Source of the DNA: Sphingosinithalassobacter sp. CS137
GTDB taxonomy: Bacteria > Pseudomonadota > Alphaproteobacteria > Sphingomonadales > Sphingomonadaceae
DNA length: 64,000 nt
NCBI RefSeq assembly: GCF_014334115.1
Contig: NZ_CP060494.1
Location: 2,944,501 to 3,008,500 of the forward strand
Direction: 5' to 3'
Below the pieces are notes generated by a model. It searched no databases and was not told where the DNA came from. It saw nothing but the letters and a program-made list of their open reading frames with translations. Shown here in pieces: positions 1-64,000 of this stretch (within the stretch, counting starts at the first letter, position 1; every line of letters begins with the position of its first letter). The translations under genes and the position numbers were made by a program.

Positions 1-914
1 GCCGCGTGACGAAGCGCGGCAAGGCGATTCTCTCGTCGGGCCTCCATCCGCACTACGTCTCGGTCTGCGAGACAATGGCGAAGTTCACTGGCGACATGTT
101 GGAGACAGCCGCGCCGGAATTGGCCGCACGGTCGGACATCGAATCGCTGATCGATCGGATCGACGACGATACCTCCTGCGTGGTGGTGCAATATCCTGAC
201 ATTCTGGGCCGCATCGGCGACCTTTCCGCGCTTGCCGATGCCTGCCACGCCAAAAAGGCGCTGCTGGTGGCGGTGGTCACCGAGCCGGTCGCGCTGGGGG
301 CGCTTACGTCGCCCGGCGAGATGGGTGCGGACATCGTCGTAGGCGAGGGCCAGTCGATCGGCGTCGGCCTGCAATTCGGCGGACCCTATGTCGGTCTGTT
401 CGCGTGTTCGGAGAAGCTGGTGCGGCAGATGCCGGGACGGCTCACCGGCGAGACGGTGGACGCGGAGGGCAAGCGCGGCTTCGTGCTGACGCTCTCGACG
501 CGCGAGCAGCACATTCGGCGCGAGAAGGCGACGTCGAACATCTGCACCAGCTCGGTGCTCTGCGCGCTCGCCTGGACGGCGCACATGACGCTGCTGGGCG
601 AAAAGGGACTGCGGCAGCTTGCGGCGGCGAACCATGCGCGCGCCTGTTCGGCGGCGGATCGGCTCGCGAAGGTGCGCGGTGTCGAGTTGGTGAACGATTC
701 CTTCTTCAACGAATTCACGGTGAAGCTCCCGCGCGAAGCACGACCGGTGGTGCGCGCGCTCGCCGACCGCGGGATTCTTGCCGGTGTGTCGCTGGGCAGG
801 CTCTTCCCGGAGACCAAAGCGCTGGCGAACGGGCTGGTCGTCGCCGTTACCGAAACCGTGACCTACGAGGACATCGAGGCGCTCGCGAGCGGCCTCCAGG
901 AGGTACTGGCATGA
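1..914 (+). CDS. gcvPA: Glycine dehydrogenase (decarboxylating) subunit 1, 5'-truncated by the window edge
   Basis: This is the N-terminal-type half of the split glycine decarboxylase (P-protein), which with subunit 2 decarboxylates glycine and passes the aminomethyl group to the lipoyl H-protein. About 303 codons are visible of a family usually near 450 residues; the true start lies upstream of the window, and the GTG at 6 is internal. Recognisable motifs are GQSIGVGLQFGGPYVGLFA and the stretch from TREQHIRREKATSNICTS onwards, both typical of GcvPA. This half has no PLP lysine in the family; that residue sits in subunit 2. The stop overlaps the gcvPB start as ATGA, indicating translational coupling. 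gcvT and gcvH are expected upstream, outside the window. The assignment is secure. Confidence 0.95.
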   Translation, partial: RVTKRGKAILSSGLHPHYVSVCETMAKFTGDMLETAAPELAARSDIESLIDRIDDDTSCVVVQYPDILGRIGDLSALADACHAKKALLVAVVTEPVALGALTSPGEMGADIVVGEGQSIGVGLQFGGPYVGLFACSEKLVRQMPGRLTGETVDAEGKRGFVLTLSTREQHIRREKATSNICTSSVLCALAWTAHMTLLGEKGLRQLAAANHARACSAADRLAKVRGVELVNDSFFNEFTVKLPREARPVVRALADRGILAGVSLGRLFPETKALANGLVVAVTETVTYEDIEALASGLQEVLA

Positions 915-2479
915 CGATCAACCAGAGCGGCTGGAAGCCGACCATGGGTGAGGCGGGCGCGCCTGACGGTGAGACTTTCACCGGCAATCGGGCGCTGATG
1001 CTCGAGGAGCCGCTGATCTTCGAGATCGGGGGCGCCGACACCACGGGCGTCGACATCGATCCTCCGGCCGCGCATGAGAGCCGGCTGGGGGGGCTGGAGC
1101 GGCGTTCGGAGATCGGTCTGCCGGGGCTGTCGGAGCCGGAGACGGTGCGCCATTATACGCGCCTCAGCCGCCAGAACTATGCGATCGACCTGGGCCTGTT
1201 CCCGCTGGGTTCGTGCACGATGAAGCATAATCCGCGGCTCAACGAGCGGCTGGCGCGGCTGCCGGGCTTTGCCGATGTTCATCCGCTTGCCCCGATCGAT
1301 ACTGTTCAGGGCGCGCTCGAACTCATTCATGAACTGGCGCACTGGCTCGTGACGCTTACCGGCATGCACTCGGTGGCGATGAGCCCGAAGGCAGGCGCGC
1401 ATGGCGAATTGTGCGGCATCCTCGCGATCCGCGCGGCGCTTGATGCGCGGGGCGACAGCCGCAAGGTGATCCTCGTGCCTGAAAGCGCGCACGGGACGAA
1501 TCCGGCGACGGCCGCGTTCGCGGGCTTCACGGTCGAGGATATTCCCGCGACTGCCGAGGGGCGCGTCGACCTGAAAGCGCTGGAGGCGCGGCTCGGGCCC
1601 GATGTCGCGGGCGTGATGATCACCAATCCGAACACCTGCGGATTGTTCGAGCGCGACATGAAGGCGATTTCCGACGCGGTGCATGCTGCAGGCGGGTTCG
1701 TCTATTGCGACGGTGCCAATTTCAACGCGATCGTCGGTCGGGTGCGGCCGGGCGATCTCGGCATCGACGCGATGCATATCAATCTGCACAAGACCTTTTC
1801 CACGCCGCACGGCGGTGGCGGACCAGGCTCCGGGCCGGTCGTGTTCTCCGAGGCGCTGTCACCCTACGCGCCGCTGCCCTTCGTGGAGAAGGCCGCCGAC
1901 GGCAGTTTCCGGATCGTCGAGGAAGAGACGGCCGAGGAGCATCACGGCGACAGCTTCGGCCGGATGACGGCTTTCCACGGCCAGATGGGAATGTTCACCC
2001 GAGCGCTTTCCTACATCCTCAGTCACGGCGCCGATGGTCTGCGCCAAGTGGCCGAGGATGCGGTGCTCAACGCCAATTATGTCCTCCGCAGCCTGGAAGA
2101 CGTGCTCGAGGCACCGTTCGGCGGCAGTGGCCCGTGCATGCACGAAGCGCTGTTCTCCGACGCGGGCCTGGCCGATGGCTTCACGACGCTCGACATCGCC
2201 AAGGCACTGATCGACGAAGGCTATCACCCTATGACCATGTACTTCCCGCTGGTGGTGCATGGCGCGATGCTGGTGGAGCCGACCGAAACCGAATCGCGAG
2301 CCGCGCTGGATCAGTTCATCGGGGCGCTTCGGTCGGTAGCCGAACGGGCCAAATCCGGCGACGAACGTCTCAAGTCGGCGCCGCATTTTGCGCCGCGCCG
2401 GCGGCTCGACGAGACCTTGGCTGCACGCAAGCCGGTACTGGTATGGAAAGAACTGCCGGTCGCTGACGCCGCGGAATAG
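911..2479 (+). CDS. gcvPB: Glycine dehydrogenase (decarboxylating) subunit 2
   Basis: The PLP-binding half of the split P-protein of the glycine cleavage system, 522 residues, close to the usual family length. The motif NLHKTFSTPHGGGGPGSGP contains the lysine that forms the Schiff base with PLP. Other family signatures are LGSCTMKHNPRLNE near the N terminus and NTCGLFE in the middle. The ATG at 911 overlaps the gcvPA stop by four bases, so the two subunits are made in a coupled 1:1 fashion. A much longer frame beginning at 404 overlaps gcvPA in another frame and is not used. The protein acts in the cytoplasm, supplying one-carbon units as methylene-tetrahydrofolate. Confidence 0.96.
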   Translation: MTINQSGWKPTMGEAGAPDGETFTGNRALMLEEPLIFEIGGADTTGVDIDPPAAHESRLGGLERRSEIGLPGLSEPETVRHYTRLSRQNYAIDLGLFPLGSCTMKHNPRLNERLARLPGFADVHPLAPIDTVQGALELIHELAHWLVTLTGMHSVAMSPKAGAHGELCGILAIRAALDARGDSRKVILVPESAHGTNPATAAFAGFTVEDIPATAEGRVDLKALEARLGPDVAGVMITNPNTCGLFERDMKAISDAVHAAGGFVYCDGANFNAIVGRVRPGDLGIDAMHINLHKTFSTPHGGGGPGSGPVVFSEALSPYAPLPFVEKAADGSFRIVEEETAEEHHGDSFGRMTAFHGQMGMFTRALSYILSHGADGLRQVAEDAVLNANYVLRSLEDVLEAPFGGSGPCMHEALFSDAGLADGFTTLDIAKALIDEGYHPMTMYFPLVVHGAMLVEPTETESRAALDQFIGALRSVAERAKSGDERLKSAPHFAPRRRLDETLAARKPVLVWKELPVADAAE

Positions 2480-2570
2480 GATGGCGGACTTTCCACTGCG
2501 ACACGGAGCCGTTGATTTCACTTTCAGAAGCTGTATGTCTCAAGGGTCCAAAGGGGCAAGGGAGAAGAAA

Positions 2571-2831
2571 ATGCGTTTGTTCAAATCCATCGCGGCTGCG
2601 ACGTCCGTCGCCCTGATGGCAGCTCCGGCAGTTGCCGGCGCCAACTCGGCCGCTTCGCTTTCGGTCACGTCGCAGGTGCGCGCTTCGTCGTCCGCCGACT
2701 CCGCGAGCGACCAGTTCGGCGGTGAGGGTGCGATCTACACCGTTGCGATTGTCGCTGCTGCAGGTGCGATCGGCTATCTGTTCCTCGACGAAGTCGTATT
2801 CGACGACGAAGACGAACCCGACAGCCCGTAA
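2571..2831 (+). CDS. Small exported or membrane protein of unknown function
   Basis: An 86-residue protein. The start at 2571 is preceded by a purine-rich ribosome binding site (GGAGAAG). Residues 1-22 look like a signal peptide: MRLFKS, a hydrophobic core, and an AVAGA cleavage-like site. A Ser/Ala-rich segment follows, then a second hydrophobic segment at about residues 53-70 (IYTVAIVAAAGAIGYLFL), and a very acidic tail containing DDEDE. This would be a small periplasmic or inner-membrane protein. I recognise no family. It is monocistronic, 91 bases after gcvPB, and ends in a strong terminator. The product is probably real given the RBS, signal peptide and terminator, but its function is unknown. 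Confidence 0.75.
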   Translation: MRLFKSIAAATSVALMAAPAVAGANSAASLSVTSQVRASSSADSASDQFGGEGAIYTVAIVAAAGAIGYLFLDEVVFDDEDEPDSP

Positions 2832-2857
2832 TCTGTCGGCGCACAAGATGCGTTTGG

Positions 2858-2890
2858 AAGGCAGCGACTGGTCACGGTCGCTGCCTTTTC
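2858..2890 (+). terminator. Rho-independent terminator after the small exported protein
   Basis: A perfect 11-bp inverted repeat (AAGGCAGCGAC / GTCGCTGCCTT) with an 8-base loop is followed by TTTCTTGTTT. It starts 26 bases after the stop at 2831. It also lies just past the end of the convergent gene at 2915-3391, and the A residues on the left arm could let it serve both directions. Confidence 0.9.
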
Positions 2891-2914
2891 TTGTTTGAAG
2901 GGCGATTGCCCGCG

Positions 2915-3391
2915 TTAGAACCAGCGGCGAACGACGCTGCGATAGGCGCGATACGCGTCGCCGAATCGGCGCTCCATATAGGCTTCCTCAGGCTCGATTA
3001 CCTTGGTCTGGATCACCAGCACCACCGGGATCAGCAGCAGCAGCGCGATCAGGCTGTCGAGCATGAGCGCGATACCCGCATAGGCAAGCGCCATGCCCAG
3101 GTACATGGGGTTGCGCGTCCAGCGATAGACGCCCTCGGTGACGAGCGCCGACGAGGACTTCCACGGCTTCATCTCCGTACCGGCCTTGCGGAAGAGGCCG
3201 CTCGCCGTGAGCAGAATCGCAAAGCCGCCGATCATGAGAAAGGCGCCGATCGGATAGGTCAGATCGCTGTCGAGCGGGACGGGCGGCCGCCCCACTGCAG
3301 CGCCGAATGCAAGTCCGAGCAGCAGCGCGCCCAGATAGACGAGCGGCGGCGGGAAGCGTATTCCCGCGCTGTCATGATCAATGTCCCTCAT
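2915..3391 (-). CDS. Isoprenylcysteine carboxyl methyltransferase (ICMT/PEMT-like) family membrane protein
   Basis: A 158-residue integral membrane protein with about four hydrophobic segments. The C-terminal signature TRNPMYLGMAL followed by EEAYMERRFGDAYRAY is characteristic of the ICMT/phospholipid methyltransferase-like superfamily, whose members bind SAM at the cytoplasmic membrane face. In bacteria the substrate of these short family members is usually unknown, so no specific reaction is assigned. The start has a strong Shine-Dalgarno sequence on the minus strand (GGAGGAGG). It is divergent from the DUF938 gene. Confidence 0.85.
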   Translation of the reverse strand: MRDIDHDSAGIRFPPPLVYLGALLLGLAFGAAVGRPPVPLDSDLTYPIGAFLMIGGFAILLTASGLFRKAGTEMKPWKSSSALVTEGVYRWTRNPMYLGMALAYAGIALMLDSLIALLLLIPVVLVIQTKVIEPEEAYMERRFGDAYRAYRSVVRRWF

Positions 3392-3456
3392 GCGACCTCC
3401 TCCCGCCTAGCGACGGCACGATGCGCAGAATGGCGCCATTTCGCAATGGCGGTGGC

Positions 3457-4068
3457 ATGATTGCGCCGGAGCTGCCCCCGGGCGCACGCCACGCGCCTGC
3501 GACTGCGCGAAACCGGGAAGCAATCGCCGAAGTGCTCGCTGCCGAACTCCCGGAGCGAGGCCGCATCTTGGAAGTTGCCAGCGGTACCGGCGAGCATTGT
3601 GCCTGGTTCGCCCGCCGTTTCCCCGAGCTGCGCTGGCAGCCGAGCGACCCGGACGCCGATGCGCGCGGCTCGATCGCCGCCTGGTGCGAAGGTATCGGGA
3701 CCGTCGCGCCGCCGCTGGCGCTCGACGCGGCGGAGGCATGGCCAGGCGACGTGGCGGGCGATGCGATATTGTGCATCAACATGGTTCACATCAGCCCGTG
3801 GGAGGCGACGCTGGGGCTGATGGCGCATGCCGGCCGTTTGCTCGCTGCGGGCGCTCCGCTGATCCTCTACGGCCCCTATCGGCAGCGGGGTGAAGTCACG
3901 GCCCCCTCGAACGAAGCCTTCGATGCTTCGCTCAAGGCGCGCGATGCGCGATGGGGGCTCCGCTTCGTCGAGGATGTCGATGCGGCGGCCGCGTCGCACG
4001 AGCTGCGCCGGACGCCGATCGTGCCGATGCCGGCAAATAATCTGACGTTGGTGTATCGCCGCCAGTGA
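3457..4068 (+). CDS. DUF938 family SAM-dependent methyltransferase-like protein
   Basis: A 203-residue protein matching the DUF938 family: HAPATARNRE near the start, the glycine-rich SAM loop VASGTGEHCAWFA, and a late INMVHISPWEA segment. DUF938 proteins resemble class I methyltransferases; the substrate is unknown. The start is uncertain: ATGs at 3421 and 3430 are in frame and would add 12 or 9 residues. I chose 3457 because it gives a usual family length and leaves more room for the divergent promoters. None of the three has a clear Shine-Dalgarno sequence. It converges with the transporter at 4160, with a tRNA-like relic between them. Confidence 0.85.
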   Translation: MIAPELPPGARHAPATARNREAIAEVLAAELPERGRILEVASGTGEHCAWFARRFPELRWQPSDPDADARGSIAAWCEGIGTVAPPLALDAAEAWPGDVAGDAILCINMVHISPWEATLGLMAHAGRLLAAGAPLILYGPYRQRGEVTAPSNEAFDASLKARDARWGLRFVEDVDAAAASHELRRTPIVPMPANNLTLVYRRQ

Positions 4069-4069
4069 T

Positions 4070-4143
4070 TGGCAGAAATCGAACCCGCATCCTCCGGCGA
4101 GGAGCGAAGCGCGCTCGACCGGCGCGCGTTGAGCCACGGCCCC
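4070..4143 (-). pseudogene. Decayed tRNA-like sequence (possibly a tRNA-Arg(CCU) relic)
   Basis: Read on the minus strand this starts with GGGGCCG, then TG, a D-arm with a perfect GCTC/GAGC stem, an anticodon-like arm (CTTCG/CGGAG around CTCCTCGC, giving CCU in the anticodon position), and a T-arm GCGGG-TTCGATT-TCTGC with G-U pairs. The 3' acceptor strand that should pair with GGGGCCG is absent; the sequence runs into the end of the DUF938 gene instead. The anticodon loop is one base too long. It is therefore not a functional tRNA, but the order of elements is too tRNA-like to ignore. Confidence 0.4.
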
Positions 4144-4159
4144 ACAGCGCGCTCGCTTC

Positions 4160-5083
4160 TTACAACTCGGCGCGTTGAGTCACGCTTGCGGCGGATCGAC
4201 TGGCAAGCCGCTGGCGGCGATGCTCGCGCCACGCGATCGTCAGGCCGCTGCCGATGATGATCGGCGCGCCGATCCAGGTGTAGGAGGTCGGCCACACGCC
4301 GAAGAAGAGCCAGCCGTAGAGCGTCGCCCAGAGCAGGCTGGAATAATCCATCGGAACAGCCGCGCTGACCGGTGCATACCGCAGCGCCCCGGTCAGCGCG
4401 AGCTGGCCGGTGCCGCCGATCAGGCCGATGGCCACCAGGATCGTCCAGGTGAGCGAGTCATGCGGCTGCGCGAAGAAAAGATAGACGATGCCGAGCGGCG
4501 GCAGCGACAGCAGCGAGAACCAGAAGACGGTGGTGCCGGCGCTTTCGGTGCGCCCGATCTGGCGCAGCAGGATGGAGATCACCGCGATCAGAAACGCCGA
4601 AGTGAGTCCGACCAGTGCGCCGACGAGCGGAAAATGCCCGCTTCCCGGCTGCGCCACGATCAGCACGCCGCCGAAGCCGACGAGCACTGCCGTCCAGCGT
4701 GGCCAGCCGGTCGGCTCCTTGAGCACGAGTGCGCCGAGGATCGTGGCGAAGATCGGCACCGTGAAGGACAGAGTCGTCGCTTCGGCCAGCGGCAGCAGGA
4801 TCAACGCCCCGAACGTGGCGACCATGCCCAGCAGGCCGACCCCAGTGCGGAGCAGGTGCGCCCCGATCCGCTGCGTCCGCACCGCTCCCACGCCCTGGCC
4901 GAGCGCAAGCCACCCCAGCACAAGCGGCAGCGCGCATAGCTGCCGGAAGAACATCGTTTCGGGCAGCGCGGCTCCGCGCGCTTCGACCAGCTTCACGAGG
5001 GCCGACATCGTCGCCAGGCACAGGATGGCGAAAAGCCGAAGCGCCAGTCCCTTCAGGACGCGATCGGTGGCTGGTGCGTTCAC
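4160..5083 (-). CDS. DMT-superfamily (EamA domain) transporter
   Basis: A 307-residue inner-membrane protein with about ten hydrophobic segments arranged as two EamA repeats, the usual length and architecture of drug/metabolite transporters. Visible family features include PETMFFRQ in the first repeat, the AEATTLSFTVPIF segment at the end of repeat one, and APVSAAVPMDYSSLLWATL in repeat two. Substrates of this superfamily cannot be read from sequence; amino-acid or metabolite export is typical. The gene is divergent from proS with a 94-bp spacer and has no operon partner. Confidence 0.9.
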   Translation of the reverse strand: MNAPATDRVLKGLALRLFAILCLATMSALVKLVEARGAALPETMFFRQLCALPLVLGWLALGQGVGAVRTQRIGAHLLRTGVGLLGMVATFGALILLPLAEATTLSFTVPIFATILGALVLKEPTGWPRWTAVLVGFGGVLIVAQPGSGHFPLVGALVGLTSAFLIAVISILLRQIGRTESAGTTVFWFSLLSLPPLGIVYLFFAQPHDSLTWTILVAIGLIGGTGQLALTGALRYAPVSAAVPMDYSSLLWATLYGWLFFGVWPTSYTWIGAPIIIGSGLTIAWREHRRQRLASRSAASVTQRAEL

Positions 5084-5177
5084 AAGCGCGCGTTAGGCGT
5101 GTGATCCGCGGACGACAACTGCGGCGGCATGTACGGACGGGCTTTGCGTCGGGGCCGCTTGTCGCTATCGCGCGAAA

Positions 5178-6713
5178 ATGGTCAAGCACGCACTCCCCGT
5201 CACGCGCGAGGCGGATTTCGCGCAATGGTATCAGGCGGTGATCGCCGAGGCGGACATGGCCGAGGAGAGCGGCGTGCGCGGCTCGATGGTCATGCGGCCG
5301 TGGGGCTATGGCATCTGGGAACGGATGCAGCGGCTGCTCGACGATCGCATCAAGGCGCTCGGTTACGACAATTGCTATTTTCCGCTGTTCATCCCGCTCA
5401 GCTATTTCGAGCGCGAGGCCGACCATGTCGAGGGCTTTGCCAAGGAAATGGCGGTGGTGACTCATCATCGGCTGGTGAGCGACGGCAAGGGCGGCCTGAT
5501 CCCCGATCCCGAGGCGAAGCTGGAAGAGCCGCTGGTCGTGCGGCCGACATCGGAAACGGTGATCGGCGCCGCCTTCTCCCGCTGGATCCAGAGCTGGCGC
5601 GACCTGCCGGTGCAGATCAATCAATGGGCCAATGTCGTCCGCTGGGAAATGCGCACGCGCATGTTCCTGCGCACCACCGAGTTCCTGTGGCAGGAGGGCC
5701 ATGCCGCCTATGCCACCGAGGAACAGGCGCGCACGCAGACGCGCCGCGCGCTCGAGCTCTATCGCAGCTTTGCCGAGGATTGCGCCGCGATTCCGGTGAT
5801 CGCCGGCGAGAAGCCGGAGCATGAGCGGTTTCCCGGCGCCGTCGAAACCTGGTCGATCGAAGCGATGATGCAGGACGGCAAGGCGTTGCAGGCAGGCACC
5901 TCGCACTTTCTGGGCACCACTTTCTCGGCTGCCCAGAACATTCGCTATCAGAACGAAGAGGGCACTTTCGTGCCCGCCCAGACGATCAGCTGGGGCATGT
6001 CGACTCGGATGATCGGCGGACTCATCATGACGCATGGCGATGATGACGGTCTGCGCGTGCCGCCGCGCCTAGCGCCGTGGCAGATCGTGATCGTGCCGAT
6101 GCTGCGCGACAATCACGAGGATGCCTCGATCCTCCACTATTGCCGCGACATCCAGCAGGCACTGCTCCAGGAAAGCGTCTTCGGCGAGCCGGTGCGGCTG
6201 CTGGTCGATACGCGACCGGCCAAGTCTGCGACCAAGCGCTGGGGATGGCTCAAGAAAGGTGCGCCGCTGGTGCTCGAGGTCGGCGGGCGCGACGTGGCGG
6301 GCGGCAATGTTTCGATGATCCGGCGCGACCGGCTCTATCGCGAGGACGGGAAGCTCGACAGCGCGATCATCTCGCGCGACGACTTTCTCGGCCAGGCGAC
6401 CGAGCTGCTCGAGGCGATCCAGCAGGCGTTGTACGACGAGGCCAAGGCGAAGCGCGACGCCAATATCCGCCGCGACGTGACGGAATTCGCCGAACTCGAG
6501 AAATTCTTCGCCGAGGATGCGCGCTATCCCGGCTGGGTCGAAGTCCAATGGGCGCGGCCCACCGGCGCCGAGCTAGATCAGGTCGTCGAGCGGCTCAAGG
6601 CGCTCAAGCTCACTGCGCGCAACGTGCCCGCGGTGTGCGATCCTGTCGACGGCACCTGCATCTTCACTGGCAAGCCTGCCGTCGAGCGGATCCTGATCGC
6701 GCGCGCTTATTGA
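5178..6713 (+). CDS. proS: Proline--tRNA ligase, archaeal/eukaryotic-like type
   Basis: A 511-residue class II aminoacyl-tRNA synthetase charging tRNA-Pro. Class II motif 2 is visible as NQWANVVRWEMRTRMFLRT, and a late GGLIMTHGDDDGLRVPPRL segment marks motif 3. The opening ESGVRGSMVMRPWGYGIWE and the lack of the large bacterial editing insertion place it in the shorter archaeal/eukaryotic-like group rather than the E. coli type. The C-terminal anticodon-binding and zinc-like region contains CDPVDGTCIF. Its 3' end overlaps the 3' end of the convergent glpD by seven bases. The start codon follows an A-rich stretch without a strong Shine-Dalgarno sequence. Confidence 0.94.
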   Translation: MVKHALPVTREADFAQWYQAVIAEADMAEESGVRGSMVMRPWGYGIWERMQRLLDDRIKALGYDNCYFPLFIPLSYFEREADHVEGFAKEMAVVTHHRLVSDGKGGLIPDPEAKLEEPLVVRPTSETVIGAAFSRWIQSWRDLPVQINQWANVVRWEMRTRMFLRTTEFLWQEGHAAYATEEQARTQTRRALELYRSFAEDCAAIPVIAGEKPEHERFPGAVETWSIEAMMQDGKALQAGTSHFLGTTFSAAQNIRYQNEEGTFVPAQTISWGMSTRMIGGLIMTHGDDDGLRVPPRLAPWQIVIVPMLRDNHEDASILHYCRDIQQALLQESVFGEPVRLLVDTRPAKSATKRWGWLKKGAPLVLEVGGRDVAGGNVSMIRRDRLYREDGKLDSAIISRDDFLGQATELLEAIQQALYDEAKAKRDANIRRDVTEFAELEKFFAEDARYPGWVEVQWARPTGAELDQVVERLKALKLTARNVPAVCDPVDGTCIFTGKPAVERILIARAY

Positions 6714-8182
6714 GCCGCTCGGGCAAGGGGAGGCGCGTCGCGAAGGCAAGCCGCGACGCGCGCCACTGCCTCGGGGCCAAGATGCAGTCCCAGCTTGCTG
6801 CGTCGCCACAGCACGTCTTCGGTGGTGCGCGCCCATTCGCGATCACGCATCCAGCGCACTTCCAGCTCAGTGAGGCCGCCGCCCAGGTCGGCGCCCATTT
6901 GTGCCGCATTGTGAACATCCGACAGCATCTCGCCGAGCGCGCCGCCATAGGCCGCGGTCATGCGCCGTGCTCGCGGTTCCCCTAGAAACGGCCAGTAGAG
7001 GAGCGTCGCGTGCAGCATCCGGGGAAAGGGGTAGGGAGCGGCTCCGGGAAAGCGGCGCTCGCGCGTCTTTGGCTGGGTCGCGACGCTTAGGGCAGCGCCA
7101 AGTTGCGCCACCGCCTCCTCGGCGAGCGCGCGAGCGGTGGTGATCTTGCCGCCGAAGACCGAAAGTACGGGCGGCCCCTCGGCATCGACTTCGAGCAGAT
7201 AGTCGCGCGTCACGCTTTGCGGATCGTCGGCGCCGTCATCGTGCAGCGCACGGACGCCGGACCATCGGTACAGAACATCCTCGGGCGCGATGCCGGCGAG
7301 GAAATAGCGGCTCGCCGCCTCGCAGAGATAGTCGACTTCCGCGTCGGAGCAGGCGGCATCCTCCGGCCGCTCGACCGGCACATCGGTGGTGCCGATCATG
7401 GTGAAGTCCCGCTCATAGGGAATGGCGAACACGATACGGCGGTCGGGTTGCTGGAGGATATAGGCGTGGTCGCCAGAATAGTGCCGCGGAACGAGGATGT
7501 GGCTCCCCTTCACCAGCCGCACGCCAGACCGGGTGGCAACGTTCAGCCGGTCGAGCAGGTGACGCACCCACGGCCCGGCGGCGTTGACCATAGCGCGCGC
7601 GCGCACTGTCCGGCCGTCGGATAGCGTCGCGTGCCACAGATCCCCCACACGCTCCGCCGACAGCAGCTCGTTGCGCGTGGCGATTTCCGCTCCGTTTCCG
7701 GCCGCGTCGATCGCATTGGCGAGCGTCAGCCGGGCATCATCGACAAAGGCGTCCGAGTAGACGAAGCCGCCCTCGTGACGCCCGAGCGGCGCGCGATAGG
7801 TGCGGTCTTTCCCCCGCAACCGGCGAGAGCGCGGCAGCGCCGTGCGTCCCGCCAGCAGATCGTAGAGAAGGAGGCCTGCGCGCACCATCAGCCGCGGCCG
7901 AAGAGCGTGCCGGTGCGGCAGCACGAAGGCCATCGGCCGGATCAGATGTGGTGCCGCCTTCAACAGCCGCTCGCGTTCGTGCAGTGCTTCCCGCACCAGA
8001 CGGAACTCATAGTGTTCGAGATAGCGGAGCCCGCCGTGGATCAGCTTGGTGGAAGCCGACGAGGTGTGGCTCGCCAGATCATCCTTTTCGACGAGCAGCA
8101 CCGAAAGGCCATTGAGAGCGGCCTCGCGTGCGATCGCGCAGCCGTTGATACCACCGCCGACGACGAGCAGGTCGTAAATCAT
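6707..8182 (-). CDS. glpD: Glycerol-3-phosphate dehydrogenase (FAD, respiratory)
   Basis: A 491-residue flavoprotein oxidising sn-glycerol 3-phosphate to dihydroxyacetone phosphate and feeding electrons to the quinone pool at the inner membrane. The N-terminal FAD-binding Rossmann motif VVGGGINGCAIAREAA and the signature SSASTKLIHGGLRYLEH are diagnostic. VFGGKITTAR near the C-terminal domain is the second family signature. Length is normal. No glpF, glpK or glpR is adjacent, so the gene stands alone here. Its start is 39 bases from the upstream DUF892 stop on the same strand. Confidence 0.95.
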   Translation of the reverse strand: MIYDLLVVGGGINGCAIAREAALNGLSVLLVEKDDLASHTSSASTKLIHGGLRYLEHYEFRLVREALHERERLLKAAPHLIRPMAFVLPHRHALRPRLMVRAGLLLYDLLAGRTALPRSRRLRGKDRTYRAPLGRHEGGFVYSDAFVDDARLTLANAIDAAGNGAEIATRNELLSAERVGDLWHATLSDGRTVRARAMVNAAGPWVRHLLDRLNVATRSGVRLVKGSHILVPRHYSGDHAYILQQPDRRIVFAIPYERDFTMIGTTDVPVERPEDAACSDAEVDYLCEAASRYFLAGIAPEDVLYRWSGVRALHDDGADDPQSVTRDYLLEVDAEGPPVLSVFGGKITTARALAEEAVAQLGAALSVATQPKTRERRFPGAAPYPFPRMLHATLLYWPFLGEPRARRMTAAYGGALGEMLSDVHNAAQMGADLGGGLTELEVRWMRDREWARTTEDVLWRRSKLGLHLGPEAVARVAACLRDAPPLARAAQ

Positions 8183-8221
8183 ATGTTCGTTCGTAGCGGC
8201 TGAGGCGCGTTGCGCGAATCC

Positions 8222-8704
8222 CTAAATCCGCGAGGTCCGCTTCACGCTCGGTCCCAGCAACTCGGCGAGCCGCGTGTCCCCGCTGCGCTCCACGTTGCGC
8301 AGCCGCTCGACGAGGCGGCCTAGCTCCGGTTCGTCCAGCTGGCCGGCGAGCGCAATCGCGGTTTCATAGGAAACGAGCTTCGCCGCCTTGGCCTTGCGCA
8401 CGGCGCCGATCATCGCGGTGTCGAGGAGCGCGCCCTTCGCGATGCTCCGAGTGTCGCGCTCGGCATCGTCGAGGATGCCCTGCATCCAGATATTGTCTGG
8501 ACCACCCGCCGCGCGACCGGTTGCTTCGAGCTCGCGGGCATGCGCTGCCGCGTCGCCCGCTTCCTCAGCCAGCTGCGCCAGCAGCGCGGGCGCTGACGCC
8601 GCCGCGGCGATGCCGGGCAGCCGCACGGCGAGCATTTCCTCGCCTGCGCGCAGGTCCTGGAGGCATAATGTGAGCAGCGCCGCTGCTGTTTCGGTATCGG
8701 CCAT
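8222..8704 (-). CDS. DUF892 / YciE-like ferritin-like protein
   Basis: A 160-residue all-helical protein of the ferritin-like DUF892 family. The late segment DTAMIGAVRKAKAAKLVSYE matches the conserved helix of this family. Homologues such as E. coli YciE are stress-induced, and the family is common among general-stress genes of alphaproteobacteria (established knowledge). Here a GGAAC-N16-GGTT promoter-like element lies so close to the start that the message would be almost leaderless. The start ATG lies in a CCATGG site opposite the RNase R leader. Confidence 0.8.
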   Translation of the reverse strand: MADTETAAALLTLCLQDLRAGEEMLAVRLPGIAAAASAPALLAQLAEEAGDAAAHARELEATGRAAGGPDNIWMQGILDDAERDTRSIAKGALLDTAMIGAVRKAKAAKLVSYETAIALAGQLDEPELGRLVERLRNVERSGDTRLAELLGPSVKRTSRI

Positions 8705-8712
8705 GGCGTTGC

Positions 8713-8737
8713 AACCTCGGGAGCGGGTGCGGGTTCC
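8713..8737 (-). promoter_or_regulatory. Candidate EcfG-type stress promoter for the DUF892 gene
   Basis: On the minus strand GGAAC (8737-8733) is followed after 16 bases by GGTT (8716-8713), one mismatch from GGAAC-N16-CGTT. Its first 14 bases, GGAACCCGCACCCG, are identical to those of the element in front of the PfpI gene at 24871. The -10 is 8 bases from the start codon, implying a very short leader. Confidence 0.45.
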
Positions 8738-8774
8738 CCGTGACGATGCCTTCTCTCTTCCCTATCAGGTGACG

Positions 8775-11012
8775 ATGCCCAAGCGCCCAGGGCTGCCTTC
8801 CCGGCAGCAGATCCTCGATTTCATCGAAAGCTCCGACCAGCCTGCGGGCAAGCGCGAGATCGCGCGCGCCTTCGCGCTGCGCGGTCCCGACAAGATCGCG
8901 CTGAAGGCATTGCTCAAGGACATGAGCGACGAGGGACTGATCGACAGCGCCCCCGGACGCGCCTTCCACAAGATGGGCGGGGTACCCAAGGTGACGGTGT
9001 TGCGAGTCGTGGATGCCGACGGCGACGCGGTGTGGGCAGTGCCGGAGCGGTGGGAGGCCGAAGGCGTTCCCGTGCCTCGGCTGCGCGTGAAGGAGCGCGG
9101 CAAGCGATCGGCGCTCGGGCCGGGCGATCGCATCCTCGCGCGCACCGAAGAGGCCGGCAACGGCTGGATCGCGCATCCGATGAAGAAGCTCCAGCGCGGC
9201 GAGGAGCTGATGCTGGGCGTGCTGCACGAGGAAGGCGGCAAATATTGGCTGCAGGGTGTCGAGAAGAAGGAGCGGCGCGACTTCCCGGTTTCCGATCGCG
9301 GCGAGGCCGAGGTCGGCGATCTGGTGCTCGCGGAAAAGTCCGGACGACCGCCGCGCCTCACTGCGAAGATCGTCGAGCGGCTGGGCGACCCGTTCGAACC
9401 GCGCAGCTTCTCGCTGATCGCGATTCACAAGCACGGCATTCCGCACGTTTTCTCCGAAGAGCTGCTTGCCGAGGCGACGCGCGCGGCGAAGCAGCCGCTG
9501 GGCGTGGGGCGCGAGGATCTGCGGGACCTGCCGATCGTCGCGATCGATCCTGCCGACGCGCGCGACCATGACGATGCCGTCTGGGCGAGCGCGGACGACG
9601 ATCCCGAGAACAAGGGCGGATGGAAGGCGATCGTCGCCATCGCCGATGTCAGCTTCTATGTGCGGCCGGGATCGTTGCTCGACAAGGAAGCAAAGCGCCG
9701 CGGCAACAGCGTCTATTTCCCCGATCGAGTCGTGCCGATGCTGCCGGAGGAGCTGTCGGCGGAGGTGTGTTCGCTGAAGCAGGGCGTCGACCGGGCGGCG
9801 CTCGCCTGCCATCTTCAGGTCGCGAAGAACGGCACTTTGAAAGGTTGGCGGTTCAGCCGCGCGGTGATCCGCGTCGCCGCGAACATCGCCTATGAGGACG
9901 CCCAGGCGGCGATCGACGGAGAGGAGGATGCAGTCGCGCCCGAACTCCTCGAGGCGGCGCTGCGCCCGCTGTGGGAGTGTTGGCAGGCGCTCTACAAGGC
10001 GCGCGAGAAGCGCAATCCGCTCGACCTCGACTTGCCCGAGCGGCGAATCGTGCTCGACGAGAAGGGGCGCATTCTCTCGGTCGCGCCGCGCGAGCGCCTC
10101 GACGCGCACAAGCTGATCGAAGACTATATGATCGCCGCCAACGTCGCTGCCGCCAAGGCGCTTGAGGCGAAGAAGGCTCCGGTGATGTATCGCATCCACG
10201 AGCCGCCCAGCCGGGAGAAGCTGGTCGCGCTCAAGGATTATCTGAAGACCTTCGACGTCGAGTTCGCGCTGGGGCAGGTGATCCGGCCCGAGACGTTCAA
10301 CCGCATTCTGGAGCGTGTCGGCGAGGCGGACTTCCGCCAGGAAGTGATGACCCAGGTGCTGCGGACCCAGACGCAAGCCTATTATGGGCCACAGAACCAC
10401 GGCCATTTCGGACTCGCGCTGGGAAGCTATGCGCATTTCACGTCGCCGATCCGGCGCTATTCGGATCTGATCGTCCATCGCGCGCTGGTCGACGCCTATC
10501 GGCTGGGGCCGGGCGGGCTTACCGCCGAGGAGGCCGCCGGCATGGAGCGGATCGGCGAGACGATCAGCCAGCTGGAGCGGCGCGCGATGGAGGCCGAGCG
10601 CGACACGGTGGACCGCTATGTCGCGGCCTATCTTGCCGAGCGCGTGGGCGAAGTGATGGAAACGCGGATCACCGGCGTGCAGAGCTTCGGCTTCTTCGCC
10701 ACGGTGGACGGGATCGGCGGCGACGGGCTGGTGCCCGCGCGCGATCTGGGCCGCGAATACTTCCGCTGGGACGAGGCGGGGCAGCGCCTGGTGGGCGAGG
10801 ACAGCGGCGAGCAATTCGCGCTGGGCCAGCGGCTGGAGCTCCGGCTGGTCGAGGCCAATCCGGTTTCGGGTGCGCTGCGCTTCGAGCTTCCGGACGGAAA
10901 GGGCTCGGGCAGCGGAGACGCCAGCGGCAAGCGCAGCCGCGGCGGCCCCAAACGGGAGATCAAGCGGCGCGGGCGCCCCGCCAACATCCGCCACAAGGGC
11001 AAGCGGCGCTGA
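8775..11012 (+). CDS. rnr: Ribonuclease R
   Basis: A 745-residue 3'-5' exoribonuclease of the RNB family that degrades structured RNA. In order: a winged-helix-like N terminus (LPSRQQILDFIESSDQPAGK), cold-shock domains, the RNB catalytic core with DPADARDHDDAVWA carrying the metal-binding aspartates, SPIRRYSDLIVHRAL, an S1 domain (ITGVQSFGFFATVDG), and a basic Lys/Arg-rich tail from about residue 715 typical of RNase R. The start at 8775 is preceded by AGGTGA; the open frame extends further upstream, but that part lies over the DUF892 gene. The length agrees with the family. Confidence 0.95.
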   Translation: MPKRPGLPSRQQILDFIESSDQPAGKREIARAFALRGPDKIALKALLKDMSDEGLIDSAPGRAFHKMGGVPKVTVLRVVDADGDAVWAVPERWEAEGVPVPRLRVKERGKRSALGPGDRILARTEEAGNGWIAHPMKKLQRGEELMLGVLHEEGGKYWLQGVEKKERRDFPVSDRGEAEVGDLVLAEKSGRPPRLTAKIVERLGDPFEPRSFSLIAIHKHGIPHVFSEELLAEATRAAKQPLGVGREDLRDLPIVAIDPADARDHDDAVWASADDDPENKGGWKAIVAIADVSFYVRPGSLLDKEAKRRGNSVYFPDRVVPMLPEELSAEVCSLKQGVDRAALACHLQVAKNGTLKGWRFSRAVIRVAANIAYEDAQAAIDGEEDAVAPELLEAALRPLWECWQALYKAREKRNPLDLDLPERRIVLDEKGRILSVAPRERLDAHKLIEDYMIAANVAAAKALEAKKAPVMYRIHEPPSREKLVALKDYLKTFDVEFALGQVIRPETFNRILERVGEADFRQEVMTQVLRTQTQAYYGPQNHGHFGLALGSYAHFTSPIRRYSDLIVHRALVDAYRLGPGGLTAEEAAGMERIGETISQLERRAMEAERDTVDRYVAAYLAERVGEVMETRITGVQSFGFFATVDGIGGDGLVPARDLGREYFRWDEAGQRLVGEDSGEQFALGQRLELRLVEANPVSGALRFELPDGKGSGSGDASGKRSRGGPKREIKRRGRPANIRHKGKRR

Positions 11013-11067
11013 GATTTGCTTGACCCCCGGCGCCTGCCGGTACAGCCTCGGGACAGAGGGGAAAGCA

Positions 11068-11400
11068 ATGGCGGCAGCAGGCGGAACCAGCGGTGTGACG
11101 GCGGTCGCGGCGACGCGGTCTGCGTCGGAGCGCCGGATCCTGGCTCATTTCCGCGAAGCGAATGCGACTCAGCCGGCCAGGGCAGTCGATTATGTGGCGC
11201 AGCGTCCGTTGGAGCGTGTCGTCTTTCGGCGGCTGATCGCGGCGCAGGTGGTGCGCCGGGCCAGCCGAGGCGGCTATTATCTCGACGACCAATCCTACCG
11301 GAATTACTGCGAGCATCGGCGTCGGCTGGTACTGATCACCTTCGGCATTTCGCTCGCGCTAGTGGCGTTCCTCATCGTGATTGCCGCCGCCGGCGGGTGA
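11068..11400 (+). CDS. Small tail-anchored membrane protein with helix-turn-helix-like head (paralogue 1)
   Basis: A 110-residue protein preceded by a purine-rich RBS (GAGGGGAAAG). Residues about 18-85 form a soluble, winged-helix-like region (SERRILAHFREANAT through GGYYLDDQSYRNYCEHRRR), followed by one C-terminal hydrophobic segment (LVLITFGISLALVAFLIVIA). The N terminus would lie in the cytoplasm. It shares the pattern A..A..YV...P.ER..F..L....VR......Y.L....Y..Y...RRRLV with the next gene, so the two are tandem paralogues four bases apart. I do not recognise a named family. The helix-turn-helix reading is inference from pattern only. Confidence 0.75.
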   Translation: MAAAGGTSGVTAVAATRSASERRILAHFREANATQPARAVDYVAQRPLERVVFRRLIAAQVVRRASRGGYYLDDQSYRNYCEHRRRLVLITFGISLALVAFLIVIAAAGG

Positions 11401-11404
11401 CACG

Positions 11405-11719
11405 ATGCGCGCCCAGCTGCTGATGCTGACCGGACGAAGCTATCGCGCGCGACGCGCGATCGCCGCGTTTTTCGCTGCCCAGCACGCGATCACAGCTGCC
11501 GAAGCGATCCGCTATGTGCCCCGGACGCCGGCCGAACGGGAAGCGTTCGAGGACTTGCAGACGCGGGGGCTCGTCCGGTCGGCAGGGGAACAGACATATT
11601 TCATGCTGCTCCCGGCCTATGACGCCTATGAGGATGCGCGCCGCCGACGGCTGGTGCCGCTGGTGATCGGTGGCGCGGTCCTGGTCGCGCTCGTCGCGAT
11701 GCTGTTCTACCGGGGCTGA
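11405..11719 (+). CDS. Small tail-anchored membrane protein (paralogue 2)
   Basis: A 104-residue protein with the same plan as its upstream neighbour: a soluble head (RRAIAAFFAAQHAITAAEAI, then VPRTPAEREAFEDLQTRGLV) and a single C-terminal membrane segment (LVPLVIGGAVLVALVAMLFY) after an RRRR cluster. The start follows the stop of paralogue 1 by four bases, so the pair is almost certainly co-translated. Sequence identity between the two is modest but collinear without large gaps, indicating an old duplication. Function unknown; a membrane-bound regulator or a heteromeric pair are possible. Confidence 0.75.
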   Translation: MRAQLLMLTGRSYRARRAIAAFFAAQHAITAAEAIRYVPRTPAEREAFEDLQTRGLVRSAGEQTYFMLLPAYDAYEDARRRRLVPLVIGGAVLVALVAMLFYRG

Positions 11720-11723
11720 CGCC

Positions 11724-12899
11724 TCACTCCGACACCGAGAAGCTAAGCCCTGCATTCGCTTCGAGCCGCGCCTTGAGCTTCTCGGGCATCAGCGCGCCGG
11801 CAGTCCAGATGCCGCCTTGGGCCGCGCCATCGCGAAGCAGGCAGAGCGCCGATTCGGAGATCATCTTGCTGGTCGATCCATAGCCGGGATCGCGGTCGCC
11901 CTTCACGGTGGCGGTGAGGCTGCGCCCATCCTCCATCTCGGCGATGAACAGCAGCTCGTAATAGCCGTTCTCGCGCTCCTCGCGGCTCGGCCCCTCGCCC
12001 GGCTTGGGCCCGCCGTCGCCGCCGATCGGGTTCATCTTCGCCATCGCCTCGGCCGCGGCCTTGCCGATCTCGCCCAGGCCCGGCGCGATCATCATCTCGT
12101 CGTAGCGAAAGTCGGTGCCATAAGGGTGGCCCGCAAGCAGATTGGTGCGGTGGACGTTCTTCGTGTTGATCACGGCCATCACGAAGGGGGCGACCCAAGC
12201 GTTAAGCGCCGCATCGTGATGCGGGAGCATCCCGTTGGGCTGGGCAGCTCCCTGAAAGCCGGGCGTGAGCGCGAACGGATCGAGCATCAGCCTGCCGACC
12301 GACGGATCCTTGGCGGCAGCGACCATGGTCGCCTTGGCGCTCGCCGCCGTTCCGCCGGAGAAGGTTCCTTTCATCGACTTGATCCGGCCCTTCACGCGGG
12401 GAGCCGGCTTGCCAAACCGCTCGATTGCCGCCTGCTCGGCGATCCACACGCCGAGATCGAACGGGATCGAATCGAACCCGCACGAAAAGACGATGCATGC
12501 TCCGCTCGCCTTCGCCTCCTCCTCATGCGCATCGATCATGTGACGCATCCAGGCGGGCTCGCCGCACAGATCGACATAATGCGTGCCGGTCGCGGCGCAG
12601 GCGGCGACGAGGTTGGAGCCGTAGAGCTGATAGGGGCCGACAGTGGTGAGCACTGCGCGAGTGCGCGCCGCCATCGCCTTCAATGCCGCGGGATCGCCCG
12701 AATCTGCCGTGAGCAGCGCCACATCGGCGGGGACGCCCAGCTCCCCGCGCACTTCTTCCAGCCGCGTCAGCGAACGCCCGGCCATCGCCCATTTGAGGCT
12801 GCCGTCGCCATAGCGTTCGGCCAGATATTCGGCGACGAGCCGGCCGGTGAAGCCGGTGGCGCCATAGACGATCAGGTCGAACTCGCGGGAACCGGTCAT
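11724..12899 (-). CDS. Saccharopine dehydrogenase-like NAD(P)-binding protein (trans-acting enoyl reductase type)
   Basis: A 391-residue protein with an N-terminal Rossmann motif (YGATGFTGRLVAEYL) and the family's TVGPYQLYGSNLVAACAATG and HYVDLCGEPAW motifs. These define the saccharopine-dehydrogenase-related group that includes mycobacterial trans-acting enoyl reductases; it is not a lysine-pathway enzyme on this evidence. The substrate is unknown, possibly a lipid. The start at 12899 is supported by GAGGAGAGG eight bases upstream; a longer frame from 12929 lacks this. Its 3' end lies four bases from the convergent small membrane protein gene. Confidence 0.85.
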   Translation of the reverse strand: MTGSREFDLIVYGATGFTGRLVAEYLAERYGDGSLKWAMAGRSLTRLEEVRGELGVPADVALLTADSGDPAALKAMAARTRAVLTTVGPYQLYGSNLVAACAATGTHYVDLCGEPAWMRHMIDAHEEEAKASGACIVFSCGFDSIPFDLGVWIAEQAAIERFGKPAPRVKGRIKSMKGTFSGGTAASAKATMVAAAKDPSVGRLMLDPFALTPGFQGAAQPNGMLPHHDAALNAWVAPFVMAVINTKNVHRTNLLAGHPYGTDFRYDEMMIAPGLGEIGKAAAEAMAKMNPIGGDGGPKPGEGPSREERENGYYELLFIAEMEDGRSLTATVKGDRDPGYGSTSKMISESALCLLRDGAAQGGIWTAGALMPEKLKARLEANAGLSFSVSE

Positions 12900-13055
12900 G
12901 CATCCTCTCCTCTGGCGGCGCACCCGCACCTCAAGATCGGTCTCGCGAGGTCAGGTCCTTTTCGAATCCAGCATACCGGAAGATCGGCGCGAGAAAAGGC
13001 AACCGCGCCTCATGTCTCGGCGGCCTCTGCTGGCCTAGTGCTGCCAACGGGACTG

Positions 13056-14852
13056 CTAGGCCGCTTCGCTGAACTGCAGCGCGGCCAGACGCGCATAGAG
13101 CCCTTCCTGTGCCACAAGTTCGGCGTGCGTGCCGGTTTCGACGATGCGGCCATCGTCCATCACGATGATCCTGCCCGCGGCACGGACGGTTGCCAGGCGG
13201 TGCGCGATGACGAGAGTGGTGCGGTCCTGCATCAGCCGCTCTAGCGCGTCCTGCACCAGCCGCTCGCTTTCCGCATCGAGAGCACTGGTCGCCTCATCGA
13301 GCAGGAGGATCGGAGCGTCGCGCAGGAGCGCGCGGGCGATCGCGATCCGCTGGCGCTGCCCCCCGGAGAGCCGTGCGCCGCCTTCGCCGAGGAAGGTATC
13401 GAGGCCTTGCGGCAGATCGCGCAGAAACTCGGCTGCGTTCGCGGCTTCGGCGGCTTCCCACAGCGCCGAATCTTCCGCGTCCCAGCGGCCGTAGCGCAGA
13501 TTGTCGCGCGCCGAGGCGGCGAAGATCACCGTCTCTTGCGGAACCATCGCGATGCGGGCGCGAATCTGGGCCGGGTCGGCGAGGCGGACCGGAACTCCGT
13601 CGACCCGAACCTCTCCGGCTTCAGGGTCGTAAAAGCGCTGCACGAGCTGGAACAGAGTCGATTTCCCCGCACCCGATGGACCGACGACGGCGATCGTCTC
13701 GCCGGGGGCGACTGCCAGGGTGAAGTTGTCGAGTGCCTTGGATTCGGGTCGGGTGGGATAACGAAAGGTGACGCCGACGAAGTCGATCGCGCCATGGGGC
13801 GGATCGGCGAGCGGCACCGGGTGGGCGGGGGGAGCGATCTCCGGCTCCTGCTCGAGCAGTTCCGCCAGCCGGCCCGCGGCACCCGAAGCGCGGAGCAACT
13901 CGCCATAGACTTCGGTAAGCGCCCCAAGCGACCCCGTGACGAGGCCTGCGGTGATCACGAAGGCCGTAATCGCTCCGCCGGAGATATCGCCGCTGGCGAC
14001 GCCAGAGACGGCGTCCCACATGATCAGCGTGACCGCTCCGAACAGCATCGCGATCACCATCGCGGTCATGATCGCGCGGGTCGCGAAACGGCGCTTCGCA
14101 GTTTCGAACCCGCGGTCCACGGCATCCTGGAAGCGCTGTGACTCGCGCCGTTCCTGCCCGAACGCCTGGACGATCTTCATCGCGCCAAGCGTTTCGGACG
14201 CAATTGCGCCGATATCGGCGACTCGATCCTGGCTCGACCGCGACAGCCTGCGCACGCGCCCGCCGAGCCAGACGATCGGCGCGATCACGAGCGGTATGCC
14301 GACGATGAGGAATGCTGCGATCTTGGGCGCCAGCGCGAAGAGGTAGATCACGCCGCCGACGCCCACGAGCATGTTGCGAAGCGCGGTCGACACGGTGGCG
14401 CCCACGACCTGCTCGACAATCGCTGTGTCCGCGGTGAGACGGGAGGCGATCTCCGACGGGCGGTTCTCCTCGAACCAGCGCGGCGGCAGCCGCAGCAGAT
14501 TGCGGTGAACCGCGGTGCGGATATCGGCGACCGTCCGCTCGGCCAGCCAGGAGACGAAGTAGAAGCGCCCCGCGGTCGCGACTGCGAGGACAAGCACTAC
14601 TGCGAGAAGCTGGCGAAAATAAACGCCGATCCTGTCCGAATCGGCTCCCGCGGCGAAGCCGTGATCCACGACGAGCTGAAAGGTTCGCGGGATCCACAGC
14701 GTCGCCGCCGCCGCGATCAGCAACGCGACCAGCGCGCCGGCGAGTTGCAGCGGATAGCGTCGAGTGAAGTCCCATACGATGCGCAGATACCGCAGCTTGC
14801 GCTTGGTGACGGGAGCAGGCGCCGGAGAAGGTTTGGAAACGGGATCGACCAT
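13056..14852 (-). CDS. ABC exporter, fused permease and ATPase (MsbA/lipid exporter-like)
   Basis: A 598-residue half-transporter: six hydrophobic segments in residues about 30-320, then a nucleotide-binding domain with Walker A GPSGAGKSTLFQ, signature motif LSGGQRQRIAIARAL, Walker B ILLLDEATSALD and switch His in TLVIAHRLATVR. It would homodimerise in the inner membrane. The family exports lipids, polysaccharides, peptides or drugs; sphingomonad genomes carry several, and the substrate is not readable here. It is divergent from the PHA depolymerase across a 150-bp region that holds short palindromes. No partner genes are adjacent. Confidence 0.92.
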   Translation of the reverse strand: MVDPVSKPSPAPAPVTKRKLRYLRIVWDFTRRYPLQLAGALVALLIAAAATLWIPRTFQLVVDHGFAAGADSDRIGVYFRQLLAVVLVLAVATAGRFYFVSWLAERTVADIRTAVHRNLLRLPPRWFEENRPSEIASRLTADTAIVEQVVGATVSTALRNMLVGVGGVIYLFALAPKIAAFLIVGIPLVIAPIVWLGGRVRRLSRSSQDRVADIGAIASETLGAMKIVQAFGQERRESQRFQDAVDRGFETAKRRFATRAIMTAMVIAMLFGAVTLIMWDAVSGVASGDISGGAITAFVITAGLVTGSLGALTEVYGELLRASGAAGRLAELLEQEPEIAPPAHPVPLADPPHGAIDFVGVTFRYPTRPESKALDNFTLAVAPGETIAVVGPSGAGKSTLFQLVQRFYDPEAGEVRVDGVPVRLADPAQIRARIAMVPQETVIFAASARDNLRYGRWDAEDSALWEAAEAANAAEFLRDLPQGLDTFLGEGGARLSGGQRQRIAIARALLRDAPILLLDEATSALDAESERLVQDALERLMQDRTTLVIAHRLATVRAAGRIIVMDDGRIVETGTHAELVAQEGLYARLAALQFSEAA

Positions 14853-15002
14853 GTCGCTTCGCCCCTAGCGCGATACCAGGGGCGGGGAAACCACTCGCGC
14901 GCGTGCCGTCCACCGTGGACCGGCAACGTTGCACCGCACAACGGGCGCGCTATAACCCCCGGGGCCGCCGCCGTTGCTATAGGTGACGGTGGAAGGAATT
15001 TG

Positions 15003-16223
15003 ATGCTGTACGACGCTTACGAACTTCAGCGGTCGATGCTGGCCGGGGCCAGTGCCATGGCCAATTTCGGTGCGGGCCTGCTCCAGAACCCGGCGAACCC
15101 CTTCGCCTATTTCGGCGGCGGCCCGGTCCTTGCCTCGGCGCTCGAAGTGTTCGCTCATGCAGCGGCTTCGCGCGGGAAGCCGGCGTTCGGGCTGAGCCAC
15201 ACGGAGATCGACGGCAAGCGGGTGGCGGTGCACGAGGAGATCGTGCTGCAGAAGCCGTTCGGTCAGCTCAAGCGGTTCGTGCGCGAGGGCGTCGAAGGCG
15301 GGCCCCGGCTGCTGATCGTCGCGCCGATGTCCGGCCACTTCGCGACGCTGCTGCGCGGCACGGTCGAGCGGATGCTCCCCTTTGCCGACGTGTACGTCAC
15401 CGACTGGCGCGACGCGAAGCTGGTGCCGCTTTCCGAGGGACGCTTCGATCTCGACGACTATGTCGATTATGTCGTTGCGTTTCTGGAGAAGATCGGCCCG
15501 GGTGCGCATGTGCTGGCGGTGTGCCAGCCGTCGGTGCCGGTCTATGCCGCCGCGGCGCTGATGAGTGCGGACAACCATCCCTGCCGCCCGAAGACGCTCA
15601 CCCTGATGGGCGGCCCGATCGACACGCGCGAGGCGCCGACCGCCGTCAACACGCTCGCGACCGAGCGGCCGCATGCCTGGTTCGAACAGAATGTGATCGC
15701 CACCGTGCCGATGCTCTATCCGGGCGCGGGACGGCAGGTGTACCCGGGCTTTCTGCAGCTTGCGGGCTTCATGTCGATGAACCTCGGCAATCACATGATC
15801 AGCCACTGGGAGATGTTCAAGCACCTCGTTCAGGGCGACGGCGAGAGCGCCGAGGCGACGATGGAGTTCTACGACGAATATCGTTCGGTGAGCGATATGA
15901 CGGCCGAATTCTATCTTCAGACGATCGACGTGGTGTTCCAGCATCACGCCTTGCCCAAGGGCGAAATGACGCACCGTGGCCGGCCGGTCGATCCCGGCGC
16001 GATCACCGACATCGCGCTGCTGGCGATCGAAGGCGAGCGCGACGACATCTCGGGGCTAGGCCAGACGAAGGCGGCGCTGACACTCGCGACCAACCTGCCC
16101 GATGCCATGAAGCAGTATCATATGGCGAAGAGCGTCGGCCATTACGGCATCTTCAACGGGTCGAAATGGCGAAACCGGATTGCGCCGGTGGTCGAACAGT
16201 GGATCACTGCGCACGACAGCTGA
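15003..16223 (+). CDS. phaZ: Intracellular polyhydroxyalkanoate depolymerase
   Basis: A 406-residue alpha/beta-hydrolase that mobilises stored PHA granules. The opening MLYDAYELQRSM, the ADVYVTDWRDAKLVPL block and the C-terminal VGHYGIFNGSKWRNRI are diagnostic of the PhaZ family. The nucleophile elbow reads AVCQPSVP with cysteine at about residue 174 in place of the lipase-box serine, as known for intracellular PhaZ enzymes. The RBS is GGTGGAAGGA. It is divergent from the ABC exporter. The thiolase and MaoC genes 2 kb downstream could supply related acyl-CoA chemistry, but the synthase gene phaC is not in the window. Confidence 0.93.
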   Translation: MLYDAYELQRSMLAGASAMANFGAGLLQNPANPFAYFGGGPVLASALEVFAHAAASRGKPAFGLSHTEIDGKRVAVHEEIVLQKPFGQLKRFVREGVEGGPRLLIVAPMSGHFATLLRGTVERMLPFADVYVTDWRDAKLVPLSEGRFDLDDYVDYVVAFLEKIGPGAHVLAVCQPSVPVYAAAALMSADNHPCRPKTLTLMGGPIDTREAPTAVNTLATERPHAWFEQNVIATVPMLYPGAGRQVYPGFLQLAGFMSMNLGNHMISHWEMFKHLVQGDGESAEATMEFYDEYRSVSDMTAEFYLQTIDVVFQHHALPKGEMTHRGRPVDPGAITDIALLAIEGERDDISGLGQTKAALTLATNLPDAMKQYHMAKSVGHYGIFNGSKWRNRIAPVVEQWITAHDS

Positions 16224-16251
16224 ATCGGGCGGTCATCGTTCGACGCCGGGC

Positions 16252-16620
16252 TCAGTCGTAGAAGTGGACAGCGACCGTCCAGACCGCCCAGGCGCCGAGC
16301 GCCCATAGCGCCCCGACGATCAGGATCCCGCCCCAGGCGATCGGCCGGTCCGAAGCGCGCTCCGCATGGGCGCGGTGCTCGGCGAGCAGCGCTGCGGGAA
16401 CCATTTTCTCGAAGACCCAGACCCCCAGCGGGATCAGCACCGCTTCGTCGAGCAGGCCCAGAATCGGGACGAAATCGGGGATGAGGTCGATCGGCGAAAG
16501 CGCGTAGGCGGCGATCAGCAGACCGAACAGCCGGGCGTGGAGCGGCGTGCGCCGGTCGCGGACGGCAAGCCAGACCGCATGCGCCTCGACTCGAATGCGA
16601 TGTGCTAGCGACGGCCCCAT
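16252..16620 (-). CDS. DUF1232 (YkvA-like) membrane protein
   Basis: A 122-residue membrane protein. The hallmark DUF1232 segment is AAYALSPIDLIPDFVPILG, followed by LLDEAVLIPLG. A further hydrophobic segment lies at the C terminus. The function of the family is unknown. The start at 16620 gives the usual family N terminus; the start codon sits at the edge of the loop of a long perfect hairpin (16609-16646). It follows the PNPOx-like gene on the same strand by 31 bases and is probably co-transcribed with it. Confidence 0.82.
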   Translation of the reverse strand: MGPSLAHRIRVEAHAVWLAVRDRRTPLHARLFGLLIAAYALSPIDLIPDFVPILGLLDEAVLIPLGVWVFEKMVPAALLAEHRAHAERASDRPIAWGGILIVGALWALGAWAVWTVAVHFYD

Positions 16621-16646
16621 GCGCTTGCCATCGCGTGGGGCCGTCG
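16609..16646 (-). promoter_or_regulatory. Perfect 11-bp hairpin spanning the DUF1232 start codon
   Basis: CGACGGCCCCA (16609-16619) pairs with TGGGGCCGTCG (16636-16646) across a 16-base loop. It lies between the PNPOx-like stop and DUF1232, and contains the DUF1232 ATG at 16620-16618. There is no U-tract, so it is either a rho-assisted terminator or a translation-limiting structure. Confidence 0.6.
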
Positions 16647-16651
16647 TTGCG

Positions 16652-17140
16652 TCAAGCCGGCGTGCCTTCGGCGGTCGTCGCCACCTTGGCATGGCTGCCG
16701 CTCTCGTCCGAACGGATCGTGCCGCCGAACAGCATCTTCACCCTGCCGGTCATGGAGACGTCGCTTTCCCACATCTCCGCCGTGTCGATGTCGAAGCGCA
16801 GCAGCGCGAGGTTCGGATCGTCCTTGCCCTTGGGAAACCAGGCCTCGACCTGCTTGTCCCAAAGCTTGTCGATCATCGCCCGGTCGGTGTCGAGGCGCGC
16901 GCTTCCGGCGAGGCAGGCGAAGAAATCATGCCCCTTCGATACGAACTGCGCCATCGCCTTGCCGCCCTTCGCCGCGCGATTGTCCTTGCCGATGAAGAAG
17001 AAGATGGTGTCGACCTGATCCTCGTCGAGCTGCGCAGTCAGCGGCTCGTGGTGCTGGCCGTCCATCAGACCGACCATCATGAAGGGGCTGTCGGCCAGCT
17101 TTTTCCAGAAATCCTTTTTGATCTCGGTCTTGTCTGCCAT
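16652..17140 (-). CDS. Pyridoxamine 5'-phosphate oxidase-fold general stress protein
   Basis: A 162-residue flavin-binding split-barrel protein of the general stress protein 26 type. Visible features are the start MADKTEIKKDFWKKLADSPF, an FFFIGKDNRAAK segment and the aromatic KLWDKQVEAWFPKGKDDP motif typical of this subgroup. Members bind FMN or FAD; the physiological substrate is unclear. The RBS is GGAGGAAAAG. A GGAAA-N16-CGTT promoter 35 bases upstream matches the EcfG consensus at eight of nine positions, fitting a stress role. DUF1232 follows downstream. Confidence 0.88.
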   Translation of the reverse strand: MADKTEIKKDFWKKLADSPFMMVGLMDGQHHEPLTAQLDEDQVDTIFFFIGKDNRAAKGGKAMAQFVSKGHDFFACLAGSARLDTDRAMIDKLWDKQVEAWFPKGKDDPNLALLRFDIDTAEMWESDVSMTGRVKMLFGGTIRSDESGSHAKVATTAEGTPA

Positions 17141-17174
17141 TCTTTTCCTCCGTTTTCGGTGTGTTCGGAGGGAG

Positions 17175-17199
17175 AACGATCAGGCGGCGCGCAGTTTCC
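17175..17199 (-). promoter_or_regulatory. EcfG-type general stress promoter for the PNPOx-like gene
   Basis: Minus-strand GGAAA (17199-17195), 16-base spacer, CGTT (17178-17175): one mismatch from GGAAC-N16-CGTT, which is the established consensus for the alphaproteobacterial general-stress sigma factor. The -10 is 35 bases from the ATG, a normal distance. Confidence 0.65.
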
Positions 17200-17201
17200 G
17201 A

Positions 17202-17666
17202 TCAGATATGCCGCGGATCGAAACGGTCGTGCAGGCGCGGGTCCGGGCCGAAGCGATCGCCGTCCGGGCGTGACGACCGAAGCGCGACGGCGAGCAGCGC
17301 GAGCACGCAGAGCCCACCGGCTGCCAGTTCGGCGGAGGATTGATACCAGCCGGGCTCGAACGATCGAAGCGTGACGATCAGAAAGGCGCCGACCAGCAGC
17401 GGTCCCGGCCAGCCGGGCAGGCCGATGTCGTGCAGCCGGCGCGCCGAGAGCGCGAACAGCGGAAGCGCCAGCAACATCGCGAGCAGCGGAGCGCCCTGCG
17501 ATCCTGCCAGCGCTTCGCTGGCCGCGGCCCCGACCAACTGCGTAACGAAGAGATAACACCAGAATTCGGTGCGGGTAGCGCGGCCGCGCAGATGCAGGAC
17601 GTCACGGAACGGGCGCAGCCCGAGCGCCAGTGCCTGTCCGATCCTGCGGAGTTCGGCGGCGATCAT
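17202..17666 (-). CDS. DUF805 family membrane protein
   Basis: A 154-residue inner-membrane protein with about four hydrophobic segments. The DUF805 signatures are RGRATRTEFWCYLFV at about residues 27-41 and SARRLHDIGLPGWPG. The function of the family is unknown. The start at 17666 (MIAAELRRIG) was preferred over a longer frame that reaches into the thiolase gene, because DUF805 proteins begin shortly before the RGR motif. It lies 40 bases downstream of the thiolase gene on the same strand and could be the last gene of that transcript. Confidence 0.85.
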   Translation of the reverse strand: MIAAELRRIGQALALGLRPFRDVLHLRGRATRTEFWCYLFVTQLVGAAASEALAGSQGAPLLAMLLALPLFALSARRLHDIGLPGWPGPLLVGAFLIVTLRSFEPGWYQSSAELAAGGLCVLALLAVALRSSRPDGDRFGPDPRLHDRFDPRHI

Positions 17667-17706
17667 GACGGGAGCGTGACGCGCGGCCACGCCCCCGTCA
17701 AGCGGT

Positions 17707-18882
<1,176 letters not shown>

Positions 18883-18931
18883 GGAAATTCCTCTCATTCT
18901 TTCTACCCTCCGAACGGGAGGGGTGCTGGGA

Positions 18932-19387
18932 TCAAACGAACAGAATGGCGACCCACTCGGCGATCAGTGCGGGCTTTTCGCTGCCTTCGATCTCGAGCGT
19001 ATATTCGGTGGTCTGTTGCCACTGGCCGGGACGCTTCTCGTCGAGGCTGAGCAGCTTGAAACGGCCGCGCACGCGCGAGCCCGATCGTACCGGGGTGAGG
19101 AAGCGGCATTTGTTGCCGCCATAGTTCACGCCCATCTTGAGCCCCTCGATCTGGGGCTGCTCGGTCCTGGCCGACAGCATCGGCATGAGCGACAGGGTGA
19201 GGAAGCCGTGTGCGATCGTGCCTCCGAACGGAGTCATTTTCGCCCGCTCGGGGTCGACATGGATGAACTGGTGATCGCCGGTCGCCTCGGCGAACGTATC
19301 GATCATCTCTTGCGTGACTTCGACCCAGTCGGACACCCGCTCGGTGCCGATCGTTTCCGCGAGTTCCTGAATCGTGATCGTCGACAC
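18932..19387 (-). CDS. MaoC-like dehydratase (R-specific enoyl-CoA hydratase type)
   Basis: A 151-residue hot-dog-fold protein. The hydratase-2 motif is visible as [16 protein letters not shown] followed by [13 protein letters not shown], containing the catalytic Asp and His. It hydrates trans-2-enoyl-CoA to R-3-hydroxyacyl-CoA or the reverse. Such enzymes can link fatty-acid oxidation to PHA synthesis, which fits the thiolase next door and phaZ nearby. It is divergent from putA with a 90-bp spacer. Confidence 0.9.
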
Positions 19388-19477
19388 TGGTCTTTCCCCT
19401 GCGATCGGTTTCGCCTAGCGCTGGGCACCAGATAGGGGTCCAGGCCGTTCTCCCGCAAGCCTCACGCCAACTCGAAG

Positions 19478-22400
19478 ATGGAAACCACGATGGACGTACC
19501 GTCCGCGGCCCGCCAGACCATGGCGAAACTGCACCGCGCACCCGAACCCGAAGTTCTAAAACCGCTTCTCGAGCGTGCTCGCACCGATTCGGAGGCCCGC
19601 GCGCGAATCGTCGGCCGGGCGCGCGAATTGATCCGCGATCTGCGCGAAGCGCATGATCGCGGCTGGGTGAACCAGTTCCTTCAGGAATATCAGCTGAGCA
19701 CGACGGAAGGCGTCGCGCTGATGTCGCTCGCGGAAGCCTATCTGCGCGTTCCCGACGCCGTCACTGCCGACGCGCTGATCGCCGACAAGCTGGGCGAGGG
19801 CGCTTGGCGCGCGCATGCCGGCAAGTCGAACTCCACGCTGGTCAATAGCGCCACCTGGGGCCTGGTGATGACTCGGGCACTGGTGGGCGAAGCGGAGGGC
19901 GGACCGCTCCGCCGGCTGCTCGCCCGTGCCGGTGAGCCCTTCGTGCGCCAGGGCGTGGGCGCCGCGATGCGGATGATGGGCGAGGTCTTCGTCATGGGCC
20001 GGACCATCGACGAGGCGATGAAGCGGATGACGCGGCGCGAGAATCGCGGCTTCACGGCAAGCTTCGACATGCTGGGCGAAGCGGCGCGGACGAAGGCGGA
20101 CGCCGAGCGCTTCTACGAGGCCTATCATCGGGCGATCGTCGCGGTCGGGCGGAATCCGGAAGCGGGCCATTCGGTATCGGTGAAGCTGTCGGCGCTGCAC
20201 CCGCGCTACGAGGTGACGCAGTACGACCGCTGCGTCCCCGAGCTGGTGGATCTGCTCGCGCAGCTCGCCTCCGAGGCCGCGCGGTACAACATCGCGCTCA
20301 CCGTCGACGCCGAGGAGGACAACCGGCTCGGCATGAGCCTCGACGTGATCGAGGCAGTGGCGAAGCGGCCGGAGATCCGCGGCTGGGACCGGTTCGGCAT
20401 GGTGATCCAGGCGTACAACAAGCGCGCCCGTGCAGTAGTCGCCTGGGCCGACGCGCTCGGCCGGCCGCTCAACGTGCGGCTGGTGAAGGGCGCCTATTGG
20501 GATACCGAGATCAAGCGGGCACAGGTCGAGGGGCTCGACGAGTATCCGGTGTACACGCGCAAGAGCGCGACCGACGTGAGCTATCTTGCCTGCGCACGCG
20601 ACCTGCTGGACGCGAAGAACCTCACCCCGGCGTTCGCCAGCCACAATGCGCTCACCGTCGCCACGATCCTCGAATGGGCGGGCGACCGGCGCGACTTCGA
20701 GTTTCAGCGGCTCCATGGCATGGGCGAGGGGCTCTACGAACGGCTGGTGCGCGAGCACGGCTATCAGTGCCGCATCTACGCGCCGGTGGGCGGGCACAAG
20801 GATCTGCTCGCCTATCTTGTGCGCCGGCTGCTCGAGAACGGCGCGAACACCAGCTTCGTCCACCAGCTGGCCGACGAGAGCACGACCGAGGCCGAGCTGC
20901 TCGAGGATCCGGTCGAGTATGTCGAGTCGGTCGGCGGCACGCGGCATCCGCGGATTCCGTTGCCTGTCGACATCATGAGCAATTGGCGCAACAGCCGCGG
21001 CATCGATCTCGACGACCGCGCGACGCTGCTCGACACTGCCGCCGCGATCGAGGCGGTGCCGGTCGACAATCGCGGAGTCGATGCGGTCCACGCCGATCCG
21101 CTCCACGCCACCGGCCGCGCCAAGCGCGCGCTCGAGGCGTGGCGCACCCCCGACAACGAAGTGCACGAGGCGATCACGCGGGCGCAGGCAGCGTTCCCGA
21201 CGTGGGACGCCCGCTCGATAGAGGAGCGCGCGACGATCCTGGAGCGCTACGCCGATCTGCTCGAGGAGCATCGCATCGAGCTGATGGCGCTGTGCGTCAA
21301 GGAAGCGTTCAAATCGATTCCCGACGCGATCGGCGAAGTGCGCGAAGCTGCGGATTTCTGCCGCTATTATGCGTATCAGGCGCGCAGCGACCTCAAGCCC
21401 CGCATCCTTCCCGGTCCGACCGGGGAGCATAACGAGCTGCGAATGGAAGGCCGCGGCACCTGGGCGACCGTGAGCCCGTGGAACTTCCCGCTCGCGATCT
21501 TCGTCGGCCAGAACGTCGCTGCGCTGGTGACCGGCAACACGGTGGTCGCGAAGCCCGCGCCGCAGACGCCGCTGATCGCCGAGCGCGCCGTGGCGCTAGC
21601 CCATCGGGCGGGCGTGCCGAGCGACGCCTTCATCCTCGTGCCCGGCGGCGCCGAGGTCGGCGCCGAGCTCGTATCCGATACGCGGATCGCCGGGGTCGCC
21701 TTCACCGGCTCGACCGGCACCGCAAAGCGGATCGCGCACACGCTGCTGGTGGACGAGGATCGGCCGATTATCCCATTCATCGCCGAAACCGGCGGCATCA
21801 ACTGCATGATCGTCGATTCGACGGCGCTGCCCGAGCAGGTCGTGGCGGACGTGCTCACGTCGGGCTTCCGTTCGGCGGGGCAGCGTTGTTCGGCGATGCG
21901 CATGCTGGTGGTGCAGGAGGAAGTCGCCGATTCGATGCTCGAGATGATTGCCGGTGCGATGGCGCTGCTTCGCGTCGGCGATCCCGGCGATCCGGCGACC
22001 GACGTCGGTCCGGTGATCGATCGCCCCGCCTATGACAAGCTGATGGGCTATCGCGAGACCCAGCGGGCGCGTTGGCTGGCGACGGCCAAAGTGCCCGACG
22101 AGGGGCTGTTCGTGCCGCCGACCCTGATCGGCCTCGATTCGATCGAGGACCTCGACAAGGAATGGTTCGGACCAATCGTCCATGTGGCGACATGGCAGAA
22201 GGGCAAACTCGAAGAGACGATCGATCGCATCAACGCCAAGAAGTTCGGCCTCACCATGGGGCTGCACAGCCGCATCGCGCGCCGGACGGATGTGATGGAA
22301 AAGCGCGCGAAGATCGGCAACATCTACGTCAACCGGTCGATGATCGGCGCGATCGTGGGCTCGCAGCCGTTCGGCGGCGAGGGTCTGTCGGGCACCGGGC

Positions 22401-22519
22401 CGAAGGCCGGCGGGCCGAATTATCTGCCGCGCTTCTGCTCGGAACGGGCGATCTCTATCGACACGACCAGCGCCGGCGGCAACGCGACGCTCCTGAGCTT
22501 GGACGAAGGGGGCATCTGA
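19478..22519 (+). CDS. putA: Bifunctional proline dehydrogenase / L-glutamate gamma-semialdehyde dehydrogenase
   Basis: A 1013-residue enzyme oxidising proline to glutamate in two steps with substrate channelling. The proline dehydrogenase barrel carries SVKLSALHPRYE, VDAEEDNRLGMSLD, RLVKGAYWDTEIKRA and FQRLHGMGEGLYERL. The dehydrogenase domain has the catalytic cysteine in GQRCSAMRML (about C804) and the glutamate in FIAETGGINC. The size and the absence of an N-terminal ribbon-helix-helix domain make this the compact, non-regulatory PutA known from alphaproteobacteria such as Bradyrhizobium. A second ATG at 19490 could also serve as start. It converges with mscS. Confidence 0.96.
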   Translation: METTMDVPSAARQTMAKLHRAPEPEVLKPLLERARTDSEARARIVGRARELIRDLREAHDRGWVNQFLQEYQLSTTEGVALMSLAEAYLRVPDAVTADALIADKLGEGAWRAHAGKSNSTLVNSATWGLVMTRALVGEAEGGPLRRLLARAGEPFVRQGVGAAMRMMGEVFVMGRTIDEAMKRMTRRENRGFTASFDMLGEAARTKADAERFYEAYHRAIVAVGRNPEAGHSVSVKLSALHPRYEVTQYDRCVPELVDLLAQLASEAARYNIALTVDAEEDNRLGMSLDVIEAVAKRPEIRGWDRFGMVIQAYNKRARAVVAWADALGRPLNVRLVKGAYWDTEIKRAQVEGLDEYPVYTRKSATDVSYLACARDLLDAKNLTPAFASHNALTVATILEWAGDRRDFEFQRLHGMGEGLYERLVREHGYQCRIYAPVGGHKDLLAYLVRRLLENGANTSFVHQLADESTTEAELLEDPVEYVESVGGTRHPRIPLPVDIMSNWRNSRGIDLDDRATLLDTAAAIEAVPVDNRGVDAVHADPLHATGRAKRALEAWRTPDNEVHEAITRAQAAFPTWDARSIEERATILERYADLLEEHRIELMALCVKEAFKSIPDAIGEVREAADFCRYYAYQARSDLKPRILPGPTGEHNELRMEGRGTWATVSPWNFPLAIFVGQNVAALVTGNTVVAKPAPQTPLIAERAVALAHRAGVPSDAFILVPGGAEVGAELVSDTRIAGVAFTGSTGTAKRIAHTLLVDEDRPIIPFIAETGGINCMIVDSTALPEQVVADVLTSGFRSAGQRCSAMRMLVVQEEVADSMLEMIAGAMALLRVGDPGDPATDVGPVIDRPAYDKLMGYRETQRARWLATAKVPDEGLFVPPTLIGLDSIEDLDKEWFGPIVHVATWQKGKLEETIDRINAKKFGLTMGLHSRIARRTDVMEKRAKIGNIYVNRSMIGAIVGSQPFGGEGLSGTGPKAGGPNYLPRFCSERAISIDTTSAGGNATLLSLDEGGI

Positions 22520-22564
22520 GACTCGGGCGCTCCCTGCGCGGCGCGGAGGGTGCGGCCGGAACGA

Positions 22565-23785
22565 TCAGGCGGGCGAGCCGTCCTTCGGCTCGTCCCGCGA
22601 GACACGGGTTCCTTCCACGCCGATCACCGGCTGCACCTGGGGGTAGGGCAGCACCATCGTGCCGTCGGGCGCGGCAGTGAACGTCGTCTGCGTCGGATAG
22701 GCGATCTCGATGCCTTCGTCGCGGAAACGCTTGTGAATTGCGATTCCCACCACGGTGCGTCCGTCGTAGAAGGCGACGTAATCGGGGCCCTCGCTGTCGA
22801 ATTCGAGTTCGAAGTCGAGGCTCGAGGCTCCGAAGCCGACGAAGCCGCAGCGCACGAAGATTCGATCGCAGCTCTCGACCACTTCCTGGAGGATTGCTGG
22901 GATGCGCGCGGCCACTTCGGGCGCGGTCTGATAGACAACGCCGATCGCGAATTTCGCGCGGCGGTGGCTGCGCAGCGTGTTGTTGGTGATCTCCTTGTCG
23001 AGAAGATTGCGGTTCGAGATGATCAGCTCTTCGCCGGTAAAGGCGCGGATGCGCGTGGACTTCAGCCCGATCGCCTCGATATTGCCGGTGGTGGTGTCGT
23101 AGGAAACGCTGTCGCCGCGCTTGAACGGCTTGTCGAAGATGATCGACAGCGCGGCGAAGAGATCGGCGAAGATGCCCTGCGCGGCAAGGCCGATCGCGAT
23201 GCCGCCGACGCCGAGGCCGGCGACAAGGCCCGTCACATTGACGCCCAGATTGGACAGCACGACGATCAGCGCGATCGCGAACAGCGCCACCGTGACCAGC
23301 ACGCGGATCAGATCGAGCGCCGTCGCCAGCGATTCGGCCTGATAGGTCTCGCCTTCGGTCCGCAGCTCGACGAAGCCCAGGATGATCTCGCGGGCCCAGA
23401 TCGCGGCCTGGAACACGGCGGCGACCGTGAAGAGGAAGTCGACGGTCGCGGCGATGGCGGGCGGCGCGGCGGCATAGCCGACCACCAGCCGGGCGGCGAC
23501 CATGATGATGAAGAAGTTGCCCGTCTTGGCGATCGCCTTGCCGAAGATCGAGCCCCAGCCGGTAATGCCGGGGGTCTTCTCGCACAGCTTCACGCCCCAG
23601 TGGCGCACCAGATGGAGCAGCGCCACGATCGCTGCGGCGACTCCGATCGCGATCAGGACCTCGAGCCAGTGGAGTTGCAGCCAGCTCACGCTGGTAAGCG
23701 CGAATTCCTGCGCACTCGCCTGCAGCTCGCTCGTGTCGAAGCTGTTGCCGTCGGTGGCAGCGGCTGCCGCTTGATTATTGCTCAT
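22565..23785 (-). CDS. MscS-family mechanosensitive channel
   Basis: A 406-residue inner-membrane channel protein with several N-terminal hydrophobic segments. The MscS pore helix is represented by GLVAGLGVGGIAIGLAAQGI, followed by the beta-domain signature FDKPFKRGDSVSY and NLLDKEITNNTLR. It would open on membrane tension during hypo-osmotic shock. It is longer than E. coli MscS (286 residues), mainly through extra N-terminal helices, as in many alphaproteobacterial homologues. It starts 11 bases after the topoisomerase IB stop on the same strand, so the two form an operon. Confidence 0.92.
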   Translation of the reverse strand: MSNNQAAAAATDGNSFDTSELQASAQEFALTSVSWLQLHWLEVLIAIGVAAAIVALLHLVRHWGVKLCEKTPGITGWGSIFGKAIAKTGNFFIIMVAARLVVGYAAAPPAIAATVDFLFTVAAVFQAAIWAREIILGFVELRTEGETYQAESLATALDLIRVLVTVALFAIALIVVLSNLGVNVTGLVAGLGVGGIAIGLAAQGIFADLFAALSIIFDKPFKRGDSVSYDTTTGNIEAIGLKSTRIRAFTGEELIISNRNLLDKEITNNTLRSHRRAKFAIGVVYQTAPEVAARIPAILQEVVESCDRIFVRCGFVGFGASSLDFELEFDSEGPDYVAFYDGRTVVGIAIHKRFRDEGIEIAYPTQTTFTAAPDGTMVLPYPQVQPVIGVEGTRVSRDEPKDGSPA

Positions 23786-23796
23786 GATCCTCGTCG

Positions 23797-24819
23797 TCAG
23801 GCTGCCTGGGCAGGGGCGGCGTCGGCCGCTTCCTCGGCATCGAGAAAGGCGATCAGGCCGCGCTCGACCCGGCTGAGATAGCGGGTGGTGCGCGGCAAAC
23901 GCAACTCGGCGCGGAAGGCGGTTTGCGCCGGTTTGTCCTTCGCAAGCCCGACCAGCCGCGGATGGACGTAGGATTTGCGTGCAATGGCGGGCGTGTTGCC
24001 GAGCGCCTCGGTGACAGGTTCGAGCATCGTCTTGAGGCTGATCGGCTGCTCCGCCTTCGCAAGCGCCTCGAACGCCAGCACGCTCGCGCCCCAGGTGCGG
24101 AAATGCTTGGCGGTGAACTCTTCGCCCATCGCCTCGTGGATATAGGCGTTGACGTCGGTCGACGTCACCGGATGTGCCTCGCCGTCTTCGTCCAGCCATC
24201 CGAAGAGATGCTGGCCCGGCAGATCCTGGCACCGTTTCACGAAGCGGCTGAGGCTGCCGTCGCTGATCGTCATGTCGCGCAGCTTGCCGGACTTGGCGCG
24301 AAACTGAAGCTGGAGCTTCTTGCCCGTCACTTCGGCATGGTGCTTGCGCAAGGTGGTCGCACCGAAGCTCTTGTTGGCGCGGGCATAGCCTTCATTGCCG
24401 ACCCGGAGCTGGCCGAGGTCGAGTAGTCGCACCACTGCGGCAACCGCTTTCGAGCGGCAGTGGCGGCGCTTGCGCAGATCGCTTTCGACCTGTCCGCGAA
24501 GCTTGGGCAATCGCTCGCCGAACCGGGCGCAGCGATCATATTTCGCCGCTTCCTGCGCCTCGCGGAAATCGGAGTGATAGCGATACTGCTTGCGGCCCTT
24601 GTCGTCATAGCCGATCGCCTGAAGGTGCCCGCGCGGATCGGGGCAGAACCAGGCGTCGGTATAGGCGGGCGGCAGGCCGATCGCATTCAACCGATCGATC
24701 TCTTCGCGATCGGTGATGCGCTTGCCCTGGGGATCCCAATAGCCCCATCCGTGCCGTACCTTGCGCCGCGTGATCCCCGGTTTCTGGTCGTCGACATACA
24801 TCAGCTTGGTCGGCGGCAT
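23797..24819 (-). CDS. DNA topoisomerase IB (poxvirus-type)
   Basis: A 340-residue type IB topoisomerase that relaxes supercoils through a 3'-phosphotyrosyl intermediate. The catalytic residues can be placed by the family pattern: Arg in QLRVGNEGYA (about R139), Lys in FRAKSGK (about K176), Arg in KHFRTWGAS (about R241) and the nucleophile Tyr in ARKSYVHPRL (about Y284). The start at 24819 (MPPTKLMY) was chosen over a slightly longer frame for lack of conservation upstream. It is transcribed away from the PfpI gene, and a GGAAC element lies 47 bases upstream. Confidence 0.94.
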   Translation of the reverse strand: MPPTKLMYVDDQKPGITRRKVRHGWGYWDPQGKRITDREEIDRLNAIGLPPAYTDAWFCPDPRGHLQAIGYDDKGRKQYRYHSDFREAQEAAKYDRCARFGERLPKLRGQVESDLRKRRHCRSKAVAAVVRLLDLGQLRVGNEGYARANKSFGATTLRKHHAEVTGKKLQLQFRAKSGKLRDMTISDGSLSRFVKRCQDLPGQHLFGWLDEDGEAHPVTSTDVNAYIHEAMGEEFTAKHFRTWGASVLAFEALAKAEQPISLKTMLEPVTEALGNTPAIARKSYVHPRLVGLAKDKPAQTAFRAELRLPRTTRYLSRVERGLIAFLDAEEAADAAPAQAA

Positions 24820-24845
24820 GGGGCTCCCTTCGCAGTGCCGCACAG

Positions 24846-24870
24846 AATGCGCGGCCTGTCGCTTCGTTCC
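24846..24870 (-). promoter_or_regulatory. Weak EcfG-like promoter for topoisomerase IB-mscS
   Basis: Minus-strand GGAAC (24870-24866) with CATT (24849-24846) after 16 bases: the -35 is perfect and the -10 has one mismatch. The -35 abuts that of the divergent element at 24871, forming the palindrome GTTCCGGAAC. Confidence 0.35.
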
Positions 24871-24896
24871 GGAACCCGCACCCGGTCAGGCGGGTT
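24871..24896 (+). promoter_or_regulatory. Candidate EcfG-type stress promoter for the PfpI/DJ-1 gene
   Basis: GGAAC (24871-24875), 17-base spacer, GGTT (24893-24896): one mismatch from GGAAC-N17-CGTT. The -10 is 41 bases upstream of the ATG at 24938. It shares GGAACCCGCACCCG with the DUF892 element at 8737. Confidence 0.5.
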
Positions 24897-24937
24897 GGCC
24901 GCGGCGACAGGGTGTTCCGATATCAGGAGAAATTCAG

Positions 24938-25498
24938 ATGGCCGACCTTTCCGACTGCCGCGTGCTGATCCTCGCCACCGACGGCTTCGAACAATCGGAG
25001 CTGATGCAGCCGCGTCAGTCGCTGCTCGACGCGGGCGCGCAGGTGACGCTGGCGTCGCTGAAGACCGATCCGATCACGGGCGAGCAGGGCGGCGAAAAGG
25101 GCGAGAGCATCACGCCGGACACGACCGTGGACGAGGTCGACACCGCGCAGTTCGACGCGCTGTTGCTGCCCGGCGGCGTCGGCAATCCCGACAAGCTGCG
25201 GATGAACGATCGCGTCGTCGAGATCGTGCAGGAGTTCATGGACGACGAGAAGCTGGTGGCGGCCATCTGCCACGCTCCCTGGCTGCTCGTGGAGGCGGAC
25301 GTCGTCGAGGGGCGGCGGCTGACCAGCTGGCCTTCGGTGCGCACCGATCTCGCCAACGCCGGCGCGACCGTGCTCGACGAGCAGGTGGTGGTGGACGGCA
25401 ACCTGATCACCAGCCGCAACCCCGACGACATCCCGGTCTTCACGCGCACCCTGATCGACGCGCTCGAGCAGGAAACGACCGCGGCCGCGGCGGAGTGA
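24938..25498 (+). CDS. DJ-1/PfpI family protein (type 1 glutamine amidotransferase-like)
   Basis: A 186-residue cytoplasmic protein of the DJ-1/PfpI superfamily. The nucleophile elbow AAICHAPWLL carries Cys111 followed by His112; the conserved glutamate is in DGFEQSEL near residue 18. Members act as stress-induced proteases, glyoxalases or deglycases, and the exact activity is debated. The RBS is CAGGAGA. The stress-type promoter upstream supports a role in general stress. It converges with the O-ligase gene, four bases away. Confidence 0.92.
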   Translation: MADLSDCRVLILATDGFEQSELMQPRQSLLDAGAQVTLASLKTDPITGEQGGEKGESITPDTTVDEVDTAQFDALLLPGGVGNPDKLRMNDRVVEIVQEFMDDEKLVAAICHAPWLLVEADVVEGRRLTSWPSVRTDLANAGATVLDEQVVVDGNLITSRNPDDIPVFTRTLIDALEQETTAAAAE

Positions 25499-25502
25499 GC
25501 GC

Positions 25503-26867
25503 TCAGGCGGCCGGTTCGAGCGTGGGCTTCGGCTGGCACCGGATCGGCCGCCACGACGTTTCGGCCCTCTTGCGGGCGCAATAGGTGTCGAGCCCGATCT
25601 GGGCGCCGACCAGCATGAAGATGAAGGGCTGGAAGGCGATGCCCACAAAGGCGGCGCCGACCATGTAGATTGCGTGGCCGTGCTGGAGCGCGGTCGCCAG
25701 CGGCGCGATCCACGCATCTGCCGGATCGTTGCTCTTGCGGTAGCGCTGCCGGAGCACTTCCATCCGGAAGAGGCCACCAAGGTTGATCAGCAGCCACAGG
25801 AGCAATCCCGGATAGCCCTGTTCGCCCAACATCTCGAAATAGGCGCTGTGATAGGCGCGGGCCTTGTCCACTTCGAGCGCGCGTTCGACGGTCGCGTTGT
25901 TCTCGTCGCCTTCCACCATCACCCGGTCGTAGCGGATGTGATTCTGGCGATAAGCCTCGAAGCCGCCGCCCATCGGGTGGAGCTTCACATAGTCGATCGT
26001 CCACTGCCAGACCGCCAGCCGCGTGGAAGCGGACGCGTCGGCGCGATACTCCTTGATCGTCCCCATTCGCTCGGTGAAGCTCGACGGAAGCAGGGGGATC
26101 GCTGCGAGGCCCAGCATTCCGATGCCGATCAGGTAGAGCAGCCGCCGCTTGGCATCCCGCAGCATCAGGATCGCGAGGACGCCGATGCACACCAATCCCG
26201 TTCGGGCCGACGTGCCCACCGGGATCAGTAGGCAGGCGAATACGAGCGCATAGGCGAAGGTCTTCACGCGCCAGTCCGGCGGAAAGACCGTGCCGAAGCG
26301 GGCGAACCAGAGGATCAGCGGAACGATGCAGATCGCGACGGTGGCGATGGTGCTGCTTTCGTAGAGGCCGCTGTTATTGTTCACCATCAGGTGCAATTCG
26401 CCATAACCGCCGCCGCCCGCCGCGGTCTTGATACCGCCGACGATGATGATCGACGCGGCCGACAGGACCATGAAGAGCAGCAGCGCCTCGATCCGCAGCT
26501 TCGTGCGCAGCGTGAGCGGCAGGAAGATCGCGAATGCGAGCGCCTTCCACACCCATTCCCATTTATACTGCGCTTCGATCGGGAAATCGGCGTTTCCGGT
26601 AGTGTACCAGCAATAGACGAGCAGCAGCAGGAGGAGAATCTGGCGCGGCGCGACTCGCACGTCGCGCTTGTCGTCGATCGCCAGCCACCCGACCACGGCC
26701 AGCCCGACCGCGATCAGCGAGATCGGAAGCGAGTTGAGCAGCAGGTAGCTCAGCCGCTGCGGCGAGACCACGTCGATGTAGACATAGGCAAGCACGAACA
26801 GAAAGGGCTTGCGGAACCCCATGGCGAACAACGCCGCGAGGAAGCCGATGAAGGCGAAGTCACGCAC
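25503..26867 (-). CDS. Probable O-glycosylation ligase, exosortase A system-associated
   Basis: A 454-residue polytopic membrane protein with about ten hydrophobic segments and a large loop near residues 270-350. It resembles the O-antigen ligase-like (Wzy_C) proteins found with exosortase A, starting RDFAFIGFLAALFAMGFRKP and containing NNNSGLYESSTIATVAI and HPMGGGFEAYRQNHIRYD. The predicted role is to transfer or polymerise glycan on the periplasmic side, linked to exopolysaccharide or PEP-CTERM protein decoration. It starts with GTG, inside the end of a 49-codon ORF. The Daro_2409-like glycosyltransferase is divergent from it; exosortase itself is not in the window. Confidence 0.85.
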   Translation of the reverse strand: MRDFAFIGFLAALFAMGFRKPFLFVLAYVYIDVVSPQRLSYLLLNSLPISLIAVGLAVVGWLAIDDKRDVRVAPRQILLLLLLVYCWYTTGNADFPIEAQYKWEWVWKALAFAIFLPLTLRTKLRIEALLLFMVLSAASIIIVGGIKTAAGGGGYGELHLMVNNNSGLYESSTIATVAICIVPLILWFARFGTVFPPDWRVKTFAYALVFACLLIPVGTSARTGLVCIGVLAILMLRDAKRRLLYLIGIGMLGLAAIPLLPSSFTERMGTIKEYRADASASTRLAVWQWTIDYVKLHPMGGGFEAYRQNHIRYDRVMVEGDENNATVERALEVDKARAYHSAYFEMLGEQGYPGLLLWLLINLGGLFRMEVLRQRYRKSNDPADAWIAPLATALQHGHAIYMVGAAFVGIAFQPFIFMLVGAQIGLDTYCARKRAETSWRPIRCQPKPTLEPAA

Positions 26868-27009
26868 CGAAGCGCCCCTTGCGGGCGCGGGCGGCTTCTT
26901 CCTCGTCGCGAGGGGAAGGCTCGTGATCGAGATCCGGCCGCCGCAGCAGTTGCCATGCCGCTAGCAGCATCAAGCCATGGGTGAGCCCAAGCGCGAAATT
27001 GTCGATCAT
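26860..27009 (-). CDS. Short ORF (49 residues) overlapping the O-ligase start
   Basis: This ORF runs from ATG (27009-27007) to TGA (26862-26860), and its end overlaps the GTG start of the O-ligase by eight bases. The product begins MIDNFALGLTHGLMLLAAWQ, a short amphipathic or membrane segment, followed by RRPDLDHEP and a charged tail rich in Glu and Arg ending KGRFGA. The coupling, the hydrophobic start and the filling of an otherwise empty 140-bp gap support a real gene. The Shine-Dalgarno sequence is weak. Function unknown; a small membrane partner or leader peptide for the ligase is possible. Confidence 0.5.
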   Translation of the reverse strand: MIDNFALGLTHGLMLLAAWQLLRRPDLDHEPSPRDEEEAARARKGRFGA

Positions 27010-27103
27010 GGGCCGGGGCCTTTCATTGGCGCAGTGCGTCGCAACCGGCTCTAACCCGCTGCGGTTGACGCGTCGTTAAGCGATGCCGTGGCAGGGAAGC
27101 CGC

Positions 27104-28342
27104 ATGCGCATCCTCCACGTTCTGGACCACGGCCTGCCGCTCCACAGCGGCTATGCGTTTCGCACGCGCGCGATCCTGAAGGCGCAGGCAGCGCGCGGGA
27201 TCGAAGTGGCGGCCGTGACCGGCCCCCGCCACGGAGCGGCCGAGGCGGAACACGAAGTCGTCGATGGCCTTCACTTTTTCCGAACGTCCGCGATTGCGCC
27301 GGCGCCGACGCCGCTTCGCGAGTGGCGCGAAGTGAGCCGCTTTGCCGGCCGGATCAAGGAGGTGGCCGAGGCGTGGCGGCCGGATGTGCTCCACGCCCAT
27401 TCGCCAGTGCTGGACGCATTGGCTGCTTTGCAGGCGCGGCGTTCGCTGAAGCTGCCGCTGCTCTACGAAATCCGTGCCTTCTGGGAAGATGCGGCGGTGG
27501 GGAACGGCACCGGCCGGGAAGGCTCGCCGCGCTATCGAGTCACGCGAGCGCTCGAGAGCTGGGCCGTGCGCCAGGCGGACGCGGTCGCCGTGATCTGCGA
27601 CGGTCTGCGCCGCGACCTGATCGCGCGCGGCATTCCGGACGAGAAGATCCTCGTGTCGCCCAACGGCGTGGACATGACTCTGTTCGGTGCCCCCGCGCCG
27701 CGGGATGCGGCACTGGCCGCGGAAATCGGGCTCGGCGAAGAGACGATCGGCTTCATCGGCAGCTTCTATGATTATGAGGGACTCGACGTGCTGATCGCGG
27801 CGATGCCCGCGCTGGTGGCGAAGCGTCCGCGCATGCAGCTGCTGCTCGTCGGCGGCGGCCCCGCCGAGGACGCGCTGCGAGCGCAGGCCGCGGCCTCGCC
27901 CGTGGCCGATCATATCCGCTTCGCCGGCCGGGTGCCGCACGATGCGGTCGAGCGCTACTACAGCCTGATCGACGTGCTGGTCTATCCGCGCAAGGCGATG
28001 CGGCTGACGGAGCTGGTCACGCCGCTCAAGCCGCTCGAGGCGATGGCGCAGGGGCGGCTGGTGGCGGCTTCCAACGTGGGCGGGCATCGTGAGTTGATCG
28101 GCGACGGAGAGACCGGAACGTTGTTCGCGCCGGACGATCCGCACGCGCTGGCCGACTCCGTGGCCGCATTGTTCAACGATCGCGCCGAGTGGGAGGCGCG
28201 CCGGGCGCGAGCGCGGGCGTTTGTCGAGGCCGAGCGCGACTGGGCGCGAAATGTCGCCCGGTATGATTCTGTTTACCAAATCATCGCACAAGGAGGAGCG
28301 AGAGCATCCACAAGGTCGCGCCCCTCCCCGGTCCAGGCATGA
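27104..28342 (+). CDS. Exosortase-associated glycosyltransferase, GT4 type (Daro_2409-like)
   Basis: A 412-residue cytoplasmic glycosyltransferase with two Rossmann-like halves. The start MRILHVLDHGLPLHSGYAFR and HAHSPVLDALAAL are typical of the exosortase A-associated family; the C-terminal half has VSPNGVDMTLF, IGFIGSFYDYEGLDVLI and KPLEAMAQGRLVAASNVGG with the EX7E-like donor-binding region. It would transfer an activated sugar in exopolysaccharide or glycoprotein synthesis. An in-frame ATG at 27083 is possible; 27104 gives the family N terminus. The stop overlaps the next gene as ATGA. Confidence 0.88.
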   Translation: MRILHVLDHGLPLHSGYAFRTRAILKAQAARGIEVAAVTGPRHGAAEAEHEVVDGLHFFRTSAIAPAPTPLREWREVSRFAGRIKEVAEAWRPDVLHAHSPVLDALAALQARRSLKLPLLYEIRAFWEDAAVGNGTGREGSPRYRVTRALESWAVRQADAVAVICDGLRRDLIARGIPDEKILVSPNGVDMTLFGAPAPRDAALAAEIGLGEETIGFIGSFYDYEGLDVLIAAMPALVAKRPRMQLLLVGGGPAEDALRAQAAASPVADHIRFAGRVPHDAVERYYSLIDVLVYPRKAMRLTELVTPLKPLEAMAQGRLVAASNVGGHRELIGDGETGTLFAPDDPHALADSVAALFNDRAEWEARRARARAFVEAERDWARNVARYDSVYQIIAQGGARASTRSRPSPVQA

Positions 28343-29259
28343 ACATCCCGATCGCCCCACTTGCAGCTGCCTTCCTCGGCCTCGCCTCGGCGGCGGGATT
28401 CGCGCTGATGCCGACTCCGGTGCTGGAGAGCACGGTGATCGACAGCGGGATCGCAGCGATCGTTGCTGCCGCCGAACCGCCGCTCGGGATGACGGCGCGC
28501 CTTCTGGTCGCTGCTGGCGCCGGGATTCTGGTGGCGCTCGTCACCTGGTTCGCGCTGTTCCTGTTGCTGGGGGGGCGGGCGATTGTCATCGGCAAGCGGG
28601 TCGAGCGCAACGACGCGGCACCCGTCGTCCGTCGCGCCGATGCGCATCCGGACGCGCCGCCGCGGCCGCCGCTGCGCGCAACCCGCGATCTCGGCCCGCC
28701 GTTTCTTGAGGTGCATGCGCGCCTGCGCCGCGGCGACGAGCCACTGACGGACGGCGAGGCGGAGGAAGTCTTCGAAACCGAGCTGGTATTGAGCGAACCG
28801 CTCCCCGACGCCGCTGTTGCCGACGATCCGGAGCAGACGCCGCCGACTCCTGCCGAGGCGGAGTTGCCGCAGGATCTGAACCAGCCGCTTTCCGCCTTCG
28901 ACCCCGGCGCCATTCGCGAATCGCCGATGCCGGCGCCCTCGTCCGTGTTGCCGTTGAAGCGCTCGGCATTGCCGCCGCGTCCGCCCGTCTTTACGCCGAG
29001 CGAGCGTTTCGAGACGTTCGAGCTCACTCCTCCCGTGCGCAACGTCGCGCCGCCGCCGCCAGCACCGGCGCCCATATCGCAGGAAGCGCCGATCACGCGC
29101 CCCGAAACCGAAGCGACGGTGCACGCCTTGCTCGATCGGCTCGAGAAGGGAGTGGTCCGCCGGGGCCTCGCCAGCGGCGTCGAGCAGCCGCAGCGCGATC
29201 CCGAGCATGGCTTGCAGGAAGCGCTCGTCACCTTGCGCAACCTCGCGCGCCGCGCGTGA
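28339..29259 (+). CDS. Two-TM protein with long disordered Pro-rich cytoplasmic region
   Basis: A 306-residue protein coupled by ATGA overlap to the glycosyltransferase. Residues about 4-26 and 52-78 are hydrophobic membrane segments; from about residue 85 onward the chain is rich in Pro, Glu, Asp and Ala with little predicted order (for example PPPPAPAPISQEAP), ending in a predicted helical patch (HALLDRLEKGVVRRG and LQEALVTLRNLARRA). I recognise no family. Its coupling to the glycosyltransferase suggests it scaffolds or regulates the glycan assembly machinery at the membrane; that is inference only. Confidence 0.75.
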   Translation: MNIPIAPLAAAFLGLASAAGFALMPTPVLESTVIDSGIAAIVAAAEPPLGMTARLLVAAGAGILVALVTWFALFLLLGGRAIVIGKRVERNDAAPVVRRADAHPDAPPRPPLRATRDLGPPFLEVHARLRRGDEPLTDGEAEEVFETELVLSEPLPDAAVADDPEQTPPTPAEAELPQDLNQPLSAFDPGAIRESPMPAPSSVLPLKRSALPPRPPVFTPSERFETFELTPPVRNVAPPPPAPAPISQEAPITRPETEATVHALLDRLEKGVVRRGLASGVEQPQRDPEHGLQEALVTLRNLARRA

Positions 29260-29263
29260 GGCG

Positions 29264-29578
29264 CTAACGCTCCTCCACCGTCAGCACTTCGAGAAACACG
29301 AACGCTTCCTCATCGTTTCGCACCAACCGGTCGATCGTGAGGTCGGCGAGGAGGTGGCCGCGCAAGGCGAACTCCGCCTCCGGAAGAGCGGCAAGCCATC
29401 GAGAGAGCGCATCCCCGGGCGTCGCCGCCAGTTTGAGCATGTGACGCGCGCCCGTGAACGTCGCGCTCGCCCAGCGGGTCCAGTCGGATTCGCACACCCG
29501 CACGGGGCAGTTCGCCGTCACCGCGCTGGCCAGCAGCGCCCGCTCGAGCAGTGTTGCTGCGTCCGGACCGCGGCTCAT
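29264..29578 (-). CDS. Uncharacterised 104-residue protein of the repressor switch
   Basis: A small, probably cytoplasmic alpha/beta protein without signal peptide or membrane segments. It contains CPVRVCESDWTRWASATFTG and HMLKLAATPGDALSRW, and ends FVFLEVLTVEER. Its ATG overlaps the stop of the upstream 60-residue regulator (ATGA), so the two are translated together from the promoter facing the S24 repressor. I do not recognise a family. By position it is the effector or second component of the switch. Confidence 0.7.
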   Translation of the reverse strand: MSRGPDAATLLERALLASAVTANCPVRVCESDWTRWASATFTGARHMLKLAATPGDALSRWLAALPEAEFALRGHLLADLTIDRLVRNDEEAFVFLEVLTVEER

Positions 29579-29757
29579 CGCGCATCTCCATGGAGCGCGA
29601 TAAACGCTTCGATCCGCGCCACCATCGCGGCTCGCGGTTCGCGTCCGTTTCGCAGGTCACGCACCAGCCGTGGGTCGCGGACCGCGAGCCTTCCGAACTT
29701 CGTCGCAGACATCTCCCTGGTCCGCAGGAAACGCTCAACCTTGGGCAGCACAGACAT
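29575..29757 (-). CDS. 60-residue Cro-like/HTH mini-regulator divergent from the S24 repressor
   Basis: A basic 60-residue protein starting MSVLPKVERFLRTREMSATK. The pattern SATKFGRLAVRDPRLVRDLR is helix-turn-helix-like, and NGREPRAAMVARIEAFIA forms a closing helix. No membrane segment is present. It faces the LexA/cI-like S24 protein across a 92-bp region with nested palindromes, like cro opposite cI in temperate phages. It is translationally coupled to the 104-residue gene downstream. The DNA-binding assignment is inference from pattern and position. Confidence 0.7.
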   Translation of the reverse strand: MSVLPKVERFLRTREMSATKFGRLAVRDPRLVRDLRNGREPRAAMVARIEAFIALHGDAR

Positions 29758-29808
29758 CTGCCGATTCCTCCCGAGTCGCTGTGAATGTTCATTGTCTGTT
29801 CCGTGAAA

Positions 29809-29833
29809 TCCTACTTGTCTAGGAAATTTCCTA
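29809..29833. promoter_or_regulatory. Nested palindromic operator between S24 repressor and mini-regulator
   Basis: TAGGAAATTTCCTA (29820-29833) is a perfect 14-bp palindrome, and its left half also pairs with TCCTA at 29809-29813 across six bases, giving alternating TCCTA/TAGGA/TCCTA half-sites. Flanking direct repeats TGAAATC occur at 29804-29810 and 29840-29846. It lies 17 bases upstream of the S24 start and about 63 bases from the divergent start, a typical autoregulatory position. Confidence 0.7.
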
Positions 29834-29849
29834 CGACTATGAAATCGTG

Positions 29850-30473
29850 ATGGATGAAACAGCTGCGCGGGCCGCCCTGGAGGCGCTGATCGCCGAGCGT
29901 GGCGAGAGCTATGCGGCATTGTCGCGCATGCTCGGCCGCAACGCGGCCTATTTACAGCAATTCGTGAAGCGCGGATCGCCACGGCGGCTCGACGAGCGCG
30001 ATCGCACTCTGCTGGCGCGCTATTTCGGCGTCGCCGGCGCCGTGCTCGGCGGGCCGGATGCAGCCGAGCTGGTGCCCGTGCCGCGGCTCGACATCGGCGC
30101 CTCGGCCGGACCGGGGCGCATCGCCGAAGATGGCGCCGTGCGGCAAATGGCACTCGATCCTGCACTGCTGCGCCGCTTGGGCGTGCGCTCTGCGGCAGCC
30201 TCGATGATTCGAGTGGAAGGAAGCTCGATGGAACCGACGCTAGCGGATGGCGATGCGATCCTGATCGACGGCGATCGGCGGTGGCCTGGATCGCGCGCTG
30301 CGCTGTTCGTGCTCCGCGGCCCGGCTGGCGTTCAGGTGAAGCGGCTGCGGTTGCTGGGAGATACGATCGAGATTGCCAGCGACAATCCGGAAGCGCCGCC
30401 GCCGCGCCTCCACCCGGCTGCCGAAGTGGACGTCGTCGGCCGGGTGGTGTGGCTCAGCCGGGCGCTGGTCTAA
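29850..30473 (+). CDS. LexA/cI-like S24-peptidase transcriptional repressor
   Basis: A 207-residue repressor. Residues about 1-62 form a short helix-turn-helix region (YAALSRMLGRNAAYLQQFVK). Then comes a linker with the SAGPG sequence that in this family holds the self-cleavage site (around residues 85-89), and the S24 serine-lysine peptidase domain with Ser126 in EGSSMEPTLADGD and Lys164 in VQVKRL. DNA damage-triggered autocleavage is expected by family knowledge. ATG at 29850 is preferred; a GTG one codon earlier is possible. It probably represses itself and the divergent pair. Confidence 0.88.
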   Translation: MDETAARAALEALIAERGESYAALSRMLGRNAAYLQQFVKRGSPRRLDERDRTLLARYFGVAGAVLGGPDAAELVPVPRLDIGASAGPGRIAEDGAVRQMALDPALLRRLGVRSAAASMIRVEGSSMEPTLADGDAILIDGDRRWPGSRAALFVLRGPAGVQVKRLRLLGDTIEIASDNPEAPPPRLHPAAEVDVVGRVVWLSRALV

Positions 30474-30480
30474 GCGGCCA

Positions 30481-30663
30481 TCAGCCGGCCCGGCGCTTGT
30501 CCACCAGCCACACGATTGCCGCCAAGGCGACACCAAAGATCGCGCCCAGCACTACGCCGAGCGAGGGCTCGCCTTGCCAGAATCCGATCGCGGCGCCAGC
30601 AAGGGTGGAGAGCGCAATCAGCGATCCGCCGGCCTTGGGATTGCGCTTGGGTTCGACTGTCAT
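30481..30663 (-). CDS. Small two-TM protein
   Basis: A 60-residue protein: a basic N terminus (MTVEPKRNPKAG), two hydrophobic segments separated by WQGEPSLG, and a short KRRAG tail. The start at 30663 is the only ATG that fits this plan; the longer frame to 30798 adds a non-hydrophobic, poorly composed stretch. No family is recognised. It converges with the S24 gene, leaving seven bases between stops. Confidence 0.65.
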   Translation of the reverse strand: MTVEPKRNPKAGGSLIALSTLAGAAIGFWQGEPSLGVVLGAIFGVALAAIVWLVDKRRAG

Positions 30664-30847
30664 GGGGCGCCTTTGCCATGTCCTGCGCTGGGACGCCACT
30701 GTCCCGCTTCGGGATAGGTGGCACGGGCGGGCTCCCGGGTAGCCGACGGCATTAACCTTCGGATGCGGCGTGTCCTGCCGATCCAATTCGATTGGCACGG
30801 AGCTTGAGTAGAAGGCGGCGCCGTTGCGGCCAGTATGTGGAGTACAG

Positions 30848-31060
30848 ATGGAGCAGTTGCCTTATCTCGCCGACCGCGCCGAGGTTTCGGACGCTGCCGA
30901 ACTCATCCGCCTGTATGGCGACGATGCGGGTTTCCAGGCAGCGGCGCGGGCCGACCGCAGCCGCGATCTCGGCAACCACATTCACTTCTGCCGCTGGCGC
31001 CAGATCGAGCGGCTGATCGTGCTGCTGGCGAGCGAGCGGCCGGTGGGCGCGATTCACTGA
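30848..31060 (+). CDS. Small DUF6961-like protein
   Basis: A 70-residue acidic-to-neutral helical protein. The pattern AAELIRLYGDDAGFQAAARA followed by CRWRQIERLIVLLAS resembles small sphingomonad proteins of the DUF6961 type, in which a Tyr/His-Gly-Asp-Ala motif precedes a Trp-x-x-Ile helix. The function is unknown. Start at 30848 follows a GTGGAG-like RBS. It is monocistronic, facing the same way as the SLC13 gene but 160 bases away. Confidence 0.6.
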   Translation: MEQLPYLADRAEVSDAAELIRLYGDDAGFQAAARADRSRDLGNHIHFCRWRQIERLIVLLASERPVGAIH

Positions 31061-31149
31061 CGGCGCACCCGCGGCGTAGCGCTTGATCGCGCCGCCGCTT
31101 TCCCGCTAGCTGGTCTCCCGCGCCCGGCGGACGTGACGGCGACGCACTG

Positions 31150-31192
31150 CGCGAAGCGGTTGCGGACCTTGAAGCCGCTTCGCGAGTTCAAG
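31150..31192 (+). promoter_or_regulatory. Mutually exclusive hairpins in the SLC13 permease leader
   Basis: Hairpin A: CGCGAAGCGG (31150-31159) pairs perfectly with CCGCTTCGCG (31175-31184), loop 15. Hairpin B: CTTGAA (31168-31173) pairs with TTCAAG (31187-31192). B encloses the 3' arm of A and uses A's loop, so the two cannot easily form together. They lie 29 bases upstream of the ATG. Confidence 0.45.
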
Positions 31193-31220
31193 AGCCTTCC
31201 TCCATGCACACCGAGGCCGA

Positions 31221-32993
31221 ATGACGCTTCCCCAGATGCTCTCGGTCGCGGTGCTGACGGCCATGATGGGTTTGTTCGTCTGGGGGCGGTTTCGCTACGA
31301 TCTGGTTGCGGTGATGGCGCTGTTGGCGGCGCTTGCCGTGGGAGTCGTCTCGCCGGAGGAGGCGTTTCGCGGCTTTTCGGACGACATCGTGATCATCGTC
31401 GGATCGGCGCTGGTGCTTTCGGGCGCGGTCCAGCGATCGGGCGCGATCGAGCGGCTGATGCTGTTGATCCAGCGGCGCACCACCAAGGTGAGCACCCAGC
31501 TGATGGTGCTGACCGGCAGTGTGGGCTTCGCCTCGGCGCTGGTAAAGAACATCGGCGCGGTCGCGATGCTGATCCCGGTCGCGTTCCAGATGGCGAAGAA
31601 ATCGAACACCTCGCCATCGGTGTTCCTGATGCCGATGTCGTTCGCATCGCTGCTGGGCGGGCTGATGACGCTGATCGGCACTTCGCCCAACATCATCGTT
31701 TCCAGCGTTCGCGAGGAAATGACGGGCGAGCCGTTCGGGATGTTCGACTATCTGCCGGTCGGGCTGGGACTTACCATCATGGGGCTCGTGTTCCTGCGGT
31801 TCGGCTATCGCCTGCTGCCGGGCGACCGGCGTGCGGCGCCGACGCTGGGCGAGGCGCTCGATATCCAGGATTATGTTACCGAGGCGCGGATCGGCCCCAA
31901 GTCGCCGGCGATCGACGAGACGGTTGCCGAGTTCATCGAGCGCCACGATCACGAGATCACCATCACCAACCTGATCCGCGGCGGGGTGCGCAGCGCGCCG
32001 TTCCCCGACACCGTCCTCCACCGCGAAGACATCCTGATCCTCGGCGGATCGCCGGACAGCCTGGAACGGGTGATCGCAGGCGACCGGCTCGAGCTCGAGG
32101 GTCGCGAGACTCTGGCGGGCGGCGACACCGCCGACATCGGCGTGATCGAGGCAGTGATCGGCACCGACAGCCCGCTGGTCGATCGCACCGCCAGCCGCAT
32201 GCAATTGCGCGACGTGTTCGGCGTGAACCTGATCGCGGTCTCGCGGCAGGGCGAGCGGCTGGTGCGCCGGCTGGGCAACATCCAGCTCTCGGCCGGCGAC
32301 GTGATCGTGCTGCAGGGGCCGCTCGAACTGCTGCCCGAGCGGCTGCGCGACCTGGGCTGCCTGCCGCTGGCGGAGCGCGCGCTTCGGCTGGGGACCAGCG
32401 CCCGCCGCGGCCTGCTGCCGATCGTCATCCTGGCGGCGGCGATGGCGGCGACGGCGGCCGGGCTGGTGCCGGTGGCGGTCGCCTTCTTCGCTGCGGCGGG
32501 GCTCGTCGTCATCACCGGCGCCCTGCCGGTCCGCGAGGCCTACAGCCACATCGAATGGCCGATCCTGATCATGCTCGGCGCGCTGATCCCGGTATCCGAT
32601 TCGCTGCGGACCACCGGCGCCACCGTGCTGATCGGCGACCAGCTTTCGGCGCTGGCGTCGGTGCTGCCGCCCTGGGGCGCGGTGATGCTGATCATGGGGG
32701 CGGCGATGGCAGTGACGCCGTTCCTCAACAATGCCGCCACCGTGCTGGTGATGGCGCCGATCGCCGCCACTTTCGCGAGCGGGCTGGGCTACCGCCCCGA
32801 GCCGTTCCTGATGGCGACCGCGGTGGGCGCCGGATGCGACTTCCTCACTCCGATCGGCCACCAGTGCAACACGCTGGTGATGGGGCCGGGAGGCTATCGC
32901 TTCAGCGACTATGCCCGGTTGGGCGCTCCGCTTTCGGTGCTGGTGCTTCTCGCCGGAACGCCGCTGATCCTGTGGTTCTGGCCCGCGCTGTGA
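31221..32993 (+). CDS. SLC13-family permease with TrkA-C domains
   Basis: A 590-residue inner-membrane transporter. An N-terminal transmembrane half (to about residue 190) contains FASALVKNIGAVAMLIPVAF and the SLC13-type LIGTSPNIIVS motif. Then two TrkA-C regulatory domains occupy about residues 210-380 (HDHEITITNLIRGG, ILGGSPDSLERV, FGVNLIAVSRQGERLV, VIVLQGPLELL). A second transmembrane half has NNAATVLVMAPIAATFA and GCDFLTPIGHQCNTLVMGPG. The family carries sulfate, dicarboxylates or other anions; the specific substrate is unknown. The leader has competing hairpins. Confidence 0.9.
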   Translation: MTLPQMLSVAVLTAMMGLFVWGRFRYDLVAVMALLAALAVGVVSPEEAFRGFSDDIVIIVGSALVLSGAVQRSGAIERLMLLIQRRTTKVSTQLMVLTGSVGFASALVKNIGAVAMLIPVAFQMAKKSNTSPSVFLMPMSFASLLGGLMTLIGTSPNIIVSSVREEMTGEPFGMFDYLPVGLGLTIMGLVFLRFGYRLLPGDRRAAPTLGEALDIQDYVTEARIGPKSPAIDETVAEFIERHDHEITITNLIRGGVRSAPFPDTVLHREDILILGGSPDSLERVIAGDRLELEGRETLAGGDTADIGVIEAVIGTDSPLVDRTASRMQLRDVFGVNLIAVSRQGERLVRRLGNIQLSAGDVIVLQGPLELLPERLRDLGCLPLAERALRLGTSARRGLLPIVILAAAMAATAAGLVPVAVAFFAAAGLVVITGALPVREAYSHIEWPILIMLGALIPVSDSLRTTGATVLIGDQLSALASVLPPWGAVMLIMGAAMAVTPFLNNAATVLVMAPIAATFASGLGYRPEPFLMATAVGAGCDFLTPIGHQCNTLVMGPGGYRFSDYARLGAPLSVLVLLAGTPLILWFWPAL

Positions 32994-33048
32994 TTGCGGG
33001 GCCGCGGTCGCGTGCCTAGCTACCACTCGAAAAGCACAGGAGAGACGA

Positions 33049-33384
33049 ATGCGAAGCCCCGAAGCCGTTGCGGCCATGCCATGCCCCGTCTGCAAGACCG
33101 GGCTGGCGATGAGCGAACGCCAAGGCATCGAGATCGACTATTGCCCGACGTGCCGCGGCGTCTGGCTCGATCGCGGCGAGCTCGACAAGATCATCGAGCG
33201 CAGTGCCGCGGAGATGGCGCCCCAGCAGATGCCGCAGCCGCCGCGCCCGTCCGAGCCACCGCGTTCGCCCGCCTCGGCAAACCCGTGGGGCGGCGGCGAC
33301 TATCGCCACGAGAGCAGCCGGGGCCACGACCCGCGCTATTACAAGAAGCGCAAGCGCTCGTTCCTCGACGATCTGTTCGACTGA
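33049..33384 (+). CDS. TFIIB-type zinc ribbon protein
   Basis: A 111-residue protein with a Cys4 zinc ribbon at residues about 12-40: CPVCKTG and YCPTCRGVWLDRGELDKI, the exact pattern of the zf-TFIIB family. The rest is a low-complexity Pro-rich linker and a basic C-terminal patch (YYKKRKRSFLDDLFD). The function of these small proteins is unknown. The RBS is AGGAGAG. A strong hairpin follows the gene. Confidence 0.88.
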   Translation: MRSPEAVAAMPCPVCKTGLAMSERQGIEIDYCPTCRGVWLDRGELDKIIERSAAEMAPQQMPQPPRPSEPPRSPASANPWGGGDYRHESSRGHDPRYYKKRKRSFLDDLFD

Positions 33385-33397
33385 GCCCGAGGGGAGG

Positions 33398-33419
33398 GGG
33401 CGCGGCCGGAGCCGCGCCC
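33398..33419. terminator. Hairpin between convergent zinc-ribbon and aldehyde dehydrogenase genes
   Basis: GGGCGCGGC / GCCGCGCCC, a perfect 9-bp stem with a 4-base loop (CGGA). It sits between the two convergent stops and would work in both directions; no U-tract is present, so termination efficiency is uncertain. Confidence 0.55.
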
Positions 33420-33426
33420 ACCGTGC

Positions 33427-34857
33427 TCAGGCTTCGGCGTAGGCGTTGAGCACCGACTTCACTTCCATGAACTCGGCAAGGCCGAACTTGCCGTGCTCGC
33501 GGCCGTTGCCCGATTGCTTGTATCCGCCGAAGGGCAGGTTCGGATCGGGCTGGCCACCGTTCACATAGACCATGCCGGCGCGCAGCTTGGGAGCGACTCG
33601 CTTCGTCGCTTCGGCCGGGCCGTGGACGACCGCCGAGAGGCCATAGTCGGTATCATTGGCGATCCGCACGCCTTCGGCCTCGTCCTTGTAGGGGATGATC
33701 GTCACGACCGGACCGAAGATCTCCTCGCGCGCGATCGTCATGTCGTTGGTGACGTGGCTGAACAGCGTCGGGCTGACATAATAGCCGCTTTCTACGCCCG
33801 CCGGTCGGCCGGGGCCGCCGACTTCGAGCTTGGCGCCTTCCTCCATGCCCTTCTTGATGAGGTCCTGGACCTTGTCGAATTGCGCCCGGTTCACCAGCGG
33901 CCCGATGTGGCGACCTTCCTCCATCGGATCGCCGACTTGCGTGCCCTTCATGATCGCAGTGGCGATCGCGACTGCCTCGTCCTGCCGATCGGCGGGCACG
34001 AGCAGGCGAGTGGGGGCGATGCAGCTCTGGCCCGAGTTCACCAGCACGCTCATCAGCGTTCCCTTGACGGCCTTTTCCATGTCGGCGCCTTCGAGCACCA
34101 GCGAGGGCGACTTGCCGCCAAGCTCCTGATGCACGCGCTTCACCGTGTCGGCGGCGTTCTTGGCCACCATGATGCCGGCGCGAGTCGAACCGGTGAAACT
34201 CACCATGTCGACGTCCCTGTGCTTCGACAGCGCAGTGCCGACGCCGGGGCCGTCGCCCTGGACGAGATTGAACACGCCCTTGGGAACGCCTGCCGCATCG
34301 AACACCTCGGCGAGAATCGCGGCGCAGCTCGGCGCTTCCTCCGAGGGCTTGAGCACCATGGTGCAGCCCGCCGCGAGCGCGGGCGCGACCTTCGAGATGA
34401 TCTGGTTGAGCGGCCAGTTCCACGGCGTGATCAGCGCGACGACGCCGATCGGTTCGTGGACCACGGCGGAATTGCCGATCCGCTCCTCGAATTCGAATTC
34501 CTTGAGCGCCTTGATCGCGGCGTTCCAATGGCCGATCCGCGCATCGACCTGTGCCATCTTGGCCATCGAGATCGGACAGCCCATCTCGAGCGCGATCGCC
34601 TGGGCGAGATCGTCCGAGCGCTTCTGATATTCGGTGATGATCCGCTCGATCAGCGCGACGCGCTCGTCGACCGAAGTCTGCGAAAAAGTCTCGAACGCCG
34701 CCTTCGCCGCCGCGACCGCCTTGTCGACATCGGCGTTGCTGCCGAGCGTGATCTCGGTGACCGCTTCCTCGGTCGCGGGGTTGATCACTTCGTGACGGAT
34801 GCCGCCGTCGCTCTCCACCCAGGCGCCGTCGATATAGTGCTTCAGATAGCTGCGCAT
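33427..34857 (-). CDS. NAD(P)-dependent aldehyde dehydrogenase
   Basis: A 476-residue member of the aldehyde dehydrogenase superfamily, oxidising an aldehyde to the acid. The general-base glutamate lies in HQELGGKSPSLV and the catalytic cysteine in NSGQSCIAPTRLLV; VSFTGSTRAG is the cofactor motif. Length is normal. The substrate cannot be read. It is divergent from the quinone oxidoreductase with 110 bp between starts; no operon partners. Confidence 0.94.
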   Translation of the reverse strand: MRSYLKHYIDGAWVESDGGIRHEVINPATEEAVTEITLGSNADVDKAVAAAKAAFETFSQTSVDERVALIERIITEYQKRSDDLAQAIALEMGCPISMAKMAQVDARIGHWNAAIKALKEFEFEERIGNSAVVHEPIGVVALITPWNWPLNQIISKVAPALAAGCTMVLKPSEEAPSCAAILAEVFDAAGVPKGVFNLVQGDGPGVGTALSKHRDVDMVSFTGSTRAGIMVAKNAADTVKRVHQELGGKSPSLVLEGADMEKAVKGTLMSVLVNSGQSCIAPTRLLVPADRQDEAVAIATAIMKGTQVGDPMEEGRHIGPLVNRAQFDKVQDLIKKGMEEGAKLEVGGPGRPAGVESGYYVSPTLFSHVTNDMTIAREEIFGPVVTIIPYKDEAEGVRIANDTDYGLSAVVHGPAEATKRVAPKLRAGMVYVNGGQPDPNLPFGGYKQSGNGREHGKFGLAEFMEVKSVLNAYAEA

Positions 34858-34967
34858 GCCTCGCCCTCTGCTCTTTCGTATTTCGAGTATGGGCTAGATG
34901 GCGGGCGCGCACGCCGCTTGCAACCACCGATCGCAGCGCCACATCGGCGCGAGGAAGGAGACCGGCG

Positions 34968-35942
34968 ATGGCACATGCGGCACGGATCGAGCGGACGGGC
35001 GGACCCGAAGTAATCGAGTGGGTGGCGGTGGACCTGCCCGATCCCGGCCCGGGCGAAGTGCGGATGCGCACCGCCGCCGCGGGGCTGAATTTCATCGACA
35101 CCTATCATCGCAGCGGGCTCTATCCGATCGCGCTGCCGAGCGGGCTCGGCGTCGAGGCGGCGGGCGAAGTGATCGCCGTGGGAGCCGGTGTCGAGGGCTT
35201 CGTGCCGGGTGACCGCGTGACGGCCTTTGGTCCGGCGATCGGCGCCTATGCCACCGAGCGCAACGTGGCGGCGGACAGCCTGTTCAAGCTGCCGGGTGCG
35301 ATTTCCGAGGAAGTCGCGGCGGCGGCGCTGCTCAAGGGATGCACGGCGGAGTTCCTGATCGAGCGCTGCGCGAAGGTGCAGCCGGGCTGGACGGTGCTGG
35401 TGCACGCCGCGGCGGGCGGTGTCGGCACGCTCCTGGTGCAATGGCTCAAGCATCTCGGCGCGACGGTGATCGGCACCGCCGGCTCGGCCGAGAAGGCCGA
35501 ACGCGCGCGCGCGCATGGCGCGGATCACATGATCCTCTATCACGAGGAGGACGTGGCGGCGCGGGTGCGCGAGATCACCGGCGGCGCGGGCGTGCCGGTA
35601 GTGCTCGACGGCGTGGGCGCCGCGACCTGGCAGGCCTCGCTCGGATCGACCGCGCGGCGCGGGCTGGTGGTGAGCTTCGGCAACGCCAGCGGCCCGGTCG
35701 AAGGCGTGAAGCTGGCGGCGCTCAACCAGCATGGTTCGCTGTTCGTCACGCGCCCGAAGCTGTTCGACTATTATGCGACGGCCGAGGAGCGGACGGCAGG
35801 TGTTGCGCGCGTGTTCGACCTGCTGGGGCAGGGGGTGCTCACCCCCGAAATCGGCCAACGCTTTCGCCTGTCGCAAGTCGCCGAGGCGCATCGCGCGATC
35901 GAAGCGGGCGAGACGCATGGATCGACGCTGCTGTTGCCCTGA
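34968..35942 (+). CDS. NADPH:quinone reductase (zeta-crystallin-like, MDR superfamily)
   Basis: A 324-residue zinc-free medium-chain dehydrogenase/reductase. It opens MAHAARIERTGGPEVIEWV, has the GLNFIDTYHRSGLYP segment and the nucleotide-binding motif VHAAAGGVGTLLVQWLK; the zinc-ligand cysteines of alcohol dehydrogenases are absent. Such enzymes reduce quinones by one electron or reduce enones. The RBS is GAAGGAGA. It is divergent from the aldehyde dehydrogenase. Confidence 0.92.
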   Translation: MAHAARIERTGGPEVIEWVAVDLPDPGPGEVRMRTAAAGLNFIDTYHRSGLYPIALPSGLGVEAAGEVIAVGAGVEGFVPGDRVTAFGPAIGAYATERNVAADSLFKLPGAISEEVAAAALLKGCTAEFLIERCAKVQPGWTVLVHAAAGGVGTLLVQWLKHLGATVIGTAGSAEKAERARAHGADHMILYHEEDVAARVREITGGAGVPVVLDGVGAATWQASLGSTARRGLVVSFGNASGPVEGVKLAALNQHGSLFVTRPKLFDYYATAEERTAGVARVFDLLGQGVLTPEIGQRFRLSQVAEAHRAIEAGETHGSTLLLP

Positions 35943-36201
35943 GCGCTTCGCGGGCCAAACCCACGCATTTCCGTCGAAGGTCACACTAAGGTCGCACCTC
36001 AACGCGCGCGGGCGCCCCCGCGCACACGTGCGTGCGCGCGCAGGCGAACACGCGCGAGACGAGCGGATCGGCAGACGGGATTTGCGGCGCATGACCGCGC
36101 CGGTGTGGCAGATCGGCACCGTGTAGGACAGCGGAAAAACCGATATGGTTCGTGCACTGCCGCCCCGCGAGGCGATGCGGGAGGGCGCGCGATCGGCGCG
36201 T
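35943..36201. other. Gene-free spacer with a 24-base alternating pyrimidine-purine tract
   Basis: Between the convergent quinone reductase and flavodoxin-like genes. Positions 36019-36042 alternate strictly pyrimidine-purine (CG and CA/TG steps), inside a wider GC-rich region 36001-36060. No convincing ORF was seen; an 11-codon ATG-TAG frame at 36091 is too short to support. The rest shows nothing recognisable. Confidence 0.6.
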
Positions 36202-36819
36202 TCAGCCGCTCACCCCGGGATATTGTGCCTGATTCAGCAGCTTCGCGAGATGGGCGGCGTTGCTCGCGGCCATGTCGGCGGTCTGCTGAACCTTATTGGG
36301 CACGTGCTCGAGATCCTTGAAATCGGTCGATCCCATCGCCTCGCCGACCCAGTAGCAGGCGGCGTTGGCGGGAATCGTCCAGCCGACGTCGTTGAGCGCC
36401 TGGAAGAGCTGTTGCGCCGAGCAATGGGCGCCATCCTCGTTGCCGACGATCGCCGCCAGCGCGACCTTGCCGAACGCGGGCATGCGGCTCTTGTCGTCGG
36501 TTTCGGACAGGAACGCGTCCATCCGCTCGAGCACGCGTTTTGCCACGCTGCCGATCTGACCAAGCCAGATCGGACCGCCGAAGATCAGAATGTCATGCGC
36601 GAGGATCTTCGTGCGCAGCGCGGGCCAGGCGTCGCCCGGCCCTTCGTCCGAAGTGACTCCGGGTTTGATGTCGTGCGCCGCGACCCGGATCGTCTCGCTG
36701 AGCGTCACATCGTGCTTCGCGAGCGAATCGCGCAGCACGCCGATCATCCGGTCGGTCGACGAATCCTGCGCGGGATCGGATTTCAGGGTGCAGTTCAAGG
36801 CGATCGCGGTCAGCGCCAT
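36202..36819 (-). CDS. Flavodoxin-fold NAD(P)H-dependent oxidoreductase
   Basis: A 205-residue FMN reductase-like protein. The N-terminal strand and loop MALTAIALNCTLKSDPAQ with SSTDRMIGVLRDSL form the FMN phosphate site; ILIFGGPIWLGQIGSVAKR matches the second flavin loop, and FGKVALAAIVGNEDGAH the third. It probably reduces quinones or FMN. The start at 36819 has an excellent RBS (CGGAGGA) on the minus strand. Divergent from the SRPBCC gene. Confidence 0.88.
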   Translation of the reverse strand: MALTAIALNCTLKSDPAQDSSTDRMIGVLRDSLAKHDVTLSETIRVAAHDIKPGVTSDEGPGDAWPALRTKILAHDILIFGGPIWLGQIGSVAKRVLERMDAFLSETDDKSRMPAFGKVALAAIVGNEDGAHCSAQQLFQALNDVGWTIPANAACYWVGEAMGSTDFKDLEHVPNKVQQTADMAASNAAHLAKLLNQAQYPGVSG

Positions 36820-36971
36820 TGGAATCCTCCGTGTCTGGTCATTGTCGGGAGACGCGCGGAGCATGCGCTCCGTTCCGCCTGCGCCCGGAGCGAACGCAAC
36901 CTGCAGGACCGGTGATCGTTAGCCCTTCAACACGCGCTCCAAGCGGAAACCCCAATCAGGAGAATGGTTTG

Positions 36972-37610
36972 ATGTCCGAAACGACCAGAAAGGCGACCGT
37001 GCAGCGTGTAGCTGCCGGGCTCGGCGTGCTCGGCGTCGCAGGCGTCGCGCTTCTCGCCACACGTTCGAGCGGCCCGCGATCGGGGGAAGACGATGCACCC
37101 GGCTATAGCGGACGGCACCGCACCGGCGGCGCGCCCGCGATCGTCGGCAAGACAGTGGCGATCGCCAAGCCCTCGCGGCGCGAACTCTACACCTTCTGGC
37201 GCGACTTCACCAACCTGCCGAGCTTCATGGAGAATATCGATGCGGTCGAGAAGCTCGACGGCAACCGCTGGCGCTGGACGATCAAGGCTCCGGCCGGGCG
37301 GACGGTCACCGTGGTGAGCGAAATCGCGCAGGAAATCGAAGGCGAGCTCATCGCCTGGCGCTCGACCGAGGATTCGGAGATCGAGACCAATGGCCGGATC
37401 AGCTTCCGCGACGCCTCCGGCAACCGCGGCACTTATGTGACCGCCGAGATCGAGTATCGCCCGCCGTTCGGCAACGCCGGACGCTCGCTTGCCAAGCTGT
37501 TCCAGCGCGAGCCGGCCATCCAGGCGCGCCGTGACCTGCGGCGCTTCAAGATGCTGATGGAAACCGGCGAGATCGCCACCCCCGCCAATCGACTCGAGGA
37601 GGCCGCCTGA
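36972..37610 (+). CDS. SRPBCC-family membrane-anchored protein
   Basis: A 212-residue protein. Residues about 12-32 are hydrophobic (VAAGLGVLGVAGVALLATRS), suggesting an N-terminal anchor. From about residue 60 a START/SRPBCC-like fold follows: KPSRRELYTFWRDFTNLPSF, VEKLDGNRWRWTIKAPAGR, and a C-terminal helix with FKMLMETGEI. This is the polyketide cyclase/dehydrase-like group often found near stress-related genes. The RBS is AGGAGAAT. The stop overlaps the ADH start by one base (TGATG), so they are coupled. Confidence 0.87.
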   Translation: MSETTRKATVQRVAAGLGVLGVAGVALLATRSSGPRSGEDDAPGYSGRHRTGGAPAIVGKTVAIAKPSRRELYTFWRDFTNLPSFMENIDAVEKLDGNRWRWTIKAPAGRTVTVVSEIAQEIEGELIAWRSTEDSEIETNGRISFRDASGNRGTYVTAEIEYRPPFGNAGRSLAKLFQREPAIQARRDLRRFKMLMETGEIATPANRLEEAA

Positions 37611-38791
37611 TGCGCGCACTTACCTTTCACGGCACCCACGACGTGCGTGTCGACACGCACCCCGACCCCGAAATCGTCAATCCGCGCGACGCGATCCTGA
37701 AGGTCACCAGCACCGCGATCTGCGGGTCGGACCTGCACCTCTATGACGGCGCGATTCCGGCGGTGATGAAGGGAGACATTCTGGGTCATGAATTCATGGG
37801 CGAAGTGGTGGAGACCGGCCCGCAATCGACGCTGAAGAAGGGCCAGCGCGTGGTGGTGCCGTTCACCATCTCGTGCGGCAGCTGCTATTTCTGCGACCAG
37901 CAGCAATATAGCGCGTGCGACAACAGCAACCCGGTCGACAAGCGCGAGATGTCGGAAACGCTGTACGGCACGCCGATGAGCGGGCTGTTCGGCTATTCGC
38001 ACCTGACCGGCGGCTATCCCGGCGGGCAGGCGGAATATGTCCGCGTGCCGTTCAGCGACGTCGGCCCGATCGTGATCGACGACGACGGGCTCGACGACGA
38101 CAAGGTGCTGTTCCTCTCCGACATTCTGCCGACCGGCTGGATGGCGGCGGAGAATTGCGGGATCAAGGAAGGCGATGTGGTCGCCATCTGGGGCTGCGGC
38201 CCGGTCGGCCTGTTCGCCGCCCAGAGCGCCCGGATCATGGGTGCGCGGGTGATCTCGATCGACCATTATCCGCACCGGCTGGCGCTTGCCCGGCAGATGG
38301 GGGCCGAGACGATCAACTTCCACGAGAGCGACGTGCGCGAGGCGCTGATGGAGATGACCGGCGGGATCGGCCCCGATGCGGTGATCGACGCGGTCGGGCT
38401 GGAAGCGCACGGCTTCGCCGTCGACAATATGATCGACATCGCCAAGCAGAAGGTGGGCATGGGCGCCGATCGCGCTTCGGCGCTCAAGCAGGCGATCCTC
38501 GCCTGCCGCAAGGGCGGCACCGTCTCGATCCCCGGCGTCTATGGCGGGATGACCGACAAATTCCCGATCGGCGCGCTGATGGAAAAGGGACTGACGGTGA
38601 AGACCGGTCAGACCCATGTACAGAAATACACCGCCAAGCTGCTCGACATGATCCGCGAGGGCGAGGTCGATACGACCTTCCTGATCTCGCACCGGCTGCC
38701 GCTCGAGCAGGCGGCGGACGGCTATCGCAATTTCCGGACGAAGCAGAACGAGTTCACCAAGGTGGTGCTCAAGCCCGGAATGGAGGTCTGA
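37610..38791 (+). CDS. Zinc-dependent alcohol dehydrogenase (formaldehyde dehydrogenase-like)
   Basis: A 393-residue class of zinc ADH resembling glutathione-independent formaldehyde dehydrogenases. The catalytic zinc region is AICGSDLHLYDG and GDILGHEFMG; the structural zinc cysteines are CGSCYFCDQQ and a later SACDN; VAIWGCGPVGLFAAQSARIM is the NAD-binding loop. It may detoxify aldehydes. It forms a coupled operon with the SRPBCC protein upstream, and a broken SDR remnant follows directly, so the ancestral operon had three genes. Confidence 0.92.
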   Translation: MRALTFHGTHDVRVDTHPDPEIVNPRDAILKVTSTAICGSDLHLYDGAIPAVMKGDILGHEFMGEVVETGPQSTLKKGQRVVVPFTISCGSCYFCDQQQYSACDNSNPVDKREMSETLYGTPMSGLFGYSHLTGGYPGGQAEYVRVPFSDVGPIVIDDDGLDDDKVLFLSDILPTGWMAAENCGIKEGDVVAIWGCGPVGLFAAQSARIMGARVISIDHYPHRLALARQMGAETINFHESDVREALMEMTGGIGPDAVIDAVGLEAHGFAVDNMIDIAKQKVGMGADRASALKQAILACRKGGTVSIPGVYGGMTDKFPIGALMEKGLTVKTGQTHVQKYTAKLLDMIREGEVDTTFLISHRLPLEQAADGYRNFRTKQNEFTKVVLKPGMEV

Positions 38792-38792
38792 C

Positions 38793-38940
38793 ATGGCGGG
38801 CACGCTTGCGGTCGTCACCGACGGCAAGGCGCACGTCGTCTCGATTCCAGAACAAACTCCAGGCCGCGCTGGCGCATGTCGTGCCCGATCGGGTGCTGGC
38901 GAAGCAGCACCGCGGAATGGCCGAGCCCGAGCAGGACTGA
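38793..38940 (+). pseudogene. Remnant of a short-chain dehydrogenase (N- and C-terminal ends only)
   Basis: One base after the alcohol dehydrogenase stop, an ATG opens MAGTLAVVTDG, like the beta1 strand of an SDR (TLAVVTGASSGIG type). After about 60 bases the homology shifts to another frame, reading FQNKLQAALAHVVPDRVLAK and then HRGMAEPEQD to the stop at 38940. That C-terminal pattern matches SDR proteins that accompany zinc ADHs in related bacteria (from memory, not searched). The middle, about 250 codons including the active site, is missing. This is an internal deletion with a frame change. Confidence 0.6.
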
Positions 38941-38955
38941 CGGGCCCCACGCGAA

Positions 38956-38981
38956 GCGCCCGGACATTGCTGCCCGGGCGC
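38956..38981 (-). terminator. Hairpin downstream of glnA
   Basis: GCGCCCGG / CCGGGCGC, a perfect 8-bp stem with a 10-base loop, 30 bases beyond the glnA stop on the minus strand. There is no clear U-tract. It could also end the plus-strand ADH transcript. Confidence 0.45.
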
Positions 38982-39010
38982 CCTGCCGTCCCGTTGCGAC
39001 GGGGATGCGC

Positions 39011-40423
39011 TTATGCGCTGTAGTAGAGGTCGTACTCGACCGGGCTCGGGGTCATTTCCCAGAGCGCCACTTCGTCGCGCTTCAGCTCGATATAGGCTTC
39101 GACCTGATCGCGGGTGAACACGTCGCCCTTGAGCAGGAACTCCATATCCGCTTCGAGGCTGTCGAGCGCCTCGCGGAGCGAACCGCACACGGTCGGCACG
39201 TCGGCCAGTTCGGCGGGCGGCAGATCATAGAGGTTCTTGTCCATCGGATCGCCCGGATGGATGCGGTTCTGGATGCCGTCGAGCCCCGCCATCAGCAGCG
39301 CGGCATAGGCGAGATAGGGGTTCGCCAGCGCGTCGGGGAAGCGGAATTCGACGCGCTTGGCCTTGCTGCCCGCGCCATAGGGAATGCGGCACGACGCCGA
39401 GCGGTTGCGGCTCGAATAGGCGAGCAGCACCGGTGCCTCATAGCCCGGGACCAGCCGCTTGTAGCTGTTGGTCGACGGGTTGGTGAAGGCGTTGAGCGCC
39501 TTGGCGTGCTTGATGACGCCGCCGATGAAATAGAGGCACATGTCCGAAAGCCCGGCATAGCCGTTGCCGGCGAACAGCGGATTGCCTTCGTTCCAGATCG
39601 ACATGTGGGTGTGCATGCCCGAGCCGTTATCTTCCTTGATCGGCTTGGGCATGAAGGTCGCGGTCTTGCCATAGGCATGGGCGACCTGATGCACGACATA
39701 TTTGTAGATCTGCATCCGGTCGGCGGTCTGCACCAGCGTGCCGAAGGTGAGGCCGAGTTCGTGCTGCGCGGCGGCGACTTCGTGGTGGTGCTTGTCGCAG
39801 GGCAGGCCCATCTCGATCATCGTCGAGACCATCTCGGCACGAATGTCGGTGGCGCTGTCGACCGGGGCGACGGGGAAATAGCCGCCCTTGGCACGCGGAC
39901 GGTGACCGAGGTTGCCCGCCTCATATTCCTTGCCCGAGTTGCCGGGCAGCTCGATGTCGTCGATCGCGTAATAGCTCGTCGCGTAGCTGTTTTCGAACCG
40001 CACGTCGTCGAACATGAAGAATTCGGCTTCGGGGCCGACATAGACGGTGTCGCCCAGTCCGGTGGACTTCAGATAGGCCTCGGCACGCTTGGCGGTGGTG
40101 CGCGGATCGCGGGCATACCATTCGCCGGTCGACGGCTCGACGATGTCGCAGAACAGGATCAGCATCGGCGTGGCCGAGAAGGGATCGACATAGGCGGCCT
40201 CGAGATCCGGCTTGAGGATCATGTCGCTCTCGTTGATCGCCTTCCAGCCGGCGATCGAGGAGCCGTCGAACATCAGCCCGTCGGTGAGCGCGTCCTCGTC
40301 GATCACGCCCGCGACCATCGAGAGGTGCTGCCACTTGCCCTTGGGATCGGTGAAACGCAGGTCGACCCATTCGATCTCCTGCTCCTTGATCATCTTCAGG
40401 ATCGTGCCCGCATCGTTCGCCAT
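39011..40423 (-). CDS. glnA: Glutamine synthetase, type I
   Basis: A 470-residue dodecameric enzyme making glutamine from glutamate, ammonia and ATP. It opens [20 protein letters not shown]. Metal and substrate-binding motifs include [34 protein letters not shown] and [13 protein letters not shown]. The C-terminal [10 protein letters not shown] holds the tyrosine adenylylated by GlnE in the beta subtype, so regulation by adenylylation is expected. It lies downstream of glnB on the same strand with a 183-base gap containing a stable hairpin. Confidence 0.97.
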
Positions 40424-40559
40424 CTAATCAGTCCCTTTCCAGATCATGCGTGTCACCCTGCGAATCGGGCAACATAGTTATGCAGCGTCTCCGAGCATCC
40501 CGGAATTGCTGCGCTGCGTCAAACCGTCGTTGGCGCGCGCCGGGATCGGCGCCTGCATG

Positions 40560-40592
40560 CCGTCGGCCGCCGCGCCCGAAACCGGCCGACGG
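40560..40592 (-). promoter_or_regulatory. Stable hairpin in the glnB-glnA intergenic region
   Basis: CCGTCGGCC (40560-40568) and GGCCGACGG (40584-40592) form a perfect 9-bp stem with a 15-base loop, 15 bases after the glnB stop. It may end the glnB message or attenuate read-through into glnA; no U-tract follows. Confidence 0.45.
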
Positions 40593-40606
40593 CCGCGTAC
40601 GCCACG

Positions 40607-42291
<1,685 letters not shown>

Positions 42292-42355
42292 GGCCGCGAT
42301 ATAGGCCGGCCCGAGCAGCTTTGCGAGGGCGCCGGCGTCGGCTATGCGACAGAGC

Positions 42356-43111
42356 ATGTCAGAACGCATCTGGACGGCCGGGCTCGCCGTGATCGGCGAC
42401 GAAATCCTTTCGGGCCGCACGCAGGACCGCAACGTCGCGCAGCTCGCCTCGTGGCTGAACGCACAAGGAATCCGGCTGCGCGAAGTGCGGATTGTGGCGG
42501 ACGTCGAGGACGCGATCGTCGAGGCAGTGAACACGCTGCGCGCCCGCTATGATTATTGCTTCACCACCGGGGGAATCGGGCCCACGCACGACGACATCAC
42601 CGTCGATGCGATCGCGGCGGCACTCGGCGTTCCGGTGGTCGTCCATCCCGAGGCGCGGGCGGTGCTCGAGCGCCACTATGCCGAGCGCGGTGGGTTGACC
42701 GACGCGCGGCTGCGCATGGCGCGCGTGCCGCAGGGCGCCGAACTGATCCCCAACCGCATGTCGGGCGCGCCCGGCATCCGCATCGGCAACATCCTGGTAC
42801 TGGCGGGCGTGCCGCACATCGCCGCGGGGATGCTCGACGCGCTCACCGGCACGCTGGAAGGCGGCGCGCCGCTGGTGGCGCGGACGATCGGCTGCTGGGT
42901 GGCGGAAAGCGAGATCGCCGAGCTGCTCCGCGCAGTGGAGGCCGCCCATGCCGGCGTGACGTTGGGCAGCTACCCCTTTTTCCGCGAGGGCAGGGTGGGC
43001 GCCAATTTCGTCATCCGGGCGACGTCGCAGCAAGTGGTGGATGCCTGCGGGAGGGCATTGTCGGAGGGGCTGCGCGCGCTGGGTCGCGACTCGGTCGAAG
43101 GCGGCATCTGA
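42356..43111 (+). CDS. CinA-like molybdopterin-binding domain protein
   Basis: A 251-residue protein with the MoaB/Mog-like fold of the CinA N-terminal domain. It opens TAGLAVIGDEILSGRTQDRN and has the signature FTTGGIGPTHDDITVDAIAAA, both diagnostic. It lacks the C-terminal nicotinamide-nucleotide amidase (PncC) domain of full-length CinA, so competence or pyridine-nucleotide recycling roles should not be assumed. The start at 42356 (MSERIW) was preferred over 42344. A tRNA-Gly lies 40 bases downstream on the other strand. Confidence 0.9.
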   Translation: MSERIWTAGLAVIGDEILSGRTQDRNVAQLASWLNAQGIRLREVRIVADVEDAIVEAVNTLRARYDYCFTTGGIGPTHDDITVDAIAAALGVPVVVHPEARAVLERHYAERGGLTDARLRMARVPQGAELIPNRMSGAPGIRIGNILVLAGVPHIAAGMLDALTGTLEGGAPLVARTIGCWVAESEIAELLRAVEAAHAGVTLGSYPFFREGRVGANFVIRATSQQVVDACGRALSEGLRALGRDSVEGGI

Positions 43112-43150
43112 GGCGGGTCGTCAGCGCGGAGCGCGGACGGGGAGCGGCGC

Positions 43151-43224
43151 TGGAGCGGGTGAAGGGAATCGAACCCTCGTCGTAAGCTTGGGAAGCTTCT
43201 GCTCTACCATTGAGCTACACCCGC
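43151..43224 (-). tRNA. tRNA-Gly (anticodon CCC)
   Basis: Minus-strand cloverleaf with acceptor GCGGGTG/CACCCGC, D-stem GCTC/GAGC, anticodon loop TTCCCAA (U33 then CCC), T-arm GAGGG-TTCGATT-CCCTT and an encoded CCA after a T discriminator. The anticodon stem has one mismatch at its top (G27-A43). Anticodon CCC reads GGG codons. Confidence 0.95.
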
Positions 43225-43273
43225 GTGGACGGCGGAAATGCGTGGAATTCCGGGCCGTGTCAAGCGCGCCGGA

Positions 43274-45070
43274 TCAGGAGCTGCCGCGTTCCTGGGCCGG
43301 GCCGCCCGCGCGGTCGAGGCTGAGCGCGGCGGCGACCAGCGAAAGGTGCGAAAGCGCCTGGGGGAAGTTGCCGAGCAAGCCTTCCTCGCCGACTTCCTCG
43401 GCCAGCAGGCCGACGTCGTTGGCGGTGGCGCACAGGCGCTCGAACAGCCGCCGCGCGTCTTCGAGCCGGTTCTGCAGCACATAGGCGTCGACCAGCCAGA
43501 AACTGGCGGCCAGGAAAGCGCCTTCGCCGCCGCCGACGCCATCCTCGATCCGGTCGGGCGCGTAGCGCCGGACGAAGCCGTCGCGATCGAGCGCGCTTTC
43601 GATCGCCGCGACCGTACCGCAGACGCGCGGATCGTCCGCCGGGAGAAAGCCCACGAGCGGGATCCGCAGCGTCGCTGCGTCGAGCGCGGTTTCGCCATAG
43701 GCGGCGACGAAGCTGTTGCGCTCGGAATCGAAGCCGTGCTCGAGCACCTGTGCCTTCACGCGCTCGGCCAGTTCGCGATAGTGCGAACACAGCTCGGGGT
43801 CGCTTTCCTCGAACCAGCAGGCGGCGCGATCGAACGCGGTCCAGCACATCACCTTGGAATAGACGAAATGGCGCGGTTCGCCGCGGCTTTCCCAGATGCC
43901 GGCATCGGGCTTCTGCCATTCGCTCTCGAGATCGGCGGCGAGCAGGCGGACGAGCGCGTCGCTGTCTTCGGTCCGTTCCATGCCGTGGCGCACGGCGGAA
44001 TGCAGCGTGTCGATCACTTCGCCATAGATGTCGAGCTGGCACTGGTCGGCGGCGGCGTTGCCGAAGCGCACCGGCGTGGCGCCGTTGAAGCCGGCGAGCC
44101 AGGGCGCCTGCCACTCGAGCATCCGCCGGTCGCCGCCCACCGTGTAGAAAGGCTGGACGTCGATCGGCTCGCCCGCGACGGCGCGCCGCAGCCAGCCGAC
44201 CCAGGCGTGCGCTTCGGCCGACATGCCCGATTGGAGGAACGAGAGGAGCAGGAAGGTCGAATCGCGCAGCCAGCAGAAGCGATAATCCCAGTTGCGCGAG
44301 CCGCCCGGACATTCGGGCAGCGAGGATGTGGGCGCGGCGACGATCCCGCCGGTGGGCCGGTGGATCAGCGCCTTCAGCGTGACGAGCGAGCGGATGACTT
44401 CGCCTCGATACGGGCCGTCATATTTGCACCGCGCGACCCAATCTTCCCAGAAGCCGCGCGTATTCTCGAACGCCTTCTCGGGGTGAACCGATTCGGGAAC
44501 CGCCTCGTGCGCGGGAAACCAGGTCATCACGAAGCCGCGCCGATCGCCTTCGTTCACGGTGAACCGGCTGGTGAACCAGCGATCCTCGAAAGTGATCGGT
44601 TCATCGAAATCGAGAACGATCGCGTCGGGGCCGGCGATCGCCAGGACCTGCGCCTCGGAACAGGTGCGCACCAGCGGGTGGAGCTGGCCGTAATCGAAGC
44701 GCGCGGCGAGTTCGGAGCAGACCTCCACGCTGCCGCGGCGGCCCTCGACGATGCGCACGATATCCGGCGCCTGGCCGCGGATCGGCATGAAATCAATGAC
44801 GGCGATGCAGCCGTCCCGGGTCTCGAACTCGGTTTCGAGGATCAGCGTCTCGTCGAGGTAGCGGCGGCTGCTGCGGGTGACTTCGCCCACCGGGCGCATG
44901 CGCCAGCAGCCGTTCTCGGCGTCGCCGAGGATCGCCGCGAAACAGGCCTCCGAGTCGAAGCGCGGCATGCACAGCCATTCGATCGAGCCGTCGCGATGGA
45001 CCAGCGCGGCGGTCTCGCCGTCGCCGATCAGGGCATACTCCTCGATCCGCTTGCGGGATGGCTCGCTCAT
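43274..45070 (-). CDS. Glycoside hydrolase family 15 protein (glucoamylase/trehalase-like)
   Basis: A 598-residue cytoplasmic enzyme with the GH15 plan: an N-terminal beta-sandwich ([32 protein letters not shown]) and an (alpha/alpha)6 barrel starting near [20 protein letters not shown], the GH15 hallmark. Bacterial members of this length act as trehalases or glucoamylase-like enzymes on alpha-glucans; the substrate is not readable. No signal peptide is present. It is the last gene of a six-gene cluster, and its start overlaps the SDR stop as ATGA. A trehalose or glycogen link would fit stress physiology. Confidence 0.92.
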
Positions 45071-46080
45071 CCTTCGGCGCGGCTCCGCGCGAACAGCCCG
45101 GCTGCCAGCCCAGCGCCGATCGCGGCGAGCGCGCCCAGCGCTACTGTTCCGCGATGGGTGGTGAGCCAGAGCTGCGAACTGCGCGTCCGGGCACTCGCGT
45201 CGAACCGGCCGTGCGCGCCATGATCGCCGGGAACGGGCGCATAGAGGTTGTTCCGCCGGTCCGGCGCGACGGGTTCATCACTCTGCTGCCCGCTGACGCC
45301 CGTGCGCGCGAGATAGCGGTCCAGCAGCGGGGAAGCGATCTGGTCGCCCAGGATGGCCTGCCAGGTGGGCCAACCGAGCTTGATGTTCTTGCGCTTGTGA
45401 TGCGCGGCGAAGTGGATCGCGCGGGCGGCGATTTCCGGCTGGTACGGCGGGCTCGCCGGCCGGGGTTTCATCGGCAGGTTCGTCTTGATCCAGTCGAACT
45501 GCGGCGTGTTGACGCCCGGCAGTTGCACCATCGAGACCGAGACGTTGCTGCGATCGTGGATCAGCTCGGTTCGGATCGAATCGTGAAAGCCCTGGATCGC
45601 GTGCTTTGCGCCGCAATAGGCCGATTGCAGCGGGATGCCGCGATAGGCGAGCGCCGAGCCGACGAGCACTACCGAGCCCCGGTCGCGCGGCACCATCCGC
45701 TTCAGCGCGGCATAGGTGCCGTTTACTTGCCCGAGATAGGTGACTCGCGTGACGCGCTCGTAATCGGTGAGCGACATGTCGAGGAAGCGCGCGAGCACGC
45801 CGGCGAAGGCGGCGTTGATCCAGATGTCGATCGGGCCGAACCGCTCCTCGAGCTTCGCGGCAGCGTTCTCGACGGCGTCGGCATCGACGACGTCGAGCGG
45901 CAGGACCAGCGCCTCGCCGCCGGCCTCTTCCACTTCGCGCGCTGCGGCTTCGAGCCCGTCGCGCCCGCGGGCGATAAGGCCGATGCGCGCCTTGTCCTTC
46001 GCGAATTCGCGCACGACCGCGCGCCCGACGCCGGCCGAGGCGCCGGTGATCATCACGACGGGGGGATGGCTGCTGCGCAT
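45067..46080 (-). CDS. SDR-family oxidoreductase with C-terminal membrane anchor
   Basis: A 337-residue short-chain dehydrogenase. The cofactor motif is [15 protein letters not shown], the active site [21 protein letters not shown] (Ser, Tyr, Lys), with NAAFAGV in place of the usual NNAG. After the catalytic domain a long linker leads to a C-terminal hydrophobic segment ([19 protein letters not shown]), so the enzyme is probably tail-anchored. Fifth gene of the cluster; its stop overlaps the GH15 start. The frame is open far upstream, but the start at 46080 gives the correct SDR N terminus. Confidence 0.92.
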
Positions 46081-46106
46081 GGTGCCTCCGCTTGTTGCTT
46101 GCCCTG

Positions 46107-47753
46107 TCAAAGCGCACCGCGACGCGAGAGTTCCTTGATGCGATCGGCAGTGCGGCACGCGAGCGCCTGAATGGTCAGCGACGGATTGGCGCCGCCCACG
46201 GTGGGAAAGACCGATCCGTCGCAGATCCAGAGGTTGGGAACGTCCCAGCTGCGGCAATCGGCATCGACGACGCTGGTTTCGGGGTCGAAGCCCATCCGCG
46301 CGGTGCCGTTCAGATGGCAGGTATCGTCGGTCTCGCGCCAGCGCTCGCGCGCGCCGGTCGCTTCGAGGCTTGCCTCCATGAAATCGAGCGCATGCGCGAC
46401 CATGCGGCGCTCGTTGTCGCCTATCGCGAAGGTGACCCGCGGGATCGGCAGCCCATATTGATCGGTCTCGTCGGCCAGGGTGACGCGATTGTGCGCATAG
46501 GGAAGCACTTCGCCGACCATCTTGAGCCCGACCGAATGGTTGCTGCGCGCCATCTCGTCGATCAGCGCCCGACCCCATAGGCCGCGTCCGCCCGAAAGCG
46601 ACCGCGCCCAGCTGATCGGCAGCGGACCCTGGCTCATATAGGCCCAGCCGCCGTGATAGTCCTTGCCGGCGTCCGCATAGTTCCAATGCTCGTTGATCGC
46701 GAGGCTGGGCGGCCCTTTGTACGAGCGGATCTCCTCGTCGACCTGGCCCCAAACCGCCTGGTTGAGCTGGACCATAAGATTGCGGCCGACGAGCCCCGAC
46801 CGGTTGGCGAGGCCGTCGGGAAAGCGGCTGCACGCCGAATTGAGCAGCAGCCGCGGCGTTTCGATCGCATAGCCGGCGACGACGACGTTCTTCGCCCGCT
46901 GGAACCGCCATTCGCCTTCGCGGTGATAGTGAACGCCCGTGGCGCGGCCGTTCGGCCCCATCTCGATCCGGCCGACCATCGCCAGGTCGCGGATTTCGGC
47001 ACCGGCAGCCAGTGCGCGCGGCAGCCAGGTGACGAGCACCGATTGCTTGGCGTTGGTCGAGCAGCCGATCACGCACATGCCGCGATAGACGCAGGGGTGC
47101 GCCTTGCCGTGCGGCGCGGAAAGCGTGGCGATCGGCGTCTCCGCCCAATCGGTGCCGAGCGCCTCGGCGCCGCGCGCCAGATGCTCGGCGGCGGCATTGA
47201 GCGGATGCGCGCGATAGGGATAGCGCGGCCGCTTGGGCCCCCAGGGATAACGGACCGGGCCGGCGATCTTCAGCGCCTCCTCGACCTCGGCGTAATAGCG
47301 CCACATCTCGCGCCAATCGATCGGCCAGTCGACGCCATAGCCCAGTTTCGTCCGGCTCTTGAACCATTCGGGACGGAAGCGCAGCGACACCATCGCAAAA
47401 TGAACGGTCGATCCGCCGACGGATTTTCCCGAATTGTTCGAGCCGAGCTTGAGCGGATCTGGGCCGTCGACGATGCGGTCGTCGGTCCAGTAGAGCTTTG
47501 CCTGATGCCGCTCGTCGGAAGCGAAATCCTCGAGCGGGCGCCAATAGGCCCCGGCATCGAAGGCAACGACCGAAAAGCCGGCTTCGGCGAGCTTGCAGGC
47601 AAGCGTGCCGCCGCCCGCGCCAGTGCCGACGATCGCGAAGTCGACTTCATCCTGCTCGCGATGCTCGCGCATCGGCACCCAGCCGCCCGGTTCGAAGACG
47701 TCGGGCGCACGGCCGTTGGCGGCGCGGGGCGTGGTCAGCGCGTCAGCGCGCAT
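46107..47753 (-). CDS. GMC-family flavin oxidoreductase
   Basis: A 548-residue FAD enzyme of the glucose-methanol-choline family. The dinucleotide motif is [20 protein letters not shown]; the active-site histidine lies in [13 protein letters not shown] and the C-terminal signature in [17 protein letters not shown]. Sequence resembles the large subunit of gluconate 2-dehydrogenase-type complexes. There is no Tat or Sec signal. The start at 47753 overlaps the subunit-3-like gene by 11 bases, as expected for a coupled complex. The natural substrate, possibly a sugar acid or sugar alcohol, is unknown. Confidence 0.92.
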
Positions 47754-48387
47754 GCCGGTTCCGAAAGGGGGCAGGGAGGAGGCGCCCATCGTCGCGCTCG
47801 GCGGCTTCCCAGGGATCGCGGCGATCGGCGGCGAGGCGGACATAGCCGCGCGGGCTGGCGGGACCGCCGAAGCCCATCGCGCTCCAGGCCGAGGGGTGGG
47901 CAAAATAGGCCGCGACGAGATCCGGCAGCAGCCGCCACGACCAGAAGAGACGGGGCGGGAGCTGCTGCCATTCGCAAGCGCGCACCGTGCCGTTCTCGAT
48001 TGCGGCGAGCAGCGTGTCGGCCGCCTCGGGGGGCAGCGCCGCGAAGCCCCGCCCGTGGACCAGCCTGGCCTCCGCCTCGATCGCGTCGAGCCCGCGCGCC
48101 CAGGCCTCGCGCGCGGGCGGCAGTCCGGCCGGGCGATAGCCTTCGCCGGCGGTTGCGTCCGTCAGCGATGCGAGCAGCAGCGCGACCGTGTTGACCGGCG
48201 CCCGCTGTTCGGGCTGCGGCACGATGCGCTCGGCAAGTGCGCGCAGCGTCGCGATCTGGACGGCGGTGAGCAGGCCGGTGGCTTCGCCGAGCCGAAGCCG
48301 CGCGTCGATCACTTCGCGCGTGGCCGCGTTCCAGCTCGGCGTGTCGCGCTGGGTGAGCACGTCATAGTCGGGGAAGCGATCAGCCAT
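47743..48387 (-). CDS. Gluconate 2-dehydrogenase subunit 3-like protein
   Basis: A 214-residue protein of the gluconate 2-dehydrogenase subunit 3 family, the small partner of a GMC flavoprotein. The family pattern LLTAVQIATLRALAERIVPQ near residues 38-57 is clear. Many homologues carry a Tat signal that exports the complex; this one begins MADRFPDYDVLTQRDTPSWN with no signal, suggesting a cytoplasmic complex. It overlaps the membrane-protein gene upstream by eight bases and the GMC gene downstream by 11. Confidence 0.87.
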   Translation of the reverse strand: MADRFPDYDVLTQRDTPSWNAATREVIDARLRLGEATGLLTAVQIATLRALAERIVPQPEQRAPVNTVALLLASLTDATAGEGYRPAGLPPAREAWARGLDAIEAEARLVHGRGFAALPPEAADTLLAAIENGTVRACEWQQLPPRLFWSWRLLPDLVAAYFAHPSAWSAMGFGGPASPRGYVRLAADRRDPWEAAERDDGRLLPAPFRNRHAR

Positions 48388-49231
48388 GCCCCCTCCGCAT
48401 CAGGAGCAGCGCGCCGAGCCCGGCGAGCGCCAGGCCGGTGAAGGCGGGCGGGGCGGGGATCGGCGGGCCGACGAGCAGATTCTGGCGCCAGTTGCGCCAG
48501 CCGCCCATGTTGCGCGCGACACCGCGCGCGTGGAAGCCCGCGCCGACAAAGCCGAGCAGCGCAGTTGCACCGAGCAGTGCCCAACTCGTGTCCTTCGGCA
48601 CTCCGGAAAGCGTGTCCCGCGCGAGGGCGAGTGCCGCCAGCGGCGGCAGCGTGACGGGCAGCCACATCCAGGGGCTGTGGAAGGCGCCGCGGAAATGCAG
48701 CAGCGCCGCTTCCGCCGAGGTGCCGACAAGTCCGATCACGGCGAGCGCGCCGACGAAACGGCCGCCGACGGGCAGCGGCCCCAGGCGCGGATCGCGCGTG
48801 GCGAGCGCATCCGCCGCCGCGCCGAGCGCACCGGACAGGATCAGCGCGGCCGGAGCGCCGATCGGAGCGGCATAGAAAAGCGTGCTCCAGCGCAGATGCC
48901 CGACGCGGCGAGCGATGTCCCATCCATGGAAGCCCAGGCCTGCCGCTCCGGCGGCGGCGATCGCTGCGTGGGCGGGCGTGCGCGGCCGACGCTCAGGCCG
49001 CTGTGCCGGATCGCGGAGCGGCTCATTGGGAACGGATGATCGGTCTCGACCGCCGGCCGCGTTCACGCGGATCGCTGCCACTGCGGCTACGATGGGCACC
49101 GCCATCGCCGGGTGGTGAAACGATCCTCGGTAATGCTCGATCGAACTGTCGGCGAGCACCGAAGCCCCTAGGATCGTCGCGCCACCGGCGATCAGCCGGG
49201 CGGGCGCCGTGGCTGCGTCCGCCTGCAGCAT
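48380..49231 (-). CDS. Uncharacterised membrane protein with internal two-fold repeat and paired His motifs
   Basis: A 283-residue polytopic membrane protein with about seven hydrophobic segments. I recognise no family. The two halves are related: H33-Y-R-G-S-F-H39-x-P matches H179-F-R-G-A-F-H185-x-P, and GLGFHGWDIARRVGHLRW (H102) matches GAGFHARGVARNMGGWRNW (H234). Conserved membrane-embedded histidines in a duplicated fold could bind haem or metal. It is coupled to the subunit-3-like gene (8-base overlap) and follows the TPP enzyme by six bases, so it is probably the membrane anchor or quinone-side partner of the GMC complex; that is inference. Confidence 0.8.
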   Translation of the reverse strand: MLQADAATAPARLIAGGATILGASVLADSSIEHYRGSFHHPAMAVPIVAAVAAIRVNAAGGRDRSSVPNEPLRDPAQRPERRPRTPAHAAIAAAGAAGLGFHGWDIARRVGHLRWSTLFYAAPIGAPAALILSGALGAAADALATRDPRLGPLPVGGRFVGALAVIGLVGTSAEAALLHFRGAFHSPWMWLPVTLPPLAALALARDTLSGVPKDTSWALLGATALLGFVGAGFHARGVARNMGGWRNWRQNLLVGPPIPAPPAFTGLALAGLGALLLMRRGHG

Positions 49232-49237
49232 CGCCGA

Positions 49238-51022
49238 TCAGTCCTTCGCGAAGACGTTGGCGAGAACCTGCTTGGCGCTGCCCTTCAGCACCGACCCCTG
49301 ATTGGGATCGCCCTTGAAGAACATGCTGGTGAAGGCCTTGGCCTGCTCCAGCGTGATGTGCGGCGGAAGAGGCGGGACCTCGGGGTCGGTCTTGACCTCG
49401 ACCACCACCGGCCGATCGGAGGCGAGCGCCTGGTCCCAGGCGTCGCCGAGCTCGGCGGGATCGTCGACATAGATTCCGCGCAGTCCGATCAGCTCGGCGA
49501 AGCGGTGATAGGGCACATCGGGAATGGTCTGCGTGGCTTCGAACTTCGGATTTCCCTCCATGACGCGCTGTTCCCACGTCACCTGATTGAGATCCTCGTT
49601 ATTGAGGACAAGCACGATGAAGCGCGGATCGGCCCATTTGTGCCAGTATTTCGATACGGTGATCAGCTCCGCCATGTTGTTCATCTGCATCGCGCCATCA
49701 CCGACGCTCGCGATCACCGGGCGCGTGGGATGGGCAAACTTGGCCGCGATCGCATAGGGAACGCCCGCGCCCATCGAGGCGAGCCCGCCCGAAAGCGACC
49801 CGCGCATCCCGCGCCGCATCATCAGGTCGCGCGCATACCAGTTGGCGCAGCTTCCGCTGTCGCTGGTGAGAATCACGTCATCGGGAAGCCGCGTGTTGAG
49901 TTCTGTGAAGACGCGCTGCGGATTGACCGGATTGGCATCCACCATCGCGCGGTCGTGAAGAGTCTTGCGCCAGTCCTCGTTCCACTCGGCGATGTCCTCC
50001 CGCCAGCTTCGGTCGGTCTTTTCCTCGAGCAGCGGCAGCAGCGCCTCGAGCGTGGAGCGCACATCGCCGGTGAGATTGACTTCCATCGGATAGCGGATCG
50101 AGAGCATGCCGGGATCGATATCCACCTGCACGCCGCGCGCCTGACCCTCCTTGGGGAGGAATTCGGAATAGGGGAAACCCGAACCGAGCATCAGCAGCGT
50201 GTCGCATTCCATCATCAGATTCCAGCTCGGCTTGGTGCCGAGGAGTCCGATCGAGCCGGTGACCCAGGGCAGGTCGTCGGGAAGGACATCCTTGCCGAGC
50301 AGCGCCTTCGCCGAGCCCGCGCCGAGCTTGTCGGCCACGGCGATCACTGCATCGGCGGCGTTGCCGGCACCGGCGCCGACCAGCATCGCGACTTTCTCGC
50401 CCGAATTGAGCACGTCGGCGGCGCGCTGAAGGTCCGTCGGTTCGGGAACGACGCGCGGGGCCGACCAGCCGACTCCCGAGAAGACCGCGCCATGGCTGCG
50501 CGGCGGCTGTTCCATCTCGAGTTCCTGAAGATCGTTCGGAAAGACGAGCGCAGTCACCCGGCGCTGGCCGAGCGCGATCCGCACCGCCCGGTCGATCAGG
50601 TGGCGGACCTGCGCCGGCGCCATCGCATAGCCGGTGAAGGCGCCCGCTACGTCCTTGAACATCGACGTCATGTCGAGTTCCTGCTGATAATGCGCGCCGA
50701 CCGCGGTGCGCGCCTGCTGACCGACGATCGCGAGCACCGGCATGTGATCCATCCGCGCGTCATAGAGGCCGGTCAGCAGATGCGAGGCGCCGGGCCCGGA
50801 AGTCGCGAGGCACACGCCCAGCTCGCCGGTGAACTTGGCATGGGCGGAGGCCATGAAGGCGGCCATCTCCTCGTGCCGCGCCTGGACGAAATCGAATTTG
50901 TCGCCGGCGCGGTCGAGCCCGCCGAGCAGTCCGTTGATGCCATCGCCGGGATAGCCGAAAATGCGCCGCACGCCCCATTCGTGCAGGCGTTCCCACACGT
51001 AATCGCCGACCGTCTGCGCCAT
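49238..51022 (-). CDS. Thiamine-pyrophosphate-dependent enzyme (pyruvate oxidase / acetolactate synthase-like)
   Basis: A 594-residue protein of the TPP decarboxylase superfamily. The PYR domain carries the catalytic glutamate in FDFVQARHEEMAAFMASA; the central domain resembles pyruvate oxidases; the PP domain has SVGDGAMQMNNMAELIT and VLVLNNEDLNQVTWE, the Mg/TPP motif. It resembles PoxB more than IlvB, which suggests pyruvate decarboxylation to acetate or acetyl phosphate, unproven. It is the first gene of a six-gene cluster, with a perfect EcfG promoter 50 bases upstream and an RBS of CGAGGAGG. Confidence 0.9.
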   Translation of the reverse strand: MAQTVGDYVWERLHEWGVRRIFGYPGDGINGLLGGLDRAGDKFDFVQARHEEMAAFMASAHAKFTGELGVCLATSGPGASHLLTGLYDARMDHMPVLAIVGQQARTAVGAHYQQELDMTSMFKDVAGAFTGYAMAPAQVRHLIDRAVRIALGQRRVTALVFPNDLQELEMEQPPRSHGAVFSGVGWSAPRVVPEPTDLQRAADVLNSGEKVAMLVGAGAGNAADAVIAVADKLGAGSAKALLGKDVLPDDLPWVTGSIGLLGTKPSWNLMMECDTLLMLGSGFPYSEFLPKEGQARGVQVDIDPGMLSIRYPMEVNLTGDVRSTLEALLPLLEEKTDRSWREDIAEWNEDWRKTLHDRAMVDANPVNPQRVFTELNTRLPDDVILTSDSGSCANWYARDLMMRRGMRGSLSGGLASMGAGVPYAIAAKFAHPTRPVIASVGDGAMQMNNMAELITVSKYWHKWADPRFIVLVLNNEDLNQVTWEQRVMEGNPKFEATQTIPDVPYHRFAELIGLRGIYVDDPAELGDAWDQALASDRPVVVEVKTDPEVPPLPPHITLEQAKAFTSMFFKGDPNQGSVLKGSAKQVLANVFAKD

Positions 51023-51071
51023 GATGCGCCTCCTCGAAAGATTGCTCCGGTTTCCGTGCTGTCTGTTTGGT

Positions 51072-51096
51072 AACGGGTTGCGCGCGTGCGCGTTCC
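51072..51096 (-). promoter_or_regulatory. Perfect EcfG-type general stress promoter of the TPP-GMC-GH15 operon
   Basis: Minus-strand GGAAC (51096-51092), 16-base spacer, CGTT (51075-51072): an exact consensus match, with the -10 ending 50 bases upstream of the TPP enzyme ATG at 51022. It predicts that the whole operon down to 43274 belongs to the general stress regulon. Confidence 0.8.
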
Positions 51097-51127
51097 GCTT
51101 CCCGGTTGGTATCGATGGAGATCAAGG

Positions 51128-51505
51128 ATGGAGGCGATCGGAAGGACGCGCTGGGTGATCGCGGAAGGCTATCTTCCCGACGGCAGCATGGCCGGGGCGG
51201 ATCACGCGCTGATGAGCCACGAGGCTGCCTGTATCCTCAACAGCGGCGACACGGATGCGCAGGTGACGCTGACCTTGTTCTTCACCGATCGCGAGCCGGC
51301 CGGACCCTATCGTGTGACCGTGCAGGCGCGGCGGACGCTGCACCTGCGGTTCAACGACCTCGATGATCCCGAGCCGGTGCCGGTGGGAAAAAGCTATGCC
51401 AGCGTGATCGAGAGCGATGTGGCCGTAGTGGTGCAGCATACGCGGCTCGACAGCCGCGCCGCCGAGATCGCGCTGATGACGACCATGGCCTATCCCGCCG
51501 GCTGA
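51128..51505 (+). CDS. Sensory rhodopsin transducer (ASRT)-like soluble protein
   Basis: A 125-residue protein closely matching the Anabaena sensory rhodopsin transducer family along its full length: IGRTRWVIAEGYLPDGSM, SHEAACILNSGDTDAQVTLT, DREPAGPYRVTVQARRTLHL, RFNDLDDPEPVPVGKSYAS and VQHTRLDSRAAEIALMTTMA. ASRT is a soluble beta-sandwich tetramer that binds sensory rhodopsin and can also bind DNA or sugars. No rhodopsin gene lies in the window. It is divergent from the stress operon, and its 3' end overlaps the convergent hydroxyacid oxidase by 16 bases. The start at 51128 matches family N termini. Confidence 0.92.
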   Translation: MEAIGRTRWVIAEGYLPDGSMAGADHALMSHEAACILNSGDTDAQVTLTLFFTDREPAGPYRVTVQARRTLHLRFNDLDDPEPVPVGKSYASVIESDVAVVVQHTRLDSRAAEIALMTTMAYPAG

Positions 51506-52746
51506 GCGGCCTCGGACGGGAGCGGCAGCGAGTCGGTCCGCACCAGCATCTCGCGCCCGAGATGCGCCAGCGAGGGCGCGCCGATCTGGCCCAGTTCGTT
51601 CCGCATCTCGTCGCGCAGGATCTCGAGCGCGCGGTGCACGCCGTCGGCGCCGCCTGCGCACAGGCCATAAAGGGGTGCGCGTCCGGCGAGCACCGCGTCG
51701 GCGCCGAGCGCGAGCGCCTTCAGAATGTCCGATCCGCGGCGGATTCCGCCCGACATGTAGAGCGCGATCCGATCGCCGACGATCGCGCGGGCGGGGGCGA
51801 TCACGTCGAGCGCGGAAACCGACGACTCCGCCTGGCGGCCGCCGTGGCTGCCGAGGATCACGCCGTCCACTCCCGCGTCGAGAGCTAGACGGACGTCGTC
51901 GGGATGGAGCAACCCCTTGAGGAGGAACGGTCGCTTCCAGCGGTCGCGGATCTTCGCGACCATATCCCAGGAGAGCGCCTTGGGCATGTGCTCGCGGATC
52001 CAGAAGGCGCTGTCGAAGAAGCCGCGCCGATCCTTCGGCACATGATCGCGCACGTTCACGAAGGCGGGCATGCCGTGGCTGAAGGTGCGCAGCGTCCATT
52101 GCGGGTGGCGCGCCGCGTTGGCCAGCGTGGCAAGCGAGGGCCGCGTCTTGGTCGCGCGGGTGCGGGCATACCATTCGCGGCGGCCGAACAGCTGCGCGTT
52201 GGTGGTGAGCACCAGCGCCTCGCATCCGGCGGCATCGGCGCGGTCGACCAGCGACTGCCAGACCTCCTCGCCGCCGAAGACATAGAGCTGCCACCAGTGG
52301 CGCAGGTTCGGGACGCGCGCGACATCCTCCATGCGATCGTTCGACATGGTGCTCTGGACGAACGGCACGCCCGCCCGTGCGGCGCCTTCGGCAAGCGCCA
52401 GGTCGCCGTGGCGGCGGAAGATGCCGTTGAGGCCGGTAGGCGCCACCGCGAGCGGCATTGCGGCGCGCGTGCCGAGCAGCGTGCCGTGCACATCGCGCTC
52501 GCTCTCGTCGGTCAGCGTGCGCGGCAGGAAGCGCCATTCGGCCAAGGCGTCGCGCTCGCGCTCGAGAGTCGTTTCCTCGCCCGCGCCGGCTTCGAGATAT
52601 TCGAGGACGAAGCGCGGCATCTTGCGATGCGCACGGGCGCGGAGGTCCTCGATCGTGCGGGCGCGGGCGAGATCGGCGCCGGTGTAGAGCCGGCGGCGCG
52701 GCGTGCCGTTCAGCTGCGCGAGATCGTGGCGGTGCGATGCGGCCAT
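51490..52746 (-). CDS. FMN-dependent alpha-hydroxyacid oxidase (lactate oxidase/dehydrogenase family)
   Basis: A 418-residue TIM-barrel flavoprotein. Recognisable motifs are EYLEAGAGEETTLERER, LAVAPTGLNGIFRRHGD, VQSTMSNDRMEDVAR and the active-site GSHGGRQ (usually SNHGGRQ), followed by the FMN phosphate loop SGGIRRGSDILKALALGADA. It oxidises a 2-hydroxyacid such as lactate or a related compound; the S for N change before the catalytic His is noted. It lies 41 bases after hutU on the same strand, so it may be the last gene of the hut operon. The start at 52746 follows the frame's usual N terminus. Confidence 0.9.
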   Translation of the reverse strand: MAASHRHDLAQLNGTPRRRLYTGADLARARTIEDLRARAHRKMPRFVLEYLEAGAGEETTLERERDALAEWRFLPRTLTDESERDVHGTLLGTRAAMPLAVAPTGLNGIFRRHGDLALAEGAARAGVPFVQSTMSNDRMEDVARVPNLRHWWQLYVFGGEEVWQSLVDRADAAGCEALVLTTNAQLFGRREWYARTRATKTRPSLATLANAARHPQWTLRTFSHGMPAFVNVRDHVPKDRRGFFDSAFWIREHMPKALSWDMVAKIRDRWKRPFLLKGLLHPDDVRLALDAGVDGVILGSHGGRQAESSVSALDVIAPARAIVGDRIALYMSGGIRRGSDILKALALGADAVLAGRAPLYGLCAGGADGVHRALEILRDEMRNELGQIGAPSLAHLGREMLVRTDSLPLPSEAAQPAG

Positions 52747-52787
52747 CGACGCGACCAACGCGCGGATGCGCCCTCGCGGTTCCGCGC

Positions 52788-54448
<1,661 letters not shown>

Positions 54449-54452
<4 letters not shown>

Positions 54453-55264
54453 TGCTTTTCCCCGGTGAAGTCGATGCAGGCGGCGAGTACCCGGCGCAGC
54501 ACGTCGCGGCAGGGCTCGGCGCGCGTCGTATCCCATTGCGGCGGCCACTCGGCCGCCGGCACCTCATCGAGATAGGTCCGCATCGCGAGCTCCATCTGGA
54601 TCGCGTGCACCCGTTCGGCGCGCGGCCAGCCATAGTGGCGCGTGATCCAGCCGCCCTTGAACCGCCCGTTCGTCACGCGCGTGAAGTCGCTTGCGTCGCA
54701 GGCCTGTTCGACCGCCTGCGTCAGGCCGGGGGCGCAGGAGCGCCCGTCGTTGGTGCCGATGTTGAAATGCGGCAGCTCGCCCCCGAACAGCTTGGGCGCG
54801 ACACTGCGGATCGAATGGGCGTCATAGAGCACGAGCCGCGGGTGCCCGCCGCGCAGCCGATCGACCTCGGCACGCAACGCGTCATGATAGGGCTGGTACC
54901 AGGCGGCGCGGCGGCGCTCGATCTCGGCTTCATCCGGTTCGCGGCCCGGCAGGTACAAAGGCTCGCCATCGAAGGTGACGGCGGGGCAGAGGCCGGTGGT
55001 GAACTGGCCGGGGTAGAGCGTTTCGCCGTCGGGCATGCGGTTCACGTCGACGACGGTGCGCGAAATCGCGGTGCGGACGATCGTCGCGCCGAACTCCCGC
55101 GCGATTGAATAGAGCCGATCGACATGGAGGTCCGCGTCGCGCCGCGCACGCTCCACCGACACGAGATCGCGCGCGATATCATCCGGAATGTCGATTCCGG
55201 CGTGCGGGATCGACACGATCAGCGGCGCATCGCCGCGCGTGATGTCGAGCCAGTCCGCGCTCAT
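54449..55264 (-). CDS. hutG: N-formylglutamate amidohydrolase (deformylase)
   Basis: A 271-residue zinc enzyme hydrolysing N-formylglutamate to glutamate and formate, the last step of the five-step histidine pathway. Visible features are [20 protein letters not shown] at the N terminus, [20 protein letters not shown] and [11 protein letters not shown]. The gene overlaps both neighbours by four bases (hutH upstream, hutU downstream), so translation is coupled throughout. Confidence 0.94.
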
Positions 55265-56787
55265 TCGGTCACTCCGGGCAGGGACAGGCCCTCCAGCAGC
55301 GCGCCGCTGCGCACCAGCGCAGTCGCCTCGGCGATATCGGGCGCGAAATGGCGATCATCCGCGAGGTGCGGCACGCGCCCGCGAAGGCAGGCGCGCGTGC
55401 GCTCCAGCGCGTCGCTCGATAGCAGCGGCGCATGGAAATCGCAGCCCTGCGCCGCGGCGAGCAGCTCGATACCCAGGATGTTCGCGAGATTCGCCGCCAT
55501 TCCGATCAGCCGCCGGCTGCCGTGCGCCGCCATCGAAACATGATCCTCCTGATTGGCCGAGGTGGGGATCGAATCGACGCTGGCGGGATAGGCCTGCTGC
55601 TTGTTCTCCGAGACGAGCGCGGCCGCAGTCACCTGCGGGATCATGAACCCCGAGTTCAGCCCCGGGCGCGGCGTGAGAAAGGCAGGGAGGCCCGAGAGCG
55701 CCGGATCGACGAGCATCGCCACGCGCCGCTCGGCAAGGCTGCCGATCTCGCACAGCGCCATCGCGATCATGTCGGCCGCGAAGGCCACCGGCTCGGCGTG
55801 GAAATTGCCGCCCGACAGCGCCTCCCCCGTCTCGGCGAAGACGAGCGGATTGTCGGTGACGCCGTTCGCCTCGATCGCCAGCGTGGCCGCGGCCTGGCGC
55901 AGCAAGTCGAGGCAGGCGCCCATCACCTGCGGCTGGCAGCGCAGGCAATAGGGATCCTGGACGCGCTCGTCCGCCTCGCGATGCGAGTCGCGGATCGCCG
56001 AGCCGGCCATCAGCGTGCGCAGCGCCGCCGCGCTCTCGATCTGGCCGCGATGGCCGCGGGCATGATGGATACGCCCGTCGAACGGCGTGTCCGAGCCTTT
56101 GGCGGCTTCGGTGGAAAGCGCGCCGGTGACGAGCGCCGACTGGAACAGCCGTTCGGCCTCGAACAGCGCGGCAAGCGCATGGGCGCAGGAGAATTGCGTG
56201 CCGTTGAGCAGCGCGAGCCCTTCCTTCGGCCCGAGCGTGAGCGGTTCGAGCCCGGCGGCGCGCAGCCCTTCGGCGGCGGGAAGCGTGCGCCCCTGCCACG
56301 TCACCTCGCCCGCGCCGATCATTGCCGCCGCCATATGCGCAAGCGGGGCGAGATCGCCGCTGGCGCCGACCGAACCCTGGCCGGGGATCACCGGCAGCAG
56401 ATCCCGGTCGAGCATCGCCGCCAGCAGCGCAGTGGTTTCGGTGCGCACGCCCGAGATGCCCTGCGCAAGACTGGCGAGCTTGAGCGCCAGCATCAGCCGC
56501 ACGATCGCGGCGGGAACGGGCGCGCCGACTCCGGCGGCATGGCTGAGCACGATGTTGCGCTGGAGTATCTCGAGATCCTCGTCGCCGATGCGGATGCTGG
56601 CGAGCTTGCCGAAGCCGGTGTTTATCCCATAAACCGGTTCGTGCCGATCGATGATCGCCGCGACGGCGCGCGCGCCCGAGGCGATCGCCGCCTGTGCGTC
56701 GGAGCGAAGCCCGGGCACCGCACCGCGATAGATCGCCCGCCAATCGGCCAGCGGAACGGCGCCAGGTTTGATCTGGAGACCGCTCAT
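55261..56787 (-). CDS. hutH: Histidine ammonia-lyase
   Basis: A 508-residue enzyme deaminating histidine to urocanate, step one of the pathway. The Ala-Ser-Gly triad that self-cyclises to the MIO cofactor is at residues 142-144 in [28 protein letters not shown] near residue 53 provides the catalytic tyrosine. The start at 56787 (MSGLQIKPG) gives the normal length; the frame is open further upstream within hutI. It overlaps hutI by four bases. Confidence 0.96.
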
Positions 56788-58001
56788 GCGCCCGCCACCA
56801 CGCGCGTGTGCAGCGGATTGAAGCCGATGCGATAGACGAGATCGGCGGGCGTATCGACGTTCCAGATGGCAAGATCGCATGCCTTGCCGGTTTCCAGCGA
56901 GCCCGTGACTTCGTGCAGGCCGAGCGCCCGGGCGGCGTTCCGAGTCACGGCGGCGAGGCACTCCTCGACGGTGAGACGGAACAGCGTCGCGCCCATGTTC
57001 ATCGCGAGCAGCAGCGAGGTGAGCGGCGAGGTTCCGGGATTGCAATCGGTGGCGAGCGCGATCGGCACGCGCGCCGCGCGCAGCGCCTCGATCGGGGGCA
57101 GCTTGGTTTCACGCATGAAGTAAAAGGCTCCGGGAAGCAGCGTCGCGACCGTACCGGCGCGGGCCATGGCGGCGACCCCCTCGGCGTCGAGATGCTCGAG
57201 GTGATCGGCGGAGAGGGCGCCGTGGCGGGCGGCAAGCGCGGCGCCGTGCTGGTTCGACAGTTGTTCGGCGTGGAGCTTCACCGGCAAGCCGTGACCGGCG
57301 GCGGCAGCGAAGATGCGGTCGGTCTGCGCGGGAGTGAAGCCGATCCCTTCGCAGAAGACATCGACGGCGTCGGCAAGCCCGGCCTGCGCGATCGCGGGAA
57401 GCATCGTCTCACAGACATGGGCGACATAATCGTCGGCGTCGCCTTCGAATTCGGGCGGAAGCGCATGGGCGCCGAGGAAGGTGGTGCGCACACGAACGCG
57501 GCGCGTCTCGCCAAGTGCCCGGGCCGCGCGCAGCATCTTCGCCTCGTCGTCGAGGGTGAGGCCGTAGCCTGACTTGATCTCGACCGTGGTAACTCCTTCG
57601 GCGAGCAACGCGTCGAGCCGCGGCAGGCTCTGCGCGACCAGATCGGCCTCGCTTGCGGCGCGGGTTGCCGTCATCGTCGATCGGATGCCGCCTCCGTTCC
57701 GGGCGATCTCCTCATAGCTGGCGCCTTCGAGCCGTGCTTCGAATTCGCCGGCACGGTTGCCCGCGTGCACGAGATGGGTGTGGCAGTCGATCAGGCCGGG
57801 CGTGATCCAGCGGCCGTCGCAGGCGATGCGTTCGGCCGCGTCGAGCGGCGGCGCCTCTGCCGCAGGGCCGGCATAGACGATCCGCCCGTCGCGTGCGGCG
57901 ACGATGCCGTCGTCGATCGCGCGCGCACCGTCAGCAGTCAGCGGGAGCAGTCGCGCGCCGTGCCACATCCGGTCGCAGCGGGGAGACTCGTCGGAGGCCA
58001 T
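56784..58001 (-). CDS. hutI: Imidazolonepropionase
   Basis: A 405-residue amidohydrolase opening imidazolone propionate to N-formimino-glutamate, step three. Metal-binding motifs are [19 protein letters not shown] near the N terminus, [10 protein letters not shown] and a late [20 protein letters not shown]. It is the first gene of the minus-strand operon hutI-H-G-U, and its promoter lies in the 60-bp region shared with hutF, which holds an 18-bp perfect palindrome. Translation couples through the four-base overlap with hutH. Confidence 0.96.
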
Positions 58002-58027
58002 ATGCGACAGACTTGGCCACTCGCGCG

Positions 58028-58045
58028 AATATGTCTAGACATATT
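58028..58045. promoter_or_regulatory. HutC operator candidate: 18-bp perfect palindrome between hutI and hutF
   Basis: AATATGTCTAGACATATT is a perfect palindrome centred in the 60-bp region between the two divergent hut operons. GntR/HutC family repressors bind short palindromes of this kind, and hutC is encoded in the plus-strand arm. Its centre is 36 bases from the hutI ATG and 25 from the hutF ATG, so one site could silence both promoters. Confidence 0.75.
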
Positions 58046-58061
58046 TGACGGGAGGTGCGGC

Positions 58062-59399
58062 ATGCGCGCGCTATGGTTCGAAACGGCGTTGGTCGGAGAT
58101 GCCTGGGAGCGCGGCGTTACGGTCACGCTGGAGCGCGGGCGGATCGCCACGCTGGTGTGCGGCACGCGGCCCGGCGAAGGCGCCGAACGGTGCGCGATCG
58201 GTGTTCCCGGTCTCCCCAACCTCCACAGCCACGCCTTTCAGCGGGCGATGGCGGGGCTGGCCGAGGCGCGGCGCGGCGAGGGGGACGATTTCTGGGGCTG
58301 GCGCGAGCTGATGTACCGCTTCCTCGACCGGCTGACGCCCGAAGACGTCGAGGCGATCGCCGCGCTCGCCTTTGCCGAGATGCTCGAAGCGGGGTTCACG
58401 CGCGTCGGCGAGTTTCACTATCTGCATCACGATCCGGAGGGCAGGCGCTACGACGCATCCGCCGAGATGGCCGAGCGAATCGCCGCAGCGGCCGAGACGA
58501 GCGGAATCGCGCTGACGCTGCTGCCGGTCTTCTACGCGCATGGCGGGTTCGGCGGTGCGGCCCCGGGGGCGGCGCAGCGCCGCTTCATCAGCGACATCGA
58601 CGGCTATGGCCGGCTGCTGGAGGGCGCGCGTGCCGCCGTGGCGACGCTGCCGGACGCGCGGGTGGGAATTGCGCCGCACAGCCTGCGCGCCGTCACGCCG
58701 GACGCGCTACGGGCGCTGCTGCCGCTGTGCCCCGACGGGCCGGTGCACATCCACATCGCCGAACAGCTGCGCGAAGTGGAGGATTGTGTCGCCTGGAGCG
58801 GACGGCGGCCGGTCGAGTGGCTGCTCGACGCGGTGCCGGTCGATGAACGCTGGTGCCTGGTGCACGCCACGCATGTGACGCCTGACGAGCGCTCCGCGCT
58901 CGGGCGGTCCGGCGCAGTGGCGGGGCTGTGCCCGATCACCGAGGCGAACCTCGGCGACGGCATCTTTCCGGCGGCGGAATATCTGGCGGAGGGCGGCGCG
59001 ATCGGCGTGGGCAGCGATTCGAACGTGCGGATCGACGCCGCCGAGGAACTGCGGCTGCTCGAATATGGCCAGCGGCTGACGCGGCGGCAGCGCTGCGTGC
59101 TGGGGAGCGGCGCAGCGCTGTTTCGAGCCGCGCTTTCGGGCGGCGCGGCCGCGCTCGGCGCGCCGGCGGGGCTGGCGGAGGGGCAGGCGGCGGACATCGT
59201 TGCGCTCGATGCCGGCGATCCCGCTCTGATCGGGCGGTCGGGCGACGCGCTGCTCGATGGGTGGATCTTCGCCGGGCGCGGAGCGATCGACTGCGTGTGG
59301 CGCGGCGGCGCGAAGCTAGTCGCGGGCGGTCGCCACCTCCGCCGCGAGGCGATCCGCGCGCGCTATGCCGCGACGCTGGGGCGGCTGCTCGACGCATGA
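58062..59399 (+). CDS. hutF: Formimidoylglutamate deiminase
   Basis: A 445-residue amidohydrolase converting N-formimino-glutamate to N-formylglutamate and ammonia, step four of the five-step route. GVPGLPNLHSHAFQRAMAGL carries the metal His pair; GVGSDSNVRIDAAEELRLLE contains the catalytic Asp region. The presence of HutF together with HutG marks the five-step pathway that releases formate instead of formamide. RBS is GGGAGGTG. Its stop overlaps hutC as ATGA. Confidence 0.95.
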   Translation: MRALWFETALVGDAWERGVTVTLERGRIATLVCGTRPGEGAERCAIGVPGLPNLHSHAFQRAMAGLAEARRGEGDDFWGWRELMYRFLDRLTPEDVEAIAALAFAEMLEAGFTRVGEFHYLHHDPEGRRYDASAEMAERIAAAAETSGIALTLLPVFYAHGGFGGAAPGAAQRRFISDIDGYGRLLEGARAAVATLPDARVGIAPHSLRAVTPDALRALLPLCPDGPVHIHIAEQLREVEDCVAWSGRRPVEWLLDAVPVDERWCLVHATHVTPDERSALGRSGAVAGLCPITEANLGDGIFPAAEYLAEGGAIGVGSDSNVRIDAAEELRLLEYGQRLTRRQRCVLGSGAALFRAALSGGAAALGAPAGLAEGQAADIVALDAGDPALIGRSGDALLDGWIFAGRGAIDCVWRGGAKLVAGGRHLRREAIRARYAATLGRLLDA

Positions 59400-60085
59400 C
59401 GATCGAGGAGCGGATCCGGCGCGATATCGAAGGCCGCATCCGATCGGGCGCATGGCTGCCGGGTCAGCGTATCCCGTTCGAGGCCGAACTGGCCACCCGC
59501 TACGGCTGCGCGCGCGCGACGGCGAACAAGGCGCTGACGCGGCTGGCGCGCGAGGGGCTGATTGAGCGGCGACGACGGGCCGGCTCGTTCGTCGCGCAGC
59601 CGCAGGTTCGCTCGGCGGTCGTGGGCGTGCCGGACATCGCCGCGCTGCTGGCCGAACGCGGCGAACCGCATCGCTGGCAGTTGCTCGGGCGCGAGGAAGA
59701 TGCGGAGCTCCCCGCCGATGTGACCGACGGGCGCGGCGACCGCTGGTTGGCGGTGTGCGGCATCCATCATGCCGCCGCTGCTCCGTTCGGCTGGGAACAG
59801 CGCTGGATCGACTGCGCCAGCGTGCCCGCTGCCGAGGCGGCGGAGTTCGCCGACGTTGCGCCGGGCAGCTGGCTGCTCGTGAACGTGCCCTGGAGCGACG
59901 CCCGGCATCGCGTGCGCGCCGTCGGCGCGAGCCCGGCCACGGCTGCGGCACTGGAAATCGCGCGGGGGAGCGCCTGTCTTCAGATCGAGCGCTGGACGTG
60001 GCGCGGCGATCGGCCGGTGACCTATGTTCGGCAGACCTTCCCCGGCGATCGCTATGATCTGGTGGAGACGTTCGCGTCGGAGTAG
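59396..60085 (+). CDS. hutC: Histidine utilisation repressor (GntR/HutC family)
   Basis: A 229-residue regulator: an N-terminal winged helix of GntR type (IRSGAWLPGQRIPFEAELAT, RYGCARATANKALTRLAREG, LIERRRRAGSFVA) and a C-terminal UTRA effector domain that senses urocanate in known HutC proteins. It is translationally coupled to hutF. By family knowledge it represses the hut operons until urocanate accumulates; the palindrome at 58028 is the likely binding site, and hutC would then be autoregulated. Confidence 0.94.
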   Translation: MTIEERIRRDIEGRIRSGAWLPGQRIPFEAELATRYGCARATANKALTRLAREGLIERRRRAGSFVAQPQVRSAVVGVPDIAALLAERGEPHRWQLLGREEDAELPADVTDGRGDRWLAVCGIHHAAAAPFGWEQRWIDCASVPAAEAAEFADVAPGSWLLVNVPWSDARHRVRAVGASPATAAALEIARGSACLQIERWTWRGDRPVTYVRQTFPGDRYDLVETFASE

Positions 60086-60141
60086 CGCCGCCATCTCGCG
60101 CGCGTTGCGCCGATTTCGGTATTCGCGCGTTGGGCGGGACG

Positions 60142-60984
60142 ATGCAGAAGCTCTGGTTCGTCACAAATCACCTTTCCGGCACGGCGACTCGCGAAAAATG
60201 CGAGGCGCTCGAGGCCGTGTTCGAGGAGCGCGGACTGGTGCTCGCCGGTCGCACCCAGTTTCCCGACGACGATCTGCCCGACGGGGCGCAGCTCGACGCC
60301 GCGGGCGTCGACACGGTGGTGCTGTTCGCCGGAGACGGGACGATCAACGCCGCGCTGTGCAAGCTCGGGCGCTGGGAAGGCGCCTTTCTGATCCTGCCGG
60401 GCGGCACGATGAACCTGCTGGCGAAGGAGCTGCACGGCAACGAGACCGATCCGCACAAGATCGTCCATGCCGCGCATGTCTGCGACCGGCGCGTTGCGCT
60501 GCCGTTCGTCGAGGCGGGCCCGCACCGCGCCTTCGTCGGCCTGATCCTGGGGCCGGCGGCGCACTGGTTTCGCGCGCGCGAGGAGATGCGCGCGCATCGC
60601 CTGGCGCGGCTCTGGCGGGCGGTCCGATTCGCCTGGCGCAAGACCTTCGGGGGGCACGGAGTGCGGGTCTATGGCGCGCCCGATCTGCGCGCCGGTTATC
60701 AGGCGGTGTTCGTGAAGCCCGATCCTAGCGGTCTCGAAGTCGATGGGATCGACGCGCACGACTGGAGCTCAATCGTCGAACTCGGCTGGGACTGGCTGAC
60801 CGGCGACTGGGTGGCGGCCCGTGCGGTGACCCACACGCGCACAGATCACTTGCGCGTTCGGGGAACACGGCCGGTACTTGCCTTGTTCGATGGAGAACCG
60901 GAGACGCTGGAGCCGCGTGTCGTCATCACGAGCGGCAAGAGCCTCCCCGGCTTTATCGCCACGCGTCAGGAGAGCGCCGAATGA
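60142..60984 (+). CDS. Diacylglycerol kinase-family (YegS/DagK-like) lipid kinase
   Basis: A 280-residue protein with the DAGK catalytic domain: VVLFAGDGTINAALCKLGRW contains the nucleotide-binding GDGT motif, and ILPGGTMNLLAKELHG the second signature. Such enzymes phosphorylate diacylglycerol or related lipids with ATP. It is slightly shorter than typical YegS (about 300). The start at 60142 (MQKLWF) is preferred to a TTG at 60130. It is coupled to a metallophosphoesterase by a four-base overlap, suggesting linked phospho-lipid chemistry. Confidence 0.87.
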   Translation: MQKLWFVTNHLSGTATREKCEALEAVFEERGLVLAGRTQFPDDDLPDGAQLDAAGVDTVVLFAGDGTINAALCKLGRWEGAFLILPGGTMNLLAKELHGNETDPHKIVHAAHVCDRRVALPFVEAGPHRAFVGLILGPAAHWFRAREEMRAHRLARLWRAVRFAWRKTFGGHGVRVYGAPDLRAGYQAVFVKPDPSGLEVDGIDAHDWSSIVELGWDWLTGDWVAARAVTHTRTDHLRVRGTRPVLALFDGEPETLEPRVVITSGKSLPGFIATRQESAE

Positions 60985-61778
60985 TCCGCCTGTTCCACGT
61001 CAGCGACATCCATTTCGGGGCCGAGGATCGCGAAGCGCTCGACTGGTTCGCTCATAGGACGCGCGAGGAGCAGCCCGATGCCGTGATCGTGACCGGCGAC
61101 CTGACGATGCGCGCGCGTTCTCACGAGTTCGCCGCCGCAGCGGAATGGCTGCGGAGCCTCGACCGGCCGACGACGGTGGAAGTGGGCAATCACGATCTTC
61201 CCTATTTCGATCTCTTCGCCCGCTTCTTCAGGCCGTATCGCCGGTATCGCGCGGTCGAGGACATGATCGAGAAGCCGCTCGACCTGAAGGGGGTGGCGAT
61301 CGTTCCGCTGAAGACGACCGCGCGCTTCCAGTTCCGGCTCAACTGGTCGAAGGGCCGCGTGAGTACGCGCGCGTTGCAGAAATCGCTGTCGATCGTCGAA
61401 TCGCTGCCGAAGGACGAGCTGGTGTTCGTCGCCTGTCATCATCCGCTGGTGGAGGCGGACACCCAGGCGACCTCGCGCACGCGTCGGGGTCGGCAGGCGC
61501 TGGAGGCGCTCGCCACCGCCGGTGCCGACGCGGTGCTGACCGGCCACGTCCATGATCCGTTCGACATCGAGCGGCATGTGGAGGGCAAGCCGATCCGCCT
61601 GGTGGGAGCGGGCACGCTTTCCGAGCGGGTGCGCGAGCACCCGCCCTCGTTCAACGAGATCCGGATCGAGGGGCGCAGCTTCGAAACGGTCGCGCGCTTC
61701 ATGAACGAGGCCCATCCGGAGCGCGAAGGCGCGGAAGTGCCGGTGACCGGCGACGAGCGCCGCGCGGCCAACGCCTGA
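60981..61778 (+). CDS. Calcineurin-like metallophosphoesterase
   Basis: A 265-residue dimetal phosphoesterase. The ligand motifs are in order: FHVSDIHFG (Asp, His), VIVTGDLTMRA (Asp), EVGNHDLPYF (Asn, His), CHHPLVE (His) and TGHVHDPFD (His pair). The family includes cAMP phosphodiesterases and lipid phosphatases such as LpxH; the substrate is not defined. Start overlaps the lipid kinase stop (ATGA). The gene converges with the methyltransferase at a four-base gap. Confidence 0.9.
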   Translation: MIRLFHVSDIHFGAEDREALDWFAHRTREEQPDAVIVTGDLTMRARSHEFAAAAEWLRSLDRPTTVEVGNHDLPYFDLFARFFRPYRRYRAVEDMIEKPLDLKGVAIVPLKTTARFQFRLNWSKGRVSTRALQKSLSIVESLPKDELVFVACHHPLVEADTQATSRTRRGRQALEALATAGADAVLTGHVHDPFDIERHVEGKPIRLVGAGTLSERVREHPPSFNEIRIEGRSFETVARFMNEAHPEREGAEVPVTGDERRAANA

Positions 61779-61782
61779 GCGC

Positions 61783-62541
61783 TCAGCGCAGCCGGGTGCC
61801 GATCAGCGTGCCCTTGGTGCCCTTGTTGACCAGCTTGAACTCGAAGTTCGGCCAGCGCCGCCGCCAACGGCGCGCGACGACGCGCTCGCCCGGGCGTGCC
61901 GCGTCGTCCAGCATCACCGTGCCGCCCACCGGCATCCGATCGAACAGGCTTTCGGCGGCACCGCGCACATAGGGATGGATCGTCCAGGGCGGGCCATCGA
62001 CGATCAGCAGGTCGATCTGCGGCGGCAACGGGCCATGGTCGTACCAGACGCCTGGCCAGTCGCCGGGCGGACGGCGGAACGGCGTGGCGCGCAGATCGGC
62101 CTCGACACCGTTCTCGCGCAGCCATTCGTGCGTCGCGGCGACGAAATCCGCGTGCTGATCGCAGCTGATGAGCTGACCGCTGCCGCTGCCGCTGCTCTTC
62201 TGAAGCGCCTTGCCGATCACCAGGCTGGAGGCGCCGGCGCCCAGCTCGACGACGGTTTCGGGCTTCCGCTCGAGAATGTGATCGACGATCAGCGTGAGGA
62301 AGCCGGTATCGGCCTTCCAGCTTCCAAGGTTCGGCAGCGCATCGGGCGCGAGATCGAGCCGCTCGAGCAACTCGCGCTTCGCGCGCTTCGATCCGCCCGA
62401 AAGACTGCGCGCGAGCCACGGCCAGCCGATCGCGCCGAACGCCAGGACGTGCGCCCAATCCGACGCGGTGCGCTCGACGTCTTCCGGCCACAAGGCATCG
62501 TCGGACAGTGGCAGATAGGAAGTCGCCTCGCGGGACGTCAT
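61783..62541 (-). CDS. Class I SAM-dependent methyltransferase-like protein
   Basis: A 252-residue protein. The SAM-binding core has TVVELGAGASSLVIGKALQK, SCDQHADFVAATHEW and LLIVDGPPWTIHPY, with a late GGTVMLDDAARPGERVV. The overall pattern resembles the FkbM or class I methyltransferase-like proteins that act on small molecules or glycans, but the substrate is unknown. The start at 62541 is supported by GGGAGAG on the minus strand; a longer frame to 62628 is less likely. Confidence 0.8.
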   Translation of the reverse strand: MTSREATSYLPLSDDALWPEDVERTASDWAHVLAFGAIGWPWLARSLSGGSKRAKRELLERLDLAPDALPNLGSWKADTGFLTLIVDHILERKPETVVELGAGASSLVIGKALQKSSGSGSGQLISCDQHADFVAATHEWLRENGVEADLRATPFRRPPGDWPGVWYDHGPLPPQIDLLIVDGPPWTIHPYVRGAAESLFDRMPVGGTVMLDDAARPGERVVARRWRRRWPNFEFKLVNKGTKGTLIGTRLR

Positions 62542-62678
62542 GCAGTCGCTCTCCCTCGCAATCCGGTGCTCGTGACGGTGCTGCAAACCGAGCGCCCGAG
62601 CAATTCCCGAAGCGGCGTGCGAGACCACTCGCGTCCCGCCGCGTCAACCGAAATTCGACGGTGCGCCCCGCAGGCACG

Positions 62679-62707
62679 AAAAAGGGGCCGCCCCGAAGGA
62701 CGACCCC
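62679..62707 (-). terminator. Rho-independent terminator of the autotransporter gene
   Basis: Minus-strand stem of 10 bp (GGGGTCGTCC with GGGCGGCCCC, including three G-U pairs) closed by a TTCG tetraloop and followed by five Ts. It begins 22 bases beyond the autotransporter stop. Confidence 0.88.
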
Positions 62708-62728
62708 GTTCCCGTTTCGCAGAATGGA

Positions 62729-64000
62729 TCAGAAGCGGAAGGTGACCGATCCGCGATAGTTCTGTGCCTCGACGTCCTCGCGCTCGATCGTGGTCTGCGC
62801 GGAGACCGACAGGTCGACGTTGCCGGTCGAAACCGTCACGCCGCCGGCGATTTCCGCCCAATCCTGATCGGTGCCCGCAAGCGCGAAGATCGCGTTCGGG
62901 CCGACGCCGCCCACGAAATTCGCACCGAACGCCGCCGGGCGCTCTTCAAAATCGTGGACATAGTTTGCGCTCAGGTACGGCCGGATCATGCCGGTCTTGC
63001 CCTGCAGCATCGCACCGGCACGCGCCTGAAGGCTCTCGAAGGTGCCCAGATCATACTGCAGCGCCGGACCGCCGCCGGTTTCCGCGGTTGGCGTGAACTG
63101 GATCTCGCTTGCCCGGATCGAGGCGCGCGGCCCGACCGAGAGCGCGCCGAGATCGAAGCTCTTGCCGATACCCACTTCGCTGGTGAAGACGAAGGCAGTG
63201 TCCTCGGCGCGCAGCGTGTAGCCGCCGCCCGGCACCGCGACGTTGCGGATGCTGCGCGTGTCGAAGGCGCCGGCGCTGATCTGCGCATCGAAGGTGAGGC
63301 CGCTTTCCATCATGACCTTGCCGTAGAGGCTGCCCTGATAGAGCTGCCCTTCGGAGGTTTGCGGCGCGCCGCCCACCGATCCGTCGATATCGGCATAGGA
63401 GACCGAGAAACCGATCATGCTGGTGTCGTCGAGCCGTGCCTCGACGCCGGCCGCGGCGAACCAGCCATCGAACTGGTTCCGCTCGGCCGACACGCCGGCC
63501 ATTCCGGCGCTGTCACCGTCGATATAACCGCCGGCGACGAAGACGCTGACGTTGTCGGGCAGGACATTCTCCTGCACGATGTCCTGGTTCGCGTCGCTGC
63601 GGATGTCGGTGGCGCCGAAACCGCGTGCGCTGAGCGCCGCCATTTCGATCGGTCGGCCGATCATCGTCAGCGAACCGCCCGAGCTGCTCGGATCGAGCCC
63701 GGCGATCCGTTCGCTGTTGAACTGCGTCAGCACGTTGACGGCAGCCACGCCGGCGAAACCGGTGAGCGTCTGCGCCTGGGGGGCGAAGCCCTGGAGCGTG
63801 GTGCGGATCGTCTCGGCGTTCTGCACGTCGAGCGTGCCGTACAGCTCGGAGTATTCGCCGTACTGCGTGCGGTTCTGATTGAGCAGCTGCGCATAGGCGC
63901 TCTGGACCGGCGACGAGCTGTCGATGACGTCGGCGTAGCTGCCCGCTTCGATCTCCACCAGCACCGAGTTGGCGGTGTAGCTTACCTGCGGCGTCAGGAT
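62729..64000 (-). CDS. Autotransporter outer-membrane beta-barrel protein, C-terminal part (5' truncated by window end)
   Basis: The frame is open to the window end, so the N terminus and start lie outside; about 423 residues are visible. The last 270 or so residues form an autotransporter-type 12-strand barrel: alternating strands such as VSVFVAGGYIDGD, NQFDGWFAAAGVEARLDDTS and LTFDAQISAGAFDTR, ending in GSVTFRF, a terminal phenylalanine that serves as outer-membrane targeting signal. The part before it (NSVLVEIEAGSYADVIDSSS and AYAQLLNQNRTQYGEYSELY) is passenger-linker. The passenger and its function are not visible. Confidence 0.9.
   Translation of the reverse strand: MLTPQVSYTANSVLVEIEAGSYADVIDSSSPVQSAYAQLLNQNRTQYGEYSELYGTLDVQNAETIRTTLQGFAPQAQTLTGFAGVAAVNVLTQFNSERIAGLDPSSSGGSLTMIGRPIEMAALSARGFGATDIRSDANQDIVQENVLPDNVSVFVAGGYIDGDSAGMAGVSAERNQFDGWFAAAGVEARLDDTSMIGFSVSYADIDGSVGGAPQTSEGQLYQGSLYGKVMMESGLTFDAQISAGAFDTRSIRNVAVPGGGYTLRAEDTAFVFTSEVGIGKSFDLGALSVGPRASIRASEIQFTPTAETGGGPALQYDLGTFESLQARAGAMLQGKTGMIRPYLSANYVHDFEERPAAFGANFVGGVGPNAIFALAGTDQDWAEIAGGVTVSTGNVDLSVSAQTTIEREDVEAQNYRGSVTFRF

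Follow-up and report, generated by a model that had tools for sequence, protein, structure and literature searches.

The closest described systems for the central part of the locus reported here are direct-electron-transfer FAD dehydrogenases. Burkholderia cepacia glucose dehydrogenase (BcGDH; 6a2u/8hdd), fructose dehydrogenase (7w2j, presumably from Gluconobacter) and gluconate 2-dehydrogenase have the same His/Asn pair, the same 3Fe-4S cysteines and a PF13618 subunit encoded just upstream. Unlike in these systems, there is no Tat motif here, no cysteine for the inter-subunit disulfide and no multiheme cytochrome c, and an unrelated eight-helix membrane protein (MEM) is encoded. A second relative is the quinone-reducing enzyme of structure 3ey9, which we take to be Escherichia coli PoxB. 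It shares whole-length homology, the ThDP glutamate and the three TPP-enzyme domains with the first enzyme of the locus. The differences are that F112 and F465 of PoxB are glutamines here, and that the enzyme has its own NCBIfam family, NF006129.

In BcGDH (PMC6719666), the 3Fe-4S cluster is ligated by Cys212, Cys218 and Cys222 and receives its electrons from FAD; Cys213 forms the disulfide to the small subunit. The GMC oxidoreductase of Collimonas pratensis (mineral weathering) also has a small and a large subunit and converts glucose to gluconate. As described in PMC12542777, that system includes a small subunit with a Tat signal and a cytochrome subunit, neither of which is part of the locus here.

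The regulatory counterparts are the EcfG (sigma-EcfG/PhyR/NepR) regulons of Sphingomonas melonis Fr1, Sphingopyxis granuli TFA and Rhizobium etli, which have the same promoter element; the core regulators occur in the present genome, too. GGAAC-N16-CGTT is the printed EcfG consensus (PMC7083833, PMC3892343), and according to PMC3892343 EcfG occurs in alphaproteobacteria only. The Fr1 regulon includes an oxidoreductase of the old-yellow-enzyme type and a cluster for trehalose synthesis. When the main texts of PMC6599016, PMC7083833 and PMC3892343 were searched by term, the enzyme families of the operon described here did not turn up.

Operon layout and putative stress promoter

The window is a stretch of 64,000 nucleotides from Sphingosinithalassobacter sp. 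CS137 (contig NZ_CP060494.1). It contains six co-directional genes on the minus strand with intergenic gaps of 6, -8, -11, 26 and -4 bases (Table 1). This layout, including all gaps, reproduced the first-pass annotation exactly, and the exact GGAAC-N16-CGTT element that it had placed at the head of the operon is present. The family labels it had given also hold: NF006129 (1083 bits), PF13618, PF00732/PF05199, NF005495 and PF00723 with PF19291. The protein it had called a membrane repeat protein, without assigning it a function, is a true internal repeat, as its halves were aligned by hhalign with an E-value of 1e-18.

Table 1. Operon features and flanking genes, with positions counted from the first base of the window
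Feature	Position	Strand	Family or remark
EcfG-type promoter element GGAAC-N16-CGTT (putative)	51072..51096	-	exact match, 49 bases 5' of the TPP ATG
ThDP (TPP) enzyme, PRK08273 family, PoxB-like	49238..51022	-	NF006129
MEM, unnamed 8-helix membrane protein, tandem duplication, four invariant His	48380..49231	-	no family
GADH3, gluconate 2-dehydrogenase subunit 3-like small subunit, no Tat motif	47743..48387	-	PF13618
GMC dehydrogenase; C221/C227/C231 and H480/N523	46107..47753	-	PF00732/PF05199
SDR, PRK07109 family	45067..46080	-	NF005495
GH15 glycoside hydrolase with TREH_N domain, no Tat motif	43274..45070	-	PF00723 + PF19291
ASRT-family gene (sensory rhodopsin transducer), divergent	51125..51505	+	PF07100; in 10 of 44 MEM loci
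FMN-dependent alpha-hydroxyacid dehydrogenase-like gene, start uncertain	51490..52680	-	recurs where the enolase-superfamily dehydratase is absent

Two matches of GGAAC-N15..17-CGTT were found in the window (1.07 expected), and 28 of 100 shuffles reached two. Genome-wide, GGAAC-N16-17-CGTT matched 34 times and the reversed control pattern 33 times – meaning that a lone match says little. The evidence for the promoter is its conserved position rather than the frequency of the motif. Among the best 80 of at least 592 relatives of the TPP enzyme, the exact motif occurred at most 300 bases before the TPP start in 12 of 26 alphaproteobacterial loci, always at -62 to -88, and was missing in the other 14. 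With a relaxed -10 box, 18 of these 26 loci had the motif (-62 to -100). The exact motif was absent from the 300 bases before the start in all 52 beta- and gammaproteobacterial loci among the same 80. For this comparison, the class of each locus was assigned from record titles, and two unclassified MAGs (L062 and L077, neither with the motif) were excluded. The Fisher test of alphaproteobacterial vs. other loci gave 2e-7, a value that ignores phylogeny; L054 and L098 represent one shared promoter sequence. At the 26 alphaproteobacterial loci, the reversed pattern appeared once (at -69), and two scrambled patterns appeared zero times and once.

Among the loci selected by MEM, four of nine genome loci had the exact motif (one of them repeats L038), and the other five had relaxed forms only, at -54 to -114. 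On alphaproteobacterial plasmids, two of seven loci had the exact motif and five lacked even the relaxed form. The loci without the exact motif, here and among the 26 above, count against stress control as a general feature. No exact motif was present within 300 bases before the genes for MEM (44), the enolase-superfamily dehydratase (ENO; 32), SDR (28), GH15 (22) and ASRT (12).

The genome encodes NepR (HMM score 38.6 bits, cut-off 25.7). Beside it are kinase, PhyR-like and EcfG-like ORFs, which were recognised by eye and not by HMM. The conserved promoter position, together with these general stress response genes, argues for the EcfG control proposed in the first-pass annotation. Judged from sequence comparison, the operon with its predicted stress promoter is well supported, and its induction by EcfG is what we infer from it.

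The membrane protein and its proposed dehydrogenase partner

Among solved structures, the sequence of the GMC protein came closest to the catalytic subunits of glucose dehydrogenase from Burkholderia (6a2u, E 4e-55) and of fructose dehydrogenase. Residues C221, C227 and C231 align to BcGDH Cys212, Cys218 and Cys222, and both these cysteines and the catalytic pair H480/N523 were invariant in 22 of 22 GMCs. A 3Fe-4S cluster is predicted from these ligand residues. The position of the disulfide Cys213 is V222. GADH3 scored 61.2 bits against PF13618 (cut-off 23.4) and had no PDB match by sequence. The simple Tat pattern RRx[FL][LKI] was absent from the first 50 residues of all 24 small subunits, for which some start codons were chosen by script; an RR within the first 40 residues was seen in four of the 24. 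No CxxCH, as in cytochrome c, was found in the six operon proteins or in 72 MEMs. The simplest reading of the absent Tat motif and CxxCH is a cytoplasmic complex with an electron acceptor other than cytochrome c.

MEM, GADH3 and GMC form a triad that is inherited together. Among the best 80 of at least 592 TPP loci, the triad was complete in 22, absent in 55 and partial in three, all at contig ends; the 55 include L046, which ends inside MEM. In 397 genomes of the order, the window's own included, MEM was found in nine, and a close GMC (at least 68% identity) was found in exactly the same nine. Five further genomes had a GMC at 43–48% without MEM. In these genome searches, few first-look candidates were scored per genome. 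The overlap between MEM and GADH3 measured 4 or 8 bases in 19 of the 21 loci; GADH3 and GMC overlapped or nearly overlapped in 20 of 21. The exception was L041, where GADH3-GMC lies on the opposite strand, away from MEM; its computed gap is not valid. Three loci (L037, L043 and L044) retained just a C-terminal GMC piece between the TPP gene and the SDR gene (inverted in L044). We read this remnant as a deletion scar left when the triad was lost en bloc.

In total, 44 MEM loci were compared: the window, 25 from named genomes, nine from genome searches and nine from plasmids (L128 duplicates L038). A TPP gene was near MEM in 44 of 44, a count that is biased because 25 of the 44 loci were found via the TPP protein. 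In the 18 loci found via MEM, a TPP gene was likewise near in all 18 (in L134 only a 42% relative), and GADH3 and GMC followed MEM in 18 of 18. The order TPP-(dehydratase)-MEM-GADH3-GMC was found in sphingomonads, Rhizobium, Paraburkholderia, Acetobacteraceae and Deinococcus. Compared across other genomes, the complete six-gene order also recurs. Six distinct loci, including the window, had the window's order and five more had it with a dehydratase after the ThDP gene, which makes 11 distinct loci of the 44. The cassette is rare, with nine of 397 genomes in the order and two of 192 in the class sample, both counts including the window's genome. It is also plasmid-borne: 24 plasmid records matched, of which nine, chosen for taxonomic spread, were read. 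Rarity, plasmids and the occurrence in Deinococcus suggest that the conserved cassette probably moves horizontally.

At an E-value of 0.001 or less, at least 2590 of the 8000 candidates scored were relatives of MEM. Of the 120 relatives listed, most were unnamed or called 'hypothetical protein'. No credible Pfam or PDB match was obtained by sequence, and a literature search aimed at MEM gave no description among the papers listed. MEM appears to be an undescribed membrane subunit and a fixed partner of the 3Fe-4S-type GMC dehydrogenase. In the AlphaFold model (mean pLDDT 88.6, pTM 0.88), eight of the helices are long and two are short. Foldseek gave no cytochrome b match for this fold at E <= 0.001, and there was none among the 50 VIA matches listed; the sequence showed no relation to a cytochrome b either. 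The match to the Bacillus cereus conserved metalloprotein 3d19, of a family we assume to be DUF2935, lies within the helical-bundle background, has a Foldseek E-value of 0.73 and is not backed by a sequence relation.

H33, H102, H179 and H234 were the only invariant histidines in 72 MEM sequences. They occupy equivalent places in both halves, two per repeat, and two of them belong to the motif GxxGxxFH. In the predicted structure, each lies late in one of the long helices 1, 3, 5 and 7, which would put all four at one membrane face if every long helix spans the membrane. Two histidines per four-helix unit suggest one b heme or metal per unit. Judging from this pattern, the most likely role of the four histidines would be to bind two hemes of the b type or some other redox metal.

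MEM might instead not be redox-active. It could be an anchor, a quinone-binding subunit without cofactors (an NrfD-like role) or a substrate channel, with the GMC cluster passing electrons directly to quinone. No known heme family matches MEM, and the invariant Arg, Glu and Trp beside the histidines could form a quinone or sugar site. NrfD-like subunits without redox cofactors are described in PMC8076601. Against this stand the exactly four invariant histidines in repeat-equivalent pairs, two of them in GxxGxxFH, which we read as cofactor ligands. A redox-inactive MEM keeps a sizeable minority share of our belief. The membrane orientation matters for MEM as an electron carrier, because histidines facing the periplasm would be too far from a cytoplasmic cluster for direct electron transfer. 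The histidine side was richer in K/R in just five of 72 sequences, yet the net charges of the sides were similar, and the charge bias decides for neither face.

Recurrent neighbours and the substrate of the ThDP enzyme

The SDR gene was near 22 and the GH15 gene near 20 of the 44 MEM loci, sometimes upstream or inverted. GH15 scored below the cut-off of the TreH1 trehalase model NF041084 (374.7 vs. 820 bits), and the GH15 of L131 was only 33% identical. The SDR sequence has a hydrophobic C-terminal tail. The loose attachment of SDR and GH15 would fit a neighbourhood of stress genes which share a promoter, with these two unrelated to the dehydrogenase. The TPP enzyme, too, is often found without the triad: this was the case in 55 of 80 loci, and 28 of the 29 such genomes searched (of 55) had no MEM anywhere, so that its substrate need not come from the MEM complex. 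The order TPP-(ENO)-MEM-GADH3-GMC with its overlaps, however, is kept across classes and into Deinococcota, which makes a loose neighbourhood possible but rather unlikely.

An ENO gene was present in 27 of 44 MEM loci. An FMN hydroxyacid dehydrogenase gene was present in 14; leaving out the duplicate locus gives 13, of which 11 reach at least 58% identity, and two of the FMN genes were only 34–39% identical. The two enzymes occurred together in none of the 44 loci, and three loci had neither. With L128 dropped, the Fisher test for this exclusion gave 1.5e-8, which ignores phylogeny, and the exclusion largely follows clades. Against a pure clade effect, one and the same order includes both forms, with FMN on a Methylocystis plasmid and the dehydratase in Rhizobium, Nitrobacter and Bradyrhizobium. 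ENO was nearest to 3cyj (deposited as mandelate racemase-like), and talarate/galactarate dehydratase was more distant. Either enzyme could convert an aldonate to a 2-keto acid, and 2-keto acids are what many ThDP decarboxylases act on. That ENO and FMN never co-occur suggests that they are alternative suppliers of a 2-keto acid. By layout, the FMN gene of the window is not in the operon transcript, and the divergent ASRT gene lies between them.

An SMP-30 lactonase gene was near three of the 44 MEM loci, and a cytochrome oxidase subunit I gene was found in 13; we note both as further hints. As neighbours, ENO, FMN and SMP-30 point to sugar acids.

The ThDP enzyme scored well above the cut-off of NF006129 (724 bits) and below those of the pyruvate oxidase models (461 bits with a cut-off of 742, and 387 bits with a cut-off of 792). 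Its best solved relative was pyruvate dehydrogenase [cytochrome] 3ey9 (316.5 bits). The glutamate for ThDP is retained as E51 or E52, each of which was present in 80 of 81 rows of the alignment. F112 of PoxB, numbered from the alignment, is replaced by Q113 in 80 of 81 rows (one gap), and F465, numbered likewise, by Q480 in 79 of 81 (two E). We take both phenylalanines to be active-site residues, and a polar substrate fits glutamines at these positions better than pyruvate does. None of the ten annotated neighbour families is acetate-handling.

These results bear on the route of the first-pass annotation, read here as one in which the glucoamylase/trehalase and GMC enzymes supply a pyruvate oxidase of the PoxB type, with acetate and quinol as its products under stress: the 3ey9 relationship and the retained glutamate fit it, but the two glutamines, the enzyme's membership of its own family with sub-threshold pyruvate oxidase scores, the sugar-acid neighbours and the absence of acetate-handling families make this route quite improbable. 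Its alternative electron route is plausible, given a GMC with 3Fe-4S ligand cysteines and a membrane partner; its acetate end is unlikely.

Proposed sugar route and its significance

The best explanation, which we hold with about evenly balanced confidence, is a cassette placed under stress control in which a GADH3-GMC sugar dehydrogenase sits on MEM and a 2-keto acid goes to the ThDP enzyme. Alphaproteobacteria would have put this cassette under the EcfG general stress response. GH15 would free glucose from an intracellular alpha-glucoside. GADH3 and GMC would form a cytoplasmic FAD/3Fe-4S sugar (aldose) dehydrogenase docked on MEM, and this complex would oxidise glucose towards the aldonate. 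MEM would stand in for the triheme cytochrome c that the known glucose, fructose and gluconate dehydrogenases have, with one His pair per four-helix repeat holding a cofactor, and electrons would flow on to the quinone pool. The 2-keto acid would come from the FMN hydroxyacid dehydrogenase in this genome or from the ENO dehydratase elsewhere, and the ThDP enzyme would decarboxylate it.

A wider claim can be built on this. MEM may be the founding member of a new family of membrane electron carriers, each a duplication with two cofactors, which serve in place of cytochrome c in 3Fe-4S GMC sugar dehydrogenases facing the cytoplasm. The cassette may then be a respiratory, non-phosphorylative route for sugars that is mobile; ENO or FMN would supply a 2-keto acid to a divergent ThDP decarboxylase, and in alphaproteobacteria the route would be wired to the general stress response. 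We regard this combined claim as tentative and somewhat doubtful.

The most valuable object of the analysis is MEM, together with the constant association of its gene with that of a GMC dehydrogenase of the 3Fe-4S type. Glucose sensors make use of the relatives with cytochrome c (PMC9727119), and for this reason a relative free of cytochrome may also have practical value. The proposed route makes two testable predictions: a cofactor in MEM and a sugar-derived 2-keto acid as the substrate of the ThDP enzyme. If true, it would mean a respiratory sugar dehydrogenase with a membrane subunit from an unnamed family of at least 2590 relatives, and it would suggest a metabolic role for part of the general stress response.

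Neighbours of the operon in the window

A gene of the ASRT (Anabaena sensory rhodopsin transducer) family flanks the operon and is transcribed divergently from it. This gene is recurrent and was found at 10 of the 44 compared loci of the eight-helix membrane protein (MEM). On the other flank lies the only tRNA gene detected within the window, a tRNA-Gly (ccc) gene, which is a possible insertion point of the cassette. The urocanate hydratase gene looks like a histidine-utilisation neighbour with no relation to the operon.

Features flanking the operon in the window
Feature	Position	Strand	Remark
tRNA-Gly (ccc) gene	43151-43224	-	49 bases past the end of the GH15 gene
ASRT-family gene	51125-51505	+	PF07100
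GGAAC-N18-CGTT	52757-52783	-	103 bases upstream of where the FMN dehydrogenase gene is projected to start
Urocanate hydratase gene	52788-54548	-	adjoins the FMN dehydrogenase gene

Promoter-like element of the FMN dehydrogenase gene

Upstream of the FMN-dependent alpha-hydroxyacid dehydrogenase-like gene, an exact N17 form of the motif was present at -109 to -127 in four distinct loci out of 15. Given these forms and the N18 element of the window, EcfG-type stress control may extend to this gene too.

Related genes in other genomic contexts

Five genomes of the order (G299, G450, G506, G518 and G585; loci L146-L150) had a second GMC type (43-48% identity) and no MEM. In L146, two ORFs preceded this GMC gene, one of 202 aa and one SDR-like. 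The Deinococcus peraridilitoris plasmid locus (L151) carried the core cassette, dehydratase included, followed by a beta-glucosidase gene; farther along, the annotation shows GH15 and trehalase-like genes as two pieces side by side.

The same ThDP enzyme was encoded, without the dehydrogenase, at L064 and further loci of Pseudomonas. A DUF72 gene was found in 14 of these loci, directly after the ThDP gene in L064, the one locus in which its position was read. Judged by these gene neighbourhoods, the ThDP enzyme has a second genomic context.
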